Assembly (NCBI RefSeq): GCF_002803515.1
Contig: NZ_PHQX01000002.1
Location: forward strand, 124,001 to 188,000
DNA: 64,000 nt
From: Stenotrophomonas lactitubi
Lineage (GTDB): Bacteria; Pseudomonadota; Gammaproteobacteria; Xanthomonadales; Xanthomonadaceae
Direction of reading: 5' to 3'
The notes below the pieces were generated by a model. It searched no databases. It was not told the DNA's origin and worked only from the letters and a program-made list of their open reading frames with translations. Below are positions 1 through 64,000 of this stretch, piece after piece (the first letter of the stretch is position 1; every line of letters starts with the position of its first letter). The position numbers were made by a program, and so were the translations under genes.

Positions 1-1
1 C

Positions 2-1456
2 AATCCCGATGAGCTGATCGACCTGCAGGCCTACGCCGGCACCGGCAAGGGCCATCTGGTGCTGGCGCTGCTGCAGGCGCGCCCGGGCCGCTACACCTAC
101 GTGGCGCCTACGCGTGGCCAGGTGGAGGCATTCCGCGCGCGGCTGCCGGCTGACGCCGGCACGCGCCTGCTGACCCAGATCGAGTTCGCCAACACGATCG
201 CCCGCCACGCCGCCGCCAACGGCCTGACCGGCGGCTTCGTACCCACCTACCGGCAGAGCACGCTGACCCTGCGCGAAGCGGCTGCCCGCCTCGGTCTCCC
301 AGCCATCGGCGCGCGCCGGCCGGACCAGGTGCTGATGATCGCCCTGGACGCCATCAACCGCTGGTGCGCATCGTCAGCGCCGAACCTGCAGGCCTGGCAT
401 TTCCAGCGTTCGCTGGCCGCAGCGCAGCTGGAAGCCACGCCGTTCATTGCGGCCACGGAGTTCGTCTGGCGCTGCATGTTCGATGCGGTCGTTCAGAAGG
501 GCGGCTGCCTGCGGCTGGATGCCGGGCATATCGGCAAATGGCTGGCGCTGCGTGGCGTGCCGCTGCCGGTGTCGCTGGGAATGGTGCTGGTCGATGAGGC
601 GCACGATCTCAGCCCGGCATGGAAACAGCTGCTGGCTACCCACGCGCCCGGCGTGGTCAGCCTGGGCGATCCGCATCAGCGGTTGAGCGGACGTGTACAG
701 CGCTGGTCATCGGCGAAAACGCTGGAGATGCACCAGTCGGTGCGCCAGGGACGCCAGGTCGATGCGCTGGTCAACCAGTCGCTGGTGCTGGACGACCTCG
801 GCGAGCCGGCACCGTTCATGGGGGCCAGCGACCGCGCCACCGGCCTGCGCCGCTATGACGACTGGTCGGTGGTACCCAGCACCGGCGCCCGCGTGTACGG
901 CAGCCTGTGGCGGATGCTGCTGGAAGCCAACGCGCTGGTCGCCCGCGGCGCGCGCGTGCATCTGCACCCGGCATCGCGGCAGGCGCTGTTGAAAGAGGTG
1001 GATGGTCCGATCGATGCATGGCGCAGCGCCGCCGGTGGCGGCCCGGGGCAACGCTGGGAAAGCTTCGTGCAGGTCTGCGCCAAGCGTGGACAGGCGGATA
1101 TCCCCGCGCTGTTTGCCGGTGGCTTCGATGCTGCGGCGTTGCAGCGCCTGCTCGGGCAGCTGGTCGATGCGGACGAGGCCAGCATCGTGCTGTGCCTGGC
1201 CCAGCATGCCAAGAACCTGCAGTTCGCCACGGTGTCCATGGCGCCGTGCTGCTTCGACAGCGGCCATGATGCGCGCGCGCTGCACAGCCCGGTGCGCGCA
1301 GCCTACGTGGCGATCACCCGTGCCCAGCAGCAGCTGTGGCTGCCGGGGGACGCGATGGAGCAGTTGCAGCTGAGCGCACAGCGGCATGACCGGGCGGTCG
1401 ATGAGCGGCGCCGGCAGCGACGCCTGGCCAGTGGCTACCCACCGCCGCGGCGCTGA
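2..1456 (+). CDS. SF1 (UvrD/Rep-like) helicase-related protein, 5' end missing
   Basis: The reading frame is open through the left edge, so the N-terminus lies outside the window. Visible motifs are those of superfamily 1 helicases: a Walker A-like AYAGTGKGHL at the very start, motif II LVDEAHDLSP, motif III-like GDPHQRLSG, and a C-terminal motif VI-like AYVAITRAQQQLW. The GDPHQ form resembles Fbh1-type rather than classical UvrD helicases. The Walker A is odd: the residue after the lysine, normally Thr or Ser, is Gly. The protein is short for a full UvrD and the accessory 1B/2B domains look reduced. Role inferred: ATP-dependent unwinding or a degenerate relative of it. Family level fairly sure, function unsure. 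Confidence 0.7.
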   Translation, partial: NPDELIDLQAYAGTGKGHLVLALLQARPGRYTYVAPTRGQVEAFRARLPADAGTRLLTQIEFANTIARHAAANGLTGGFVPTYRQSTLTLREAAARLGLPAIGARRPDQVLMIALDAINRWCASSAPNLQAWHFQRSLAAAQLEATPFIAATEFVWRCMFDAVVQKGGCLRLDAGHIGKWLALRGVPLPVSLGMVLVDEAHDLSPAWKQLLATHAPGVVSLGDPHQRLSGRVQRWSSAKTLEMHQSVRQGRQVDALVNQSLVLDDLGEPAPFMGASDRATGLRRYDDWSVVPSTGARVYGSLWRMLLEANALVARGARVHLHPASRQALLKEVDGPIDAWRSAAGGGPGQRWESFVQVCAKRGQADIPALFAGGFDAAALQRLLGQLVDADEASIVLCLAQHAKNLQFATVSMAPCCFDSGHDARALHSPVRAAYVAITRAQQQLWLPGDAMEQLQLSAQRHDRAVDERRRQRRLASGYPPPRR

Positions 1457-1483
1457 GCGCCACGGTCGATCAATCCGCGTGCT

Positions 1484-2476
1484 TCAGCACTTTTCCTTGC
1501 GGCCCATCAGCTTGCCCAGGCGCGAAGGTTCGTCGCACTTCGGCGCAGCCACCGGTGCCGGCGCCAATGCGGCGGCGCGGGCCTTCTGCAGCTGCTGGAT
1601 CTTGGCGCGGATCTGCGGCATCGCCGCCATCGCGGCCTTCTCGCCCTCCAGGATGGCAGTGCCACGCTGGCTGAAATCGGCAGCGCCGATGTCCAGCACC
1701 TTCGGCCGGATCACGATGTCGGCGCGTGCCAGTTCCTGCTCGCCCAGGCGCTGGCCCATGATCGAGATCGACTGGTTGACGATGCCGAGCATGCCGGTCG
1801 GCGCCTTGCCGCTGGCCTTGCTGGAGATGTCCACGGCGATCACGAATTCGGCGCCGAGCTGGCGCGCGGCATCCACCGGCACCGGGCTGACCACGCCGCC
1901 GTCGATGTAGTTGCGGCCACCGATCTTCACCGGCTCGAACACGCCCGGGATGCTGCTGGACGCGCGCACCGCCTGACCGACGTTGCCGCGCACGAAGATC
2001 GAACGCTCGCCGGTTTCCAGCTGGGTGGCGACGGCAGCGAACGGCTTCTTCAGGCGCTCGGCCGGGCGGTTGGCCACCTGTTCGTTGACGTAGTCCTGCA
2101 GCTTCTGGCCCTGCACCAGGCCACCGGAGAACAGGCGTACGTCGCGGATGCTGGCTTCATCCAGCGCCACCGCCTTGCTCTGCATCTGGAAGGCGTCCAT
2201 GCCGCTGGCATACAGGGCGCCGACCACGCTGCCGGCACTGGTGCCGGACACCACCACCGGTTCGAAGCCGTTGGCCTCGAGCATCTTGATCACGCCGATA
2301 TGCGCAAAACCCTTGGCCGCGCCGCCGCCGAGCGCGATGCCGATCTTCACCGGCTTGGCCTGCGGCACCAGGGTGGGCTGCGCGGGCGGGGTGGGGCGGA
2401 CCTCTTCACCACCGCAGCCGGCCAGCAGGCCGAGCAGGGCGACGGACAGCAGCACACGGGGGCGGAACAGGCTCAT
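1484..2476 (-). CDS. Patatin-like phospholipase, lipoprotein (RssA/NTE type)
   Basis: A 330-residue protein with a lipoprotein signal (LLGLLAGC) and the patatin signature: oxyanion loop GGGAAKGFAHIG, nucleophile elbow GTSAGS, and DGG supplying the catalytic aspartate of the Ser-Asp dyad. It is expected to be a membrane-anchored serine acyl hydrolase acting on lipids or lysophospholipids in the envelope. The substrate cannot be read from the sequence. I chose the ATG at 2476 because it directly precedes the signal peptide; an in-frame ATG 45 bases upstream would add a non-signal-like extension. The C-terminus is Ala/Pro/Lys-rich with one late Cys. It stands alone between the helicase-like gene and an AIM24 protein. 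Confidence 0.85.
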   Translation of the reverse strand: MSLFRPRVLLSVALLGLLAGCGGEEVRPTPPAQPTLVPQAKPVKIGIALGGGAAKGFAHIGVIKMLEANGFEPVVVSGTSAGSVVGALYASGMDAFQMQSKAVALDEASIRDVRLFSGGLVQGQKLQDYVNEQVANRPAERLKKPFAAVATQLETGERSIFVRGNVGQAVRASSSIPGVFEPVKIGGRNYIDGGVVSPVPVDAARQLGAEFVIAVDISSKASGKAPTGMLGIVNQSISIMGQRLGEQELARADIVIRPKVLDIGAADFSQRGTAILEGEKAAMAAMPQIRAKIQQLQKARAAALAPAPVAAPKCDEPSRLGKLMGRKEKC

Positions 2477-2580
2477 CGGCAGTGCGCTCGCGGCGCCGGA
2501 TTCAGGAAAGGGCGCCAGCATACCGAAGGCGTGGCGGAGCGGGCAGGGTGGGGCGACTCCCCATTCATGAAATGCGGGCG

Positions 2581-2640
2581 GTAGATGCCGACCTTGGCCG
2601 GCGCTTGCACAATCCAGTGCCGACCAAGGTCGGCACCTAC
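2581..2640. repeat. SMAG-type GTAG palindrome pair
   Basis: A GTAG-headed imperfect palindrome (gtagatgccgacc...) at 2581 faces a second copy ending in ggcacctac at 2640, giving a larger inverted repeat. It lies between the 5' end of the patatin gene and the 3' end of the AIM24 gene. This is the architecture of the SMAG REP family of S. maltophilia. Confidence 0.8.
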
Positions 2641-2687
2641 CGATATCCCGCGGTCAGAACCGGCGCGGTGTCCAGCCTCCGGCCCGC

Positions 2688-3692
2688 TCAGCCCAGCAGC
2701 GAACTCTCGCCGCGGCTCTTGCCGCCGCCCTGCGGCGCGGCCATCCACATGCGCCCGGCCAGGCGCGAGAACGGCAGCGACTGCAGCCAGACCTTGCCCG
2801 GCCCGGTCAGGGTGGCCAGGAACACGCCTTCGCCACCGAACAGCACGCTTCGGATGCCTTTGACCCGGCGCACGTCCATGTCCACGGTCGGGTGATAGGC
2901 GACGATGCAGCCGGTATCGACATCCAGGCGTTCGCCGGCGGCCAGCTCACGCTCGACCACGCAGCCGCCAGCATGGATGAACACCCAGCCGTCGCCTTCC
3001 AGCTTCTGCATGATGAAACCTTCGCCGCCGAACAGGCCGGTCATGATCTTGCGCTGGAACTGCACGCCGATCTGCACGCCGCGCGCACCCGCCAGGAAGC
3101 TGTCCTTCTGGCAGATCAGGCGACCGCCGTGCTGGTCCAGCTTCATCGCCAGCACCGTGCCGGGATAGGGCGCGGCGAAGGCGACCTTGCCGCGGCCCTG
3201 GCCGGTCTGCGTGTAGACGGTGGCAAACAGGCTCTCACCGGTCAGCACGCGCTTGCCGGCGGCCATCACCTTGTCCATGAAACCGCTGCCCTGGCCACCG
3301 CGTGCGCCGCCGCCGAAGACGGTATCCATCTGCACCGAAGCGTCCTTGAACATCAGCGCGCCGGCCTCGGCCACCGCACCTTCGCCAGGGTCCAGTTCGA
3401 TTTCCACGAACTGCATTTCATGGCCGACGATGCGGAAATCGATGCGGTCGGCACGGCCGCCGGTTGATGCTGTTGCGGCTGCGGGCATGGCTGCGGGCAT
3501 CGGCGGCGGCGCTGCCGTCGCGGCGCCGGCCTGCTGCAGGCCGACGATTTCGGACACCGGTGTCCACCCTGTCATGCCCTGGCACCAGGCCAACGCGCGT
3601 GGATTGGCCTGTGCGAAGCGGCGCGCGGCCTCCTCGTCGAACGGACCGACACGGTCGGCCTGGCCGGGAGCATGGAAGTACCACTGGGTCAT
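2688..3692 (-). CDS. GYF-domain + AIM24-family protein (TIGR00266)
   Basis: A 334-residue cytosolic protein. Residues about 1-50 (MTQWYFHAPGQ...VGPFDEEAARRF...W) form a bacterial GYF_2-like domain. After an Ala/Pro linker, residues about 90-320 match the AIM24/TIGR00266 fold: FRIVGHEMQFVEIELDPGE, GGEGFIMQKLEGDG and VDTGCIVAYHP. AIM24 proteins are beta-sandwich proteins of poorly defined function; the mitochondrial member affects membrane organisation. GYF domains bind proline-rich peptides, so the fusion suggests a scaffold. Start taken at the ATG at 3692, where the GYF domain begins; a longer frame upstream to 3803 looks non-coding. No signal peptide or membrane segment is seen. Confidence 0.85.
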   Translation of the reverse strand: MTQWYFHAPGQADRVGPFDEEAARRFAQANPRALAWCQGMTGWTPVSEIVGLQQAGAATAAPPPMPAAMPAAATASTGGRADRIDFRIVGHEMQFVEIELDPGEGAVAEAGALMFKDASVQMDTVFGGGARGGQGSGFMDKVMAAGKRVLTGESLFATVYTQTGQGRGKVAFAAPYPGTVLAMKLDQHGGRLICQKDSFLAGARGVQIGVQFQRKIMTGLFGGEGFIMQKLEGDGWVFIHAGGCVVERELAAGERLDVDTGCIVAYHPTVDMDVRRVKGIRSVLFGGEGVFLATLTGPGKVWLQSLPFSRLAGRMWMAAPQGGGKSRGESSLLG

Positions 3693-3851
3693 CGCAGCAG
3701 GTCCGTTGCGGGGGAAAACCCCGAGTCTAGCGGCAGCTTCCGGCGGCGCGGGAGGCGGCCATGAACGATCGGCATTTGCGGGGGAGGTGCTGTATTGCAA
3801 CAATTATCTGGTAGCGCCGTTTTACCACCCCTCCAAACACAGCCTACCGCC

Positions 3852-6122
3852 ATGTCTCCGACCCGTACTTCCCGTGGCCGCTCTCCGGTCGCGCGCCCGC
3901 TCGTTGTCGCTCTTTCCGCCCTGCTGCCGCTGGTAGCAGCCGCCCAGGAAACCCCCGCCGCCAAGGATCCGGTCGCCCTCGATGCGCTGCAGGTGACTGC
4001 ACAGCGTCGCGTCGAGAACGCCAAGGACGTACCGGTTGCGATCAGCGCGATCCAGGGCGAAAAGCTCGACGTGCTCGGTTCGGCGGGCGATGACATCCGC
4101 TTCCTTGCTGCGCGCGTGCCGAGCCTCAACATCGAGTCTTCCTACGGCCGTGCCTTCCCGCGCTTCTACATCCGCGGCCTGGGCAACACCGATTTCGACC
4201 TCAACGCTTCGCAGCCGGTCTCGCTGGTGTACGACGATGTGGTGCAGGAAAGCCCGCTGCTGAAGGGCTTCCCGCTGTTCGACCTGGCCGGTGTGGAAGT
4301 GCTGCGCGGTCCGCAGGGCACCCTGTTCGGGCGCAACACCCCGGCCGGCGTGGTCAAGTTCGATTCGGCGCGTCCGTCGCAGGATGCCGATGGCTACGTG
4401 CGCGTGGGCTATGGCACCTACAACAGCTGGAATGTGCAGGGCGCCTACGGCGGCCCGCTGACCGACCGCTGGTCCGCACGCGTGTCGGCCATCTACCAGC
4501 GTCGCGACGACTGGGTCGACAACACCCGTGCCGGTGCGCCCAACAGCGGCTTCGAAGGCTATGACGAAGCCGCCGGCCGCGTGCAGTTCCTGTACGAAGG
4601 CGATGATTTCGAAGCGCTGTTCAACCTGCACAAGCGCAAGCTCAACGGCACCGCCCGCCTGTTCCGCGCCAACATCATCGAGAAGGGCGGCAACGCGCTG
4701 GTCGAGAATTTCGACCGCGACAAGGTCGCCAACGACGGCGTCAATTTCTCCGACCTGGAAACCTGGGGCGGCAGCGCGCGCCTGCAGTGGAACCTCGGTT
4801 CGGTGACCCTGCATTCGATCACCGGCTATGAGACCGCCGAATCGCTCAACCGTGGCGACATCGACGGTGGCTACGGCGCAGCGTTCCTCGGCGCGGGCAA
4901 CTCCGGCCCGGGCCTGATTCCGTTCTCGTCCGAGTCGGCCGACGGCCTGCCGCACCACCGCCAGTGGACCCAGGAATTCCGCGTGGAATCCAACGAATGG
5001 GGCCGCTTCGACTGGCAGGCCGGCGTCTTCTACTTCGATGAAGACGTCACCATCAACAACTTCAACTATGACTCGCTGACGCCGGGCAATCCGCAGACCG
5101 GCCACGTGGTGCAGCAGCAGCGCAACAAGGCGTGGGCGGTGTTCGCTTCGGGCGACTTCGATGTCACCGACCGCTTCAAGCTGCGTGCCGGTGTGCGCTA
5201 CACGCAGGACAAGAAGGACTTCAGCGCCAGCGTGCTGCAGGCCGTGCCGTTCGGTACCCCGGTCAGTGGCCCGTACCTGGCCAACACCGACGTCAACGAC
5301 GTCAGCTGGGATGTCAGCGGCGTGTACAAGCTGACCGACAACGTCAATGCCTATGCACGCGTGGCCAAGGGCTTCCGCGCACCGTCGATCCAGGGTCGCC
5401 TGGCGTTCGCGCCGGGTCTGTCGCAGGCCGATTCGGAGAAGGTGATTTCGTACGAAGCGGGCATCAAGGCCGACCTGTTCGAGCGTCGCGCGCGCCTGGG
5501 CTTCAGCGTGTTCCGCTACGACGTGGACGGACAGCAGCTGATCGCCGTGGGTGGCACCAACAACACCGCCACTCTGCTCAATGCCGACAAGACCATCGGC
5601 CAGGGCGTGGAGCTGGACCTGGAAGCCTATCTGGCCGACAACGTCCTGCTGACCTTCGGCAGCAGCTACAACGACACCGAGATCAAGGACAAGAACCTGG
5701 CGGTGGCGGTCTGCGGTGGCGGCTGCACCATCACCGACCCGACCACGATCATCAATGGCGGCACCTACGCCCTGGTCAACGGCAATCCGCTGCCGCAGGC
5801 GCCGAAGTGGATCCACAACGCGACCCTGCGCGTGGGCTTCCCGCTCAGCGATGGCAGCGAGCTGTATGCCTACACCGACTGGGCCTACCGCAGTGCGGTC
5901 AACTTCTTCATCTACGAGTCGCCGGAGTTCCGTGGCCGCAGCTCGCTGGAAGGTGGCCTGCGCCTGGGCTACAACTGGGATTACGGCCAGTACGACGTGG
6001 CCGTGTTCGGCCGCAACCTGACCAACCAGACCCGCGTGGTCGGCGCGATCGACTTCAACAACCTGACCGGCTTCCTCAATGAGCCGCGTACCTGGGGCGT
6101 GGAGTTCACCGCGAAGTTCTGA
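3852..6122 (+). CDS. TonB-dependent outer-membrane receptor
   Basis: A 756-residue protein with a cleavable signal peptide (hydrophobic ARPLVVALSALLPLVAAA then QETPAAKD), a TonB-box-like stretch ALDALQVTAQRR, a plug domain (VPVAISAIQGEKLD, FYIRGLGNTDFD, VEVLRGPQGTLFGRN) and a 22-strand-type barrel ending in the outer-membrane signature VEFTAKF. It should import a siderophore, vitamin, sugar or other large ligand across the outer membrane using TonB-ExbBD energy. The plug resembles receptors of the FyuA/CirA-like broad group, but the substrate cannot be named. Start chosen at ATG 3852 directly before the basic N-region; an upstream ATG at 3795 would bury the signal peptide. No Fur box was recognised upstream. 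Confidence 0.92.
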   Translation: MSPTRTSRGRSPVARPLVVALSALLPLVAAAQETPAAKDPVALDALQVTAQRRVENAKDVPVAISAIQGEKLDVLGSAGDDIRFLAARVPSLNIESSYGRAFPRFYIRGLGNTDFDLNASQPVSLVYDDVVQESPLLKGFPLFDLAGVEVLRGPQGTLFGRNTPAGVVKFDSARPSQDADGYVRVGYGTYNSWNVQGAYGGPLTDRWSARVSAIYQRRDDWVDNTRAGAPNSGFEGYDEAAGRVQFLYEGDDFEALFNLHKRKLNGTARLFRANIIEKGGNALVENFDRDKVANDGVNFSDLETWGGSARLQWNLGSVTLHSITGYETAESLNRGDIDGGYGAAFLGAGNSGPGLIPFSSESADGLPHHRQWTQEFRVESNEWGRFDWQAGVFYFDEDVTINNFNYDSLTPGNPQTGHVVQQQRNKAWAVFASGDFDVTDRFKLRAGVRYTQDKKDFSASVLQAVPFGTPVSGPYLANTDVNDVSWDVSGVYKLTDNVNAYARVAKGFRAPSIQGRLAFAPGLSQADSEKVISYEAGIKADLFERRARLGFSVFRYDVDGQQLIAVGGTNNTATLLNADKTIGQGVELDLEAYLADNVLLTFGSSYNDTEIKDKNLAVAVCGGGCTITDPTTIINGGTYALVNGNPLPQAPKWIHNATLRVGFPLSDGSELYAYTDWAYRSAVNFFIYESPEFRGRSSLEGGLRLGYNWDYGQYDVAVFGRNLTNQTRVVGAIDFNNLTGFLNEPRTWGVEFTAKF

Positions 6123-6147
6123 TGCGGTTGCTGCGGTAATGCAATGA

Positions 6148-6183
6148 AGAAGGGCCGGCGCAACGCCGGCCCTTCTGTTTTTT
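6148..6183 (+). terminator. Rho-independent terminator of the TonB receptor gene
   Basis: A perfect GC-rich stem (agggccggcg at 6151-6160 with cgccggccct at 6164-6173, extended by three more pairs) with loop caa is followed by six Ts at 6178-6183. It lies 25 bases after the stop codon. Confidence 0.88.
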
Positions 6184-6190
6184 GCTTCCT

Positions 6191-6243
6191 GTAGAGCCGA
6201 GCCTGCGCTCGGCTGCTCTGAGCCGAGCATGGCTCGGCTCTAC
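6191..6243. repeat. SMAG-type inverted pair
   Basis: gtagagccgagc at 6191 and gctcggctctac ending at 6243 bracket two head-to-head GTAG palindromes of the 'gccgagc' subtype. They sit between the convergent receptor and phosphatase genes, just after the terminator. Confidence 0.85.
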
Positions 6244-6254
6244 AGAGGCATGGC

Positions 6255-7094
6255 TTACAGCGCGCTCTGCGGGCGAACCTTCAGCACCGCGTTCTCGGTG
6301 GCGCAGTCACGGCTGGAATGCAGGCCGGCCTTGCGCGCGGCAGCGATTTCCCTGCGTGCGGCCAGCAGATCCTTGTTGAACGCAGCGTTGTCATGCAGGC
6401 GGGCAACAGCGGTTGCGCCCATGAAGCGGCCTTCGAGGATGTCGCTCTGCCAGTGCACGTTGCACACCAGGCGGCTCTCGCCGTAGTTGCGGCCACGTGC
6501 CTGGATGGCATCGGCGCGGTCCGGTGCGATCTCCGACAGGATCAATGCCCATGCCCAGCCGATCGAGGTGTGGCCGGACGGGTAGGAACCGTTGCTGCGC
6601 AGACCCTCCTCATCCTTCGGCGAGCAGGTCGGCTCGCCGTTGACCATGAACGGACGCGGGCGCTGGTACTTGTTCTTGGCGGCCTTGGTGGCAGCACTGG
6701 CGTCGATGCGGCTGCGCTCCAGCAGGCGGTACAGGGCCGGGGTCTTCACTGCATCGACGTCGATGTCGGCGGCGCAGGAAAAGTGGTTGGCGCCTTCCGG
6801 GAAGCCCAATTCGGCATCGACACTTGCCTGGGCGAAACGCGGGCTGCCGCGCAGCGCACGTGCCTCGCGGCTGACCTGCTCATCCAGCGCGAAGGCGGCC
6901 GAGCCGGCGGCCGGTGGCGCAGGCACCAGATCGATGCTGGCCGGCACTGCGGTCTTGTCCAGGTAGCCCACGGCCTTGGTGGTGATGTTGGCTTCGACCG
7001 CGGTCGGCTTGCTGGCGGTGGCGGCACAGCCGGCCAGCGACAGCGCGATGGCCAGGCCGAGCAACGGACGGGCAGGGGGGAGGATCGACGACAT
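6255..7094 (-). CDS. Class A nonspecific acid phosphatase (PAP2 superfamily), lipoprotein
   Basis: A 279-residue envelope protein with a lipobox (ALSLAGC). The three-part PAP2/class A acid phosphatase signature is complete: the Lys-to-Arg-Pro motif around KNKYQRPRPF, the PSGH motif in GSYPSGHTS, and SRLVCNVHWQSD (SR-x5-H-x3-D). The two histidines are the expected nucleophile and acid/base. It should hydrolyse phosphomonoesters in the periplasm, giving phosphate scavenging. The start is the ATG at 7094 before the lipoprotein signal; the frame continues upstream without a better signal. It resembles PhoC/PhoN in motifs, but lipidation is unlike the classical soluble enterobacterial enzymes. Confidence 0.88.
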   Translation of the reverse strand: MSSILPPARPLLGLAIALSLAGCAATASKPTAVEANITTKAVGYLDKTAVPASIDLVPAPPAAGSAAFALDEQVSREARALRGSPRFAQASVDAELGFPEGANHFSCAADIDVDAVKTPALYRLLERSRIDASAATKAAKNKYQRPRPFMVNGEPTCSPKDEEGLRSNGSYPSGHTSIGWAWALILSEIAPDRADAIQARGRNYGESRLVCNVHWQSDILEGRFMGATAVARLHDNAAFNKDLLAARREIAAARKAGLHSSRDCATENAVLKVRPQSAL

Positions 7095-7327
7095 GGGCAG
7101 ACTCGGGCTGGGAACTCGCTGGCCATGATCGCAGCCTCGATTGCCGGCCGCAGCGTCCATCAGTCATACGGCCAGACCCGGCATGGTCAGACGCTGGGCG
7201 ATGAAAACAGTCATCAATTGTCGGCAATCTCCTGAATCCGGGCGCAGCGCACGGACTTTCACGCGCTGCCGCCATGAGCATCAGGTCACAGCCGGGCCGG
7301 GGGGATCCGCTGAAAGGGAGAGAAGCG

Positions 7328-8206
7328 ATGCGCAGCACCGCAACAGGAAGTACCGTTCTGGCCCTGGTCCTGGGGTTGGCCGCCGCCCCGGCGCAGGCCG
7401 CCGACGTCTACGGCGTGGCCTTCGTGCATGGCACCGGCGCGCAGACCAATGCCACGCAGGACTACTGGCAGCCGGCGATCATCGACACCGTCCGCCAGGG
7501 CCTGCCGAACAGCAGCAATTACGTGGTCATCAACTGCGACTTCACCCAGTACATGTGGAAGCCGGAAGCGGCCGGCTGCCTGGCCAACCAGCTCACCGGC
7601 TTCATCGACAGCCGTGGCATCACCCAGCTGGTGGTGATCACCCACTCCAACGGCGGCAACGTGATGCGCTGGATCCTGTCCAACCCCACCTACGACAGCC
7701 GCTACCCGAAGATCATCAACCGGGTGCGCAAGGTCACTGCGCTGGCGCCCTCGTCGGCAGGTACGCCGCTGGCCGACGCCGTGCTCAACGGCAATACCTT
7801 CGAAACCTCGCTGGGTTGGCTGCTGGGCTACAAGAGCGATGCCGTGCGCATGCAGCAGGTGGGACACATGGCCACCTACAACGCGCAGAACCTGTACGGC
7901 ACCGCCGGCCGCCCGGCCCTGCCCAAGCCATTCCGCGCCGTGGTCGGCAGCGATGTCGAATCGGCGGTGTGGGACAGCAACAGCTACTGCGGTGGCTATG
8001 CCGCCAACGTCGGCCTGGAGTTCACCCAGAACTGGCTGTCGTCGTGCTCGGACGGTTTCCTGGAATGCAGCAGCCAGAAGGCGGCCGGCACCCTGTGGTT
8101 CACCGACAAGGCGCGCACCCAAGGCGCCGAGCCGCTCAGCCACAACCAGAGCCGCCGCGAGTGCTTCGGCCTCGGCGGCATCCTGCGCAACGACCTGACC
8201 CAGTGA
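7328..8206 (+). CDS. Secreted alpha/beta hydrolase, lipase-like
   Basis: A 292-residue exported protein: signal peptide to about residue 25 (LVLGLAAAPAQAA), then a hydrolase with the first conserved strand FVHGTGA and nucleophile elbow VVITHSNGGN, a variant of GxSxG with Thr-His before the serine. Several paired cysteines (NCDFTQY, YCGGY, SCSDGFLEC, REC) suggest disulfides. Start at ATG 7328, preceded by gaaagggagag. It is followed after 11 bases by the DUF4785 gene on the same strand, so the two are probably one operon. Substrate unknown; lipase or esterase activity is inferred from the fold. Confidence 0.78.
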   Translation: MRSTATGSTVLALVLGLAAAPAQAADVYGVAFVHGTGAQTNATQDYWQPAIIDTVRQGLPNSSNYVVINCDFTQYMWKPEAAGCLANQLTGFIDSRGITQLVVITHSNGGNVMRWILSNPTYDSRYPKIINRVRKVTALAPSSAGTPLADAVLNGNTFETSLGWLLGYKSDAVRMQQVGHMATYNAQNLYGTAGRPALPKPFRAVVGSDVESAVWDSNSYCGGYAANVGLEFTQNWLSSCSDGFLECSSQKAAGTLWFTDKARTQGAEPLSHNQSRRECFGLGGILRNDLTQ

Positions 8207-8217
8207 GGGAGATGACC

Positions 8218-9417
8218 ATGACGATCCATTCCACCTTGCTGGCTACCGCCGTGTTTGCGGTCCTTTCCACCGCATCGGCGCAGGCCGCGCAGCCGCTGCG
8301 CGTCGCTGCTGGCGACCAGATTCCCGCTGGCCTCGTAGCCGCGCCGCTGCCGGCCGATGAAAGCGAGCACGCGCCGCTGGCGTTCGCCTGGGCACTGGAC
8401 CCGGCGCAACCACTGCAGGCCCCCGGCCCCCAGGCCGCGATCAGCCGCAGCTACTGGCAGCAGGTCGACGGTGCCGAGCTGCAGCGCGGCCTGGAACTGC
8501 CACTGAGCGCACCCGATGCGGTGATCCAGCTCAGCCCGGCGCCGGGTGCCCGCGCGCTGCCGGCCAGCGCGCTGCAGGTGCGTGATCCGGCGGGGCGCAG
8601 CAGCGTTGCGCGCAGTGTCGATGCACGCCAGCTGCAGGATGCGGGCATGCCGGTCAGCGATGGCAGCAGCATGCTGCGCACCCGTACCACCAGCGCAGCT
8701 GGCGCTTACCGGCTGCAGAGCGCGCAGGCGCAGGGCCGCTACGTGGTGCAGGTGCTGGAGCCCAACAGCCCGCTGCGGTTGGAAGTGCAGGCCAGCCAGG
8801 CGCAGGTGCTGGCCGGTGGCAACGTGCAGCTGCAGGCGCGTCTGCTGGAAGACGGGGCCAGCGCGGCGACGTTGCGCACACGGCGCGGCAGCCTTGGCGG
8901 TGAAGCGCTGCTGGTTGCACCCGATGGCCGCAGCTGGCCGCAGCGGCTGCTGCGCACCACCGATGGCAGCCTGCGGGCACAGGTGAGGATTCCGGCCGAG
9001 GCCAGCAACGCACAGGGCCTGTGGGAGCTGCAGGTGTTTGCCCAGGCCGACGGCGTGCTGCGCGATGGCAAGGTTGCCTTCGCGGTGGCCAGGCCGACCG
9101 CCCGCTTCGTCGGCCAGGCCATGCCCGATCCGGGCAGCCGCCAGGTCAGCCTGCCGCTGCAGGTGGCCGCCGCTGGCCGCTACGAGGCGCGCGGCACGCT
9201 GTATGCCACCGCAGCCAACGGCCAGCTGCAGCCTGTGGCGCAGGCCCATGCGGCAGCGTGGTTCGATGGCCCGGGCCGCGGCGCGCTGGTGCTGCCCTTC
9301 GACCAGGCCGCGTTGCCTGCCGGCTTCGGTGCGCCCTATGAACTGCGCGACCTGCAGCTGCAGGACCAGAGCCGGATGGCACCGATCGAGTCGCGCGCGC
9401 TGGCGTTGCGGTTCTGA
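8218..9417 (+). CDS. DUF4785-family exported protein, partner of the lipase-like gene
   Basis: A 399-residue protein with a clear signal peptide (TIHSTLLATAVFAVLSTASAQA) and a beta-rich body without catalytic motifs, ending PIESRALALRF. It resembles the DUF4785 family, whose members carry immunoglobulin-like beta domains and have no assigned activity. The ribosome-binding site agggag at 8206-8211 spaces best to the ATG at 8218, although an ATG at 8212 is also in frame. Given the 11-base spacing to the upstream hydrolase, I infer it is co-transcribed and may act as a chaperone, inhibitor or binding partner. That role is inference only. Confidence 0.7.
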   Translation: MTIHSTLLATAVFAVLSTASAQAAQPLRVAAGDQIPAGLVAAPLPADESEHAPLAFAWALDPAQPLQAPGPQAAISRSYWQQVDGAELQRGLELPLSAPDAVIQLSPAPGARALPASALQVRDPAGRSSVARSVDARQLQDAGMPVSDGSSMLRTRTTSAAGAYRLQSAQAQGRYVVQVLEPNSPLRLEVQASQAQVLAGGNVQLQARLLEDGASAATLRTRRGSLGGEALLVAPDGRSWPQRLLRTTDGSLRAQVRIPAEASNAQGLWELQVFAQADGVLRDGKVAFAVARPTARFVGQAMPDPGSRQVSLPLQVAAAGRYEARGTLYATAANGQLQPVAQAHAAAWFDGPGRGALVLPFDQAALPAGFGAPYELRDLQLQDQSRMAPIESRALALRF

Positions 9418-9428
9418 AGCAAGGCGTG

Positions 9429-9450
9429 GCGGGCCGGATGTCCGGCCCGC
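9429..9450. terminator. Perfect GC hairpin downstream of DUF4785 gene
   Basis: A 10-bp perfect stem (gcgggccgga / tccggcccgc, loop tg) begins 12 bases after the stop codon. There is no T-tract, so it may work as an mRNA 3' stabiliser or a weak terminator rather than a canonical one. Confidence 0.4.
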
Positions 9451-9463
9451 TGCACCGTCTTCT

Positions 9464-9532
9464 GTAGAGCCGAGCCTATGCTCGGCTGCCGTTCCCGCGG
9501 CCAAGAGCAGCCGAGCATAGGCTCGGCTCTAC
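9464..9532. repeat. SMAG-type inverted pair
   Basis: gtagagccgagcc at 9464 is mirrored by ggctcggctctac ending at 9532, with two palindromes of the 'gccgagc' subtype facing each other between two convergent genes. Confidence 0.85.
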
Positions 9533-9545
9533 AGTGGCATGTCGA

Positions 9546-10400
9546 TCACCCCGCGTAGGCGGTCAGCCGTCCTTCCTGTTCCACCACCGTGATCGCACCG
9601 CCGAACACGGCCGACAGCGGTTCGTCGCGCAGCAGCTCGGCGCGCGCGCCATCGGCCAGCACGCGGCCGTCGCGCAGCAGCACCACCCGCTCGATCTCGG
9701 GAATCACTTCCTCGATGTGGTGGGTGACCAGCACCAGGGTGATGCCCTGCTGGGCGAGCACGCGCATGGTGGCGATCAACTGCTGGCGGGCCACCAGGTC
9801 CAGCCCGGTGGAGGGTTCATCCAGCAGCAGCGCCTGCGGCCGGTTGACCAGCGCACGGGCGATCAGCACGCGGCGGGTCTCGCCGGCCGACAGTTCGGCG
9901 TAGGCACGCTCACGCAGGCCCGATGCGCCGGTCATCGCCAGGGTCTCGCCCACCCGCACGCGCATGTCGGCGGTGACCTCGCGGAACGCCGGCACCATGT
10001 AACTGGCGAAGAACCCCGACAGCACTGCCTGCTCCACCGTCAGCCCCGGCATGTCGGCCAGGTTGCTGCTGAGGTCGCCGGTGACGATGCCCAGCTGCGA
10101 GCGCAGCCGGTCGACCTGCCAGCGGTTCTGCCCCAGCACCTTCACCGCCACCGTGCCGTCGGCCTGCGCCAGCGGGTACAGCTCGCGGGTGATCAGCTTG
10201 ATGAAGGTGGACTTGCCACAGCCATTGGGGCCGAGCAGGGCGGTGTGCTGGCCCTGCGCGATGCGCAGGCTCAGCCCGTGCAGGACCTTCACCTGGCCGC
10301 GCATCACGCTGGCGCGGTCCAGTTCGATCAAGGGCGGCAGGTCCCCGGCGGATGGGGCAGGGTCTACGGCGCGGATGCGCGGATCAAGGCTCGACAACAC
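9546..10400 (-). CDS. ABC transporter ATP-binding protein
   Basis: A 284-residue single nucleotide-binding domain with Walker A GPNGCGKST, a Q-loop region, the signature motif as LSAGETRRV (LSAGE in place of LSGGQ), Walker B ALLLDEPSTGLD and the H-loop VLVTHHIEEV. No permease gene is adjacent, so it may serve a distant transporter or act as a soluble ABC protein like ModF, which it resembles in motif style. The start is uncertain: I prefer the GTG at 10400, preceded by a ggggа-like Shine-Dalgarno stretch; an ATG at 10469 would add 23 residues that lie close to the divergent desaturase gene. Confidence 0.82.
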   Translation of the reverse strand: MLSSLDPRIRAVDPAPSAGDLPPLIELDRASVMRGQVKVLHGLSLRIAQGQHTALLGPNGCGKSTFIKLITRELYPLAQADGTVAVKVLGQNRWQVDRLRSQLGIVTGDLSSNLADMPGLTVEQAVLSGFFASYMVPAFREVTADMRVRVGETLAMTGASGLRERAYAELSAGETRRVLIARALVNRPQALLLDEPSTGLDLVARQQLIATMRVLAQQGITLVLVTHHIEEVIPEIERVVLLRDGRVLADGARAELLRDEPLSAVFGGAITVVEQEGRLTAYAG

Positions 10401-10519
10401 GGGTCCCCAACTGTGAACGAAGCCACGGAATGGCGCTGCCAATCCAGCGGTGCAAGGTGCAGTTTGCAACGCAAGCGCCCATGATGTCTTCCATACCTGT
10501 GTCGCTCTGGAGAGCCGCC

Positions 10520-11722
10520 ATGCCTGATGCCCTGATGTCCCTGCTGACCGGTGGCGTGCTGGGCCTGGGCTGGTGGCAGCTGGCCCTGGTGCTGCTGGTC
10601 TTCACCCAGCTCACGATCTTCTCGGTCACCCTCTACCTGCACCGCAGCCAGGCGCACAGGGGCGTGGACGTCCACCCGGTGGTCGCGCACTTCTTCCGCT
10701 TCTGGACCTGGCTGACCACCTCGATGATCACCAAGGAATGGGTGGCGATCCATCGCAAGCACCACGCCAAGGTGGAAACCGAGGACGACCCGCACAGCCC
10801 GGTCACCCGTGGCATCGGCCAGGTGTTCTGGCGCGGCGTGGAGCTCTACCGCGAAGCACGCGGCATGCGCGCGGACATCGAACAGTACGGTCGCGGCACG
10901 CCGGACGACGCCATCGAGCGCCGCCTGTACACCCCCTATGCCACCTTCGGCCCGGTGCTGCTGTTTGCGATCAACACGGTGCTGTTCGGCCTGCCGGGCA
11001 TCGCCCTGTGGGCGATCCAGATGGCGTGGATTCCGTTCTGGGCCGCCGGCGTGGTCAATGGCCTGGGCCACTGGTGGGGCTACCGCAACTACGAGTCGGC
11101 CGACACCTCCACCAACCTGACGCCGTGGGCGTTCTGGATTGGTGGCGAGGAACTGCACAACAACCACCATGCGTTCCCCAGCTCGGCGCGCTTTGCGATG
11201 CGGCGCTGGGAGTTCGACATCGGCTGGAGCGCGATCCGCCTGCTGCAGGCCCTGCGCCTGGCCAAGGTATTGCGGGTGGCGCCGGCCATGGACGTGCGCC
11301 CGAACATCGCCGTGCCCGACGCCGACACCCTGAAAGCCCTGTTGTCGCATCGCTTCCAGGCGATGACCGACTACCAGCGCAACGTGTTCATGCCGGCATT
11401 GCGCGAGGAAGCACGACACGCCGGTGCCAAGCTGCGGCGGTTGCTGCCGCGCAGGCTGCGTCGTGGCCTGGTCAACGACGGCCGCTGGTTGAAGCCGGAC
11501 AGCCGCGCGCAGCTCAGCGAATGGGTCGCCCAGCGCCCGCGCATCCGTACCCTGGTGGAATATCGCGCGCGCCTGGCAACGCTGCTGGAAGCGCGTGGTC
11601 ACGATGCCGCCGAGCGCCTGCGTCAACTGCAGGCCTGGTGCCGCGAGGCCGAGGAAAGCGGCATTGCCGCGCTGCAGGCCTATGCCGCGCGACTGAAGGG
11701 TTACACCCTGGTGGGCGGATGA
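10520..11722 (+). CDS. Membrane fatty-acid (acyl-CoA type) desaturase
   Basis: A 400-residue integral membrane enzyme with the three histidine boxes of membrane desaturases: HRSQAH, HRKHH and HNNHHAFP, which hold a diiron centre. Hydrophobic helices precede box 1 (LGWWQLALVLLVFTQLTIF) and lie between boxes 2 and 3. It should insert a double bond (delta-9 type) into acyl chains to tune membrane fluidity. About 90 C-terminal residues are basic, Arg-rich and cytosolic, longer than minimal family members. ATG 10520 follows ctctggagag. Its stop overlaps the next gene by four bases (ATGA), showing translational coupling to the EF-hand protein. Confidence 0.88.
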   Translation: MPDALMSLLTGGVLGLGWWQLALVLLVFTQLTIFSVTLYLHRSQAHRGVDVHPVVAHFFRFWTWLTTSMITKEWVAIHRKHHAKVETEDDPHSPVTRGIGQVFWRGVELYREARGMRADIEQYGRGTPDDAIERRLYTPYATFGPVLLFAINTVLFGLPGIALWAIQMAWIPFWAAGVVNGLGHWWGYRNYESADTSTNLTPWAFWIGGEELHNNHHAFPSSARFAMRRWEFDIGWSAIRLLQALRLAKVLRVAPAMDVRPNIAVPDADTLKALLSHRFQAMTDYQRNVFMPALREEARHAGAKLRRLLPRRLRRGLVNDGRWLKPDSRAQLSEWVAQRPRIRTLVEYRARLATLLEARGHDAAERLRQLQAWCREAEESGIAALQAYAARLKGYTLVGG

Positions 11723-12054
11723 AGGCTGCGCTGACGGTGTTGTTGCTGGTCGCAGTGTGGGCGCCTGCCGTGCAGGCCCAGGTCAGCGACACCGCCAGCT
11801 ACCTGCAGCGCATGGACAGCGACGGCGACGGCAAGGTCAGTGAAGCCGAGTACCTGCAGTGGATGCTGTACGCGTTCGATCGCATGGACCGCAACGGCGA
11901 TGGCGTGCTGACCGCCGATGAGCTGCCCGGCGGCAAGGGCAGGGCCATCAGCCGCGAACAGCAGCGGCAGACGATCGTGCAGCGCTTCCACAAACAGGAC
12001 GCCAACGGTGATGGGTTCCTGGATGCGCGGGAACTGGCTGCACCACCACGCTGA
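11719..12054 (+). CDS. Small exported EF-hand protein
   Basis: A 111-residue protein: signal peptide (ALTVLLLVAVWAPAVQA), then three canonical 12-residue calcium loops, DSDGDGKVSEAE, DRNGDGVLTADE and DANGDGFLDARE. Spacing suggests one EF-hand pair plus a third hand near the C-terminus. It should bind Ca2+ in the periplasm or outside the cell. Its start ATG overlaps the desaturase stop (ATGA), so it is co-translated with that gene. No known functional link between the two is evident. Confidence 0.85.
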   Translation: MKAALTVLLLVAVWAPAVQAQVSDTASYLQRMDSDGDGKVSEAEYLQWMLYAFDRMDRNGDGVLTADELPGGKGRAISREQQRQTIVQRFHKQDANGDGFLDARELAAPPR

Positions 12055-12073
12055 GCGGGCATAGAATCGTCCC

Positions 12074-12886
12074 ATGCCCGAACTGCCCGAAGTAGAAACC
12101 ACCCGCCGCGGCCTGGCGCCGCACCTGCAGGGCCGCCGCGTGCATGGGGTGATCCTGCGCCGTGCCGACCTGCGTTGGCCGATCCCGCCGGAAGTGGCCG
12201 AGCTGCTGCCCGGCCAGCGCATCGAAGACGTGCGCCGCCGCGCCAAGTACCTGCTGCTGGATACCGCCATCGGCAGTGCCGTACTGCACCTGGGCATGTC
12301 CGGCAGCCTGCGCGTGCTGCCCGGCGACACCCCGCTGCGCGCCCACGACCATGTGGACATCAGCCTGGACAACGGTCGCCTGCTGCGTTTCAACGACCCG
12401 CGCCGCTTCGGCAGCCTGCTCTGGCAGCCCGCCGGCGAGATCCATCCGTTGCTGCAGGGGCTGGGCCCGGAACCGCTGGATGAAGCCTTCGACGGCGACT
12501 ACCTGTTCGCCCGCAGCCGGGGCCGCAGCGCGCCAGTGAAGACCTTCCTGATGGACCAGGCGGTAGTGGTCGGCGTGGGCAACATCTACGCGGCCGAAAG
12601 CCTGTTCAAGGCCGGCATCAGCCCGCTGCGCGAAGCTGGCAAGGTCACCCGCGAGCGCTACCGGCGGCTGGCCACGGCAGTGAAGGAAACGCTGGACTAC
12701 GCGATCACCCGTGGTGGCACCACCCTGCGTGATTTCATCAGCCCCGACGGCGCGCCGGGCTACTTCGAGCAGGAGCTGCTGGTGTACGGCCGCGATGGCC
12801 TGCCGTGCCCCAGCTGCGGCCGCCCACTCAAGCACGCGATGATCGGCCAGCGGGCCAGCGTGTGGTGCAGCCGCTGCCAGCGCTGA
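12074..12886 (+). CDS. mutM: Formamidopyrimidine-DNA glycosylase
   Basis: A 270-residue orthologue of MutM/Fpg at the usual family length. The N-terminus [14 protein letters not shown] carries the catalytic Pro2 (Schiff-base nucleophile) and Glu3. The helix-two-turn-helix segment ([17 protein letters not shown]) and the C-terminal zinc finger C-x2-C...C-x2-C (CPSCGRPL...WCSRCQR) are intact. It excises 8-oxoguanine and formamidopyrimidines and nicks the abasic site in base excision repair. It begins 19 bases after the EF-hand gene, so it may be read from the same transcript. Confidence 0.97.
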
Positions 12887-12953
12887 ACGTCTTCATGCGC
12901 TGCACACGCGCAGCGCTATAGTCCAGCCAGCATCCGCTGCGGGGGCGTTGGCG

Positions 12954-13520
12954 ATGGATGAAGGACCGGATATCACCGTCTGGCTGGATGCTGCGCGCGG
13001 CGGCGATCGCGCCGCGCTCGACCGCGTGCTGACCACCCTGTACCAGGAGCTGCACAGCATGGCCCGGCGGCAGCTGGCCGGGCAGCAGGGGCGCACCCTG
13101 GATGCCACCTCGCTGGTCCACGAGTCCTACCTGAAGCTGCTGGGCAGCCGCGGTGCGGCGCGCTTCGAGGACCGTGCGCACTTCTTCGCCTATGCAGCCT
13201 CGGCGATGCGCAGCGTGGTTGTCGACTACGCGCGCAACCGCTTGGCGCGCAAGCGCGGTGGCGACCTCAAGCGGGTGGCCGAGATTCCCGAGAACAGCAG
13301 CAGCGGCGTGCGCCTGGACGAGGACCTGCTGGCCCTCGATGTTGCGTTGGAACGCCTGCAGGCCGTCGATGCGCATCTGGCCAAGGTCGTGGAGCTGCGC
13401 TACTTCGCGGGCCTGTCCGAGCTGGAGATCGCCGAGCTGAGCCAGCGCTCGGAACGCAGCATCCGCCGCGACTGGCAGAAAGCGCGGCTGTTCCTGCTGG
13501 CCGCGATGCGCAGCGACTGA
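12954..13520 (+). CDS. ECF sigma factor paired with a Ser/Thr kinase
   Basis: A 188-residue sigma-70 family protein with region 2 (HESYLKLL, HFFAYAASAMRSVVVDYARNR) and region 4 (VELRYFAGLSELEIAEL, RSIRRDWQKARLFL). It matches the TIGR02999-type ECF group in which a protein kinase gene is adjacent (ECF43 in the classification I remember). In studied members, phosphorylation of a conserved threonine in region 2 activates the sigma factor in place of an anti-sigma. Thr48 and Thr52 lie just before HESYLKLL and are candidates. Start at ATG 12954; a TTG at 12948 is possible. The kinase gene starts 18 bases downstream. No anti-sigma gene is present. Confidence 0.87.
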   Translation: MDEGPDITVWLDAARGGDRAALDRVLTTLYQELHSMARRQLAGQQGRTLDATSLVHESYLKLLGSRGAARFEDRAHFFAYAASAMRSVVVDYARNRLARKRGGDLKRVAEIPENSSSGVRLDEDLLALDVALERLQAVDAHLAKVVELRYFAGLSELEIAELSQRSERSIRRDWQKARLFLLAAMRSD

Positions 13521-13538
13521 GTCGCCGCGACCCACATC

Positions 13539-16004
<2,466 letters not shown>

Positions 16005-16052
16005 CGTTTGTCTGCCTATGATGGCCGACCTTCCCTTTGCTCCCGCGCCTGC

Positions 16053-17657
16053 ATGCAACGACGCGACTTCATCCGCAATGCCTCCCTGGCCCTGGCCGCC
16101 TTCGGCCTGCCGTCACTGCCGGCCTGTGCGGCCAGCAAGAGTGGCCAGCTCGGGCTGCGCCGGCTTGGCCAGCCGCAGCCGTTCGATTTCGCCACTCTGA
16201 AGGGTCAGGCGCGCGCGCTGGCACAGGCGCCGTACCAGAGCCACAAGCGGGTACTGCCGGGCAAGCTGGAAGCGCTGGACTGGGATCAGTACCAGTCGAT
16301 CGGCTACCGCCAGGACCATGCTTTGTGGGCCGACCAGCCGGGAAAATTCCAGGCCAAGTTCTTCCATCTGGGCCTGTACTTCCATTCGCCCGTGCGCATG
16401 TACGACGTGGTCGACGGCAAGGCGCAGGAACTGGCCTATGACGGCGCCGCGTTCAACTACGGCAAGAGCGGGTTGAAGAACGGTGAGCTGCCGGCCGACC
16501 TCGGCTTTGCCGGGTTCCGGTTGAACACGCGCAAGGACACCGACCGCGATTTCGCCGCGTTCCTGGGGGCCAGCTACTTCCGCGCAGTGGGCAAGGAAGG
16601 CCAGTACGGCCAGTCCGCGCGTGGCCTGGCCATCGACACCGGCATGGGCAAGCCCGAGGAATTCCCGGACTTCATCGCCTATTACCTGGAACAGCCTGCG
16701 GCCGACTCGGACACGATCATCGTCTACGCGCTGCTGGATTCGCCCAGCGTGGCCGGTGCCTACCGTTTCGCCGTCACCAACGGCGATGTGCTGCTGATGG
16801 ACATCGACAGCGCGCTGTACCCGCGCAAGACCATCGAGCGGCTGGGCATCGCGCCCTGCACCAGCATGTACCAGGTGGGCGAGAACGACCGCCGCATGGG
16901 CTGGGACTGGCGGCCGGAGATCCACGATACCGACGGCCTGTCGCTGTGGACCGGCGCTGGCGAATGGATCTGGCGGCCGCTGCTGAACCCGCGCAACCTG
17001 CGCTTCAACATGTTCGTCGACCGCAATCCGCGTGGCTTCGGCCTGCTGCAGCGTGACCGCAACTTCGATCACTACCAGGACGACGGCGTGTTCTACGAGA
17101 AGCGCCCGTGCCTGTGGGTGGAGCCGAAGGGTGACTGGGGCGAGGGCTCGGTGCAGCTGGTGGAGATTCCCACCGTCGATGAAACCTTCGACAACATCGT
17201 GGCCTTCTGGAACCCGAAGGAAAAGCCGCAGCCGGGCCAGGAACTGCTGGTCGGCTACCGGCTGTACTGGGGCGCACAGCCGCCGGCGCATACGCCGCTG
17301 GCCCACTGCGTGGCCAGCCGCACCGGCCTGGGTGGGGTGATCGGCAAGAAGCGGGAGTATTTCTCGTGGCGTTTCGCGGTGGACTTCGAAGGCGGCGAAC
17401 TGGCCAGCCTGATCGACAAGGCCGACGTCGAAGCGGTTGTCGAAACCAGCCGTGGCCGGGTGGAGATCGTCTCGGCGCGGCCGTTGCGCGAGATCAAGGG
17501 CTACCGTGCGATGTTCGACCTGGTGCCGCCGGAGGGCAGCACCGAGCAGATCGACATCCGCCTGTACCTGCGCAGTGGCGGCAAGACCCTCACCGAAACC
17601 TGGCTGTACCAGTACACCCCGCCACCGGCCGGTGCGCCGGAGCGCACGCTGTACTGA
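16053..17657 (+). CDS. opgD: Glucan biosynthesis protein D (periplasmic glucans)
   Basis: A 534-residue MdoG/OpgD-family protein. The N-terminus MQRRDFIRNASLALAAFGLP is a twin-arginine (Tat) signal, as is usual for OpgD and unlike Sec-exported OpgG. The body matches the OpgD/OpgG fold (FHLGLYFHSPVRMYDVV, FDHYQDDGVFYEKRP, GVIGKKREYFSWRFAVDFEGG). It acts in the periplasm in synthesis or branching control of osmoregulated glucans. Start taken at ATG 16053 at the Tat motif. The gene is 48 bases downstream of the kinase, but its own function is housekeeping-like, so operon membership is uncertain. Its 3' side carries the repeat composite described separately. Confidence 0.95.
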   Translation: MQRRDFIRNASLALAAFGLPSLPACAASKSGQLGLRRLGQPQPFDFATLKGQARALAQAPYQSHKRVLPGKLEALDWDQYQSIGYRQDHALWADQPGKFQAKFFHLGLYFHSPVRMYDVVDGKAQELAYDGAAFNYGKSGLKNGELPADLGFAGFRLNTRKDTDRDFAAFLGASYFRAVGKEGQYGQSARGLAIDTGMGKPEEFPDFIAYYLEQPAADSDTIIVYALLDSPSVAGAYRFAVTNGDVLLMDIDSALYPRKTIERLGIAPCTSMYQVGENDRRMGWDWRPEIHDTDGLSLWTGAGEWIWRPLLNPRNLRFNMFVDRNPRGFGLLQRDRNFDHYQDDGVFYEKRPCLWVEPKGDWGEGSVQLVEIPTVDETFDNIVAFWNPKEKPQPGQELLVGYRLYWGAQPPAHTPLAHCVASRTGLGGVIGKKREYFSWRFAVDFEGGELASLIDKADVEAVVETSRGRVEIVSARPLREIKGYRAMFDLVPPEGSTEQIDIRLYLRSGGKTLTETWLYQYTPPPAGAPERTLY

Positions 17658-17692
17658 CGGGTCTATCGGCAGGGCTGCGCCCTGCACCCGCT

Positions 17693-17717
17693 GTAGTGCC
17701 GGCCGCTGGCCGGCAAC
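17693..17717 (+). repeat. SMAG-type GTAG palindrome
   Basis: gtagtgccggcc...ggccggcaac, a GTAG-headed palindrome of the 'tgccggcc' subtype, 35 bases after the opgD stop. It forms part of the left arm of the mirror-symmetric region; its exact reverse complement is at 18309-18333. Confidence 0.85.
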
Positions 17718-17768
17718 CTCAGAAGCAACAGCAACAGCAACAGCAACAGCTGGCATTCGGTGGGATGG

Positions 17769-17961
17769 CGGGGTGGGTCCGGTTGCGGGGGACGCCGTGA
17801 ACCCATCCCTGGGGGCTTGGCCGCGGCTTGCACGTGTGCGCTGTCCTGCGCACACGGCAAGACCGGGGTTGGGCATCCTGCCCAACCCGCCCGAGGCATG
17901 CCTCGGGCCCATGCCGCGGACACCCCCGCAACCGGACCCACCCCGCCTTCGACAGATTTCC
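17769..17961 (-). repeat. 3'-end structured element, copy A (loop-expanded)
   Basis: Outer arms 17769-17791 and 17923-17945 are perfect 23-bp reverse complements. On the opgD strand the inner part reads ggggacgccgtgaaccc, then atccctgggggcttgg, then a stem that in other copies closes as a short hairpin. Here the hairpin loop holds about 80 extra bases forming three more hairpins (gtgtgcgc/gcgcacac, ggttgggca/tgcccaacc, cccgaggc/gcctcggg). The tail cttcgacagatttcc follows. It starts 112 bases after the opgD stop codon. Confidence 0.7.
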
Positions 17962-18042
17962 GCGATCTGTCGGGATGGCATGGCCTGCTCTTGGTGGGTG
18001 TCGACCACGCTGCTGTTGGTGGGTGTCGACCTTGGTCGACAC

Positions 18043-18141
18043 GTAGATCCACGCCATGCGTGGATGCTCTTCGATCCCAATTCGAAATATTCGAAATATT
18101 CGATTTCGATGGAGATTCATCCACGCATGGCGTGGATCTAC
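18043..18141. repeat. SMAG-type inverted pair with AT-rich spacer
   Basis: gtagatccacgccatgcgtg at 18043 faces its reverse complement ending in gtggatctac at 18141. The spacer is unusually AT-rich for this genome and carries repeated ttcgaa and aatatt palindromes. A separate hairpin, gtgtcgacc/ggtcgacac, precedes it at 18023-18042. Confidence 0.8.
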
Positions 18142-18150
18142 CAGACACCG

Positions 18151-18262
18151 GGAAACTGTCAGAGGTGGGGCGGTGTCGGATTGCGGGGTGTCAGCCGCAT
18201 GGATGCGGCTGCCAAGCCTACAGGGACGTACTTGCGGCGTCCCCGCTATCCGACACCGCCCC
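18151..18262 (+). repeat. 3'-end structured element, copy B
   Basis: Outer arms 18167-18180 and 18249-18262 are perfect complements; inner arms gcgggg (18183) and ccccgc (18241) extend the stem. Inside are a hairpin cagccgcatggatgcggctg (18192-18211) and the conserved strand ccaagcctacagggacgt. It begins with ggaaactgtcagagg. Read on the tdk strand it is 112 bases downstream of the tdk stop, in the same orientation as the other copies relative to their genes. Confidence 0.75.
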
Positions 18263-18308
18263 GCCATCCCACCGAATGCCAGCTGTTGCTGTTGCTGTTG
18301 CTTCTGAG

Positions 18309-18333
18309 GTTGCCGGCCAGCGGCCGGCACTAC
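18309..18333 (-). repeat. SMAG-type GTAG palindrome
   Basis: Exact reverse complement of the copy at 17693-17717, placed symmetrically in the right arm of the composite, about 40 bases beyond the tdk stop. Confidence 0.85.
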
Positions 18334-18373
18334 CGCGTCGGCAGGTGCAGGGCGCAGCCCTGCCGAAAAACCC

Positions 18374-18994
18374 TTACAACGGCAGCGGTGCCTGCGCCGG
18401 ATCGATCCGACCCTCGCCACGAGTGATCTTCTTGAACTCGGCGCGGCTGACCGACACATAGCGCTCGTTGCCGCCGATCTCCACCTGCGGGCCGTCCTGC
18501 ACGGCATGGCCGTGTTCGTCCACGCGCACGGTCATGGTCGCCTTCTTGCCGCTGTGGCAGATCGTCTTGATCTCCTGCATCTCGTCGGCCCAGGCCAGCA
18601 GGTATTGGCTGCCCTCGAACAACTCGCCGCGGAAATCGGTGCGCAGGCCATAGCACAGCACCGGGATGCGCAACTGGTCGACCACCTCGCTGAGCTGCCA
18701 GACCTGGCTGCGGCTGAGGAACTGCGCCTCGTCCACCAGCACGCAACCCAGCGGCCCGTTGGCCTGCAGATCCTGCGTGACCCACTGCTGCAGGTCGGTG
18801 TCGCGTTCGAAGGCCATGCCGTCGGCGCGCAGGCCGATCCGCGAGGCGACCACGCCCGCGCCGGCACGGTCGTCCAGGCGCGGGGTCAGGATCGCCACGC
18901 GCATGCCGCGCTCGCGGTAGTTGTGCGCGCTCTGCAGCAGGGTGGTGGTCTTGCCGGCGTTCATCGCCGAATAGTAGAAATAGAGCTTGGCCAT
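18374..18994 (-). CDS. tdk: Thymidine kinase (type II)
   Basis: A 206-residue orthologue of bacterial thymidine kinase. The P-loop (SAMNAGKTT), the DEAQF Walker B and the thymidine-binding loop region [12 protein letters not shown] are present; it phosphorylates thymidine to dTMP in pyrimidine salvage. The structural zinc site of the lasso domain, normally two C-x2-C pairs, is largely missing: only one Cys remains in [10 protein letters not shown], and the second pair position reads YVSVSR. Start ATG 18994. It is divergent from rep (103 bases between starts) and convergent with opgD. Confidence 0.94.
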
Positions 18995-19096
18995 CGGCCG
19001 ATTGTACGACGCCACCCGGCACCGGCCGAAGCTGTTCAGCAAGCCCACCGGCCGGCGGCTGTGGCCGCCACCAACGCCCGCTACAATCCCACCCCA

Positions 19097-21073
19097 ATGC
19101 ACGGTCTCAATCCCCCCCAAGCTGCCGCCGTCCTCCACATCGAAGGACCGCTGCTGGTGCTCGCCGGCGCCGGCAGTGGCAAGACGCGTGTGATCGTGGA
19201 AAAGATCGCCCACCTGATCGGCTGTGGCCGCTACCCGGCCAAGCGCATCGCCGCGATCACCTTCACCAACAAGTCGGCCAAGGAAATGCGCGAGCGCGTG
19301 GCCAAACGCCTGCGCGAGCAGGATGCCGATGAAGTGACCATCTGCACCTTCCATGCGCTGGGCCTGAAGTTCCTGCAGATCGAGCATGCCGCGGTCGGGC
19401 TCAAGCGCGGTTTCTCGATCTTCGATGCCGATGACGCGGCCGCGCAGATCAAGGACCTGATGTACGGCGCCAAGCCAGACGACATCGAGGACATGAAGAA
19501 CCTGGTGTCGCGCGCCAAGAACGCCGGCCTGTCGCCGGAGCAGGCGATGGCCGCTGCGCGCAGCAACCGTGAAAAGGAAGCGGCCGGCATCTACGAGCGT
19601 TACCAGCTGCGCCTGAGCGCGTTCAACGCAGTGGACTTCGACGACCTGATCCGGCTGCCGGTGCAGATCCTGGAAGAGAACCCGGACATCGCGCTGGCCT
19701 GGCGCGAGCGCATCGGCTATCTGCTGGTCGACGAATGCCAGGACACCAACGATGCACAGTACCGCCTGCTCAAGCAGCTGGCCGGTGACAAGGGCAACTT
19801 CACCTGCGTGGGTGATGACGACCAGTCGATCTACGCCTGGCGTGGCGCCAACCCGGAAAACCTGCAGCAGATGGGGCGCGATTACCCGGCGCTGGAAATC
19901 ATCAAGCTGGAGCAGAACTACCGGTGTTCCAACCGCGTGCTGCGCGCAGCCAACGCGTTGATCGCCAACAACCCGCATGAGCATCTGAAGAAGCTGTGGA
20001 GCGACCAGGCTGACGGCGAGCGTATCCGCGTGTGGGAGTGCCGCAACAGCGAGCACGAGGCCGAGAAGGTCGCCGCCGAGATCGCGTTCGTGGCGCAGAC
20101 CCGCAACGTACCGTGGAGCGATTTCTGCATCCTGTTCCGTGGCAATTTCCAATCGCGCCCGCTGGAAAAGGCGATGCAGCTGCTGCGCATTCCCTACCAC
20201 CTGAGCGGCGGCACCATGTTCCTGGAGCGCCAGGAAGTGAAGGACACGCTGGCGTGGCTGCGGTTGCTGGTGAACCCGGACGACGACACCGCGTTCCTGC
20301 GTGCGGTGCAATCGCCCAAGCGTGAAGTCGGTGCCGGCACCCTCGCCAAACTGGCTGAACTGGCCTCGGAAAAAGACATGCCGATGGCACAGGCCGCCGA
20401 GGCGATCGGCGCGCTGCAGCAGTTGCCACCGCGCGCGGCCAACAGCCTGGCGCGCTTCACCGACATCCTGCGTGACCTGCGCGCGCAGACGCGGCAGATC
20501 AGCTCCGGCGACATGATCCGCAAGGTCGCCAAGGAATCGGGCCTGCTCAGCGAACTGCGGCAGCAAGCCAAGGAAGAAGCCAGCTACCAGCGTCGCGCCA
20601 ACAACATCGAAGAACTGGCGCAGTGGTTCGAGGGCGGCCCGCGCGGCGCTACCGCTGCCGATCTCGCTGGCCAGCTGGCGCTGCTGTCGCGCAGCGACAA
20701 GGATGAGGGCGGCAACCAGGTGCGGATGATGACCATGCATGGTTCCAAGGGTCTGGAATTCCCCTACGTGTTCATCGTCGGCTGCGAGGATGGCGTGCTG
20801 CCGCACCAGGTCAGCCTTGACGAGGGCAACCTGCAGGAAGAGCGGCGCCTGCTGTACGTGGGCATCACCCGCGCCAAGATCCAGCTGTGGATGAGCTACA
20901 GCAAGCTGACCCGCAAGTTCGGTGAGCACGTGCGGTTGAAGCCGAGCCGTTTCTTCGAGGAGATTCCGGCCGAGGAGATCCAGCGCGATGGCGCTGATCC
21001 GGTGGCGGATGCGGCGCGGAAGAAGGAAAGGGCGACAGCGGGGTTGGCGGCGATCGAGGCGTTGTTCGACTAA
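19097..21073 (+). CDS. rep: ATP-dependent DNA helicase Rep
   Basis: A 658-residue SF1A helicase, close to E. coli Rep in length and order of motifs: [15 protein letters not shown], Walker [18 protein letters not shown] (Ia), DECQDTN (II), [14 protein letters not shown] (III), [13 protein letters not shown] (IV), [15 protein letters not shown] (V) and [10 protein letters not shown] (VI). It unwinds DNA 3' to 5' and helps replication forks past bound proteins. Start ATG 19097 lies directly before the family's first conserved residues. The upstream frame runs into tdk and is ignored. A structured element begins 56 bases after the stop. Confidence 0.95.
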
Positions 21074-21128
21074 GGCGCTCCAACGGCGCCGCCCCTCCGT
21101 GGTGGAGCGCGCGCTGGCTCCGCGGTGT

Positions 21129-21245
21129 GGCCGGTCGGGGTGGGGCCGCGGGGGACGCCGTGAACCCGTCCCTGGGGGCTTAGCCGCGCCATCCATGGCG
21201 CGGATACCCCCGCGAACCCACCCCGACCGGCCTCTGACAGATTCC
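21129..21245 (-). repeat. 3'-end structured element, copy D
   Basis: Outer arms 21129-21144 and 21217-21232 are perfect complements; inner arms cgcggggg (21147) and cccccgcg (21207) continue the stem. On the rep strand it then reads acgccgtgaacccgtccc, tgggggcttag and a hairpin gcgccatccatggcgc, with tail cctctgacagattcc. It is the most compact copy and lies 56 bases after the rep stop. Confidence 0.75.
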
Positions 21246-21334
21246 GGGCGCGTCCTGTCACGGCAATGCAAAGAAAATCAAAATCAACAGCCGGGCGTTG
21301 AGGCAGAATCGGGGTTTCGGCTGGAGGTCTGCGC

Positions 21335-21859
21335 GTGCATCCCATTGAAAGCGAACGCCTGCGGCTGCGGGCCATTGAACCGGACCGCGATGCGGTGCCG
21401 ATGCTGGCGCTGCTCAACGATCCGGGTTTCGTGCGTTTCATCGGTGATCGCAACGTGCGCGATGAGGAACAGGCGCGCGAGTACATCGCCCTGCGGGTGC
21501 TGCACAGCTATGCGTTGAATGGCTTCGGCATGTATGCGATCGAGCGGCTGTCCGATGGCGCGTGGCTGGGCAACGCCGGGCTGGTGCGCCGTGAGGGGTT
21601 GCCGGGACCGGACGTCGGTTATGCGGTGCTGTCGGAATTCGCCGGGCAGGGCTATGCCGGCGAGGCGGCGCGGGCGGTGTTCAATCACGCACGCACGGTG
21701 CTGGGCCTGCAGGATCTCTACGGCATCACCGATCTGGACCACGTGGTGTCCGGAAAGATCCTGCTGGGTCTGGGCATGCACGAGCGCGGGGTCATTCAGC
21801 TGCCGGGTATCGACAGCCCCAGCCGCCTATACGCCACGCTCGGCGCGGCCGAGGTTTGA
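21335..21859 (+). CDS. GNAT family N-acetyltransferase (RimJ/RimL-like)
   Basis: A 174-residue acetyltransferase that starts IESERLRLRAIEPDRDA, typical of the RimJ/RimL branch (Acetyltransf_3), with the acetyl-CoA-binding region VLSEFAGQGYAGEAARAV. The start codon is GTG at 21335, supported by ggagg 12 bases upstream (21323-21327); there is no competing ATG before it. Substrate unknown: members modify ribosomal proteins, antibiotics or small amines. Convergent with yceH, separated by a strong hairpin. Confidence 0.87.
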   Translation: MHPIESERLRLRAIEPDRDAVPMLALLNDPGFVRFIGDRNVRDEEQAREYIALRVLHSYALNGFGMYAIERLSDGAWLGNAGLVRREGLPGPDVGYAVLSEFAGQGYAGEAARAVFNHARTVLGLQDLYGITDLDHVVSGKILLGLGMHERGVIQLPGIDSPSRLYATLGAAEV

Positions 21860-21863
21860 TCGT

Positions 21864-21894
21864 GGTGGGTGCCGACCGTTGGTCGGCACCCACC
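21864..21894. terminator. Bidirectional hairpin between convergent genes
   Basis: A perfect 14-bp stem (ggtgggtgccgacc / ggtcggcacccacc, loop gtt) fills the 38-base gap between the GNAT gene and yceH. Sequence resembles the 'tgccgacc' SMAG subtype at 2581. No T-tract on either strand, so termination is inferred from position. Confidence 0.5.
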
Positions 21895-21897
21895 GCC

Positions 21898-22551
21898 TCA
21901 GCCGCCGCGCAGCTCCGCCAGCTGTGCCTGCAACTCGGCCACGGCCGCTTCCAGCTGGGCCACGCGCTCCGCCAGGCCGGGGTCGGCCGACTCGGCACCG
22001 CCGCCACTGCTGGCGTACTTCGCTGCCAACGCCGCGCCGTCCACTTCACCGCACAGCAGGTGCATGTAGCGGTCTTCGCGCTGGCCGCTGGCGCGCGGCA
22101 GCACTACCAGCAGGGCACGCTGCTGCAGGCGCTCGATGGCGTGGCGGGCTTCGTCGGCATCCGCGAAGCGGTGCAGGCGCTCGGCACGGGTGACCAGTTC
22201 GCCAAGCGTCTGCGGCCCGCGCAGCAGCAGCAGGGCCAGCAGCACGGTCTGCTGCCGGGTCAGGTCCAGCGCGCTCTGCAGGCGGTGCTCGTAGCGGTCG
22301 GCGCGCGAGGAGAAATGCTGGCGGGCCAGGCCCAGGGTCTCCAGCTGGCGCAGCGCATGCTCCACGCTGCCGGCGCTCACGTTCATCACCGGCTCGCGGG
22401 CGGTCTTCTGGTTGGCGGCCGATTGCGCGGCGTTGACCGTCAGTGGGTAGGTGTCCGGGGTGGTGGCTTCCTTCTCCACCAGGCAGCCCAGCAGGCGGGC
22501 CTGTACGGCATCCAGCAGCGGAACGTCGGGGGTCTGGGCAGGATCGGTCAT
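21898..22551 (-). CDS. yceH: YceH-family protein (UPF0502/DUF480)
   Basis: A 217-residue protein matching the UPF0502 family: [44 protein letters not shown] and a C-terminal coiled coil ([23 protein letters not shown] in two parts). The family folds as two winged helices, which suggests DNA binding, but its function is not established. Start ATG 22551; the frame upstream is spurious. Divergent from the phosphatase gene at 22652. Confidence 0.9.
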
Positions 22552-22651
22552 GGCGGCTTCCGGAAGACAACAGGTCAACCACCAAGCATAGCCGTCCCGG
22601 CGGCGCCTTTGCCGGTAAAATGGGCCGGTATATCTGATTGCCGGTGAATCC

Positions 22652-23572
22652 ATGCGTCGTCCTGTGTCCCTGTCTTTGACCCTGCTCGCCACCGCGGCGC
22701 TGGGCCTGTCCGCCTGCAAGCGCGTGGAAGCGCCTGCCGAAGCCGCCACCCCGCAAGCGCCGGCCGCTGCCGCCAAGGCAGACGGTGCGCTCGACGCGAC
22801 CGCCAACGACAACCTCAATGCCGTGCTGTGGATGCAGCGCGCTCAGGAATACAAGGCGATCACCGAGCAGACCTACCGTGCCGCCGCCGACCACCTGGAC
22901 GTCGCGCTGAAGGAAGCCCACTGGGATGCGCTGGTGCCGGAAGAGCGCGGCAACGAGGCCAAGGGCCTGAAGCCGGCCGTGGTGCTGGACGTGGATGAGA
23001 CCGTGCTGGACAACTCGCCCTACCAGGCGCGCCTGGTGCGTGACGGCAAGGAATACGACGAACTCAGCTGGGACCAGTGGGTCGCCGAAAAGAAGGCCAA
23101 GGCCATTCCCGGCGTGGTCGACTTCGCCAAGGCCGCCAACGCCAAGGGCGTCACCCTGCTGTACATCTCCAACCGCGCCGTGCACCTGAAGGACGCGACC
23201 CTGGCCAACCTGCGCGAGCAGGGCCTGCCGGTGGCCGATGACAGCGTGTTCCTCGGTCTGGGCACCGTGGTCGAAGGCTGCGAGCAGGCCGGCAGCGAGA
23301 AGAACTGCCGCCGCCGCCTGGCCGGCCAGAAGTACCGCGTGCTGATGCAGTTCGGCGACCAGCTGGGTGACTTCGTGGAAGTGACCGCCAACACCAATGA
23401 TGGCCGCGACGCGCTGCTGCAGCAGTACCACGACTGGTTCGGCGAGCGCTGGTGGATGCTGCCGAACCCGACCTACGGCGGCTTCGAGCCGGCGCAGTTC
23501 AACAACGATTACTCGCAGTCGCGCCAGGCCCGCCATGACGCCAAGCGTGCCGCGCTGGACTACGCGCCGTGA
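22652..23572 (+). CDS. HAD-family acid phosphatase / 5'-nucleotidase lipoprotein (e(P4) type)
   Basis: A 306-residue lipoprotein (GLSACKR lipobox) of the class C acid phosphatase family, HAD subfamily IIIB. Motif I is [10 protein letters not shown] with the two catalytic aspartates; motif II is YISNR; the later acidic motif is QFGDQLGDF. In Haemophilus, e(P4) is an outer-membrane lipoprotein that dephosphorylates nucleotides and NMN so that nucleosides can be taken up. The stop codon overlaps the pyrF start (GTGA), so both genes are translated from one message. Confidence 0.9.
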
Positions 23573-24294
23573 GCCGCGCCCCGCTGCCGCTGCGTGACGA
23601 CGAGCGTCTGATTTTCGCGCTGGACGTGCCTGACCGCGTGCAGGCGCTGGAGTGGGTCGACCGCCTTGGCGACAGCGTGGCGTTCTACAAGATCGGCATG
23701 GAACTGCTCGCCTCCGGCGAGTACTTCCAGGTGCTGGACGAACTGGCACGTCGCGACAAGCGGGTGTTCGTCGATCTGAAGTTCTTCGATATCCCGGCCA
23801 CCGCCGCCGCGGTGATCAAGCGCCTGGCGCAGTGGCCGGTCAGCTACGCCACCATCCACGGCTGGCACCCGGCGATGATGGAGGCCTGTGCGGCCGCCAA
23901 CAGCGGCGACATGCGCCTGCTGGCAGTGACCGTGCTGACCTCGATGGGCCGCGCGGATCTGGCGCAGATGGGCATCGACCGCGAGCCGGTGGAGGTCGTG
24001 GTCGAACGCGCGCTGGCCGCACAGGCTGCTGGCATCGACGGCGTGATCGCCTCCGGTCAGGAAGCGGGTCCGATCCGTGCCGCGACCGGGGCCGGTTTCT
24101 CGATCGTCTGCCCGGGCATCCGCCCCGGTGGCCCGGTCGGCGATGACCAGAAGCGCACTGTGGGCGTGGCGCAGGCCTTTGCCGATGGCGCCGATGCCAT
24201 CGTGGTCGGCCGTCCGATCCGCCTGGCATCTGATCCGCAGGCCGCAGCACGGGCGATCCAGCAGGAAATCGCGACGGCTCTGGCCGCGCGCTGA
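23569..24294 (+). CDS. pyrF: Orotidine-5'-phosphate decarboxylase
   Basis: A 241-residue TIM-barrel enzyme converting OMP to UMP, the last step of de novo UMP synthesis. The catalytic DxKxxD element is seen in [17 protein letters not shown], and the phosphate-binding end in [13 protein letters not shown] plus DAIVVGRPI. The start is GTG at 23569, overlapping the previous stop by four bases. Placement behind a 5'-nucleotidase gives a small pyrimidine/nucleotide unit. Confidence 0.96.
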
Positions 24295-24327
24295 GCCCCG
24301 CTCCGACGGCGGTCACGCCGGCACCAC

Positions 24328-24370
24328 GAACGCCATCCCGCCGAATGCGGGGTGGCGTTCGCATTTGTGT
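24328..24370 (+). terminator. Terminator-like hairpin after pyrF
   Basis: A 14-pair stem (gaacgccatcccgc with gcggggtggcgttc, one G-T wobble) and a five-base loop lie 33 bases after the pyrF stop. The downstream stretch gcatttgtgtctgttg is only moderately T-rich. Confidence 0.6.
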
Positions 24371-24513
24371 CTGTTGCCCTGACGCACCCGACCCCAGCCC
24401 GGGAAACTGTGCGCCACATCGCGCTGCGCGGGTGGAGCGACCTCTATCAATCGATGCACCAGCACGGACCGCGGCCGTGCCGGTTCCAACCATCGATAGA
24501 GGAATACACGGAT

Positions 24514-25338
24514 ATGTATCGCAGCACCTCTTTGCTGTTCGGCAGCCTGTTGGCCGCCGCCATCGTCTTTCCCGCTGCGGCGGCACCCCAGCCCCGCGAA
24601 GCGCCGCGCATCATCGGCGGCGAGGCCGCCAGGCCCGGTGACTACCCGTTCATGGTCAGCATCCAGCGCCTGTCGTACGGCGACAGTGACCATGGTCGCC
24701 AATGGTGTGGTGCCACACTGATTTCCCCCTCATGGGTGCTGACGGCCTCGCACTGCGTGGAGGGCGATCGCCCCGGTGATCTGGCCGTGCTGGGCGGCGT
24801 CACCGCGTTGTCCACCGAGCCATCGGCACGCGCATCCAACGTCAAGGCCATCCACGTGCATCCGGCGTTCAACAGCGGCAATTCGCTGGAGCATGACGTC
24901 GCCTTGATCCACCTGAGTGCGCCGTTGGCCGATGCGCAGCCGGTGGCGCTGCGGTTGCGGCCCGATGCCAGCTATCTCAAGCCAGGCAGGCAGTTCACGG
25001 TGATCGGCTGGGGCGATGCCGACATCGGCGAAGGGCGCCTCTATCCCACCCAGCTGCAGACGGTGCAGACCCCGTTCGTGCCCTTCGCCGAGTGCCAGCA
25101 GGCGTACGCGGGTGAGCTGGCACGCGGCAAGGTCATCTGCGCCGGCCGCGAGGGGATCGACAGCTGCCAGGGCGATTCCGGTGGTCCGCTGCTGCTGCGC
25201 CTGCGCGAGGGCTGGACCCAGTTCGGTGTCGTCAGCTGGGGCGAAGGCTGCGCGCTGGCCGGCTACCCCGGCGTTTATGCCCGAATCGCCGAAAAACATG
25301 CCGTAGATTTCATAGAAGCGGTCTGGCAACGCGATTGA
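24514..25338 (+). CDS. Secreted trypsin-like serine protease (S1 family)
   Basis: A 274-residue protein: signal peptide (LLFGSLLAAAIVFPAAAA), short propeptide, then the chymotrypsin activation site RIIGGEAARPGDYP. The triad is complete: His in LTASHCV, Asp in EHDVALIHL and Ser in GDSGGPLL. The aspartate in GIDSCQGDSGG, six residues before the serine, is the trypsin specificity residue, so cleavage after Lys/Arg is predicted. Cysteine pairs fit the S1 fold. Start ATG 24514 follows gaggaa. The same window holds three I78-type inhibitor lipoproteins, though about 17-24 kb away. Confidence 0.93.
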   Translation: MYRSTSLLFGSLLAAAIVFPAAAAPQPREAPRIIGGEAARPGDYPFMVSIQRLSYGDSDHGRQWCGATLISPSWVLTASHCVEGDRPGDLAVLGGVTALSTEPSARASNVKAIHVHPAFNSGNSLEHDVALIHLSAPLADAQPVALRLRPDASYLKPGRQFTVIGWGDADIGEGRLYPTQLQTVQTPFVPFAECQQAYAGELARGKVICAGREGIDSCQGDSGGPLLLRLREGWTQFGVVSWGEGCALAGYPGVYARIAEKHAVDFIEAVWQRD

Positions 25339-25378
25339 TTCAATAAAATCAATGAGTTGAATGATATTTTGTCATGTG

Positions 25379-25407
25379 TTGCATTAACTTTGCGGGCAGC
25401 GTAGGAT
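25379..25407 (+). promoter_or_regulatory. Candidate sigma-70 promoter for a small RNA
   Basis: TTGCAT (25379-25384) and TAGGAT (25402-25407) with an exact 17-base spacer, in an AT-rich patch just after the protease gene. Transcription would begin near 25414, with no obvious open frame but an intrinsic terminator about 95 bases on. Confidence 0.4.
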
Positions 25408-25413
25408 CGCCGC

Positions 25414-25511
25414 CATCCGGTCTTCGGGCCGGACATGCGCCACAACACTGTCCACCGGCCTTGCGCCGGTTTGAAGAGTCTGCGATCCCTGTGATCCGGG
25501 CTCTTTTTTTT
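25414..25511 (+). ncRNA. Candidate small RNA (about 100 nt)
   Basis: Bounded by the promoter-like sequence at 25379-25407 and the strong terminator at 25474-25511. Inside are two further hairpins: ccggtcttcgggccgg (25417-25432) and accggccttgcgccggt (25454-25470). No credible reading frame fits. Alternatively this is only the 3' UTR of the protease, or a transcribed leader of the next lipoprotein ending in an attenuator. The remaining stretch 25512-25654, up to the lipoprotein start, contains nothing else I recognise. Confidence 0.38.
25474..25511 (+). terminator. Rho-independent terminator
   Basis: Stem 25474-25482 with 25497-25505 (two G-T wobbles), continued after a bulged C by 25484-25487 with 25493-25496, and followed by a run of eight Ts (25504-25511). 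It is 136 bases downstream of the protease stop. Confidence 0.8.
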
Positions 25512-25654
25512 GTCTGCCCGGTGCGGGGAGGCCCGTCGGCTCGCGGCATGGAGCCACCATGCAGTACGTGCCATGGCGGAAACCGTGACGCCCCGGCTTG
25601 CCGCTGTCACGTCGCAGGCCGCAAGATGCGGACCGGTCCGGGGAGTCCGATTGC

Positions 25655-26608
25655 ATGAGCGTTGTAGTGCGAGGAAGGTCTGCGCGGGGATGGGGGCTGG
25701 CGGCCATGCTGCTGCTGGCCATCGCCGCGTGCCGTGAATCCGGCAGCGATCCGGCCGCCGCGCCGGCCGAACCTGTCGCCGCGGTACAGGCGATGGCGCA
25801 ACGGCTGGCCGAGGACGATCTGATCGGCTACGCAAAGCTGTCGGTGCCGCCCAGCCAGTATCAGCGCCTGCAGCAGGCCTGGGCCGATGGCCACAGCCAG
25901 TGGCCGCTGACGGGACTGCCGCTCGGCGACCAGTTGCTGCCGATGCTGGCGGCGCTGCGTGAGCCCGGCGCCAGCACGCAACTGCAGCGCAGTTTCGACC
26001 GTCAGCTGGCCGGACAGGCCCGCGCCGTACGCCAGGCGGCGCAGTCGATGGGCAACTTCGGCGTGCAGTACCTGCGGCACCAGAAGGGCTACACGCCTGG
26101 CCAGCAGGCGCATTACATCCAGCTGGTGCAGACCCTGGCGGCCTGGGCCCAGGACGCGCCCATCAGCGACCGCGCCAGGGCCCGCAGCAGCATCGCCGCC
26201 CTCGTCGGTGCCGCAGCCAAGGTCGGTTTCCAGGACGACGCCGGCCTGCAGGCCGCGGGCATGGAAGGCAGCCTGCAGCAGCTGGCGCCGTTCATCCACA
26301 CCGTCAAGGCCGTGCTGGCCAGCTATGGCCTGGGCGTGGACGAGGCGCTGCGCAGCGTGCGTGGTGAGCTGCTGTCGGTGGAGGGCGACAACGCCCTGGT
26401 GCGCCTGCAGTACGAGCTTGCCGGCCGCGCGATGACCGTGCAGGTACCGCTGAGCCGGCGCGAGGGCCATTGGTACCTGACCCGCACCCTGGCCGATACC
26501 GACGCCCTGTTGCGCCAGGCCGATGCCGCCCGCGCCGCCGCCGCGCCAGAGCCTGCACCCGCCCCCGCAACCGATGGGGAAGCGGCAACGCCATCGGCTA
26601 AGCCATAA
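25655..26608 (+). CDS. Lipoprotein of unknown function upstream of plsB
   Basis: A 317-residue protein with a lipoprotein signal (LAAMLLLAIAACRE). The mature part is helix-rich (AMAQRLAEDDLIGYAKLSVPP, then an Ala/Gln-rich middle), with a beta-type C-terminal section (SVEGDNALVRLQYELAGR, PLSRREGHWYLTRTLAD) and an Ala/Pro tail. I do not recognise a named family; the pattern resembles lipoproteins that bind at the inner face of the outer membrane. Start ATG 25655 is supported by ggggag nine bases upstream. The stop TAA overlaps the plsB start by one base, so expression is coupled to phospholipid synthesis. Confidence 0.8.
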   Translation: MSVVVRGRSARGWGLAAMLLLAIAACRESGSDPAAAPAEPVAAVQAMAQRLAEDDLIGYAKLSVPPSQYQRLQQAWADGHSQWPLTGLPLGDQLLPMLAALREPGASTQLQRSFDRQLAGQARAVRQAAQSMGNFGVQYLRHQKGYTPGQQAHYIQLVQTLAAWAQDAPISDRARARSSIAALVGAAAKVGFQDDAGLQAAGMEGSLQQLAPFIHTVKAVLASYGLGVDEALRSVRGELLSVEGDNALVRLQYELAGRAMTVQVPLSRREGHWYLTRTLADTDALLRQADAARAAAAPEPAPAPATDGEAATPSAKP

Positions 26609-29244
26609 TGACGTCGATGTCGAAACAGAACCCGCTGCCGTTCCCCGGCGAAGAATCCCAGCCGACGCCCGCCGACACGGCGCCGGCGTCCCCCTCGACC
26701 GACGCTGGCACGCCGCCGGCGGCGACGCCCGTGCACGCGCGTCCTGCTGGCCGCCGCCCGCTGTGGGCGCGTCTGCTCGGGCGCCTGGTGGAACCCTGGC
26801 TGTCGCTGAAGATCGAGCCGGAAGACCCGGGCCAGTACAACGATGGCCGCCCGGTCATGTACGTGCTGGAAGACTACGGCCTGTCCAACGCGCTGATCCT
26901 GGACAAGGCCTGCCGCCAGGCCGGCCTGCCGTCGCCGCTGGTGCCGCTGGCCGGTGACCCCACCGGCCGCAAGCGCGCCTACCTGGCCCTGTCGCGCCGC
27001 AGCTCCAGCAACTCGCTGATTCCCGAGCAGCGCGGTGCCAAGACCCATTCCGATTCGCTGGCCAAGGTCCTGCAGGCCCATCGCGTGCGCGACGACCTGG
27101 ATGTGCACCTGGTGCCGGTATCGATCTTCGTCGGCCGCGCCCCGGACAAGCAGAGCGGCTGGTTCGCCGTGCTGTTCTCGGAAAACTGGGCGCTGGTCGG
27201 CCGTTTCCGCCGCCTGCTCGGCCTGCTGCTGAACGGCCGCAACACCATCGTCCGCTTCGCACCGCCGATCTCGCTGCGCTCGACCATCGACGAGGGCCTG
27301 GAGCCCGAGCGTACGGTGCGCAAGCTGCAGCGCGTGCTGCGTACCCATTTCCGCCGCATCCGCGAGTCGGTGATCGGTCCTGACCTGTCGACCCGGCGCC
27401 TGCTGGTGGACCAGGTGCTGGCTGCCGAGACGGTGCGTGAGGCGATCGCCTCCCAGGCCAAGCGCGACAACAGCAAAACCAGCGATGCCTGGAAGAAGGC
27501 GCACGCCTACGCCTGGGAAATCGCCGCGGACTATTCCAGCCCGGTGGTGCGCTCGGCCAGCTTCATGCTCAGTCACGTGTGGAACCGCATCTACGCCGGC
27601 GTGCTGGTGCACCACCTGGACAAGTTCAAGGCTGCTGCACCGGGCCACGAAGTGGTCTACGTGCCCAGCCACCGCAGCCACATGGACTACCTGCTGCTGT
27701 CCTACCTGCTGTACGACCGCGGTATCGTGCCGCCGCACATCGTGGCCGGCATCAACCTGAACCTGCCGGTGGTCGGCACCCTGCTGCGCAAGGGCGGTGC
27801 GTTCTTCATCCGCCGCTCGATCCGCGGCAACGCGCTGTACTCGGCGGTGCTCAGCGAATACGTCGCGCAGCTGGTCGCAGGCGGCTACTCCATCGAGTAC
27901 TTCGTCGAGGGTGGGCGCTCGCGTACCGGTCGCCTGCTGCAGCCCAAGGGCGGCATGATCTCGATGACCCTGCGCGCGTTCCTGCGCCAGCCACGCAAAC
28001 CGGTGCTGTTCCAGCCCATCTACATCGGCTACGAGAAGCTGATGGAGGGCGGCAGCTACCTGGATGAACTGTCCGGGCGGCCGAAGGAAAAGGAATCGAT
28101 CTGGCAGCTGCTGTGGGGCATCCCCAAGGTGCTCAAGCAGAACTACGGCCAGGTGGTGGTGAACTTCGGTGAGCCGATCGCGCTGAACGATGTATTGGCC
28201 GAGAAGGCCCCGGAGTGGGGTGGCGAGGCGGTGTCCGAGGACGAGAAGCCCTCGTGGCTGTCGACCACCGTCGACACCCTGGCCGAGCGCATCCAGGTGC
28301 GCATCAACGGCGCGGCCGACGTCAATCCGATCAACCTGCTGGCGCTGGCCCTGCTGTCCACGCCCAAGCATGCGATGGGCGAGGCCGACCTGATCGCGCA
28401 GATCGAGCTGTGCAAGACCCTGCTGGTGGAGATGCCGTATTCGGGCCGGGTGACGGTGACCCCGCACTCGCCGGAGCGGATCATCGCCCACGCCGAAGAG
28501 ATCAACGTCCTTACCCGCATCAAGCACCCGCTGGGCGACGTGCTCAGCGTCAGCGGCGATACCGCAGTGCTGCTGAGCTACTTCCGCAACAACGTGGTGC
28601 ACCTGTTCACCGCGTCGTCGTGGGTGGCCTGCTGCTTCCAGAACAACCGCCGCATGAGCCGCACCGGCCTGGTCCAGCTGGGCCGCACGGTGTACCCGTT
28701 CCTGCAGGCCGAACTGTTCCTGCCGTGGACCGAGGACGAGTTCGCCCAGCGCATCGACCAGACCATCGACGTGTTCGTGCGTGAGGGCCTGCTGCAGAAC
28801 GTCAACGAAGACGACGGCGGCATCCTGGCGCGCAACACCGGGCAGACCGACGAAGTGTTCCGCCTGCGGGCGATCGGGCATTCGCTGCAGCAGGCGTTCG
28901 AGCGGTATTACATCGCCATTTCGGTACTGGTGAAAAACGGCCCGGGTACGCTCGGTGCCGCCGAACTGGAAAGCCTGTGTCAGCAGGCCGCGCAGCGCCT
29001 GAGCCTGCTCTATGCGCCGGCCGCGCCGGAGTTCTTCGACAAGTCGCTGTTCCGCGGCTTCATCCAGAAGCTGCGCGAGCTGCGCCTGGTGTGGCCGGAC
29101 GAGAACAGCAAGCTGCTGTTCGACGAGCGCCTGGATGCCTGGGCCAAGGATGCCAAGTTCATCCTCGGCCGCGAGCTGCGCCACACCATCGAACGGGTCA
29201 GCCCGGAAGCAGCGCGCCCGGACGAACCGGCACCGCAGGATTGA
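26608..29244 (+). CDS. plsB: Glycerol-3-phosphate 1-O-acyltransferase
   Basis: An 878-residue PlsB, longer than E. coli PlsB (about 807) mainly through an N-terminal Pro/Ala-rich extension. The acyltransferase motifs are in order: HRSHMDY (HX4D, catalytic) near residue 355, GGAFFIRRS, FVEGGRSRTGR and QPIYIGYEKLMEGGSY. It is a peripheral/inner-membrane enzyme that starts phospholipid synthesis by acylating glycerol-3-phosphate at position 1. Its start overlaps the upstream lipoprotein stop (TAATG), and its end overlaps a small exported protein. Confidence 0.96.
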   Translation: MTSMSKQNPLPFPGEESQPTPADTAPASPSTDAGTPPAATPVHARPAGRRPLWARLLGRLVEPWLSLKIEPEDPGQYNDGRPVMYVLEDYGLSNALILDKACRQAGLPSPLVPLAGDPTGRKRAYLALSRRSSSNSLIPEQRGAKTHSDSLAKVLQAHRVRDDLDVHLVPVSIFVGRAPDKQSGWFAVLFSENWALVGRFRRLLGLLLNGRNTIVRFAPPISLRSTIDEGLEPERTVRKLQRVLRTHFRRIRESVIGPDLSTRRLLVDQVLAAETVREAIASQAKRDNSKTSDAWKKAHAYAWEIAADYSSPVVRSASFMLSHVWNRIYAGVLVHHLDKFKAAAPGHEVVYVPSHRSHMDYLLLSYLLYDRGIVPPHIVAGINLNLPVVGTLLRKGGAFFIRRSIRGNALYSAVLSEYVAQLVAGGYSIEYFVEGGRSRTGRLLQPKGGMISMTLRAFLRQPRKPVLFQPIYIGYEKLMEGGSYLDELSGRPKEKESIWQLLWGIPKVLKQNYGQVVVNFGEPIALNDVLAEKAPEWGGEAVSEDEKPSWLSTTVDTLAERIQVRINGAADVNPINLLALALLSTPKHAMGEADLIAQIELCKTLLVEMPYSGRVTVTPHSPERIIAHAEEINVLTRIKHPLGDVLSVSGDTAVLLSYFRNNVVHLFTASSWVACCFQNNRRMSRTGLVQLGRTVYPFLQAELFLPWTEDEFAQRIDQTIDVFVREGLLQNVNEDDGGILARNTGQTDEVFRLRAIGHSLQQAFERYYIAISVLVKNGPGTLGAAELESLCQQAAQRLSLLYAPAAPEFFDKSLFRGFIQKLRELRLVWPDENSKLLFDERLDAWAKDAKFILGRELRHTIERVSPEAARPDEPAPQD

Positions 29245-29597
29245 ACCTGCGGCGCCTGTCGGGCCTGGCCGCGTTGATCGCGGTCGGAGGCCTTGCGGCG
29301 GCTTCGGTGCAGGCTGCAGAGGCCTGCGTGGACGATACCCTGCCGGGGCGCCTGGCCGATGCGCCGGTGCGCCTGTGTATCGAGGCAAAGGCCGGGCAAC
29401 CGGCGCGGTACCGTCTGTGGCTGGCTGGCGAGGTGCGTATCAGCGGTGATGAACCCGCCGCTCGGCAGGGCCTTGCCGGTGACTGGTACGGCCATCCGCT
29501 GGGGCTGCGCTGCACCGGTGCCGATAACGTGCGCCGCTGCGACCTGACCGTGGACGGCGAGGCGGCCTGGAGTGCGGAGCTGGTGCTGCCGCGTTGA
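29241..29597 (+). CDS. Small exported protein coupled to plsB
   Basis: A 118-residue protein with a signal peptide (RLSGLAALIAVGGLAAASVQA) and a beta-rich body with four cysteines (EACVDD, VRLCIEA, GLRCTG, RRCDLT) suited to two disulfides. No ATG is available: the best start is TTG at 29241, overlapping the plsB stop (TTGA), so translation is probably coupled. I do not recognise the family. It ends just before a SMAG pair. Confidence 0.6.
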   Translation: MNLRRLSGLAALIAVGGLAAASVQAAEACVDDTLPGRLADAPVRLCIEAKAGQPARYRLWLAGEVRISGDEPAARQGLAGDWYGHPLGLRCTGADNVRRCDLTVDGEAAWSAELVLPR

Positions 29598-29608
29598 TGC
29601 AGGGCCCC

Positions 29609-29729
29609 ATCCACGCATGGCGTGGATCTACTGGGACATCCCGGCATGGCGTGGAACCATATGTTGCCGGGTCGTTACCGGACTTCGGGGCGGGCGTGGG
29701 GTTGCAGTAGATCCACGCCATGCGTGGAT
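29609..29729. repeat. SMAG-type inverted pair
   Basis: atccacgcatggcgtg...ctac at 29609-29631 faces gtagatccacgcc... at 29707-29729. The 75-base spacer contains a partial third copy (ggcatggcgtgga) and a ccggg-rich hairpin. The region separates the plsB group from the convergent YdcH gene. Confidence 0.85.
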
Positions 29730-29739
29730 GGGCCACCGG

Positions 29740-29943
29740 TTATGCTGGTTCGTCCGGAATCTGCAGGCTTTCCAGCTTGGTGATGCAGTCCTTCAACTGC
29801 AGCTTGCGCCGCTTCAGGCGTTTGAACTCCAGCTCATCTTCGCCGTTGGCGGCCATGCGCGCGATCTGTTCATCCAGCGACCGGTGCTCGGCACGCAGGG
29901 CGACGAGGTGTTCGACGATTTCGGCGGGGTTGTAGGTGTCCAC
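29740..29943 (-). CDS. YdcH-family small protein (DUF465)
   Basis: A 67-residue helical protein: IVEHLVALRAEHRSLDEQI then ARMAANGEDELEFKRLKRRKL and QLKDCITKLESL. This is the DUF465/YdcH pattern at its usual length of about 70, a coiled-coil hairpin of unknown function. Only a GTG at 29943 gives the right N-terminus (VDTYNPAEIVEHL), preceded by ggag. Divergent from ttcA. Confidence 0.83.
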   Translation of the reverse strand: MDTYNPAEIVEHLVALRAEHRSLDEQIARMAANGEDELEFKRLKRRKLQLKDCITKLESLQIPDEPA

Positions 29944-30033
29944 GGTCTCCGAGCATACACAGCGACGATGACTGCCGGGAGAGGGGAATCCCCACCCCGG
30001 GTCCAGGCTGCCGCAAGCCGGTAGAATGGCGCC

Positions 30034-30930
30034 ATGTCCGCCGTGATCTCCCTGCCCGATCCCCCGCAGCGCATTTCGCGCGACCCGCGCGTGGCCGGGC
30101 ACGGGGCGGACAAGCTGGGCAAGCGCCTGCGCCGCCAGGTCGGCCAGGCAATCGCCGACTTCGGCATGATCGAAGCGGGCGACAAGGTCATGGTCTGCCT
30201 GTCCGGCGGCAAGGACAGCTACACCCTGCTGGACCTGCTGCTGCAGCTGCAGAAAAAGGCGCCGGTGCCGTTCGAGCTGGTGGCGGTGAACCTGGACCAG
30301 AAACAGCCCGGTTTCCCCGAGCACGTCCTGCCGGAGTACCTGGCCGGGCTGGGCGTGCCGTACCAGATCATCGAACAGGACACGTATTCGGTGGTCAGCC
30401 GGGTCATCCCGGAAGGCCGGACGATGTGTTCGCTGTGCTCGCGCCTGCGCCGTGGCGCGCTGTACAACCACGCCAAGGTGCACGGCTTCAGCAAGATCGC
30501 CCTGGGCCATCATTGCGATGACGTGGTGGCTACGTTTTTCCTGAACCTGTTCCACCATGCCAAGCTGGCCGCCATGCCACCGAAGCTGCTCAGCGACGAT
30601 GGACAGCACGTGGTGATCCGCCCGCTGGCGTACGTGCGCGAGCACGACATCGCGCAGTACGCGCAGGCCCGCCGCTTCCCGATCATTCCCTGCACCCTGT
30701 GCGGCAGCCAGGAAAACCTGCAGCGTCGGCAGGTCGGCCTGATGCTCAAGCAGTGGGACCAGGACCATCCCGGGCGCATCGAACAGATCGCACGTGCGAT
30801 GGCCGACGTGCGACCTGCGCAGCTGGCTGATGCCGCCCTGTTCGATTTCATGGCCCTGGGCCGCCGTGGCGATGCGGCGCATGCCGATGCCTGGCTGGCC
30901 GACGCAGTTCCCGAGACGCCTGCCGCTTAA
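30034..30930 (+). CDS. ttcA: tRNA 2-thiocytidine(32) synthetase
   Basis: A 298-residue PP-loop ATPase with the motif [13 protein letters not shown] and the two CxxC pairs that hold a [4Fe-4S] cluster: [10 protein letters not shown] and CTLCGSQ. It adds sulfur to cytidine 32 of certain tRNAs. Start ATG 30034. It precedes rdgC by 36 bases on the same strand, though the two functions are unrelated. Confidence 0.95.
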
Positions 30931-30966
30931 GGTCGGGCGCCCTTCTTCTTCAGACACCGGAATTCC

Positions 30967-31872
30967 ATGTTCTTTCGCAACCTGACGTTCTTCCGCTTCC
31001 CGACCTCCACTGATTTTTCCGAAGTCGACACCCTGCTGCCGCACGCCCTGCTCAAGCCGGTCGGCGCGCTGGAAATGAACTCGCGTGGTTTCATCTCGCC
31101 GTTCGGCCGCGAAGAGAAGGAAGCTCTCTCGCACCGCATTGCCGAACACCTGTGGCTGACCGTCGGTGGCGAGGACAAGATCCTGCCCGGCGCGGTGGTC
31201 AACGACCTGCTCGAGCGCAAGCTGGAAGAGATCGAAGAGAAGGAAGGCCGCCGCCCCGGTGGCCGCGAGCGCAAGCGCATGAAGGACGACCTGCTGCATG
31301 AACTGCTGCCGCGCGCCTTTGTGAAGTCCTCGCGCAACGATGCCTTCATCGACCAGCTGCACGGCTACGTGGTGGTGGACACCTCCAGCCGCAAGACCGG
31401 CGAATACTTCATGTCCGACATCCGTGGCCTGCTCGGCAGCTTCCCGGCGATGCCGCTGAATGCTGAGGTCGCGCCGCGTTCGATCCTGACCGGCTGGATC
31501 GCCGGCGAGCCCCTGCCCACCGGCTTCAGCCTGGGTGAGGAGTGCGAGATGAAGGACCCGGTGGAAGGCGGCGCGGTGGTCAAGTGCCAGCACCAGGAAC
31601 TGCGCTGCGACGAGATCGACAAGCACCTGGACGCCGGCAAGCAGGTGACCAAGCTGGCCCTGGTGTTCGAGGACAACCTGTCCTTCGTGCTGGGCGACGA
31701 CCTGATCGTGCGCAAGCTGAAGTTCCTGGACGGCGCACTGGACCAGCTGGAGCACGCTGACGAAGACGGCCGCCGCGCCGAGTTCGACGCCCGCTTCGCC
31801 CTGCAGAGCGCGGAGATCCGTCGCCTGTTCCTGCTGCTTGAAGAAGCCTTCAAGCTCAGCAAGGCTGACTGA
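30967..31872 (+). CDS. rdgC: Recombination-associated protein RdgC
   Basis: A 301-residue RdgC at the normal family length, beginning MFFRNLTFFRFPTSTDF and containing the conserved NSRGFISPFGREEKEAL and GKQVTKLALVFEDNLSFVL segments. RdgC forms a ring-shaped dimer on duplex DNA and restrains RecA. A GC hairpin (31887-31908) without T-tract follows. Confidence 0.96.
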   Translation: MFFRNLTFFRFPTSTDFSEVDTLLPHALLKPVGALEMNSRGFISPFGREEKEALSHRIAEHLWLTVGGEDKILPGAVVNDLLERKLEEIEEKEGRRPGGRERKRMKDDLLHELLPRAFVKSSRNDAFIDQLHGYVVVDTSSRKTGEYFMSDIRGLLGSFPAMPLNAEVAPRSILTGWIAGEPLPTGFSLGEECEMKDPVEGGAVVKCQHQELRCDEIDKHLDAGKQVTKLALVFEDNLSFVLGDDLIVRKLKFLDGALDQLEHADEDGRRAEFDARFALQSAEIRRLFLLLEEAFKLSKAD

Positions 31873-31886
31873 ACAGGCAGGCCGTC

Positions 31887-31908
31887 GGCCGCCGGTCATC
31901 CGGCGGCC
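31887..31908 (+). terminator. GC hairpin after rdgC
   Basis: A perfect 9-bp stem ggccgccgg/ccggcggcc with loop tcat, 15 bases after the rdgC stop and 24 bases before the next gene. It lacks a T-run, so it is more likely a partial terminator or mRNA end protector. Confidence 0.35.
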
Positions 31909-31931
31909 CCGCACGGCGCTATGCTGGGACC

Positions 31932-32711
31932 ATGAGCCGTCTGCTGCGCCGCCTGATCTCGCCGGTCCCTGCCGCCACCGTACAGCGCGACACCGTTCGC
32001 CTGCGGCTGGAGGATGTCGAGATCGAGGTACTGCGCGTGCGTGATCCGCGCGCGCGCCGGATCAAGCTCAGCGTCGATGAGCGCGGTGCACGACTGACGT
32101 TGCCGCCGCGCGCCAGCCTGGTGATGGGCGAGCGCTTCCTCGAACAGCATCGTGACTGGCTGGGCCTGCAGCTGCGCCTTTACCAGGGGCATGGACTGCC
32201 CGCCGCGTTGCAGCCTGGCGTCGACGGTGTGCTGCCGCTGCGCGGCGAACTGTTGCCGCTGCGCTGGCAGGAAGGCCGCTACGCACGACTGGAAATCGAC
32301 GAACACGGTGCCTGCGTGCAATGGCCGAGCCGTGGCGGCGACGCGACCCTGCGCCGCCTGCTGCGCGAGTTCTACGAAGCACAGACCCGCGCCGATGTCG
32401 GCCGCTGGCTGCCGAAGTACCTGCCCGGCCTGCCACGCGCGCCCAGCCGCCTGCGCTTGAAGGTGATGTCCTCGCAATGGGGCTCGCTGGCCCCCGACGG
32501 CAGCATGGCGTTGGACCTGGCACTGGTACTGGGCAGCCCCGCCGCATTCGAATACGTGCTGGTGCACGAACTCTGCCACCTGATCCAGGCCAACCACTCG
32601 CCGGCGTTCTGGCACGAAGTAGAACAACGCTTCCCCGACTGGCGAGCGCAGCGCGACTACTTCCAGCTGGAAGGGCGCAGATTGAAAGCAATGCTTCGGC
32701 AGCTGCTGTAG
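31932..32711 (+). CDS. YgjP-like zinc metallopeptidase (DUF45)
   Basis: A 259-residue protein with the zinc-peptidase motif VHELCHLIQANHSPAFW, i.e. HExxH plus a third downstream histidine, placed near the C-terminus as in the YgjP/DUF45 family. The N-terminal half carries the family's beta region (RDPRARRIKLSVDERGARLTLP) and VMSSQWGS. No signal peptide, so cytosolic. The substrate is unknown. Start ATG 31932. Confidence 0.87.
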   Translation: MSRLLRRLISPVPAATVQRDTVRLRLEDVEIEVLRVRDPRARRIKLSVDERGARLTLPPRASLVMGERFLEQHRDWLGLQLRLYQGHGLPAALQPGVDGVLPLRGELLPLRWQEGRYARLEIDEHGACVQWPSRGGDATLRRLLREFYEAQTRADVGRWLPKYLPGLPRAPSRLRLKVMSSQWGSLAPDGSMALDLALVLGSPAAFEYVLVHELCHLIQANHSPAFWHEVEQRFPDWRAQRDYFQLEGRRLKAMLRQLL

Positions 32712-32723
32712 CACTGTGATTTT

Positions 32724-32746
32724 GTAGAGCCGAGCCATGCTCGGCT
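32724..32746 (+). repeat. SMAG-type GTAG palindrome
   Basis: gtagagccgagcc...gctcggct, 12 bases after the metallopeptidase stop, facing the interrupted partner at 32788-32882. Confidence 0.8.
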
Positions 32747-32787
32747 ATCGCGCGCGGCGCGGATGTTCAGCCACCGCGACCAAGAGC

Positions 32788-32882
32788 AGCCGAGCATGGC
32801 TATGCCGGTCGTCCTGACCGGCACCCTCCGGGCCGTCGCAAGCGACGTTGGCAGCGGCTCCTGCCGCTACCTTCGGCTCTAC
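32788..32882 (-). repeat. SMAG copy split by an inserted hairpin string
   Basis: The expected partner palindrome begins agccgagcatggct (32788-32801) and ends ggctctac (to 32882), but about 72 bases lie between the halves. The insert holds three hairpins in a row: tgccggtc...gaccggca, cgtcgcaagcgacg, and ggcagcggctcctgccgctacc, the last being itself a GTAG-type palindrome on the minus strand. Confidence 0.65.
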
Positions 32883-32943
32883 AGAAGCGCGCACAACGCG
32901 CGACCCGCTTTGCTCCTGCTCTTCTTCTCTTCCGTGGTGGCAC

Positions 32944-33053
32944 GGAAACTGTCTGAGGTCGGGCGGGTGGGTCATGCAGGGGCGTTGGCGCCATGGATGG
33001 CGCCATCGAGCTTACATGGATGTACTTGCAGCGTCCCCTGCATGGCCCACCCG
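32944..33053 (+). repeat. 3'-end structured element, copy C
   Basis: Outer arms 32964-32982 and 33035-33053 complement each other at 18 of 19 positions, the exception being a T/C change that keeps a G-U pair. Inside are a hairpin tggcgccatggatggcgcca (32986-33005) and the conserved strand cgagcttacatggatgt then acttgcagcgt. It begins ggaaactgtctgagg. Read on the mgsA strand it lies 66 bases beyond the mgsA stop. The remaining 33054-33118 shows nothing else. Confidence 0.75.
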
Positions 33054-33118
33054 TCCGGCCAAGCACAGCTTTTGATTTGAACGGCCACCACGAGGGGCTC
33101 AGCCGTTGGCCGATAACC

Positions 33119-33988
33119 TCATCGACCCGCGCGCTTGGCGGCCGCCTCCGCCCATCGCGCCGCCACCCGCGGAGCGGTGATGCACACCGCCTGATCGGTC
33201 ACCGTGGTCACCGCCCGCTCCAGCAGCTGGATGTCCGCTTCATGCTGGCGCGCCACATGCGGATCCTCGAAGAAGATCGCGCGCTGGCAACGACCTTCCA
33301 GCACGCGGTCGGCAATCTGCGCATCGCCTCCCATCGGGCCGCTCTGGTAACGCGTCACCCACGCCGTATCCGCGGGCCAGCCGCGGCTCCAGGCCAGCTC
33401 GTTCAAGCGCTGGCCGGTGGTACCGGTGGCTACGCGTTCGCCGAAGCGCGCCAGTACGTCGAAGTGTTCGTCGGCGAACGCCAGCATCGCCGGCTTCATC
33501 GCATCGTGCGCGATCAACGCCAGCGTCTGCCCTTCGAACGCATGCAGCTCGTCGGCGCCGGCATCGGCGGCCAGGCCAGCATGGATGCGTTCCACCTCGA
33601 TCCAGTCGCGGGCGGTGGCCACGGTGGAAATGAAAGGCTTGCCGTGGATTACACACTGGCGCTTGAGCGCGGTCGCCTCGGGGAACACCGAGGAAGGATC
33701 CACCGGATCCATCAGATAGACCGCACCGTCCAGCGTACGCTCGGCGCCCATGCCCACCACTTCGGCCACCAGCTTCATCAACCCGCCTTCGCGACCGTAC
33801 GGATAGCGCTGCAGGCCGTCGTAACCGGCAAGGAAACCGTTGCGCTGGATCGCATCGTGGGTACGTCCGACCGCACACAGCGTCACGCCCAGTTCGCGCA
33901 GCCCGGGTTCGCTGGCGCGCAGCCAGCGGAACAGTGCCGCGCGCGCGTCGTTGTGATGGAGACGGTTGGCGGCCAGGCCGATGCGCAT
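33119..33988 (-). CDS. mgsA: Methylglyoxal synthase-family protein with two MGS-like domains
   Basis: A 289-residue protein, about twice the usual 150. The C-terminal half (residues about 155-280) is a full methylglyoxal synthase: LIAHDAMKPAM, ATGTTGQRL, SGPMGGDAQIADRV, FFEDP and the conserved His-x2-Asp in RQHEAD. The N-terminal half repeats the same fold in degenerate form (IGLAANRLHHNDARAAL, CAVGRTHDAI, GREGGLMKLVAEVV, LMDPVDPSS, CVIHGKPFIST). The active half should convert dihydroxyacetone phosphate to methylglyoxal; the first half may be a regulatory copy. Start ATG 33988. Confidence 0.82.
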   Translation of the reverse strand: MRIGLAANRLHHNDARAALFRWLRASEPGLRELGVTLCAVGRTHDAIQRNGFLAGYDGLQRYPYGREGGLMKLVAEVVGMGAERTLDGAVYLMDPVDPSSVFPEATALKRQCVIHGKPFISTVATARDWIEVERIHAGLAADAGADELHAFEGQTLALIAHDAMKPAMLAFADEHFDVLARFGERVATGTTGQRLNELAWSRGWPADTAWVTRYQSGPMGGDAQIADRVLEGRCQRAIFFEDPHVARQHEADIQLLERAVTTVTDQAVCITAPRVAARWAEAAAKRAGR

Positions 33989-34136
33989 CGAAAGCTCCGG
34001 GATCGGTAGAAGCGGCAGTGTATGTCGCTATTGACGGTTTCGGAGGGTTTTACACATTTCCTCATTGTTGCTGGGAAGCGCGTCGCTAGCGTGATGGGAG
34101 GTCGTACCGCGATGCGGCCATGCCCCTGCCTGCGAC

Positions 34137-42543
<8,407 letters not shown>

Positions 42544-42683
42544 CTCTACCTCGATGCAGATTGAAATGAACGGGGACACTCCTGCCCGCTCAATCCCTGG
42601 AGCGCATCGTGAGGCCACCGGATGCCTCGACTAGATCACAGGTTGCTGCAACGCCGCAATACACGGTTGCAGCCGCAACCAAA

Positions 42684-42707
42684 GCGCCGGCAAACGCTTG
42701 CCGGCGC
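42684..42707 (-). terminator. Hairpin terminator of the I78 lipoprotein gene
   Basis: Perfect stem gcgccggcaa/ttgccggcgc with loop acgc, nine bases after the stop of the minus-strand gene at 42716, followed on that strand by ctttggttgc, which is only weakly T-rich. Confidence 0.55.
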
Positions 42708-42715
42708 GGGATGGG

Positions 42716-43105
42716 TCAGCCGCAGCGGACGCCGCTGACCACGTCCTTTGCGTCCACCTCGATGTTCAGGCGGTCGCCCACGAACTCCATCGTGGTGACG
42801 TCATTGGGGTGCAGTACGCGGATCTGCTTGGCCGCTGCATCTTCCTGGGCCTGCTTGCCCAGTGCTTCGGTATAGGCCTGGCCGACCAGGCTCTGCACCT
42901 GGCTGGCGTCGCAGTTGCCGACCGGTGGTGCTTCGGTGGCCTTGCCGGCTTCGTCGGCCGGCGCCTTGGCAGCCTCGGCGGCCTGCTGTGCGTGGGCGGT
43001 GGCCGAGTCCTGCTCATCCAGCGACGGCGCCTGGCAGGCGGTCAGGGCCAGCACGGCCGGCAGCAGCAGGGCGGAGAGGGAACGGGCGCGGATCGGGAAC
43101 GACAT
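42716..43105 (-). CDS. I78-type peptidase inhibitor lipoprotein (1 of 3)
   Basis: A 129-residue lipoprotein (AVLALTACQAP), with an Ala/Glu-rich linker and a C-terminal domain of the I78 inhibitor type: GNCDASQVQSLVGQ, IRVLHPNDVTTMEF, DRLNIEVDAKD and a final VRCG, with two cysteines for one disulfide. I78 proteins are elastase/serine protease inhibitors related to the potato inhibitor I fold. It would guard the envelope against proteases; its target is unknown. Two ATGs sit side by side; 43105 spaces best from ggag. Divergent from topoisomerase IB. Confidence 0.78.
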   Translation of the reverse strand: MSFPIRARSLSALLLPAVLALTACQAPSLDEQDSATAHAQQAAEAAKAPADEAGKATEAPPVGNCDASQVQSLVGQAYTEALGKQAQEDAAAKQIRVLHPNDVTTMEFVGDRLNIEVDAKDVVSGVRCG

Positions 43106-43221
43106 CATGACTCCGGAATGGAAGGGACGGTGAAAGGCCGAGCATAGCGGCGAACCCACCCTCACGTGTTTGTCTTGCGTTATTGACGTGGCCACGCCGC
43201 GCCGCTCGGCAGACTGACGGC

Positions 43222-44280
43222 ATGCCCACCCCCCCTACACCCGAACGCCAGGCCGCGCGCGCCGCCGGCCTGCGCTACGTCGATGACACACAGCCCGGTT
43301 TCAGCCGCGTCCGCGCTGGCAAAGGCTTCTCCTATCGCGATGCCGACGGTCATGCCATACGCGATGCCGCCACGCTGCAGCGCATCCGCTCGCTGGCCGT
43401 GCCCCCGGCCTACACCGCGGTGTGGATCTGCGCCCATGCCAACGGCCATCTGCAGGCCACCGGCCGCGACGCGCGCGGGCGCAAGCAGTACCGCTACCAC
43501 GCCGATTGGGCGGCGGTGCGTGATGCCGGCAAGTTCGACCGCATCATCGCCTTCGGCCAAGCGTTGCCGGCGCTGCGACGGCGGCTCGGCCGCGACCTCA
43601 AGCGCAGCGGCTTCCCCCGTGAGAAGGTGCTGGCGGTGGTGGTGGCGCTGCTGGCAGACACGCTGGTGCGCGTGGGCAACGAGACCTATGCGCAGGAGAA
43701 CAAGTCGTACGGCCTGACAACGCTGCGCAACCGTCACCTGGACCTGCTTCGGGGGGGCCGCGTGCGCATGCGCTTCCGCGGCAAGTCCGGCCAGTTGCAT
43801 GAGGTGACGGTGGGCGACCGTCGGCTGGGCGCGCTGGTGCGCAGCGTGCAGCAACTGCCGGGGCAGGCCCTGTTCCAGTATCGTGACGACGCGGGCGAGG
43901 TGCAGCCGGTGGATTCAGGCGCGGTGAACGACTACCTGCGCGAAGTGATGGGCGAAGACTTCACCGCCAAGGACTTCCGTACCTGGGGCGGAACTCTGGC
44001 CGCCGTGCAGACCTTCGCCGCCACCGAGCTGCCCGAACCGGCCAGCCAACGCGCGCTGGCCAAGGCGCAGCGCGAAGTGGTGTGCCAGGTGGCGGCACGG
44101 CTGGGCAATACCCCTGCGGTATGCCGCAAGGCCTATATCGACCCGTGCGTGTTCGCCGGGTGGGAACGCGGCGAGCTGACTGCACTGGCGGGCCTGCGCG
44201 GCCCGCGGCAGTGGGAACAGGCGACGCTGAAAGTGCTGCGTCGGGCGCGCCGCCTGGCCAAGCGCGGCGGCGCGTCGTAA
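43222..44280 (+). CDS. DNA topoisomerase IB (poxvirus-like)
   Basis: A 352-residue enzyme with the bacterial TopIB N-terminal domain (GFSRVRAGKGFSYRDADG) and catalytic domain (VVVALLADTLVRVGNETYAQEN, TLRNRHLDL, RFRGKSGQ, FRTWGGTLAA). The likely catalytic tyrosine is in CRKAYIDPCVF near residue 305. It relaxes supercoils through a 3'-phosphotyrosine link without ATP. Start ATG 43222. Convergent with the next I78 gene, with three bases between the stop codons. Confidence 0.93.
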   Translation: MPTPPTPERQAARAAGLRYVDDTQPGFSRVRAGKGFSYRDADGHAIRDAATLQRIRSLAVPPAYTAVWICAHANGHLQATGRDARGRKQYRYHADWAAVRDAGKFDRIIAFGQALPALRRRLGRDLKRSGFPREKVLAVVVALLADTLVRVGNETYAQENKSYGLTTLRNRHLDLLRGGRVRMRFRGKSGQLHEVTVGDRRLGALVRSVQQLPGQALFQYRDDAGEVQPVDSGAVNDYLREVMGEDFTAKDFRTWGGTLAAVQTFAATELPEPASQRALAKAQREVVCQVAARLGNTPAVCRKAYIDPCVFAGWERGELTALAGLRGPRQWEQATLKVLRRARRLAKRGGAS

Positions 44281-44283
44281 CGA

Positions 44284-44592
44284 TCAGCCGCAGTAGATGG
44301 CAGTAATGTTGTTGGTGCGGCCCTTTTCGATGGTCAGGCGCTCACCGCCTTCGCTGGCGGGCGGCACGCGCGGACCGTCGTGACGCAGCACCTGCACGTG
44401 CAGGCTGTCGCTGTCGACGCGGGCGCGCTCAACGGTGGCATCCGATGCTGCCAGGCCGACCGCACCGCGCACCATGTCCGAATGGCACTGGCCGGAAATC
44501 ACCCCATCGATCGGCTGGATCTGGGCGACGGGGCTGCTGCTGCAGGCGGCGAGAGCGAAGCAGACGGCGGCGGTGGCAATGGCATGTTTCAT
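44284..44592 (-). CDS. I78-type inhibitor lipoprotein, diverged (2 of 3)
   Basis: A 102-residue lipoprotein (AAVCFALAACSSS). The mature domain keeps the I78 outline: ISGQCHSDMVRGAVGL, VQVLRHDGPRVPP, GERLTIEKGRTNNI and final AIYCG with the disulfide cysteines, but the central loop is changed (HDGPRVPPASEG). Start ATG 44592 with gaggaa eight bases upstream. It may have a different protease target from the other two copies, or may not inhibit at all. Confidence 0.68.
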   Translation of the reverse strand: MKHAIATAAVCFALAACSSSPVAQIQPIDGVISGQCHSDMVRGAVGLAASDATVERARVDSDSLHVQVLRHDGPRVPPASEGGERLTIEKGRTNNITAIYCG

Positions 44593-44760
44593 GGGGGACG
44601 TTCCTCGTGTTGTGGCCTGCAGGGTGCGACGACAGGCGTGGTGGCGGAATGAATGCCGTGCACGCGATGGACACGGTGCGCTCACTGCCGCCAACAGCCT
44701 GCGTGGAGACACTGCACGAGCGGCGCACGCCGCCCCCGGTACTGCGGCGCACGCGCCCCG

Positions 44761-44785
44761 GTAGTGCCGGCCGCTGGCCGGCAAC
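44761..44785 (+). repeat. SMAG-type GTAG palindrome
   Basis: gtagtgccggcc...ggccggcaac, a single copy 24 bases upstream of the SDR start and outside its ribosome-binding site (gaggag). Confidence 0.85.
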
Positions 44786-44808
44786 CCCCATCCCCCGAGG
44801 AGACCTGC

Positions 44809-45936
44809 ATGGCCACCACCAGGAAGACCCCCGCCCGCCGCAAGGCATCGCCGAAGGTGCGCAAAGGTACACAGACCGCGCCAGCCGCCGCCGAAGCCAC
44901 CACGTCCGAGCGCCCACGCGTGGTGAAGACCGCGACCCGCAAGGCCGCCGCTTCCGATCCGCGCGCGGCGCGTGTGGCCGCGCGGCAACGGCGTCTGCAG
45001 GACCAGGAAAAGGCGAAGGATGTACGCGTAGCGAAGAAGGCGACGAAAAAGGCGACAAAGAAGACCGCTACCCAAGCCGGCCCGCGCCGGCAGCCGGAGA
45101 CGATGCCGGCGCAGCATCTGGCCAAGCCCGGCCATGAGCATGCACTGGAACTGGCACCGCGCTTCCTTGCACCGGACTACGTCGGCAGCGGCAAGCTGCA
45201 GGGCATGCGCGCGATCGTCACCGGTGGCGATTCCGGCATCGGCCGCGCGGTGGCGGTGCTGTTTGCCCGCGAAGGCGCCGACGTTGCCGTACTGCATCTG
45301 GACGAAACCAAGGACGCCGAGCTGACCCGCCAGCATGTGGAGAAGGAGGGCGGCCGCTGCGTGGTGATCGCCGGCGACGTGCGCGATCCGCGCTTCTGCA
45401 ACAAGGCCGTGAAACAGGTGGCCAAGGCCTTCGGTGGCATCGACATCCTGGTCAACAACGCGGCGTTCCAGCTGCACTGCGAGCGCTTGGAAGACCTGGA
45501 AGACGCGCACCTGCAGGAAACCCTGCAGACCAACATCGGCGGCTACATCCAGATGGCGCGTGCGGTGCTGCCGCATCTGGGCGAGGGCGCCAGCATCATC
45601 AACACCGGTTCGGAAACCGGCCTGTTTGGCAGCAAGGCACTGATCGACTACTCGGCCACCAAGGGCGCGATCCATGCGTTCACCAAGGCGCTGGCCAGCC
45701 AGCTGCTGCCGCGCGGCATCCGGGTCAACTGCGTGGCGCCGGGCCCGGTGTGGACGCCGTTGAATCCGGCCGACAAGCAGGCGAAGGACGTGGCCGAGTT
45801 CGGCAAGGACAGCGACATGGGCCGGCCGGCACAGCCGGAAGAGCTGTCGCCAGCGTATGTGTTCCTGGCCTCACCGGCGTGTGCCAGCTACATCAGCGGG
45901 GTGATCCTGCCGGTGATGGGTGGGCCGCGCGGCTGA
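44809..45936 (+). CDS. Short-chain dehydrogenase with histone H1-like basic N-terminal tail
   Basis: A 375-residue protein. Residues about 1-95 are Lys/Ala/Arg/Thr-rich with KKATKKATKKTATQ-type repeats, like histone H1/AlgP tails. From about 100 onward it is a classical SDR of the YghA type: ALELAPRFLAPDYVGSGKL, TGGDSGIGRAVA (cofactor), NNAA, Ser in NTGSETG and YSATKGA (catalytic Tyr/Lys), then APGPVWTPL. Start ATG 44809 with gaggag five bases upstream. YghA homologues elsewhere are about 290 residues without such a tail. The tail could bind DNA or polyanions; the substrate is unknown. Confidence 0.88.
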   Translation: MATTRKTPARRKASPKVRKGTQTAPAAAEATTSERPRVVKTATRKAAASDPRAARVAARQRRLQDQEKAKDVRVAKKATKKATKKTATQAGPRRQPETMPAQHLAKPGHEHALELAPRFLAPDYVGSGKLQGMRAIVTGGDSGIGRAVAVLFAREGADVAVLHLDETKDAELTRQHVEKEGGRCVVIAGDVRDPRFCNKAVKQVAKAFGGIDILVNNAAFQLHCERLEDLEDAHLQETLQTNIGGYIQMARAVLPHLGEGASIINTGSETGLFGSKALIDYSATKGAIHAFTKALASQLLPRGIRVNCVAPGPVWTPLNPADKQAKDVAEFGKDSDMGRPAQPEELSPAYVFLASPACASYISGVILPVMGGPRG

Positions 45937-45943
45937 CGCTGTG

Positions 45944-45966
45944 GTAGTGCCGGCCGCTGGCCGGCA
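45944..45966 (+). repeat. SMAG-type GTAG palindrome
   Basis: gtagtgccggcc...ggccggca, eight bases after the SDR stop codon. Confidence 0.83.
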
Positions 45967-45984
45967 GCTGCACCGGGGCAGGAC

Positions 45985-46024
45985 GGGGTCAGATCCCTTC
46001 TGCATGCGAAAGGGATCTGACCCC
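45985..46024. terminator. Perfect 15-bp hairpin, bidirectional terminator-like
   Basis: ggggtcagatccctt (45985-45999) and aagggatctgacccc (46010-46024) are exact complements with a ten-base loop that contains the palindrome gcatgc. This stem is of a type I associate with Xanthomonadaceae intergenic repeats. It separates the SDR gene from the BlaI-like operon. Confidence 0.65.
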
Positions 46025-46079
46025 TGATTCGCCTCCGGCCGCGTCCCCTACCGTTCGTCGGCCCATGACTTCCGGGGGG

Positions 46080-46108
46080 TTGACTACAGGTGTCGTCACG
46101 GCAACAGT
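46080..46108 (+). promoter_or_regulatory. Promoter of the BlaI/M56 operon
   Basis: TTGACT (46080-46085) and AACAGT (46103-46108) with a 17-base spacer, 31 bases upstream of the repressor ATG. The first operator covers the -35 region and the second lies just after the -10, so repressor binding would block the promoter. Confidence 0.6.
46082..46097. promoter_or_regulatory. BlaI-type operator O1
   Basis: gactacaggtgtcgtc fits the dyad GAC-n-ACA-nn-TGT-n-GTC exactly, the pattern of BlaI/MecI operators (TACA..TGTA core). Confidence 0.7.
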
Positions 46109-46124
46109 GGCGACACGTGTAGTC
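46109..46124. promoter_or_regulatory. BlaI-type operator O2
   Basis: ggcgacacgtgtagtc fits the same dyad with one mismatch. Its centre is 27 bases from that of O1, and the two sites together form a larger inverted repeat (tgactacaggtgtcg / cgacacgtgtagtca). Confidence 0.68.
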
Positions 46125-46138
46125 AAGGGAGTGTTGTC

Positions 46139-46525
46139 ATGCGTGGCAAGACCATCGGGGACCAGGAACTGGCCCTGCTGCAGTATGTGGATGAGCAGGC
46201 GCCGGCCAGCGTCGGCGAGGTCGCCAGCGGCTATGGCGAACCGCGCGGGCTGGCCCGGTCCACCGTGTTGACGATGATGGAGCGCCTGCGCGCCAAGGGT
46301 TACCTGCAGCGTCGGCAGCAGCAGGGCGTCTACCGTTACCAGCCCACCCGCGGCCCGGAGAGCGTGCTGCAGGGTGCCGTCGCCCAGTTCGTCGACAACA
46401 CCCTGCAGGGCTCGGTGTCGCCGTTCGTGGCGTACCTGTCGCAGCGGCAGAAGGTCAGCGACAACGAACTGGCCGAACTGGAAGCGCTGGTGGCCGAACT
46501 GCAATCGCGTCGCCAGGAGGACTGA
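46139..46525 (+). CDS. BlaI/MecI-family transcriptional repressor
   Basis: A 128-residue winged-helix repressor: GDQELALLQYVDEQAPASVGEV, recognition region RGLARSTVLTMMERLRAKGYL and wing RRQQQGVYRYQP, then a dimerisation helix. In known systems it binds TACA/TGTA dyads and is cut by a BlaR1-type protease when a signal arrives. Two such dyads flank its own promoter, so it is autoregulated. ATG 46139; the M56 gene starts 3 bases after its stop. No beta-lactamase gene is nearby. Confidence 0.9.
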   Translation: MRGKTIGDQELALLQYVDEQAPASVGEVASGYGEPRGLARSTVLTMMERLRAKGYLQRRQQQGVYRYQPTRGPESVLQGAVAQFVDNTLQGSVSPFVAYLSQRQKVSDNELAELEALVAELQSRRQED

Positions 46526-46528
46526 GCC

Positions 46529-48469
46529 ATGGATACCTCGATGTTGATTCCGATGCTGGAGCGGCTGGGCTGGACGAGCCTGCAGACCGTGCTGCTGGTG
46601 GCGCTGGTGTACCTGCTGTGCCGCGCGCTGCCGACACTGTCGGCGGCCACCCGTTGCCGCTTGTGGTGGCTGGTTTCGCTGCAGGCCGTGGTCGGCCTGT
46701 TGTGGAGCCAACCGCTGCAGCTGGCCTGGCTGCCCGCATCCGATGCGGTGGCAATGACGACCGTGGATCTTGCCGCGGACGCGATGTATACGATGGCACC
46801 GGAGGCATCGGCGCACCTGCTGGCGAACACGCCGATGGGCGATGTCGGCAGCACGCCGGTGGCCTGGTGGGCATTGGCACTGGCCGCGCTGTGGATGTCC
46901 GGCGTACTGCTGATGGCGTTGCGGACCTTCGGCGAATGGCGCCGTTGCCGCGCGCTGCTGGCTGCGTCGTATCCGTGCGAGGACCAGGCGCTGGTGCAGG
47001 CGCTGCAGCTGGCCGCGGATGCGCACGGCCTGCGCCGCGCACCACGCCTTTGGATGAGCGACCAGGTTGATGCGCCGCAGCTGGTCGGGCCGTTCCGTCC
47101 GGTGCTGCTGCTACCGGCGGGAATGAACGCACTGCAGGGCGATGCGCTGGATCTGGCACTGACCCACGAACTGCAGCACCTGCAGCGCCGTGACCTGCAA
47201 TGGGGACTGCTGCCGGCCCTGGCCCAGCACCTGTTCTTCTTCAATCCTCTGCTGCGACTGGCCGTGCGCGAATACGCCCAGGCCCGCGAGGAAGCGGTGG
47301 ATGCGGCCGTGGTCGGCCAACATGGCGCCAGCCGCCATGCCTATGGCCGCCTGTTGCTGCAGCTGGGTGTGGCGCCGCAGCCGCACCTCGGCGTGGCCAG
47401 CGCAGCGCCCAGCACCACCAGCCTCAAGCGCCGCCTGCTCTCGCTGCAGTCGCACCGGGCGTGCCCGCGCCTGCTGGCCGTCGGCTTGACCCTGGTCGTG
47501 TTGGCCGTGGGTGTGGCGCCGATGCGCCTCGTGGCCGCGCCGGTTCCGCCTGCGCCGCCGGCACCGCCGCGCGCTGTGCCTGCGCCGCCGCCGCCAGCCG
47601 CGCCTGCCGCCCCCGCGGCCCCCGCAGCACCGCCAGCGGCCGCCGTGCCTGCAGAGCCTGCCGACTGGGCTGAGCCGGCTGAGCCGGAAGAACCGGCCGA
47701 TGCTGACGAGTACGAGGAGCAGGACACGAGCACCCATTCGCACACCGGAACCACCATCGTCACCCATGGCCAGCTCGATCTCGGCACGCCACCGCAGCAG
47801 GCCTTCGTGCTGGTCGATCATGGCCAGGCGTTCGCCAATGCCGGCATGGACGATGTGATGCAGGCGCGCAGCCGGATTGGTGACGGCCCGGCACTGTGGT
47901 TCCGTCAAGGCGACAAGCGCTACGTGGTACGTGATCCGATGCTGATCCAGTCATTGCAGCGTGCCTATGCCGGCGCCGCCGATCTGGGCCGCCAGCAGAG
48001 CGAACTGGGGCGCCAGCAGAGTGCGTTGGGTCGTCAGCAGGGCCAGCTCGGCCGCGAGCAGGGTGAACTGGGCAGGCTGCAGGGTGAAGAGGCACGTGAG
48101 ATCGCCCTTGCCGCCGCACGGGCTGCACGCAGTGCGATCAACGATCGCGACATCAACCGCGAAGCGGCAGCCGAAGCGGCGCGGGCCACCCGTGGCGCGG
48201 CGGATGATGCAGCGATTGCACGGCAGGCCGCGGTTGAAGCACAGCGGGCGTCACAGGTTGCCCGCAACCAGGCGCTGCAGTCCGAGCGCAGCCGCGAAAT
48301 GAGCCGTCTCGCCAGTCAGCAGGCTGCGCTGGGAAGCCAGCAGGCCGTGCTGGGCAGCAAGCAGGCGGCACTGGGCGAGCGTCAGGCACGCCTGCAGGTG
48401 CAGGCCGCGAAGCAGGCAGAGCAGGTAATCGCGCGTGCGCTGGAAAGCGGCAAGGCCGAGCGGCTCTGA
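46529..48469 (+). CDS. M56-family (BlaR1-like) membrane protease with atypical C-terminus
   Basis: A 646-residue protein. N-terminal membrane helices (LQTVLLVALVYLLCRAL and others) surround the zinc-protease motif THELQHLQRRD near residue 213, with a further helix near 325. BlaR1 then has a penicillin-binding sensor; here there is none. Instead come a Pro/Ala stalk (about 340-385), an acidic/His patch, a small domain with FVLVDHGQAFANAG and KRYVVRDPMLIQSL, and glutamine-rich seven-residue repeats (LGRQQSE, LGRQQSA, LGRQQGQ, LGREQGE from about 486; LGSQQAV, LGSKQAA near 600) forming a long coiled coil. It should relay an envelope signal to the BlaI-like repressor. Confidence 0.85.
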   Translation: MDTSMLIPMLERLGWTSLQTVLLVALVYLLCRALPTLSAATRCRLWWLVSLQAVVGLLWSQPLQLAWLPASDAVAMTTVDLAADAMYTMAPEASAHLLANTPMGDVGSTPVAWWALALAALWMSGVLLMALRTFGEWRRCRALLAASYPCEDQALVQALQLAADAHGLRRAPRLWMSDQVDAPQLVGPFRPVLLLPAGMNALQGDALDLALTHELQHLQRRDLQWGLLPALAQHLFFFNPLLRLAVREYAQAREEAVDAAVVGQHGASRHAYGRLLLQLGVAPQPHLGVASAAPSTTSLKRRLLSLQSHRACPRLLAVGLTLVVLAVGVAPMRLVAAPVPPAPPAPPRAVPAPPPPAAPAAPAAPAAPPAAAVPAEPADWAEPAEPEEPADADEYEEQDTSTHSHTGTTIVTHGQLDLGTPPQQAFVLVDHGQAFANAGMDDVMQARSRIGDGPALWFRQGDKRYVVRDPMLIQSLQRAYAGAADLGRQQSELGRQQSALGRQQGQLGREQGELGRLQGEEAREIALAAARAARSAINDRDINREAAAEAARATRGAADDAAIARQAAVEAQRASQVARNQALQSERSREMSRLASQQAALGSQQAVLGSKQAALGERQARLQVQAAKQAEQVIARALESGKAERL

Positions 48470-48473
48470 ACCG

Positions 48474-48528
48474 GTAGTACCGGCCGCTGGCCGGCAGTGT
48501 GGGGGTGCCGGCCAGCGGCCGGCACTAC
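48474..48528. repeat. SMAG-type inverted pair
   Basis: gtagtaccggcc... at 48474 faces ...ggccggcactac ending at 48528, between the convergent M56 and I78 genes. Confidence 0.85.
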
Positions 48529-48537
48529 CCCGGTTGA

Positions 48538-48861
48538 TCAACCGCAGCTGGCGCGCTCGATGCGGTTCTGCGCGTCCACCTGCACGGTCACGCGGTCCTG
48601 GCGGAAGTCCATGGTGACCGCCATGCCCGGTTTGACCACGCGTGCGTTGCGCGCGCCACTGTCTGCCACCAGCTTCTTGATCGTCGCTTCGTCGGCGGTC
48701 TTGCCGGTGAAGGCTTCCAACGCATCGGGCCTGCATTCCTGCGGGCCATCGGACACCTTGGCTGGCAGGCTGCCGACCTCGGCGGGGGCGTTGCCACCGG
48801 CATGGCTGCAGGCCGCCAGCGGCAGGATGGCCGCAAGCAGCAACAGGGAGGATCGACGCAT
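48538..48861 (-). CDS. I78-type peptidase inhibitor lipoprotein (3 of 3)
   Basis: A 107-residue lipoprotein (LLAAILPLAACSH) whose mature domain fits I78: QECRPDALEAFTGKTA, ARVVKPGMAVTMDF, DRVTVQVDAQNRI and final ASCG. Start ATG 48861 with aggag eight bases upstream. It is closest in outline to the copy at 42716 (VTMDF/TTMEF, DRxxxxVD) and is expected to inhibit serine proteases in the envelope. It is convergent with the BlaI/M56 operon. Confidence 0.78.
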   Translation of the reverse strand: MRRSSLLLLAAILPLAACSHAGGNAPAEVGSLPAKVSDGPQECRPDALEAFTGKTADEATIKKLVADSGARNARVVKPGMAVTMDFRQDRVTVQVDAQNRIERASCG

Positions 48862-49052
48862 GGGAATACTCCTGGGTGACGTTCGGTAGCGGCAGTGTCG
48901 CCGGGACGTGTGTCAGTGGTGTCAACGCGGCCTGAATCCGTACCGCGCAAGCACCGCAACGCACGCCACCGTGCCCACGACCGATCTGATTGAAGCCTGT
49001 GCGGGCAGCGGTTAGTGTCTTCCCCCCCCCAGGAAATCCGAGGTGCAAACCC

Positions 49053-49607
49053 ATGGTTGAGCGTGTCCAGCGATTGGCCGATGTGGTGTCGTCTATTCCT
49101 GGCGTGCGCAGCGCGTCGGTGACCAAGCATGATCTGTCGGAGATGGCCGTAGGCGAACTGTCGCAATTGCCCTATGCAGACCTGCCGCTGGCCGTGCTGC
49201 GGCGTAGCGAAGGCAGCTTGCCCCATGAGCTGCTGATCGGTATCGAGTTCGACCTGAACGATGGCGCGGAAGGGTGGCTAGCGCTTGAGTTCTTGTCCTG
49301 GTGGGTGCGCGATGCTGCGAGGAGTGGTTCGCTGATGCAGCTGCGCAGCCTGGCACTGCCGCCGCTGGAGCAGCAGTTCGGCGAAACGCTGAAGTTCACC
49401 ATCGACTGGTTCCATGCAGACCCGGAACAGGACATGGAACGGCTGTTGGTTGCCGTGGACGAACTGGCCGCGCACCTGGCGTCGACTCTGGACCACTACG
49501 CCATTGCCGAACGGATCACCGCAGCGGCGGGCCAGACGTCCAACCCAGGCACCGCGCCTGCGCAAGGTGGATTTGTTGGACGCCTGCGGAATCTGTTTAC
49601 AGGCTGA
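49053..49607 (+). CDS. Conserved-looking cytosolic protein of unknown function
   Basis: A 184-residue soluble acidic protein with no signal peptide or motif I recognise: VERVQRLADVVSSIPGVRSA, FDLNDGAEGWLALEFLSWWV, FKFTIDW-type strand (LKFTIDWFHADPEQDMERLL) and a flexible Gly/Pro tail ending in RLRNLFTG. Start ATG 49053 has gagg nine bases upstream. A run of nine Cs lies at 49022-49030, directly upstream of the ribosome-binding site. Base usage looks like its neighbours. Confidence 0.7.
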   Translation: MVERVQRLADVVSSIPGVRSASVTKHDLSEMAVGELSQLPYADLPLAVLRRSEGSLPHELLIGIEFDLNDGAEGWLALEFLSWWVRDAARSGSLMQLRSLALPPLEQQFGETLKFTIDWFHADPEQDMERLLVAVDELAAHLASTLDHYAIAERITAAAGQTSNPGTAPAQGGFVGRLRNLFTG

Positions 49608-49658
49608 AGCGCCAGGGAAAAGCCGCAGCGGAGCTGCGGTGCGTTGCACTGCACACGA

Positions 49659-50678
49659 TCATCCGCTTACCAGCGCCAGCGTCTCCCGTTCGCGCTGCTC
49701 TTCCCGCACCAGCCGCTGCAGCAGCAGCGCCAGGGTCACCACGTCCTGGTGGTTGTGGTCGGCCACCCGGCGCAGATTCACCGCATCGCCACCGCGCAGG
49801 AAACGCAGCCACGCAGCAGGGGCTTCCGAGCCGGGCAGATCATCCTCGCGCACCACGCGCAGCAGCTGCCGCTCGATGGTGGACAGCTTGCAGTTTTCCC
49901 ACGTACCGCGATAACGACGGCGGGTGGGATACAGCAGGTCGACGTGGTCCAGCGCAGTGATGGGATCGGCCTGCCTGGCCAGCCGGTAACGCGTCTTCAG
50001 CAGTGGTGCGTCGTAGCTGCGGCCGTTGTAGCTGCAGAACACGGTATGCGGCTGCAGCCAGCGGGCGAAGGTGGCCAGCATGGCTTCTTCAGCGGCCATC
50101 GTGGAGATCAGCAACTGGCGGATGCGCAAGCCCTCGCCGCGCTGTGGGCACACGTGCCAGTCGGCGGCGCCGATCATGAAGGCGCGGGTGCCGGTGCCAC
50201 CGGCCAGGCCGGTGGTCTCGGTATCGAAGAACAGCAGGTCGCGTGCGGCCACGTGCTGGCCTTCGCGCTTGGCGAACGCCAGCGACAGCGGCATGGCGGG
50301 AATCGGCTGCGGCAGCAACGACTCGATCAGGAACAGGCCGGGCGCGATCTCTTCGCCGGGCAGCTGGCGGTCCTGCGCATTGGCGCGTGCCGGCGCCGGG
50401 CCGCCACGCGAGCGCATGCCGAGCAGGCGATGCAGGCTGCCGACCTCGGGCCGTCGCAGTGTTGCCGGCGCAGGCGCGGAGGTGGCCGGGCCGGTCGGCT
50501 TGTGGCGGATCTCCTGTTCCACCCAGGCAAACACCGAACGCTCGGCCGGTGGCTGCCGCGCATCGTTGGCGGCCACCAGCACCGGTGGCGTGTCCTGCGC
50601 CGGCGGGGCAGGCGTGGCTGCTTTCGGGTCACCGGCCTGCTTCCGCAGCAGGCGCAGCTTGTCCAGGCTCAGGCTCAC
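49659..50678 (-). CDS. MrfB/YprB-like exonuclease (RNase H-fold, DEDD type)
   Basis: A 339-residue protein. The N-terminal 120 residues are Pro/Ala-rich and probably disordered. The C-terminal domain is the RNase_H_2/YprB nuclease: LLFFDTETTGLAGGTG (first metal-binding Asp/Glu), VFCSYNGRSYDAPLL (second Asp) and RRVADHNHQDVVTLALLL (last Asp), i.e. a DEDD exonuclease. Its start overlaps the stop of the helicase gene upstream by four bases. In B. subtilis the YprA-YprB pair (MrfAB) excises mitomycin C damage; the same pairing here suggests that role. Confidence 0.85.
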   Translation of the reverse strand: MSLSLDKLRLLRKQAGDPKAATPAPPAQDTPPVLVAANDARQPPAERSVFAWVEQEIRHKPTGPATSAPAPATLRRPEVGSLHRLLGMRSRGGPAPARANAQDRQLPGEEIAPGLFLIESLLPQPIPAMPLSLAFAKREGQHVAARDLLFFDTETTGLAGGTGTRAFMIGAADWHVCPQRGEGLRIRQLLISTMAAEEAMLATFARWLQPHTVFCSYNGRSYDAPLLKTRYRLARQADPITALDHVDLLYPTRRRYRGTWENCKLSTIERQLLRVVREDDLPGSEAPAAWLRFLRGGDAVNLRRVADHNHQDVVTLALLLQRLVREEQRERETLALVSG

Positions 50679-53164
50679 GGGGCGATCAGCTCCATCGGGT
50701 CGCGCGTGCTCACCACCACGTCGGCGACGTGCTGGCAGGCATCGGCATCGAACAGGTCGAGTACGCGCAGCGCCAGCGCACGCGGTGAGGTTTCATCCTG
50801 TTCCTGCGCGGCCAGCACCGGGCCAACGCAGGCCGGACAACCCGCCCTGCAGTCGCAGCGCTGTACCAGTTCGCGCGCGCGCTGTACCAGCTCGGCCTGG
50901 CGCTGCCACAACGGCTCGCTCAGACCGACGCCACCGGGGAAGTTGTCGTACAGGTACACGGTCGGCACGAACTCCTGCAGCAGTTCCACCGCGCCCGGCT
51001 CGCCATCGCTGCCACGCAGCTGGCCGCGCCCGCTCTGGTCGGCAATCGCGATCCAGGTGCCATCGCCGTTGCCCACCGACTTCTGCAGGTCGCGCGCATC
51101 GGCCATCACCGCCACCGTGGCGACGATGTGCAGCGCATAGGCGGCGCCGAGGAACCCATCCAGCGCATCCTGCTTGCTGGCGAAGGCGCGCAGCAGCAGC
51201 GCCTGCGGCAGCTGCCACCACACTGCGGTGGTGTGCAGTTCCTGGTCGGGCAGGTTGACCGGACCGTAGCCGATGTTCTCGTGGGTGTAGTAGCGGATCT
51301 TCTTGTAGCCGGCCACGCGGCGCACCACGTGTACTTCGCCATGGTGCGAATCACCACGGCCGGCCACGCCACCATCGAAACGGTCCAGCACCTTGAGCTT
51401 GGTGAAGTCGATGCTGTCGGTGTAGTAGTCCACGTGGGTGCGGGTGACATAGGCCTTGCGGCCTTCCCAGTCCAAGGTTTCCACCTGGTAGGGGGTGGAC
51501 TGCACCATGTGGATGGCGCCTTCGTACAGGGTGAGCGCGGCAGCCGAATAGTCGACCTCGGCGATGATCTGCTGGCGGCCATCGCTGCGGTCGACCACCA
51601 CGAAGTTGCCATCGGCCACCGCACGCAGGCTGACCGCGTTGGCCGGGTAGCTGTCGGCGATCCATTCCCAGCGCTCGCCTTCGCGGTGGATCACCTCGGT
51701 TTCGGCCAGTGCTTCCAGGAACACTTCCGGGTCGATCGGGCCGAAGCCATCGCCGACCCGGAACGGCAGTTCGAATGCCGCGCATCGGATGTGATCGAAC
51801 AGGATCAACGGCTGGTCGGGCGCGATGCGCGCGTGTTCGGGCGAGGCCTCGGCGAAGAAGTCCGGATGGCGCACCACGTACTGGTCCAGCGGCTGCGAGC
51901 TGGCCACCATCACCCCGAGTGCGGGCTGCTGGCGGCGGCCGGCGCGGCCGAAGCGCTGCCAGGTGGCGGCCACGCTGCCGGGATAGCCGTTTAGGATCAC
52001 CACGTCCAGGCTGCCGATGTCCACGCCCAGTTCCAGCGCCGAGGTGCTGACGATGCCGTCGATGTTGCCGGCACGCATCGCACGCTCGGTCTCGCGGCGC
52101 TCGGTGGGCAGGTAGCCGCCGCGGTAGGCGCGGATGCGCGGTGGCTTGCGCGGGTCGTGGTCGAAGATGTCCTTCAGGTACTTGGTCAGCACCTCCACCA
52201 TCAGCCGGGTCTGCGCGAACACCAGCGTCTTCAGCCCGGACTTGATCGCGATGCGGGCGATGCGGTTGCTCTGCGAGCGCGCCGAGGCACGCAGGCCCAG
52301 GTCCGGGTTGATCACCGGCGGGTTCCACAGCAGCACCTGCTTCGGCCCGCTGGGCGCGCCGGATTCGGTGATGGCGGTGACCGGCGCTTCGATCAGCGCC
52401 TCGGCATGCGCCTGCGGGTTGCCGATGGTGGCCGAGCACAGGATGAACTGCGGTTGCACCCCGTAGAACGCGCAGATGCGCTTGAGCCGGCGCAGCACGT
52501 TGGTGACGTGGCTGCCGAACACGCCGCGATAGGTGTGCACTTCGTCGATGACGATGTAGCGCAGGTTCTCGAAGAACTGCGCCCACTTGGTGTGATGCGG
52601 CAGGATCGCCTGGTGCAGCATGTCCGGGTTGGAAACCACGATGTCGCCATGCAGGCGGATCGCCTGGCGGGCATCGCCGGGGGTGTCGCCATCGAAGGTG
52701 AAGGCCTTCACCCCGAGGTCGCCGGCGCGGTTGAGCTCCAGCAGTTCGGCCACCTGGTCCTGGGCCAGTGCCTTGGTCGGGAACAGGTACAGCGCCTTGG
52801 CCTTGTCCTGCATGGCGGCGCTGACCACCGGCAGGGTGTAGCACAGCGACTTGCCGCTGGCAGTGGGGGTGACGATGGCCACGTGCTCGCCACGCTGGCT
52901 GGCGTCCCAGGCCTCGGCCTGGTGGCTATAGAGCTGCTCGATGCCGCGTGCCTTCAGTGCCGCAGCCAGGGCCGGTGGCACGGAATCGGGAATCGGCGCG
53001 TAGCGGCCTTCGCGGCCGGGAATGGCGAAACTGCCGGTGATGCGATCCTGGTAGCGGCGCTGCAGGCGTGCACTGAGCAGGGCGCCATCGCGGGCGGGCA
53101 GGCCATCGCGGGTAGCGAGCTGCTGCTCCGCATCGGCGGTGCGCTTGGCGAGTTCGTAGGCCAT
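50675..53164 (-). CDS. MrfA/YprA-like DEAD/DEAH-box helicase
   Basis: An 829-residue SF2 helicase: LYSHQAEAW (Q-like), Walker A TPTASGKSLCY, DEVHTYRGVFG (DEVH box), LCSATIGNP (III), then RecA-like domain 2 with STSALELGVDIG and QRFGRAGRR (VI). A C-terminal DUF1998-type domain carries the cysteine cluster CDCRAGCPAC, which binds zinc in MrfA. It should unwind 3' to 5' and act with the nuclease partner in excision repair of bulky or cross-linked DNA. Start ATG 53164. The two genes overlap by four bases. Confidence 0.9.
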   Translation of the reverse strand: MAYELAKRTADAEQQLATRDGLPARDGALLSARLQRRYQDRITGSFAIPGREGRYAPIPDSVPPALAAALKARGIEQLYSHQAEAWDASQRGEHVAIVTPTASGKSLCYTLPVVSAAMQDKAKALYLFPTKALAQDQVAELLELNRAGDLGVKAFTFDGDTPGDARQAIRLHGDIVVSNPDMLHQAILPHHTKWAQFFENLRYIVIDEVHTYRGVFGSHVTNVLRRLKRICAFYGVQPQFILCSATIGNPQAHAEALIEAPVTAITESGAPSGPKQVLLWNPPVINPDLGLRASARSQSNRIARIAIKSGLKTLVFAQTRLMVEVLTKYLKDIFDHDPRKPPRIRAYRGGYLPTERRETERAMRAGNIDGIVSTSALELGVDIGSLDVVILNGYPGSVAATWQRFGRAGRRQQPALGVMVASSQPLDQYVVRHPDFFAEASPEHARIAPDQPLILFDHIRCAAFELPFRVGDGFGPIDPEVFLEALAETEVIHREGERWEWIADSYPANAVSLRAVADGNFVVVDRSDGRQQIIAEVDYSAAALTLYEGAIHMVQSTPYQVETLDWEGRKAYVTRTHVDYYTDSIDFTKLKVLDRFDGGVAGRGDSHHGEVHVVRRVAGYKKIRYYTHENIGYGPVNLPDQELHTTAVWWQLPQALLLRAFASKQDALDGFLGAAYALHIVATVAVMADARDLQKSVGNGDGTWIAIADQSGRGQLRGSDGEPGAVELLQEFVPTVYLYDNFPGGVGLSEPLWQRQAELVQRARELVQRCDCRAGCPACVGPVLAAQEQDETSPRALALRVLDLFDADACQHVADVVVSTRDPMELIAP

Positions 53165-53346
53165 GGGAAGAGGATTTTCAGGGGGTCACATGGCACCACA
53201 GATGGGTCTCAGCATGTGAGACACCGTGACGGGAGGGAGTGAATCATTCAGTGCGGCGCGCTGTGCGCTGAACGCCCGTGCCACCGCCAACGAAATCTGA
53301 AGCCCGCATCCGTATCCTTGGTCGCTGGACGCAACCAACAGGGTGG

Positions 53347-53868
53347 ATGGCTGTGGCACGACGTGGAACGCAGGGAGCACTTCTGGCCAGCCTGCTGCTG
53401 ACCGGCATCGCGCAGGCGCAGCAGGCCGCGCCGGTGACAGTGCCCGACCCTGCGCCTGCTCCCCCTGCGGACGCACCGGCAGCAATCACCGCGCCGGTTT
53501 CCAGCACCCTGCCGCAGGACAACGTCACCACCCTCGGTGAAGTGCGTGCGCTCAAGCCTGAAGACGACCAGCCGCTGGACCTGTACCGCTTCAAGAATCC
53601 GCTGAAGGCCGAGAACAACCGCTTCAGCCGCAACTGGAGCGAGCCGCCGTCGCCCGAACAGGTCAGCATGGCCGGGGGCTACATCATGATGGGCGTGGTC
53701 AAGGGCGTGATGGCGGCCGCAAAGGGAGTGAACAAGCTCACCGGTGGCCCGGACCAGATCCAGTCGGCCATCGCGCGGCCGCCACCGGAACTGAGCGCCG
53801 AGCAGCAACGGCGCGCACTGCAGTTCTGCGCGCAGCAGGACGGTTGCGGGGCACCGCCTCAGAAGTAG
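53347..53868 (+). CDS. Small exported protein of unknown function
   Basis: A 173-residue protein with a signal peptide (LLASLLLTGIAQAQQ), a Pro/Ala-rich linker, a charged middle (EVRALKPEDDQPLDLYRFKNPL) and a glycine-rich hydrophobic stretch (GGYIMMGVVKGVMAAAKGV) that could associate with membrane. Two cysteines near the end (FCAQQDGC). I do not recognise a family. Start ATG 53347 precedes the signal; its ribosome-binding site is weak. Followed 37 bases later by another exported protein on the same strand. Confidence 0.68.
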   Translation: MAVARRGTQGALLASLLLTGIAQAQQAAPVTVPDPAPAPPADAPAAITAPVSSTLPQDNVTTLGEVRALKPEDDQPLDLYRFKNPLKAENNRFSRNWSEPPSPEQVSMAGGYIMMGVVKGVMAAAKGVNKLTGGPDQIQSAIARPPPELSAEQQRRALQFCAQQDGCGAPPQK

Positions 53869-53905
53869 GCGGTATCCTGCGGACCTTCCCTTCGAGGCTG
53901 CCTGG

Positions 53906-54580
53906 ATGCTGCTACGTACCCTGTTCCTGCTTGCGACGCTGAGCCCGCTTGCCGTGTCCGCCAGCGAGCTGACCGATGGTGGCTCCTGCCGCAATGGCGC
54001 GTTTCCTTCGGAGCAATCGGGCTTTGCCCTGGCCAAGGTGGTCGGCACGCCGCGCCTGTACCTGCTCGGCGACATGGACGGCTGCCCCGCGAAAGGCGAA
54101 CCCGCCTGCCGCCAGCGCAGCTACGTGGTGAGCGGCGATACGGTGGTGACCGGGCGCGATCTTGGCGGTTACCGCTGCGCCTTCTTCCCGAACAAGGTCG
54201 GTGGCAGCGCAGGCTGGGTGGATCGCAGCAAGCTGCAGGCGTTGCCGGTTCCCACCCCTACGCTGCAGGCCTGGTCGGGAGACTGGAAGGACAGTGACAA
54301 CGGCCTGCAGATCCGCGTGCGTGACGGCCAGCTGCACGTGGAAGGCGATGCCTACTGGCCCTCGGCCAACCCGACGCCGGCCGAACGCCCGGGCGGCCCG
54401 AACATCGGCGCGGTGAGTGCACAGGCGGCGCCGCGTGGCGCCCAGGTCGACTTCGTGGAAGACACCTGCACGGTGCACGCGCAGCTGCTGGGGGACGTGC
54501 TGATCGTGGCCGACAACAGCGAGTGCGGCGGCATGAACGTGCGCTTCAACGGCGTGTACCGGCGCGCCGGGAAACGTTGA
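53906..54580 (+). CDS. Exported Cys-rich protein, SH3-like start
   Basis: A 224-residue protein with a clear signal peptide (LRTLFLLATLSPLAVSA) and six to eight cysteines in the mature part, hence disulfide-stabilised. Residues about 75-110 (VVSGDTVVTGRDLGGYRCAFF...GWVDRSKL) look like a bacterial SH3 domain, whose usual end is GWV-x2-S-x-L. The second half (LQAWSGDWKDSDNGLQIRVRD then FNGVYRRAG) reads like a small beta-barrel. Role unknown. Start ATG 53906; probable operon with the gene before it. Confidence 0.72.
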   Translation: MLLRTLFLLATLSPLAVSASELTDGGSCRNGAFPSEQSGFALAKVVGTPRLYLLGDMDGCPAKGEPACRQRSYVVSGDTVVTGRDLGGYRCAFFPNKVGGSAGWVDRSKLQALPVPTPTLQAWSGDWKDSDNGLQIRVRDGQLHVEGDAYWPSANPTPAERPGGPNIGAVSAQAAPRGAQVDFVEDTCTVHAQLLGDVLIVADNSECGGMNVRFNGVYRRAGKR

Positions 54581-54613
54581 ACGGCGCATTCCGTCGATTC
54601 ACGCATGGCGTCA

Positions 54614-54636
54614 GTAGATCCACGCCATGCGTGGAT
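54614..54636 (+). repeat. SMAG-type GTAG palindrome
   Basis: gtagatccacgccatgcgtg... with a decayed inverted partner (tcacgcatggcg) directly before it at 54598-54610, between convergent genes. Confidence 0.78.
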
Positions 54637-54652
54637 GGTGCTTGCGTTCCAA

Positions 54653-56458
54653 TCAGCGCCGTCGCTCAAGCCACCACAGCAGCGATGCGCACAGCACGAA
54701 CGCCAACCACCACGGCCAGCGCGGCCCCGGAACGCGCTGGTCCGCCTGCGAGGTAGCCGGTGCGGATGTAGCCAGCCGCTGCGCGGTGGCATCGATCATC
54801 GCCTGTCGGTGCAGCGCCGAGGCCTGCTGCGGATCGAACACGTAGCGCCAATGCACGCGGTCGCCTTGCTGCAGGCGCTGCCAACCGGCCTGGCGCGGCC
54901 ACCAGCCCGCACATCGCGCCGCGCCGGTGCTGCCGTCGACGATCAGCGGTACGCCCTTGCCGTGTGTGTCGAAGGCTTGCAGCGGTGCCTGCATGCCACA
55001 CAGCGACTGGCGTTCGCCGGCCCAGGCCAGTGCCTGTGGCGACCATGGGCCTTCGGTACCAGCCTGCGCGCGTGCCAGGGTGGCGAACACTGAGCTCCAC
55101 AACTCGCCGTGGCGATCCTCGCGACCGGCCAGTACCCAGCGCCAGCTGTCAGTGATCGGCAGCATGCCGATGCGACCCTTGCCGACGGCGCGCCAACCGC
55201 CGATGGGCTTGCCGTCGCGATCCCGCAGCAGGGCGCGGCTGCCGTCGGCCTGCAGTGCCAGGTACTCCAGCGCCGGCAGCGCTGCTGCGTGCGACGCGCG
55301 GTCCGCTTCTTCGCCATCACCGGTGGGCAGGGTGCCGGCGGCAAGGGGCCCGCGACGTGCCTGCAGCATCGTGGCGTCACCCTCGCCGGGCTTCGCCGCG
55401 ATCTGGCTGCCGGCATCGCCCTGCAACGGCAGGCCAAGATCGCGCAGGCGTTGCCGTGCGCTGGCCGATGGCGCGCCGGTACTGCGCACCAGCAGGCCAA
55501 GGCCGTCGCGCACGGCCTGGCGCACGGCCGCCATCTGACCGGCGCCGAGTGCGGCCAGGCTGCGTTCGTCGAGCAGCAGCAGGTCGCTGCGCGCCAGCGT
55601 GGCTGCGTCCAACGCCACGCTGCCATCGCCCACGCTGAGACCTGCGCCGGTCTCGGCCTGTACCTGCACGCGGATGCCGGCATCGGTGGCCCAGCGGCGC
55701 AGGTACTTCAGTTCGGCGCCCGGTGCAGCAGCGCGCACCAGCAGGCGCAGCGGAGCGGCGGCCAGCGTCTGCTGCGGCACCGGCACGCTGTCGGCCACAT
55801 GGCCCTGCGCATCCAGCAGGCGCAGCTGGAACACGCTACGGCCTTCGGCGCGGGCGATGCCGCTGAGCTGCACACGGCCATCGGCTGCCAGCGGCGCACG
55901 ATCGACCACGGCGCCAGCCGGGTCCAGCAGTTCGGCCTGCGCGCGTTCCACGCCGCGTGCCTGTGCGTGCACATCGAAGCGGGCACCGGGAGCTGCGTCC
56001 GCAGGCGGCTGCAGCGTGATCCAACCGTTGAGTGCAGGCGCTGCCTGCCAGCGCGTATCGGTGGGCAGTCCGGCATCGCGATCACGCGCGGCCAGACCGG
56101 CTCCGACCAGGGTCACCGTAGAGGACGGATAGCGGCGCAATGCGGTGGCCAGGTCCGGCACGCGCGCTGCACCGGCCATGGCCGTTGCTTCCGGCAGCAG
56201 AACCCGGGTTGCGCCGGCCGGCAGCGCACCCGCCTTGTCGGCCTCGGCGCCGATCACCACCAGGCCGGTCGGGGCAACGCGTTGTGATGGCGGCAGCAGG
56301 CAGACGTACAGCAGCGCAGCGGCGGCGGCCTGCAGCGTGAGTACGGCGATCAGACGGCCGCGACCCCGCGTGGGCGAACGCAGCTGGCGGGCACTGGCGA
56401 CGAGCACGATCAGCCCCAGCACGAGCGCGATCCACACATTCAATGCCGATGTGCTCAT
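54653..56458 (-). CDS. Membrane protein of the MoxR cluster, GAT-like fold
   Basis: A 601-residue protein with two N-terminal helices (VWIALVLGLIVLVASA; LQAAAAALLYVCLLP) and one at the C-terminus (PWWLAFVLCASLLWWLE). Between them is a large periplasmic part with beta-sandwich sections and a stretch (LARSDLLLLDERSLAALGAGQMAAVRQAV...GLGLLVRSTG, given in parts) like the glutamine amidotransferase-like domains often found in MoxR/VWA operons. No catalytic Cys is evident. Its start overlaps the preceding gene by four bases, so it is the last gene of the cluster. Confidence 0.75.
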   Translation of the reverse strand: MSTSALNVWIALVLGLIVLVASARQLRSPTRGRGRLIAVLTLQAAAAALLYVCLLPPSQRVAPTGLVVIGAEADKAGALPAGATRVLLPEATAMAGAARVPDLATALRRYPSSTVTLVGAGLAARDRDAGLPTDTRWQAAPALNGWITLQPPADAAPGARFDVHAQARGVERAQAELLDPAGAVVDRAPLAADGRVQLSGIARAEGRSVFQLRLLDAQGHVADSVPVPQQTLAAAPLRLLVRAAAPGAELKYLRRWATDAGIRVQVQAETGAGLSVGDGSVALDAATLARSDLLLLDERSLAALGAGQMAAVRQAVRDGLGLLVRSTGAPSASARQRLRDLGLPLQGDAGSQIAAKPGEGDATMLQARRGPLAAGTLPTGDGEEADRASHAAALPALEYLALQADGSRALLRDRDGKPIGGWRAVGKGRIGMLPITDSWRWVLAGREDRHGELWSSVFATLARAQAGTEGPWSPQALAWAGERQSLCGMQAPLQAFDTHGKGVPLIVDGSTGAARCAGWWPRQAGWQRLQQGDRVHWRYVFDPQQASALHRQAMIDATAQRLATSAPATSQADQRVPGPRWPWWLAFVLCASLLWWLERRR

Positions 56459-58620
56459 GGCTGGGCCTCCAGCGCGTCGAGGTAGCGCTGCCCCATGGCA
56501 TCGGCTGCACTGCGTCGCATCACCTGCGGCAGTGGCCGCTGCAGTGCGCGCCACAGCTGCGCACGCAGGCGCTGTCGGCACTCGGTGCAGCCGGGTTCGA
56601 TGCGCAGTTGCTCGATGGCGGCAGCCAGGTCCAGTGCGTCGGGCAGGAAGGCGCTGTTGCGCTGCTGCCAAGCGGCCAGCATGTTCAGGTCGGGCGTACC
56701 GCCCTCGTCGCCCAATCGCTGCCAGGCCTCGACGACGGCTGGGTCAAGGGGCGTGCGCGCGGCCAGCGGCAGTGCGCGGCTGGCCAACCCGGCACGGTCG
56801 CCACTCAAGCGTCGGCCCTCGTCGATCGGCGGCAGCTCCGGGCCGACGCGGGCGAGGTAGATGCGCTCGGCCTGCTGCACCTGCTTGATGAATGCCAGCG
56901 CTTTGTAGGCAAACGGCAGGGCCTGCTCGGGGCGCCCCTGGCGCAGCTCGCCTTCGGCCGACCACATCTGGTCCAGTGCTGCCTTCAGTGTGGCGCGCGT
57001 CTGCGGGTCAAGCAGTGTCGCCGCCTCGGCGTGGTCGTGGGTATGCCCGTACTCGGACAGCACGTCGGTGGCACTGCCGAACACCGGCGGCGTGTCGCTG
57101 CCGTTGGCCGCACCGCCGTGGTCGTGGCCGTGCTCGTCATGTGCGCCTGCCTGCGCCTCGTGATCGTGCTCATGATCGTCATCGTGCGCGTCGGCCGCGG
57201 GGGTATCGCTGGTGGGCAGGTCGCTGGTCGGCGGTGGCTTCGGCGCGCCCTCGCTTTCCTCGCCCAGGAACTGGCCGTAGCGCAGGCGCAGGATTCGCTG
57301 GTCGACGCCGATGGCATCGCTGCGCTTGATGAAGGTATCGGCGGCAACGCCCCGGCGTTCGCGGATCAACGCCTCGGCATCGATGATGATCTGCCGCTGG
57401 CTGCGGAAGTACGCAGGCAGGGTCTTCTTGATGCGGCCTTCCAGTTCGGCACCGAGCACGGCTTCGGTGCTGGGCAGGCGCAGGATCACGCTGCTGCTGC
57501 GGCCGACCTGTGCTGTCGGCGCGTGATTGTCGCGCACTTCCAGTTGGGCGATCACATCGTTGCCGGGCTGTGCGCCCAGAGCGGCCAGGTCGAGGGTGTG
57601 GGCAAAGCGCCGTGCCGTCGCCTCGCCGCTGCCGTTGAGGGTCACGCTGCGCCGGACGAAAGTGATGTTCTCACCGCTGCCTTGGGTGGTGGTGATCGAC
57701 AGCGTCGCCTGCGGGAGGACGCCATGATCGTCGCTGGCCTCGAAGCGCAGCGTCCACTGCCGCTGCCCGGGGCTGCCCAACACCAGGCTGGCAGCAGGGT
57801 CGATCACGCGCACCGTGGGCGCACGGTCGGCGACCACGTCGAGCCGATGCAGGCGGGTGTCGGCCAGCGCCGGTTCGCTGACCACGCGATACAGCACCGG
57901 GGTGCGCGCCACATCCTGCGCCTGCCACTCACCGTCGTGCTCGTGCAATGGCAGGCGACGGCCATCGTGGAACTGCAGCCAGGCCTTGCTGGGTGCACGG
58001 TCGAAGCGCAGCGACCAGAACACGCGACTGTCGGCGGCGACTTTGGCGTCGAGTGCGTTCTGTGTACGCGTGGGTTGGCCGGTGTAGGCCGGTGCATCGA
58101 TGTGCAGGCGGGTGGACTGAAGACGCAGTGGACCGGCCTGGCTGCTGCTTTGCGGTGTCGCAAGGGCGGCGGTGCGCGGTGCGGCGTTGTGCGGCCAGCC
58201 CAGTGCCAGCCCAGCGACGGCGATGCCGCCGATCCAGCACAGCGCCACCGCCCTGCGCGGCCAGCGTGGTCGCAGCTCGGGGAGATTGCGTTCAAGCGCC
58301 GCCAGCACGTGCGTGCGCTGGCGTTGCTGCAGTGGATTGAGTGTGGCGGCGTTGGCGAACAGCAGGTCGGCGCTGTCCTCGCTGGCACCACTGGCATCCA
58401 GCCTGCGCTGCAGCCAGCGCCGGTCCAGCTGCCGGGCGCGCGTGGTTGCCACGGCCGCAATGAGGAGCAGGGCCACGGTCGCCACGACGCAGGCGATATC
58501 AAAACCCGACAGGCGCAGCGCCAGTGCCGCCGCCGCCAACGCCCATGGCAGGCCCAGCAGCAGAGTGACCGCGGCGCGGCGCCGGCGTGCGCGCTGCCAT
58601 GCCTGTTGCAGCGTCTTCAT
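56455..58620 (-). CDS. Large membrane protein (DUF4175-like) with His-rich segment
   Basis: A 721-residue protein with N-terminal helices (VTLLLGLPWALAAAALAL; IACVVATVALLLIAAVA; one near 130) and a long periplasmic region of the DUF4175 style (LHIDAPAYTGQP, APTVRVIDPAASLVLG, FEASDDHGVLPQATLSI, VRDNHAPTAQ) followed by a helical section. A His/Asp-rich loop (DAHDDDHEHDHEAQ and DEHGHDHGG) at about residues 475-505, with GHTHDH shortly after, is likely to bind metal. Both ends overlap the neighbouring genes by four bases. Function unknown; scaffold role inferred from the operon. Confidence 0.75.
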   Translation of the reverse strand: MKTLQQAWQRARRRRAAVTLLLGLPWALAAAALALRLSGFDIACVVATVALLLIAAVATTRARQLDRRWLQRRLDASGASEDSADLLFANAATLNPLQQRQRTHVLAALERNLPELRPRWPRRAVALCWIGGIAVAGLALGWPHNAAPRTAALATPQSSSQAGPLRLQSTRLHIDAPAYTGQPTRTQNALDAKVAADSRVFWSLRFDRAPSKAWLQFHDGRRLPLHEHDGEWQAQDVARTPVLYRVVSEPALADTRLHRLDVVADRAPTVRVIDPAASLVLGSPGQRQWTLRFEASDDHGVLPQATLSITTTQGSGENITFVRRSVTLNGSGEATARRFAHTLDLAALGAQPGNDVIAQLEVRDNHAPTAQVGRSSSVILRLPSTEAVLGAELEGRIKKTLPAYFRSQRQIIIDAEALIRERRGVAADTFIKRSDAIGVDQRILRLRYGQFLGEESEGAPKPPPTSDLPTSDTPAADAHDDDHEHDHEAQAGAHDEHGHDHGGAANGSDTPPVFGSATDVLSEYGHTHDHAEAATLLDPQTRATLKAALDQMWSAEGELRQGRPEQALPFAYKALAFIKQVQQAERIYLARVGPELPPIDEGRRLSGDRAGLASRALPLAARTPLDPAVVEAWQRLGDEGGTPDLNMLAAWQQRNSAFLPDALDLAAAIEQLRIEPGCTECRQRLRAQLWRALQRPLPQVMRRSAADAMGQRYLDALEAQP

Positions 58621-59738
58621 GGTGCAGCCCTGCGTCGCGCGCTGCTCGCCATCCAGCGCTCAAGCGCGAACAGAAGCACGATCATCAGCAGCAGCCAGGA
58701 GGTCGGTTCACGCAGGGGCGGCGTTGCCGCTGGCAGCGTCGCGCGACGTGGCGCCTGGTCCTGCGCGTCACCCAGGTGCGGGGTCGATGGCGGTTGCAGG
58801 GCCTGCAGCAGGTCGCGGGGCAGGCTGTCATCGCGGAGTGCACTGTTGCGGGCCGCGTTCCATTCGCCGCGCAGATGCAGCAGGCGGCCTTGGCCGATGC
58901 GCTGCAGCCATAGCAGCGGCACATTGTCTGCATCACGCAGCAGGACGGCTGCGCCCGCTGGCGGCTTGGCAGCGGTCAGCACCGTGCCGCCCTGCTGCAG
59001 CCAGCTCTGCCAGGTGCCAGGCAGTACATCGGTGCCGGTCCACACGCCGATCTCACCGCGGCCCGGCAACGCATCGTCGGCCAGGGGAGCCGCAAGCGCT
59101 TGCGTGCTCCATGCGCGCTGCAACGCGCCCAGCCATTGCAGCGCTGCCGCCGGGGCATCGCTGCGCGTACGCAGGCGTGGTGCCACGGAGGCGTGCGGCG
59201 CTGCGGTGACGGCCAGCGCGTGTGGCTGCCATTGCACCTCGCGCGACAACTGCAGGCGGGCGCCATCAAGGCCGGGCAAGGGATCGGGTACGTGTACGGT
59301 CAGCGCGGTGCCGGCCGGCAGCTGCGCATCCAGCTCGCGCAGCAGACTGGGCAGGGAAGCAGCGTCCACCGGCGTGGGCTGGTCGATGGGCGGAAAGCCC
59401 GGCGCCAGCCAATGCCAGTTGCGTGCATCGGCGTTGCCGCGCAGTGCGTTCGCGTCCAGGCCCGGTGCCACCACCGTCCACGCCGCTGGCACCGGTGCAG
59501 GACCGGTCAGCGCCGGGCGCGCCAGCAGCAGGGCCAATGCGGCCAGCAACAGCAGGCGCGCCAGCAACAGTGGCCAATCATCGAAGCGGATGCGCTGGCG
59601 CGGTCGTATCTGGGCGCGCAGCCAGCGCAGCGCAGCGAAATCCAGCGGCGTATAGGGATGACGACGGGCGAGGTGGATCAGCAGTGGCAACAGCCATGCA
59701 GCCAGCGCCGCCAGGCCCAGCGGGAACAGCAGGCTCAT
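58617..59738 (-). CDS. BatA-like membrane protein (TIGR02226 N-terminus)
   Basis: A 373-residue protein whose first 85 residues fit the BatA/TIGR02226 N-terminal domain: two helices (LFPLGLAALAAWLLPLLIHL; LLLARLLLLAALALLLARP) around the basic RRHPYTPLDFAALRWLR. A periplasmic beta domain and a final helix (SWLLLMIVLLFAL) follow. No VWA metal-ion site (DxSxS) is seen. BatA-type proteins accompany MoxR ATPases and DUF58 proteins and have been linked to aerotolerance and stress. Overlaps both neighbours by four bases. Confidence 0.82.
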   Translation of the reverse strand: MSLLFPLGLAALAAWLLPLLIHLARRHPYTPLDFAALRWLRAQIRPRQRIRFDDWPLLLARLLLLAALALLLARPALTGPAPVPAAWTVVAPGLDANALRGNADARNWHWLAPGFPPIDQPTPVDAASLPSLLRELDAQLPAGTALTVHVPDPLPGLDGARLQLSREVQWQPHALAVTAAPHASVAPRLRTRSDAPAAALQWLGALQRAWSTQALAAPLADDALPGRGEIGVWTGTDVLPGTWQSWLQQGGTVLTAAKPPAGAAVLLRDADNVPLLWLQRIGQGRLLHLRGEWNAARNSALRDDSLPRDLLQALQPPSTPHLGDAQDQAPRRATLPAATPPLREPTSWLLLMIVLLFALERWMASSARRRAAP

Positions 59739-60631
59739 GCGCCGCCCCTGCGGCCGAACAGCGCCTGCAGCGGCTGGTCCAGCGGCTGGTCGAGCCAACC
59801 GGTGGCGGTGGCGATGCCACTGGACTGCAACCGCGCCTGCAGCGCGGCATGGGCCTCGGCGAAGCGCTGCAGGTAGTCGGCACGGATCGCGGCGCCATCG
59901 CCGAGAAGTTCATCGCCCGTTTCCGGGTCGCGGAAACGATGACCTGCGTCGAACGGGAAATCGCGTTCGTCGGCGGTCAGCACCTGCAGCAGCATCACCT
60001 CGCGGCGCGCGCTGGCCAACTGCTCCAGCAGCACGATGCCTGCGTCATCAAAACCATCGCCGATGGCCAGCAGCAGATCGCCAGGGCGCACGCGCTCCCA
60101 CAGCGGCCGCAGGCGCTCGGCGGTCGGCCATCCGCCACGCGCCTGCAGGGCATGCAGTTGCAGGTGCACGCGGTCACGCTGGCGCGCGCCATGTGCGGCC
60201 GGCACCAGCTGCAGGCCTTCGCCGTCGATGGCCAGCAGGCCGAAGCGATCACCTTGCTGCAGTGCCAGCTCGACCACGCAGGCTGCCAGTTGCCGCATGT
60301 GATCCAGGCGGCTGCGTCCAGGTGCCGCGCGGTCGGCCTGGCCCGCCGAGGCGGTGGCATCGAGCAGCAACCACACGGTGATCGGGCTTTCGCGCTCGGA
60401 TTCACGCACGAAGAAGCGGTCCGAGCGCGCGTAAAGCTTCCAGTCGATCTGGCGCAGTTCGTCGCCGGGCTCGTAGGCGCGGTACTGGGCGAATTCCAGG
60501 CCGGCGCCGCGGCTGCGGCTGGCATGTTGACCAATGCCGCTCGCGCCGCTGGCCAGGCGTGGCCACAGCCGCAGCGCACGCAGTCGCGCACGCAGGTCGG
60601 GTGGCAGCAGCAGCGGCGTGCCGGCAGTCAC
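59735..60631 (-). CDS. DUF58-family protein
   Basis: A 298-residue protein with the DUF58 signature RAYEPGDELRQIDWKLYARS, then DRFFVRESERE and a VWA-like core (VWLLLDATASAG, LLLAIGDGFDDAG). DUF58 proteins are regular partners of MoxR AAA+ ATPases. The start is most likely GTG at 60631, eight bases after the moxR stop; upstream sequence in this frame lies inside moxR. Overlaps the BatA-like start by four bases. Confidence 0.87.
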   Translation of the reverse strand: MTAGTPLLLPPDLRARLRALRLWPRLASGASGIGQHASRSRGAGLEFAQYRAYEPGDELRQIDWKLYARSDRFFVRESERESPITVWLLLDATASAGQADRAAPGRSRLDHMRQLAACVVELALQQGDRFGLLAIDGEGLQLVPAAHGARQRDRVHLQLHALQARGGWPTAERLRPLWERVRPGDLLLAIGDGFDDAGIVLLEQLASARREVMLLQVLTADERDFPFDAGHRFRDPETGDELLGDGAAIRADYLQRFAEAHAALQARLQSSGIATATGWLDQPLDQPLQALFGRRGGA

Positions 60632-60638
60632 CAGTGGA

Positions 60639-61622
60639 TCAACCGGGGAATGGAACGGCCTGCAGCAGTGCGGCGACCACATCGTCAGCCCGCTTCTGCT
60701 CGGCCTCGGCGGCGAAGGACAGCAGCAGGCGATGACGCATGACCGGTGCGGCCAGCGCCTGCACATCCTCGCGGGTGGCGGCGAAACGTCCCTGCAGCAG
60801 TGCGCGGGCCTTGGCGGCCAGCACCAGCGACTGCCCGGCACGCGGGCCTGCACCCCATTTCACCCACTGGTTGATTGCCGCCGGTGCGCCCTCGCCGGGA
60901 CGGCTGGCGCGCACCAAGCGGGTGATCCAGGCCAGCACGTCGGGGCTGACATGCACCTGGCGCACCGCTGCCTGCAGCGCGATCACCGCGTCGGCATCCA
61001 TCACCTTCGGCACGCTTCCAGTGGCGCTACCGGTGGTCTGTTCCAGGATCTGCCGCTCTTCTTCCTCGCTGGGGTAATCGACCAGCACGTGCAGCAGGAA
61101 GCGATCCAGCTGCGCTTCGGGCAATGGATAGGTACCGGCCTGTTCGATCGGATTCTGCGTGGCCAGCACGAAGAACGGCGCCGGCAACGTGTAGGTCGTG
61201 CCGGCGTAGCTGACGGTGCGTTCCTGCATCGCTTCCAGCAGCGCGGCCTGCGTCTTGGGCGGGGTGCGGTTGAGCTCGTCGGCCAGCAGCAGGTTGGTGA
61301 AGATAGGGCCCTGCTGGAAGCGGAAATGGCGATGGCCGGTACCGTGGTCTTCTTCCAGCAGTTCGGTGCCGAGGATGTCGCTGGGCATCAGGTCCGGGGT
61401 GAACTGCACGCGCCGGAACTGCAGTTCCAGTGCCTGCCCCAGCGAGCGAACCAGCAGGGTCTTGCCCAGCCCCGGCGCGCCTTCCAGCAGGCAGTGGCCA
61501 CCGGCCAGCAGGCCGATCAGCAACTGCTCGACCACCGTGTGCTGGCCGACCACGGCGTGGGCGAGCGCAGCGCGCAGATCGTGCAGGCGCGGCAGCAGGG
61601 TATCGAGGTCGGGGGAAGTCAT
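60639..61622 (-). CDS. MoxR-family AAA+ ATPase
   Basis: A 327-residue MoxR protein: Walker A LEGAPGLGKTLL, RVQFTPDLMPSDILG, Walker B LLADELNRTPPKTQAALLEAMQE, sensor 1 FVLATQNPIEQAGTYPLPEAQ and a C-terminal lid. MoxR ATPases act as chaperones that assemble or activate metalloproteins and VWA-domain partners. Start ATG 61622, 13 bases after the DUF4159 gene. It is the motor of this minus-strand cluster. Confidence 0.93.
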   Translation of the reverse strand: MTSPDLDTLLPRLHDLRAALAHAVVGQHTVVEQLLIGLLAGGHCLLEGAPGLGKTLLVRSLGQALELQFRRVQFTPDLMPSDILGTELLEEDHGTGHRHFRFQQGPIFTNLLLADELNRTPPKTQAALLEAMQERTVSYAGTTYTLPAPFFVLATQNPIEQAGTYPLPEAQLDRFLLHVLVDYPSEEEERQILEQTTGSATGSVPKVMDADAVIALQAAVRQVHVSPDVLAWITRLVRASRPGEGAPAAINQWVKWGAGPRAGQSLVLAAKARALLQGRFAATREDVQALAAPVMRHRLLLSFAAEAEQKRADDVVAALLQAVPFPG

Positions 61623-61635
61623 GGGCGTGGTCCGT

Positions 61636-62343
61636 TCAATTGTTCAATGCATACATCACGATGTTGACGCCGAAGCGGGTGTTGTCTTCGGCCAGGAAAC
61701 GCTTGTTGCGCCAGTCGTAGTCCCACTCGCAGCCGTAGTCCTTGTTGCTGTAGAGCAGCCCCAGCCGACCGTCGACTTCGATGCCTTTCAGGTAGTCGTG
61801 CACCAGGTCATCGCCCCACCCGTTGAGCTCGAAGCTGGTTGCGGGAGGGCCGTCGGGGAAGCGGAAGAAGCTGCGGTACAGCGCGTGGCTGTTGGGCAGC
61901 TTCTGCAGCGCCTTCGGCCCGAACAGCCGGCCCATCTGCGCTTCGAACGAGGTGGCAAACAGGCCATCGATATCGTGGTTGCAGTCATCGACGAAAACAA
62001 AGCCACCATTGCGCACGTAGCGCACGAAGTTCTGCCGTTCGGCGGCGTTGAACTCGACCAGGGTGTGCCCGGCCAGGTAGCAGAATGGCGCCTCCAGCAT
62101 GCGCGGGTCGGCCAACGCCACCACGCGTTCCTGCGGGTCCACCCGCAGGGAGGTGTAGTCGATCAGCGAGGTGATCAGGTTGGACGGCATGCGCGCGTCC
62201 ACGTCCCAGTCACCGGAGTCGTACTGCAGGCGGGTGAACCAGAAGTCGTAGCGCGAACTGCGCGGGCCTGCCTGTGCCCATGCCGGCAGCGCCGCCGCCG
62301 AAGCGGCAGCGGCCAACCAGCGCAGGCAGGCCCGGCGATCCAT
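61636..62343 (-). CDS. DUF4159-domain exported protein
   Basis: A 235-residue protein with a Tat/Sec-type signal (MDRRACLRWLAAAASAAALP) and a DUF4159 domain: YDFWFTRLQYDSGDWDVD, SLRVDPQERVVALADP, FVRYVRNGGFVFVDDCNHD and GRLGLLYSNKDYGCEWDYD. DUF4159 proteins usually occur in MoxR/DUF58 operons and resemble amidotransferase-like folds; activity unknown. Its ATG overlaps the stop of the TldE-like gene by one base (TGATG). Confidence 0.85.
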   Translation of the reverse strand: MDRRACLRWLAAAASAAALPAWAQAGPRSSRYDFWFTRLQYDSGDWDVDARMPSNLITSLIDYTSLRVDPQERVVALADPRMLEAPFCYLAGHTLVEFNAAERQNFVRYVRNGGFVFVDDCNHDIDGLFATSFEAQMGRLFGPKALQKLPNSHALYRSFFRFPDGPPATSFELNGWGDDLVHDYLKGIEVDGRLGLLYSNKDYGCEWDYDWRNKRFLAEDNTRFGVNIVMYALNN

Positions 62344-63677
62344 CAGACCGCGTCGGACAACGACGTAAAGGTGAAATCGCGCAGCTTCATCGGCGGAATC
62401 ATCATCACGAAGCTGGATTCGTCACCGGCCACGCGCACCGGCTTGCCCAGCTCTTCGATGTTGTTGAGCATGATCACCGGCGACTCGTTGAAGCGGAAAT
62501 TCTTCACCGGGTGCTTGATCTGTCCGTTCTCGATGTAGAAGGTGCCATCGCGGGTCAGGCCGGTCAGCAGCACGGTCTGCGGGTCGACCATGCGGATGTA
62601 CCAGGTGCGGGTGACCAGGATGCCCTTCTGGGTGCCGCGCACCAGCTCGGCGGTGTTCTTCTCGCCACCACTCATCAGCAGGTTGCCGGGCGTGGCCTTG
62701 GCGGTCTTGCCCTGCTTCTGTGCCCAGAAGCGCGAGTAGTCGAGGTTGGCGACCTTGCCGTTCTCGATGATGGCGATGCGCTCGCGCGGCATGCCTTCGC
62801 CATCCCACGGCAGCACCGGCGCATCCGGATGCCACGGGTCGGCGTGCATGTTCACGCGCGGATCGTAGACCTGCTCGCCCAGCTTGTTGCCGCCGCCCTT
62901 CTTCGACAGGAAGCTGCGGCCTTCGTCAGCCGAGCGAGCACTGAAGAAGTTCATCATGAAGCTGATCAGGCCCGCGGCCGCCGCCGGTTCCAGGATCACC
63001 GTGTACTTGCCGGGTTCCAGCGCCTTGGCTTCCTGCGACTCGGTCGCCTTGCGCATCGCGATGCGGATGTCCTGGTCGGCCTTGAAGTCGGCCGCGTCCT
63101 TCAGGTTGCGACCCACCCAGCCCGAGCCACGGCCGTCTTCGGTGCGCACGGTGCAGGTGTAGTCGAAGTTGGTGCTGCGCTGGTAACCGAAGTTGCCGTT
63201 GCTGTTGGCCGTGGCGTAGAAGCCCTGGCCGTCTTCCAGGAAGCCGGCGGCGATCAGCCCGTTGCCACGGCACGGCGCGATCGAATCGGCGGCGACCTTG
63301 GCACGGAAGGCCGGATCGATGGCGGCAGTGGATTCGCTGAAGGTCGGGCTGGCGCGGTAGCTCTGCTTGCCGATGGCCGGCATGAACTCCGGGTTCTCCG
63401 GGGCAAGGCGGGCCAGGTCTTCGGCGCGACGGACCACGCGCTGCAGCGCGGCGTCGTCGAACTCGTTGATCGAAGCGGTACCCACGCGCTTGCCGAAAGC
63501 CACGGTAACGGCCAGTTCGGTGTTGTCGACGATGCCACTGGTGGACACGTTGTTCAGGGCGAAACGGATGTTGCCGTTGATCGACCCCGCCAGTACGGCG
63601 GTGCACTCATCGGCCTTGGACAGGGCGATGACCTTGTCGAGGATGGCCTTGGCCTGGGCTTCGGTGAAGATACTCAT
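62343..63677 (-). CDS. TldE/PmbA-family protein
   Basis: A 444-residue TldD/PmbA-family protein without a signal peptide: NTELAVTVAFGKRVGTASIN, FTEAQAKAILDKVIALSKAD, RGSGWVGRNLKD, TPGNLLMSGGEKNTAEL and a final MMIPPMKLRDFTFTSLSDAV. TldE lacks the metal-binding HExxxH of TldD and forms a heterodimer with it to degrade unfolded peptides and mature microcin-type peptides. It follows the TldD gene by 21 bases. Whether this is the main TldDE pair or a second one cannot be told here. Confidence 0.85.
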   Translation of the reverse strand: MSIFTEAQAKAILDKVIALSKADECTAVLAGSINGNIRFALNNVSTSGIVDNTELAVTVAFGKRVGTASINEFDDAALQRVVRRAEDLARLAPENPEFMPAIGKQSYRASPTFSESTAAIDPAFRAKVAADSIAPCRGNGLIAAGFLEDGQGFYATANSNGNFGYQRSTNFDYTCTVRTEDGRGSGWVGRNLKDAADFKADQDIRIAMRKATESQEAKALEPGKYTVILEPAAAAGLISFMMNFFSARSADEGRSFLSKKGGGNKLGEQVYDPRVNMHADPWHPDAPVLPWDGEGMPRERIAIIENGKVANLDYSRFWAQKQGKTAKATPGNLLMSGGEKNTAELVRGTQKGILVTRTWYIRMVDPQTVLLTGLTRDGTFYIENGQIKHPVKNFRFNESPVIMLNNIEELGKPVRVAGDESSFVMMIPPMKLRDFTFTSLSDAV

Positions 63678-63698
63678 GGTGTAAGGGCTCCTGACCGG

Positions 63699-64000
63699 TC
63701 AGCCGAGGCTGCGTGCGGTGTTGATGACGTTGATGCCGTTGAAGCGCGCGGTCGAAGACCCGTGCGAGACCGCCGAGACCTGGCCGGGCTGGCCCTTGCC
63801 GTCGAAGAACGAACCGCCCAGGCGGTAATCGCGCTCGTCGGCGACGGCGCTGCAGGCGTTCCAGAACTCCGGCGTGCGGATCTGGTAGGCCACGTCTTCA
63901 AGCATGCGGGTGATCTTTCCGTTCTTGATCTCGTAGAACAGCTGGCCGCCGAACTGCGCGTTGTAGCGCTGCTGGTCGATCGAGAACGAACCGTCACCGA
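63699..64000 (-). CDS. TldD-family protease, C-terminal part only
   Basis: About 100 C-terminal residues are visible; the gene continues past the right edge. FGGQLFYEIKNGKITRMLED, VAYQIRTPEFWNACSAVADE and GQPGQVSAVSHGSSTARFNG match the C-terminal end of TldD-type metallopeptidases. The HExxxH zinc motif would lie upstream, outside the window. First visible gene of the minus-strand TldD-TldE-DUF4159-MoxR cluster. Confidence 0.8.
   Translation of the reverse strand, partial: GDGSFSIDQQRYNAQFGGQLFYEIKNGKITRMLEDVAYQIRTPEFWNACSAVADERDYRLGGSFFDGKGQPGQVSAVSHGSSTARFNGINVINTARSLG

What the first reader, a model, noticed from the sequence alone, without database searches (positions are those of the whole stretch)
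21129..21245. A four-copy family of structured elements fixed at gene 3' ends
Copies at 17769-17961, 18151-18262, 21129-21245 and 32944-33053 share a design: variable but complementary outer arms, GGGGACGC at the stem top, a conserved strand (ACGCYGYRARYMCRTCC then MTGKRRGCTYR), a short hairpin closing on CATCCATG, return arm ACNCCCC, and tail CCTCNGACAGWTTCC. Arms differ between copies but pairing is kept, which is covariation-like. All four lie 56-112 bases after a stop codon (opgD, tdk, rep, mgsA) and in the same orientation relative to that gene. Four of four suggests a role in the mRNA 3' end, or a mobile unit with strict target preference. I do not recognise a named family.
Basis: partly seen in the sequence, partly recalled or inferred. 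Interest (0 to 1): 0.85.

Follow-up and report, generated by a model that had tools for sequence, protein, structure and literature searches.

The report
Scattered paired RsmA-type RNA hairpins
The four "structured elements" belong to a family with well over a hundred copies in this bacterium; read on the opposite strand, each folds into two small hairpins with the loop that the global regulator RsmA/CsrA recognises, and neighbouring copies point away from each other, which suggests scattered RNA decoys or switches for that regulator.

Summary
The structure is real but misread. It is not four copies: a motif search gives 180 places in the genome; a covariance model returns 150, its scoring limit. 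Covariation is strong: 34 of 39 pairs change on both sides, score 0.80 against 0.197 shuffled. Rfam TwoAYGGAY (RF01731, same clan as RsmW) matches own-genome copies on that strand just below threshold (40.4 vs 43 bits); in genome G508 it passes threshold on copies that my model also finds. The 3'-end rule fails (78 of 124). The real rule is pairing: 51 of 51 neighbouring pairs have GGA strands outward and 0 of 47 pairs share arms. The model hits 48 of 274 genomes of the class. Best reading: a high-copy, paired variant of TwoAYGGAY-type RNA that probably binds RsmA. Transcription, binding and spread are untested; Ysr224, a partial relative, is annotated on the other strand.

The parts
17767..17947 (-). 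Copy 1 (GGA strand -): outer stem plus two GGA hairpins; the second hairpin carries about 80 nt of extra hairpins, two of them with GGA in the loop
   Evidence: read from the sequence; partial model match 17791-17855 -; folded
17948..17961 (+).
   Evidence: conserved in Stenotrophomonas copies, not in other genera
18164..18265 (+). Copy 2 (GGA strand +), partner of copy 1, unlike arms
   Evidence: model match 18165-18264 +, 103.3 bits
21128..21233 (-). Copy 3 (GGA strand -), single, after rep; GGA strand is antisense to both neighbours
   Evidence: model match 21131-21230 -, 100.4 bits
32959..33058 (+). Copy 4 (GGA strand +), single, between the + gene ending 32711 and mgsA (- strand)
   Evidence: model match 105 bits
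17669..17686 (.). Outer GCAGGGC/GCCCTGC hairpin on the opgD side of the composite
   Evidence: read from the sequence; similar outer hairpins at other pairs
18347..18363 (.). Outer hairpin on the tdk side, inverted
   Evidence: read from the sequence
17693..17715 (+). SMAG repeat (REP of Stenotrophomonas), part of the surrounding mosaic
   Evidence: published consensus in PMC2613905 passage
18016..18141 (.). Spacer between copies 1 and 2: GTCGACC palindromes and a pair of GTAGATCCACGCC... repeats
   Evidence: same kind of spacer in other pairs

Best explanation
A long outer stem, free in sequence but kept paired, presents two short hairpins whose hexaloops C[ANGGAN]G are the RsmA/CsrA recognition loop, 20 nt apart, which suits one RsmA dimer. 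In this genome the module has spread to 150 or more copies, many in inverted pairs with GGA strands outward and unlike arms. Most likely mechanism (inferred): RNA from the GGA strand, made outward from the pair or as part of a neighbouring transcript, binds RsmA and serves as one site of a distributed decoy, or tethers RsmA to that transcript. Shown here: structure, covariation, strand, loop consensus, pairing rule, distribution, kinship to RF01731. Inferred: transcription, RsmA binding, decoy or cis role, way of copying.
For: Covariation 34 of 39 pairs, score 0.800 vs 0.197+-0.011, unguided consensus fold gives both hexaloops. Strand: A.C vs G.T 62:20, same sign on both chromosome strands and gene orientations and in other genera 18:6. 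Loops: the second loop, not in my search pattern, keeps its fixed positions in 165-168 of 168 copies; 164 of 202 long stems found without any motif enclose two CANGGANG on one strand. RsmA loop rules from PMC7652899 passages. RF01731: own genome up to 40.4 bits, 8 of 12 matches being copies that R1 also lists, same strand; in G508 10 of 10 matches (all at or over 43 bits) coincide with R1 matches, same strand. CsrA present in 15 of 15 genomes; own CsrA keeps L4 and R44. Partner family in G190 with CAGGA[AC]G and CAGGAUG loops.
Against: No transcript or binding data. No promoter-like or terminator-like site in the two window regions scanned. GGA strand is antisense to both neighbours in 30 of 124 copies, copy 3 included. 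In single-sequence folds the 3-bp second hairpin is not in the minimum-energy fold of window copies 2, 3 and 4 (centroid of copy 4 has it). RF01731 gathering score is not reached in this genome. The element is missing in 21 of 91 genomes of the genus at one mismatch while CsrA is universal in the 15 tested. The strand test cannot tell RNA from single-stranded DNA.
Confidence: 0.55

Rival explanations
1. A DNA-level mobile element: the inverted pair is the two ends of a non-autonomous unit, and hairpins of single-stranded DNA on one strand are recognised by an unknown transposase, as REPs are by RAYTs. The tips are the enzyme's contacts.
For: High copy number with near-identical subfamilies (45 of 124 copies have A1 arms), fixed inward/outward pairing, presence/absence and allele swaps in relatives, cassettes with SymE-like genes between pair members in G004-G006. 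The strand asymmetry fits a ssDNA hairpin too.
Against: None of 5 Y1 transposase loci of the own genome has an element within 1.5 kb; spacers of pairs are not one conserved interior; loops match the RsmA rule exactly with freedom only at the N positions; Rfam kin is an RNA family.
Confidence: 0.25
2. One reading: a 3'-end stabiliser or Rho-type boundary downstream of stop codons.
For: 78 of 124 copies follow a gene in that orientation, 75 of them 63-165 nt after the stop; Ysr224 is annotated on that strand.
Against: 46 of 124 do not, 13 of them between divergent genes; mispairs show constraint on the other strand; no U-tract terminators in the scanned regions.
Confidence: 0.1
3. No function: a mosaic of palindromic repeats whose arms are kept complementary by hairpin-templated repair.
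For: The spacers are dense mosaics of other palindromic repeats; deletions and chimeric alleles at the opgD-tdk locus, among them mismatched arms in L142.
Against: Does not explain conserved loops, the constant 5-nt bulge, the strand-specific mispairs or the wide taxonomic reach.
Confidence: 0.1

Closest known systems
TwoAYGGAY RNA (Rfam RF01731, clan CL00106; table row in PMC2864571; CsrA prediction in PMC4333381)
   Same: Poorly conserved long outer stem, two hairpins with AYGGAY-like loops, conserved AG between them, same strand, end-to-end alignment
   Different: Scores here stay below the gathering score; one of the two loops is ANGGAY rather than AYGGAY in about half of the copies; second hairpin with bulge; hundreds of paired copies are not part of what I saw described for it
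RsmX/Y/Z/W and CsrB-type RNAs
   Same: GGA loops for RsmA/CsrA (PMC7652899 passages)
   Different: Those are single sRNA genes with several sites; here a two-site module repeated across the genome; RsmW matches only at 11 bits
Ysr224 (RF02770, Yersinia sRNA)
   Same: Its model contains the core of this element
   Different: Annotated on the opposite strand, lacks the full outer stem, below gathering score
REP/SMAG repeats and TIRs of tyrosine transposases (PMC2613905, PMC3733652)
   Same: High-copy palindromic intergenic repeats, often in inverted pairs, in the same spacers
   Different: Different sequence and architecture; here no linked Y1 transposase
RsmU (Xanthomonas 3'-UTR RsmA-binding sRNA, PMC7694677 passages)
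   Same: RsmA-binding RNA from an mRNA 3' region in the same family of bacteria
   Different: One locus; not compared by sequence here

Membership tests
TwoAYGGAY (RF01731) | Two hairpins with AYGGAY terminal loops | tested here: inconclusive
   First loop AYGGAY in at least 162 of 168 copies; second loop ANGGAY with Y in 78 of 168 at the first N (read on the GGA strand)
TwoAYGGAY (RF01731) | Rfam gathering score 43 bits | tested here: not met
   Window 0 hits; own genome best 40.4 bits, 12 matches at E<=1. Met in G508 by copies that R1 also finds
TwoAYGGAY (RF01731) | Outer stem not conserved in sequence | tested here: met
   22 of 24 outer pairs change on both sides
TwoAYGGAY (RF01731) | Tandem G-A pairs in one stem (named in PMC4333381) | not tested
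   passage only
RsmA/CsrA-binding RNA | GGA in hairpin hexaloop ANGGAN closed by C-G, two sites 10-63 nt apart | tested here: met
   rule
RsmA/CsrA-binding RNA | RNA is made and binds the protein | not testable with these tools
   no expression or binding data
REP/RAYT or TIRYT repeats | Copies beside a Y1 (HUH) transposase gene | tested here: not met
   0 of 5 Y1 loci of the own genome, about 1.5 kb each side
Ysr224 (RF02770) | Rfam gathering score 70 bits | tested here: not met
   best seen 51.3 bits, L240; about 26 bits in the window

The most novel reading that the evidence does not exclude
A regulator's decoy has become a spreading repeat: each intergenic pair encodes two divergent RsmA-binding RNAs of unlike sequence, so that they cannot anneal, and some 150-180 such sites together do the work of CsrB/RsmB-type RNAs and set the level of free RsmA.
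Probability: 0.22. Interest if true: 0.88.

Novelty: new variant of a known kind. Interest (0 to 1): 0.72.

Why it matters
TwoAYGGAY is an Rfam family whose CsrA binding was predicted but called work in progress in the passage I saw (PMC4333381). Here a relative occurs in more than a hundred copies in one genome, with clear covariation, a strand assignment from mispair asymmetry, and a strict outward pairing of unlike copies. That makes its function directly testable. If RsmA binds them, this is a distributed Csr/Rsm sponge in a bacterial family in which, for Xanthomonas, the PMC7694677 passages report no homologue of the known RsmA-sequestering RNAs, only RsmU.

Tried and rejected
Rejected: (1) REP/SMAG or TIRYT membership. 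(2) Ends of SymE cassettes: SymE-like genes lie inside some pairs of G004-G006, but the own genome has no PF08845 match and 27 of 30 SymE loci show no element within 1.5 kb. (3) Intrinsic terminator: 0 sites in the two window regions scanned. (4) A strict 3'-end rule. (5) Chromosomal mutation bias as the cause of the strand signal. (6) A second long-stem partner beside class-wide copies: none with two GGA loops in 19 loci; L248 has three single same-strand copies and L231 has two same-strand copies 922 nt apart. So the strict pairing is shown for this genome and close relatives, with a few distant pairs within 600 bp that agree (L224, L231, L236, L247). (7) Rfam miRNA families in low-threshold lists were taken as chance long-stem matches. 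(8) Paper searches: seen as listings, with passages and one section. None that I saw describes this paired repeat family; the library holds open-licence papers only, so this is not proof of absence from print.

Full report
WHAT IS THERE. A pattern from the conserved strand finds 87 forward and 93 reverse places in the window's own genome at up to two mismatches, none for the reversed pattern. I collected 124 copies (up to three mismatches) from fetched stretches; 120 of 124 have the same internal length, and the arms match at 20-24 of 24 positions in 123 of 124. Host: a SMAG repeat with the published S. maltophilia consensus (window 17693-17715; PMC2613905 passage) points to Stenotrophomonas; the genome itself is unnamed.

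STRUCTURE AND COVARIATION. On 168 distinct gapless copies, 33 of 40 proposed pairs have Watson-Crick types that differ on both sides, against 9-15 when partners are slid. On 41 thinned sequences from this genome, other Stenotrophomonas and other genera (alignment A3, no gaps), 34 of 39 pairs have two-sided changes, 96.9% of cells pair, covariation score 0.800 against 0.197+-0.011 in 500 shuffles. RNAalifold without guidance gives the same three-way structure: long outer stem, a hairpin with a hexaloop, and a second hairpin of 3 bp under a hexaloop with a constant 5-nt bulge.

WHICH STRAND. As distinct derived events it is 62 to 20, p=3.7e-6. The sign is the same for copies on either chromosome strand (21:7, 23:4) and for either gene orientation (25:6, 19:5), which speaks against replication or gene-transcription bias, and it holds in other Stenotrophomonas (17:9) and other genera (18:6). 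So the constrained strand is the reverse complement of the one read. The test does not separate RNA from single-stranded DNA.

THE LOOPS. On that strand both tips read C[ANGGAN]G. For the tip that was not in my search pattern the fixed positions are kept in 165-168 of 168 copies and mainly the two N positions vary. A scan for long stems that used no motif found 202; 164 enclose two such 8-mers on one strand, and of 177 with the element's basal pattern 163 keep both, 7 one, 7 none (first part). Review passages give this rule for RsmA/CsrA: SELEX consensus RUACARGGAUGU, ANGGAN hexaloop, hairpins of few base pairs, two sites 10-63 nt apart (PMC7652899). Here the two GGA triplets have 20 nt between them. 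A csrA gene is present in 15 of 15 genomes tested; the own one keeps L4 and R44. Against: single-sequence folding puts the weak second hairpin into the centroid of window copy 4 only, not into the minimum-energy folds of copies 2, 3 and 4.

KNOWN FAMILY. Rfam gives nothing at gathering score in the window. Loops align on loops. In G508 RF01731 has 11 matches over its cut-off; in the fetched stretches 10 of 10 RF01731 matches coincide with R1 matches on the same strand. CsrA binding by TwoAYGGAY had been predicted (PMC4333381 passages).

PAIRS. Fifty-one neighbouring pairs lie within 700 bp and 51 of 51 have GGA strands outward, spacer median 175 nt. Of 47 pairs examined for arms none is homotypic (identity 0.9 or more), against 6.9 expected; 1 of 5000 shuffles was as low. 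At the opgD-tdk locus 14 of 14 relatives with two copies show the same orientation and unlike arms (read). In G190 the partner of the element is a second long-stem family with two CAGGA[ACU]G-type loops in 8 of 8 cases; five more copies of that second family in G248, G263 and G291 had no element found within 1.5 kb. CAGGA(U/A/C)G is the loop named for CsrB. Unlike arms would keep the two copies from annealing in one transcript, or avoid a long DNA palindrome; the data do not separate these.

PLACEMENT. Four of four is a small sample of this. GGA-strand RNA would be antisense to both neighbours in 30 of 124 copies, copy 3 among them.

SPREAD. At one mismatch 70 of 91 genomes of the genus and 25 of 247 of the family (the one in G211 looks like chance) have matches. 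The model finds 48 of 274 genomes of the class, 43 of 221 genera, at E<=1e-4. At the opgD-tdk locus 22 of 29 relatives carry the element (one of 30 loci could not be oriented); at the rep locus 14 of 30, plus L166 with an insertion in a hairpin that the script missed, and L165 held too short to tell. Several others have different repeats there, or nothing. Alleles swap arms and hairpins while pairing is mostly kept; L142 is a visible exception. One allele keeps the outer palindrome without the inner pair (L163). No mobilising enzyme was found.

VERDICT. A high-copy, paired variant of TwoAYGGAY-type RNA, probably RsmA/CsrA-binding. Decoy versus cis role, transcription and copying remain open.

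Noticed in passing
L084-L088 (G004, G005, G006), between pair members 1.2-1.6 kb apart: SymE-like genes (PF08845, two of the frames tested at 23.7 and 34 bits) sit between the members of some pairs, as if the spacer took up a cassette.
   Followed up: partly
L197-L209 (G190, G248, G263, G291): A second long-stem repeat with two CAGGA-type loops; in G190 8 of 8 copies pair with the element, in the other genomes 0 of 5 within 1.5 kb.
   Followed up: partly
window 17767-17947; own genome C1:225185; L084, L086, L087: A recurrent large version of the second hairpin with extra hairpins, shared between species.
   Followed up: no
L166 near 1980-2060; own genome C1:1413547: Other palindromic sequences inserted within the hairpins of single copies, e.g. 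a GGGGTCAGATCC repeat.
   Followed up: no
L163, opgD-tdk spacer: A 149-nt allele in which the outer palindrome closes on itself without the inner pair: an empty site or a clean deletion.
   Followed up: no
L031 and L032 (own genome): Two Y1 transposase genes flanked by GGGGTCAGATCC and GGTGGGTGCCGACC inverted repeats, perhaps the two TIR families that PMC3733652 mentions for strain K279a.
   Followed up: partly
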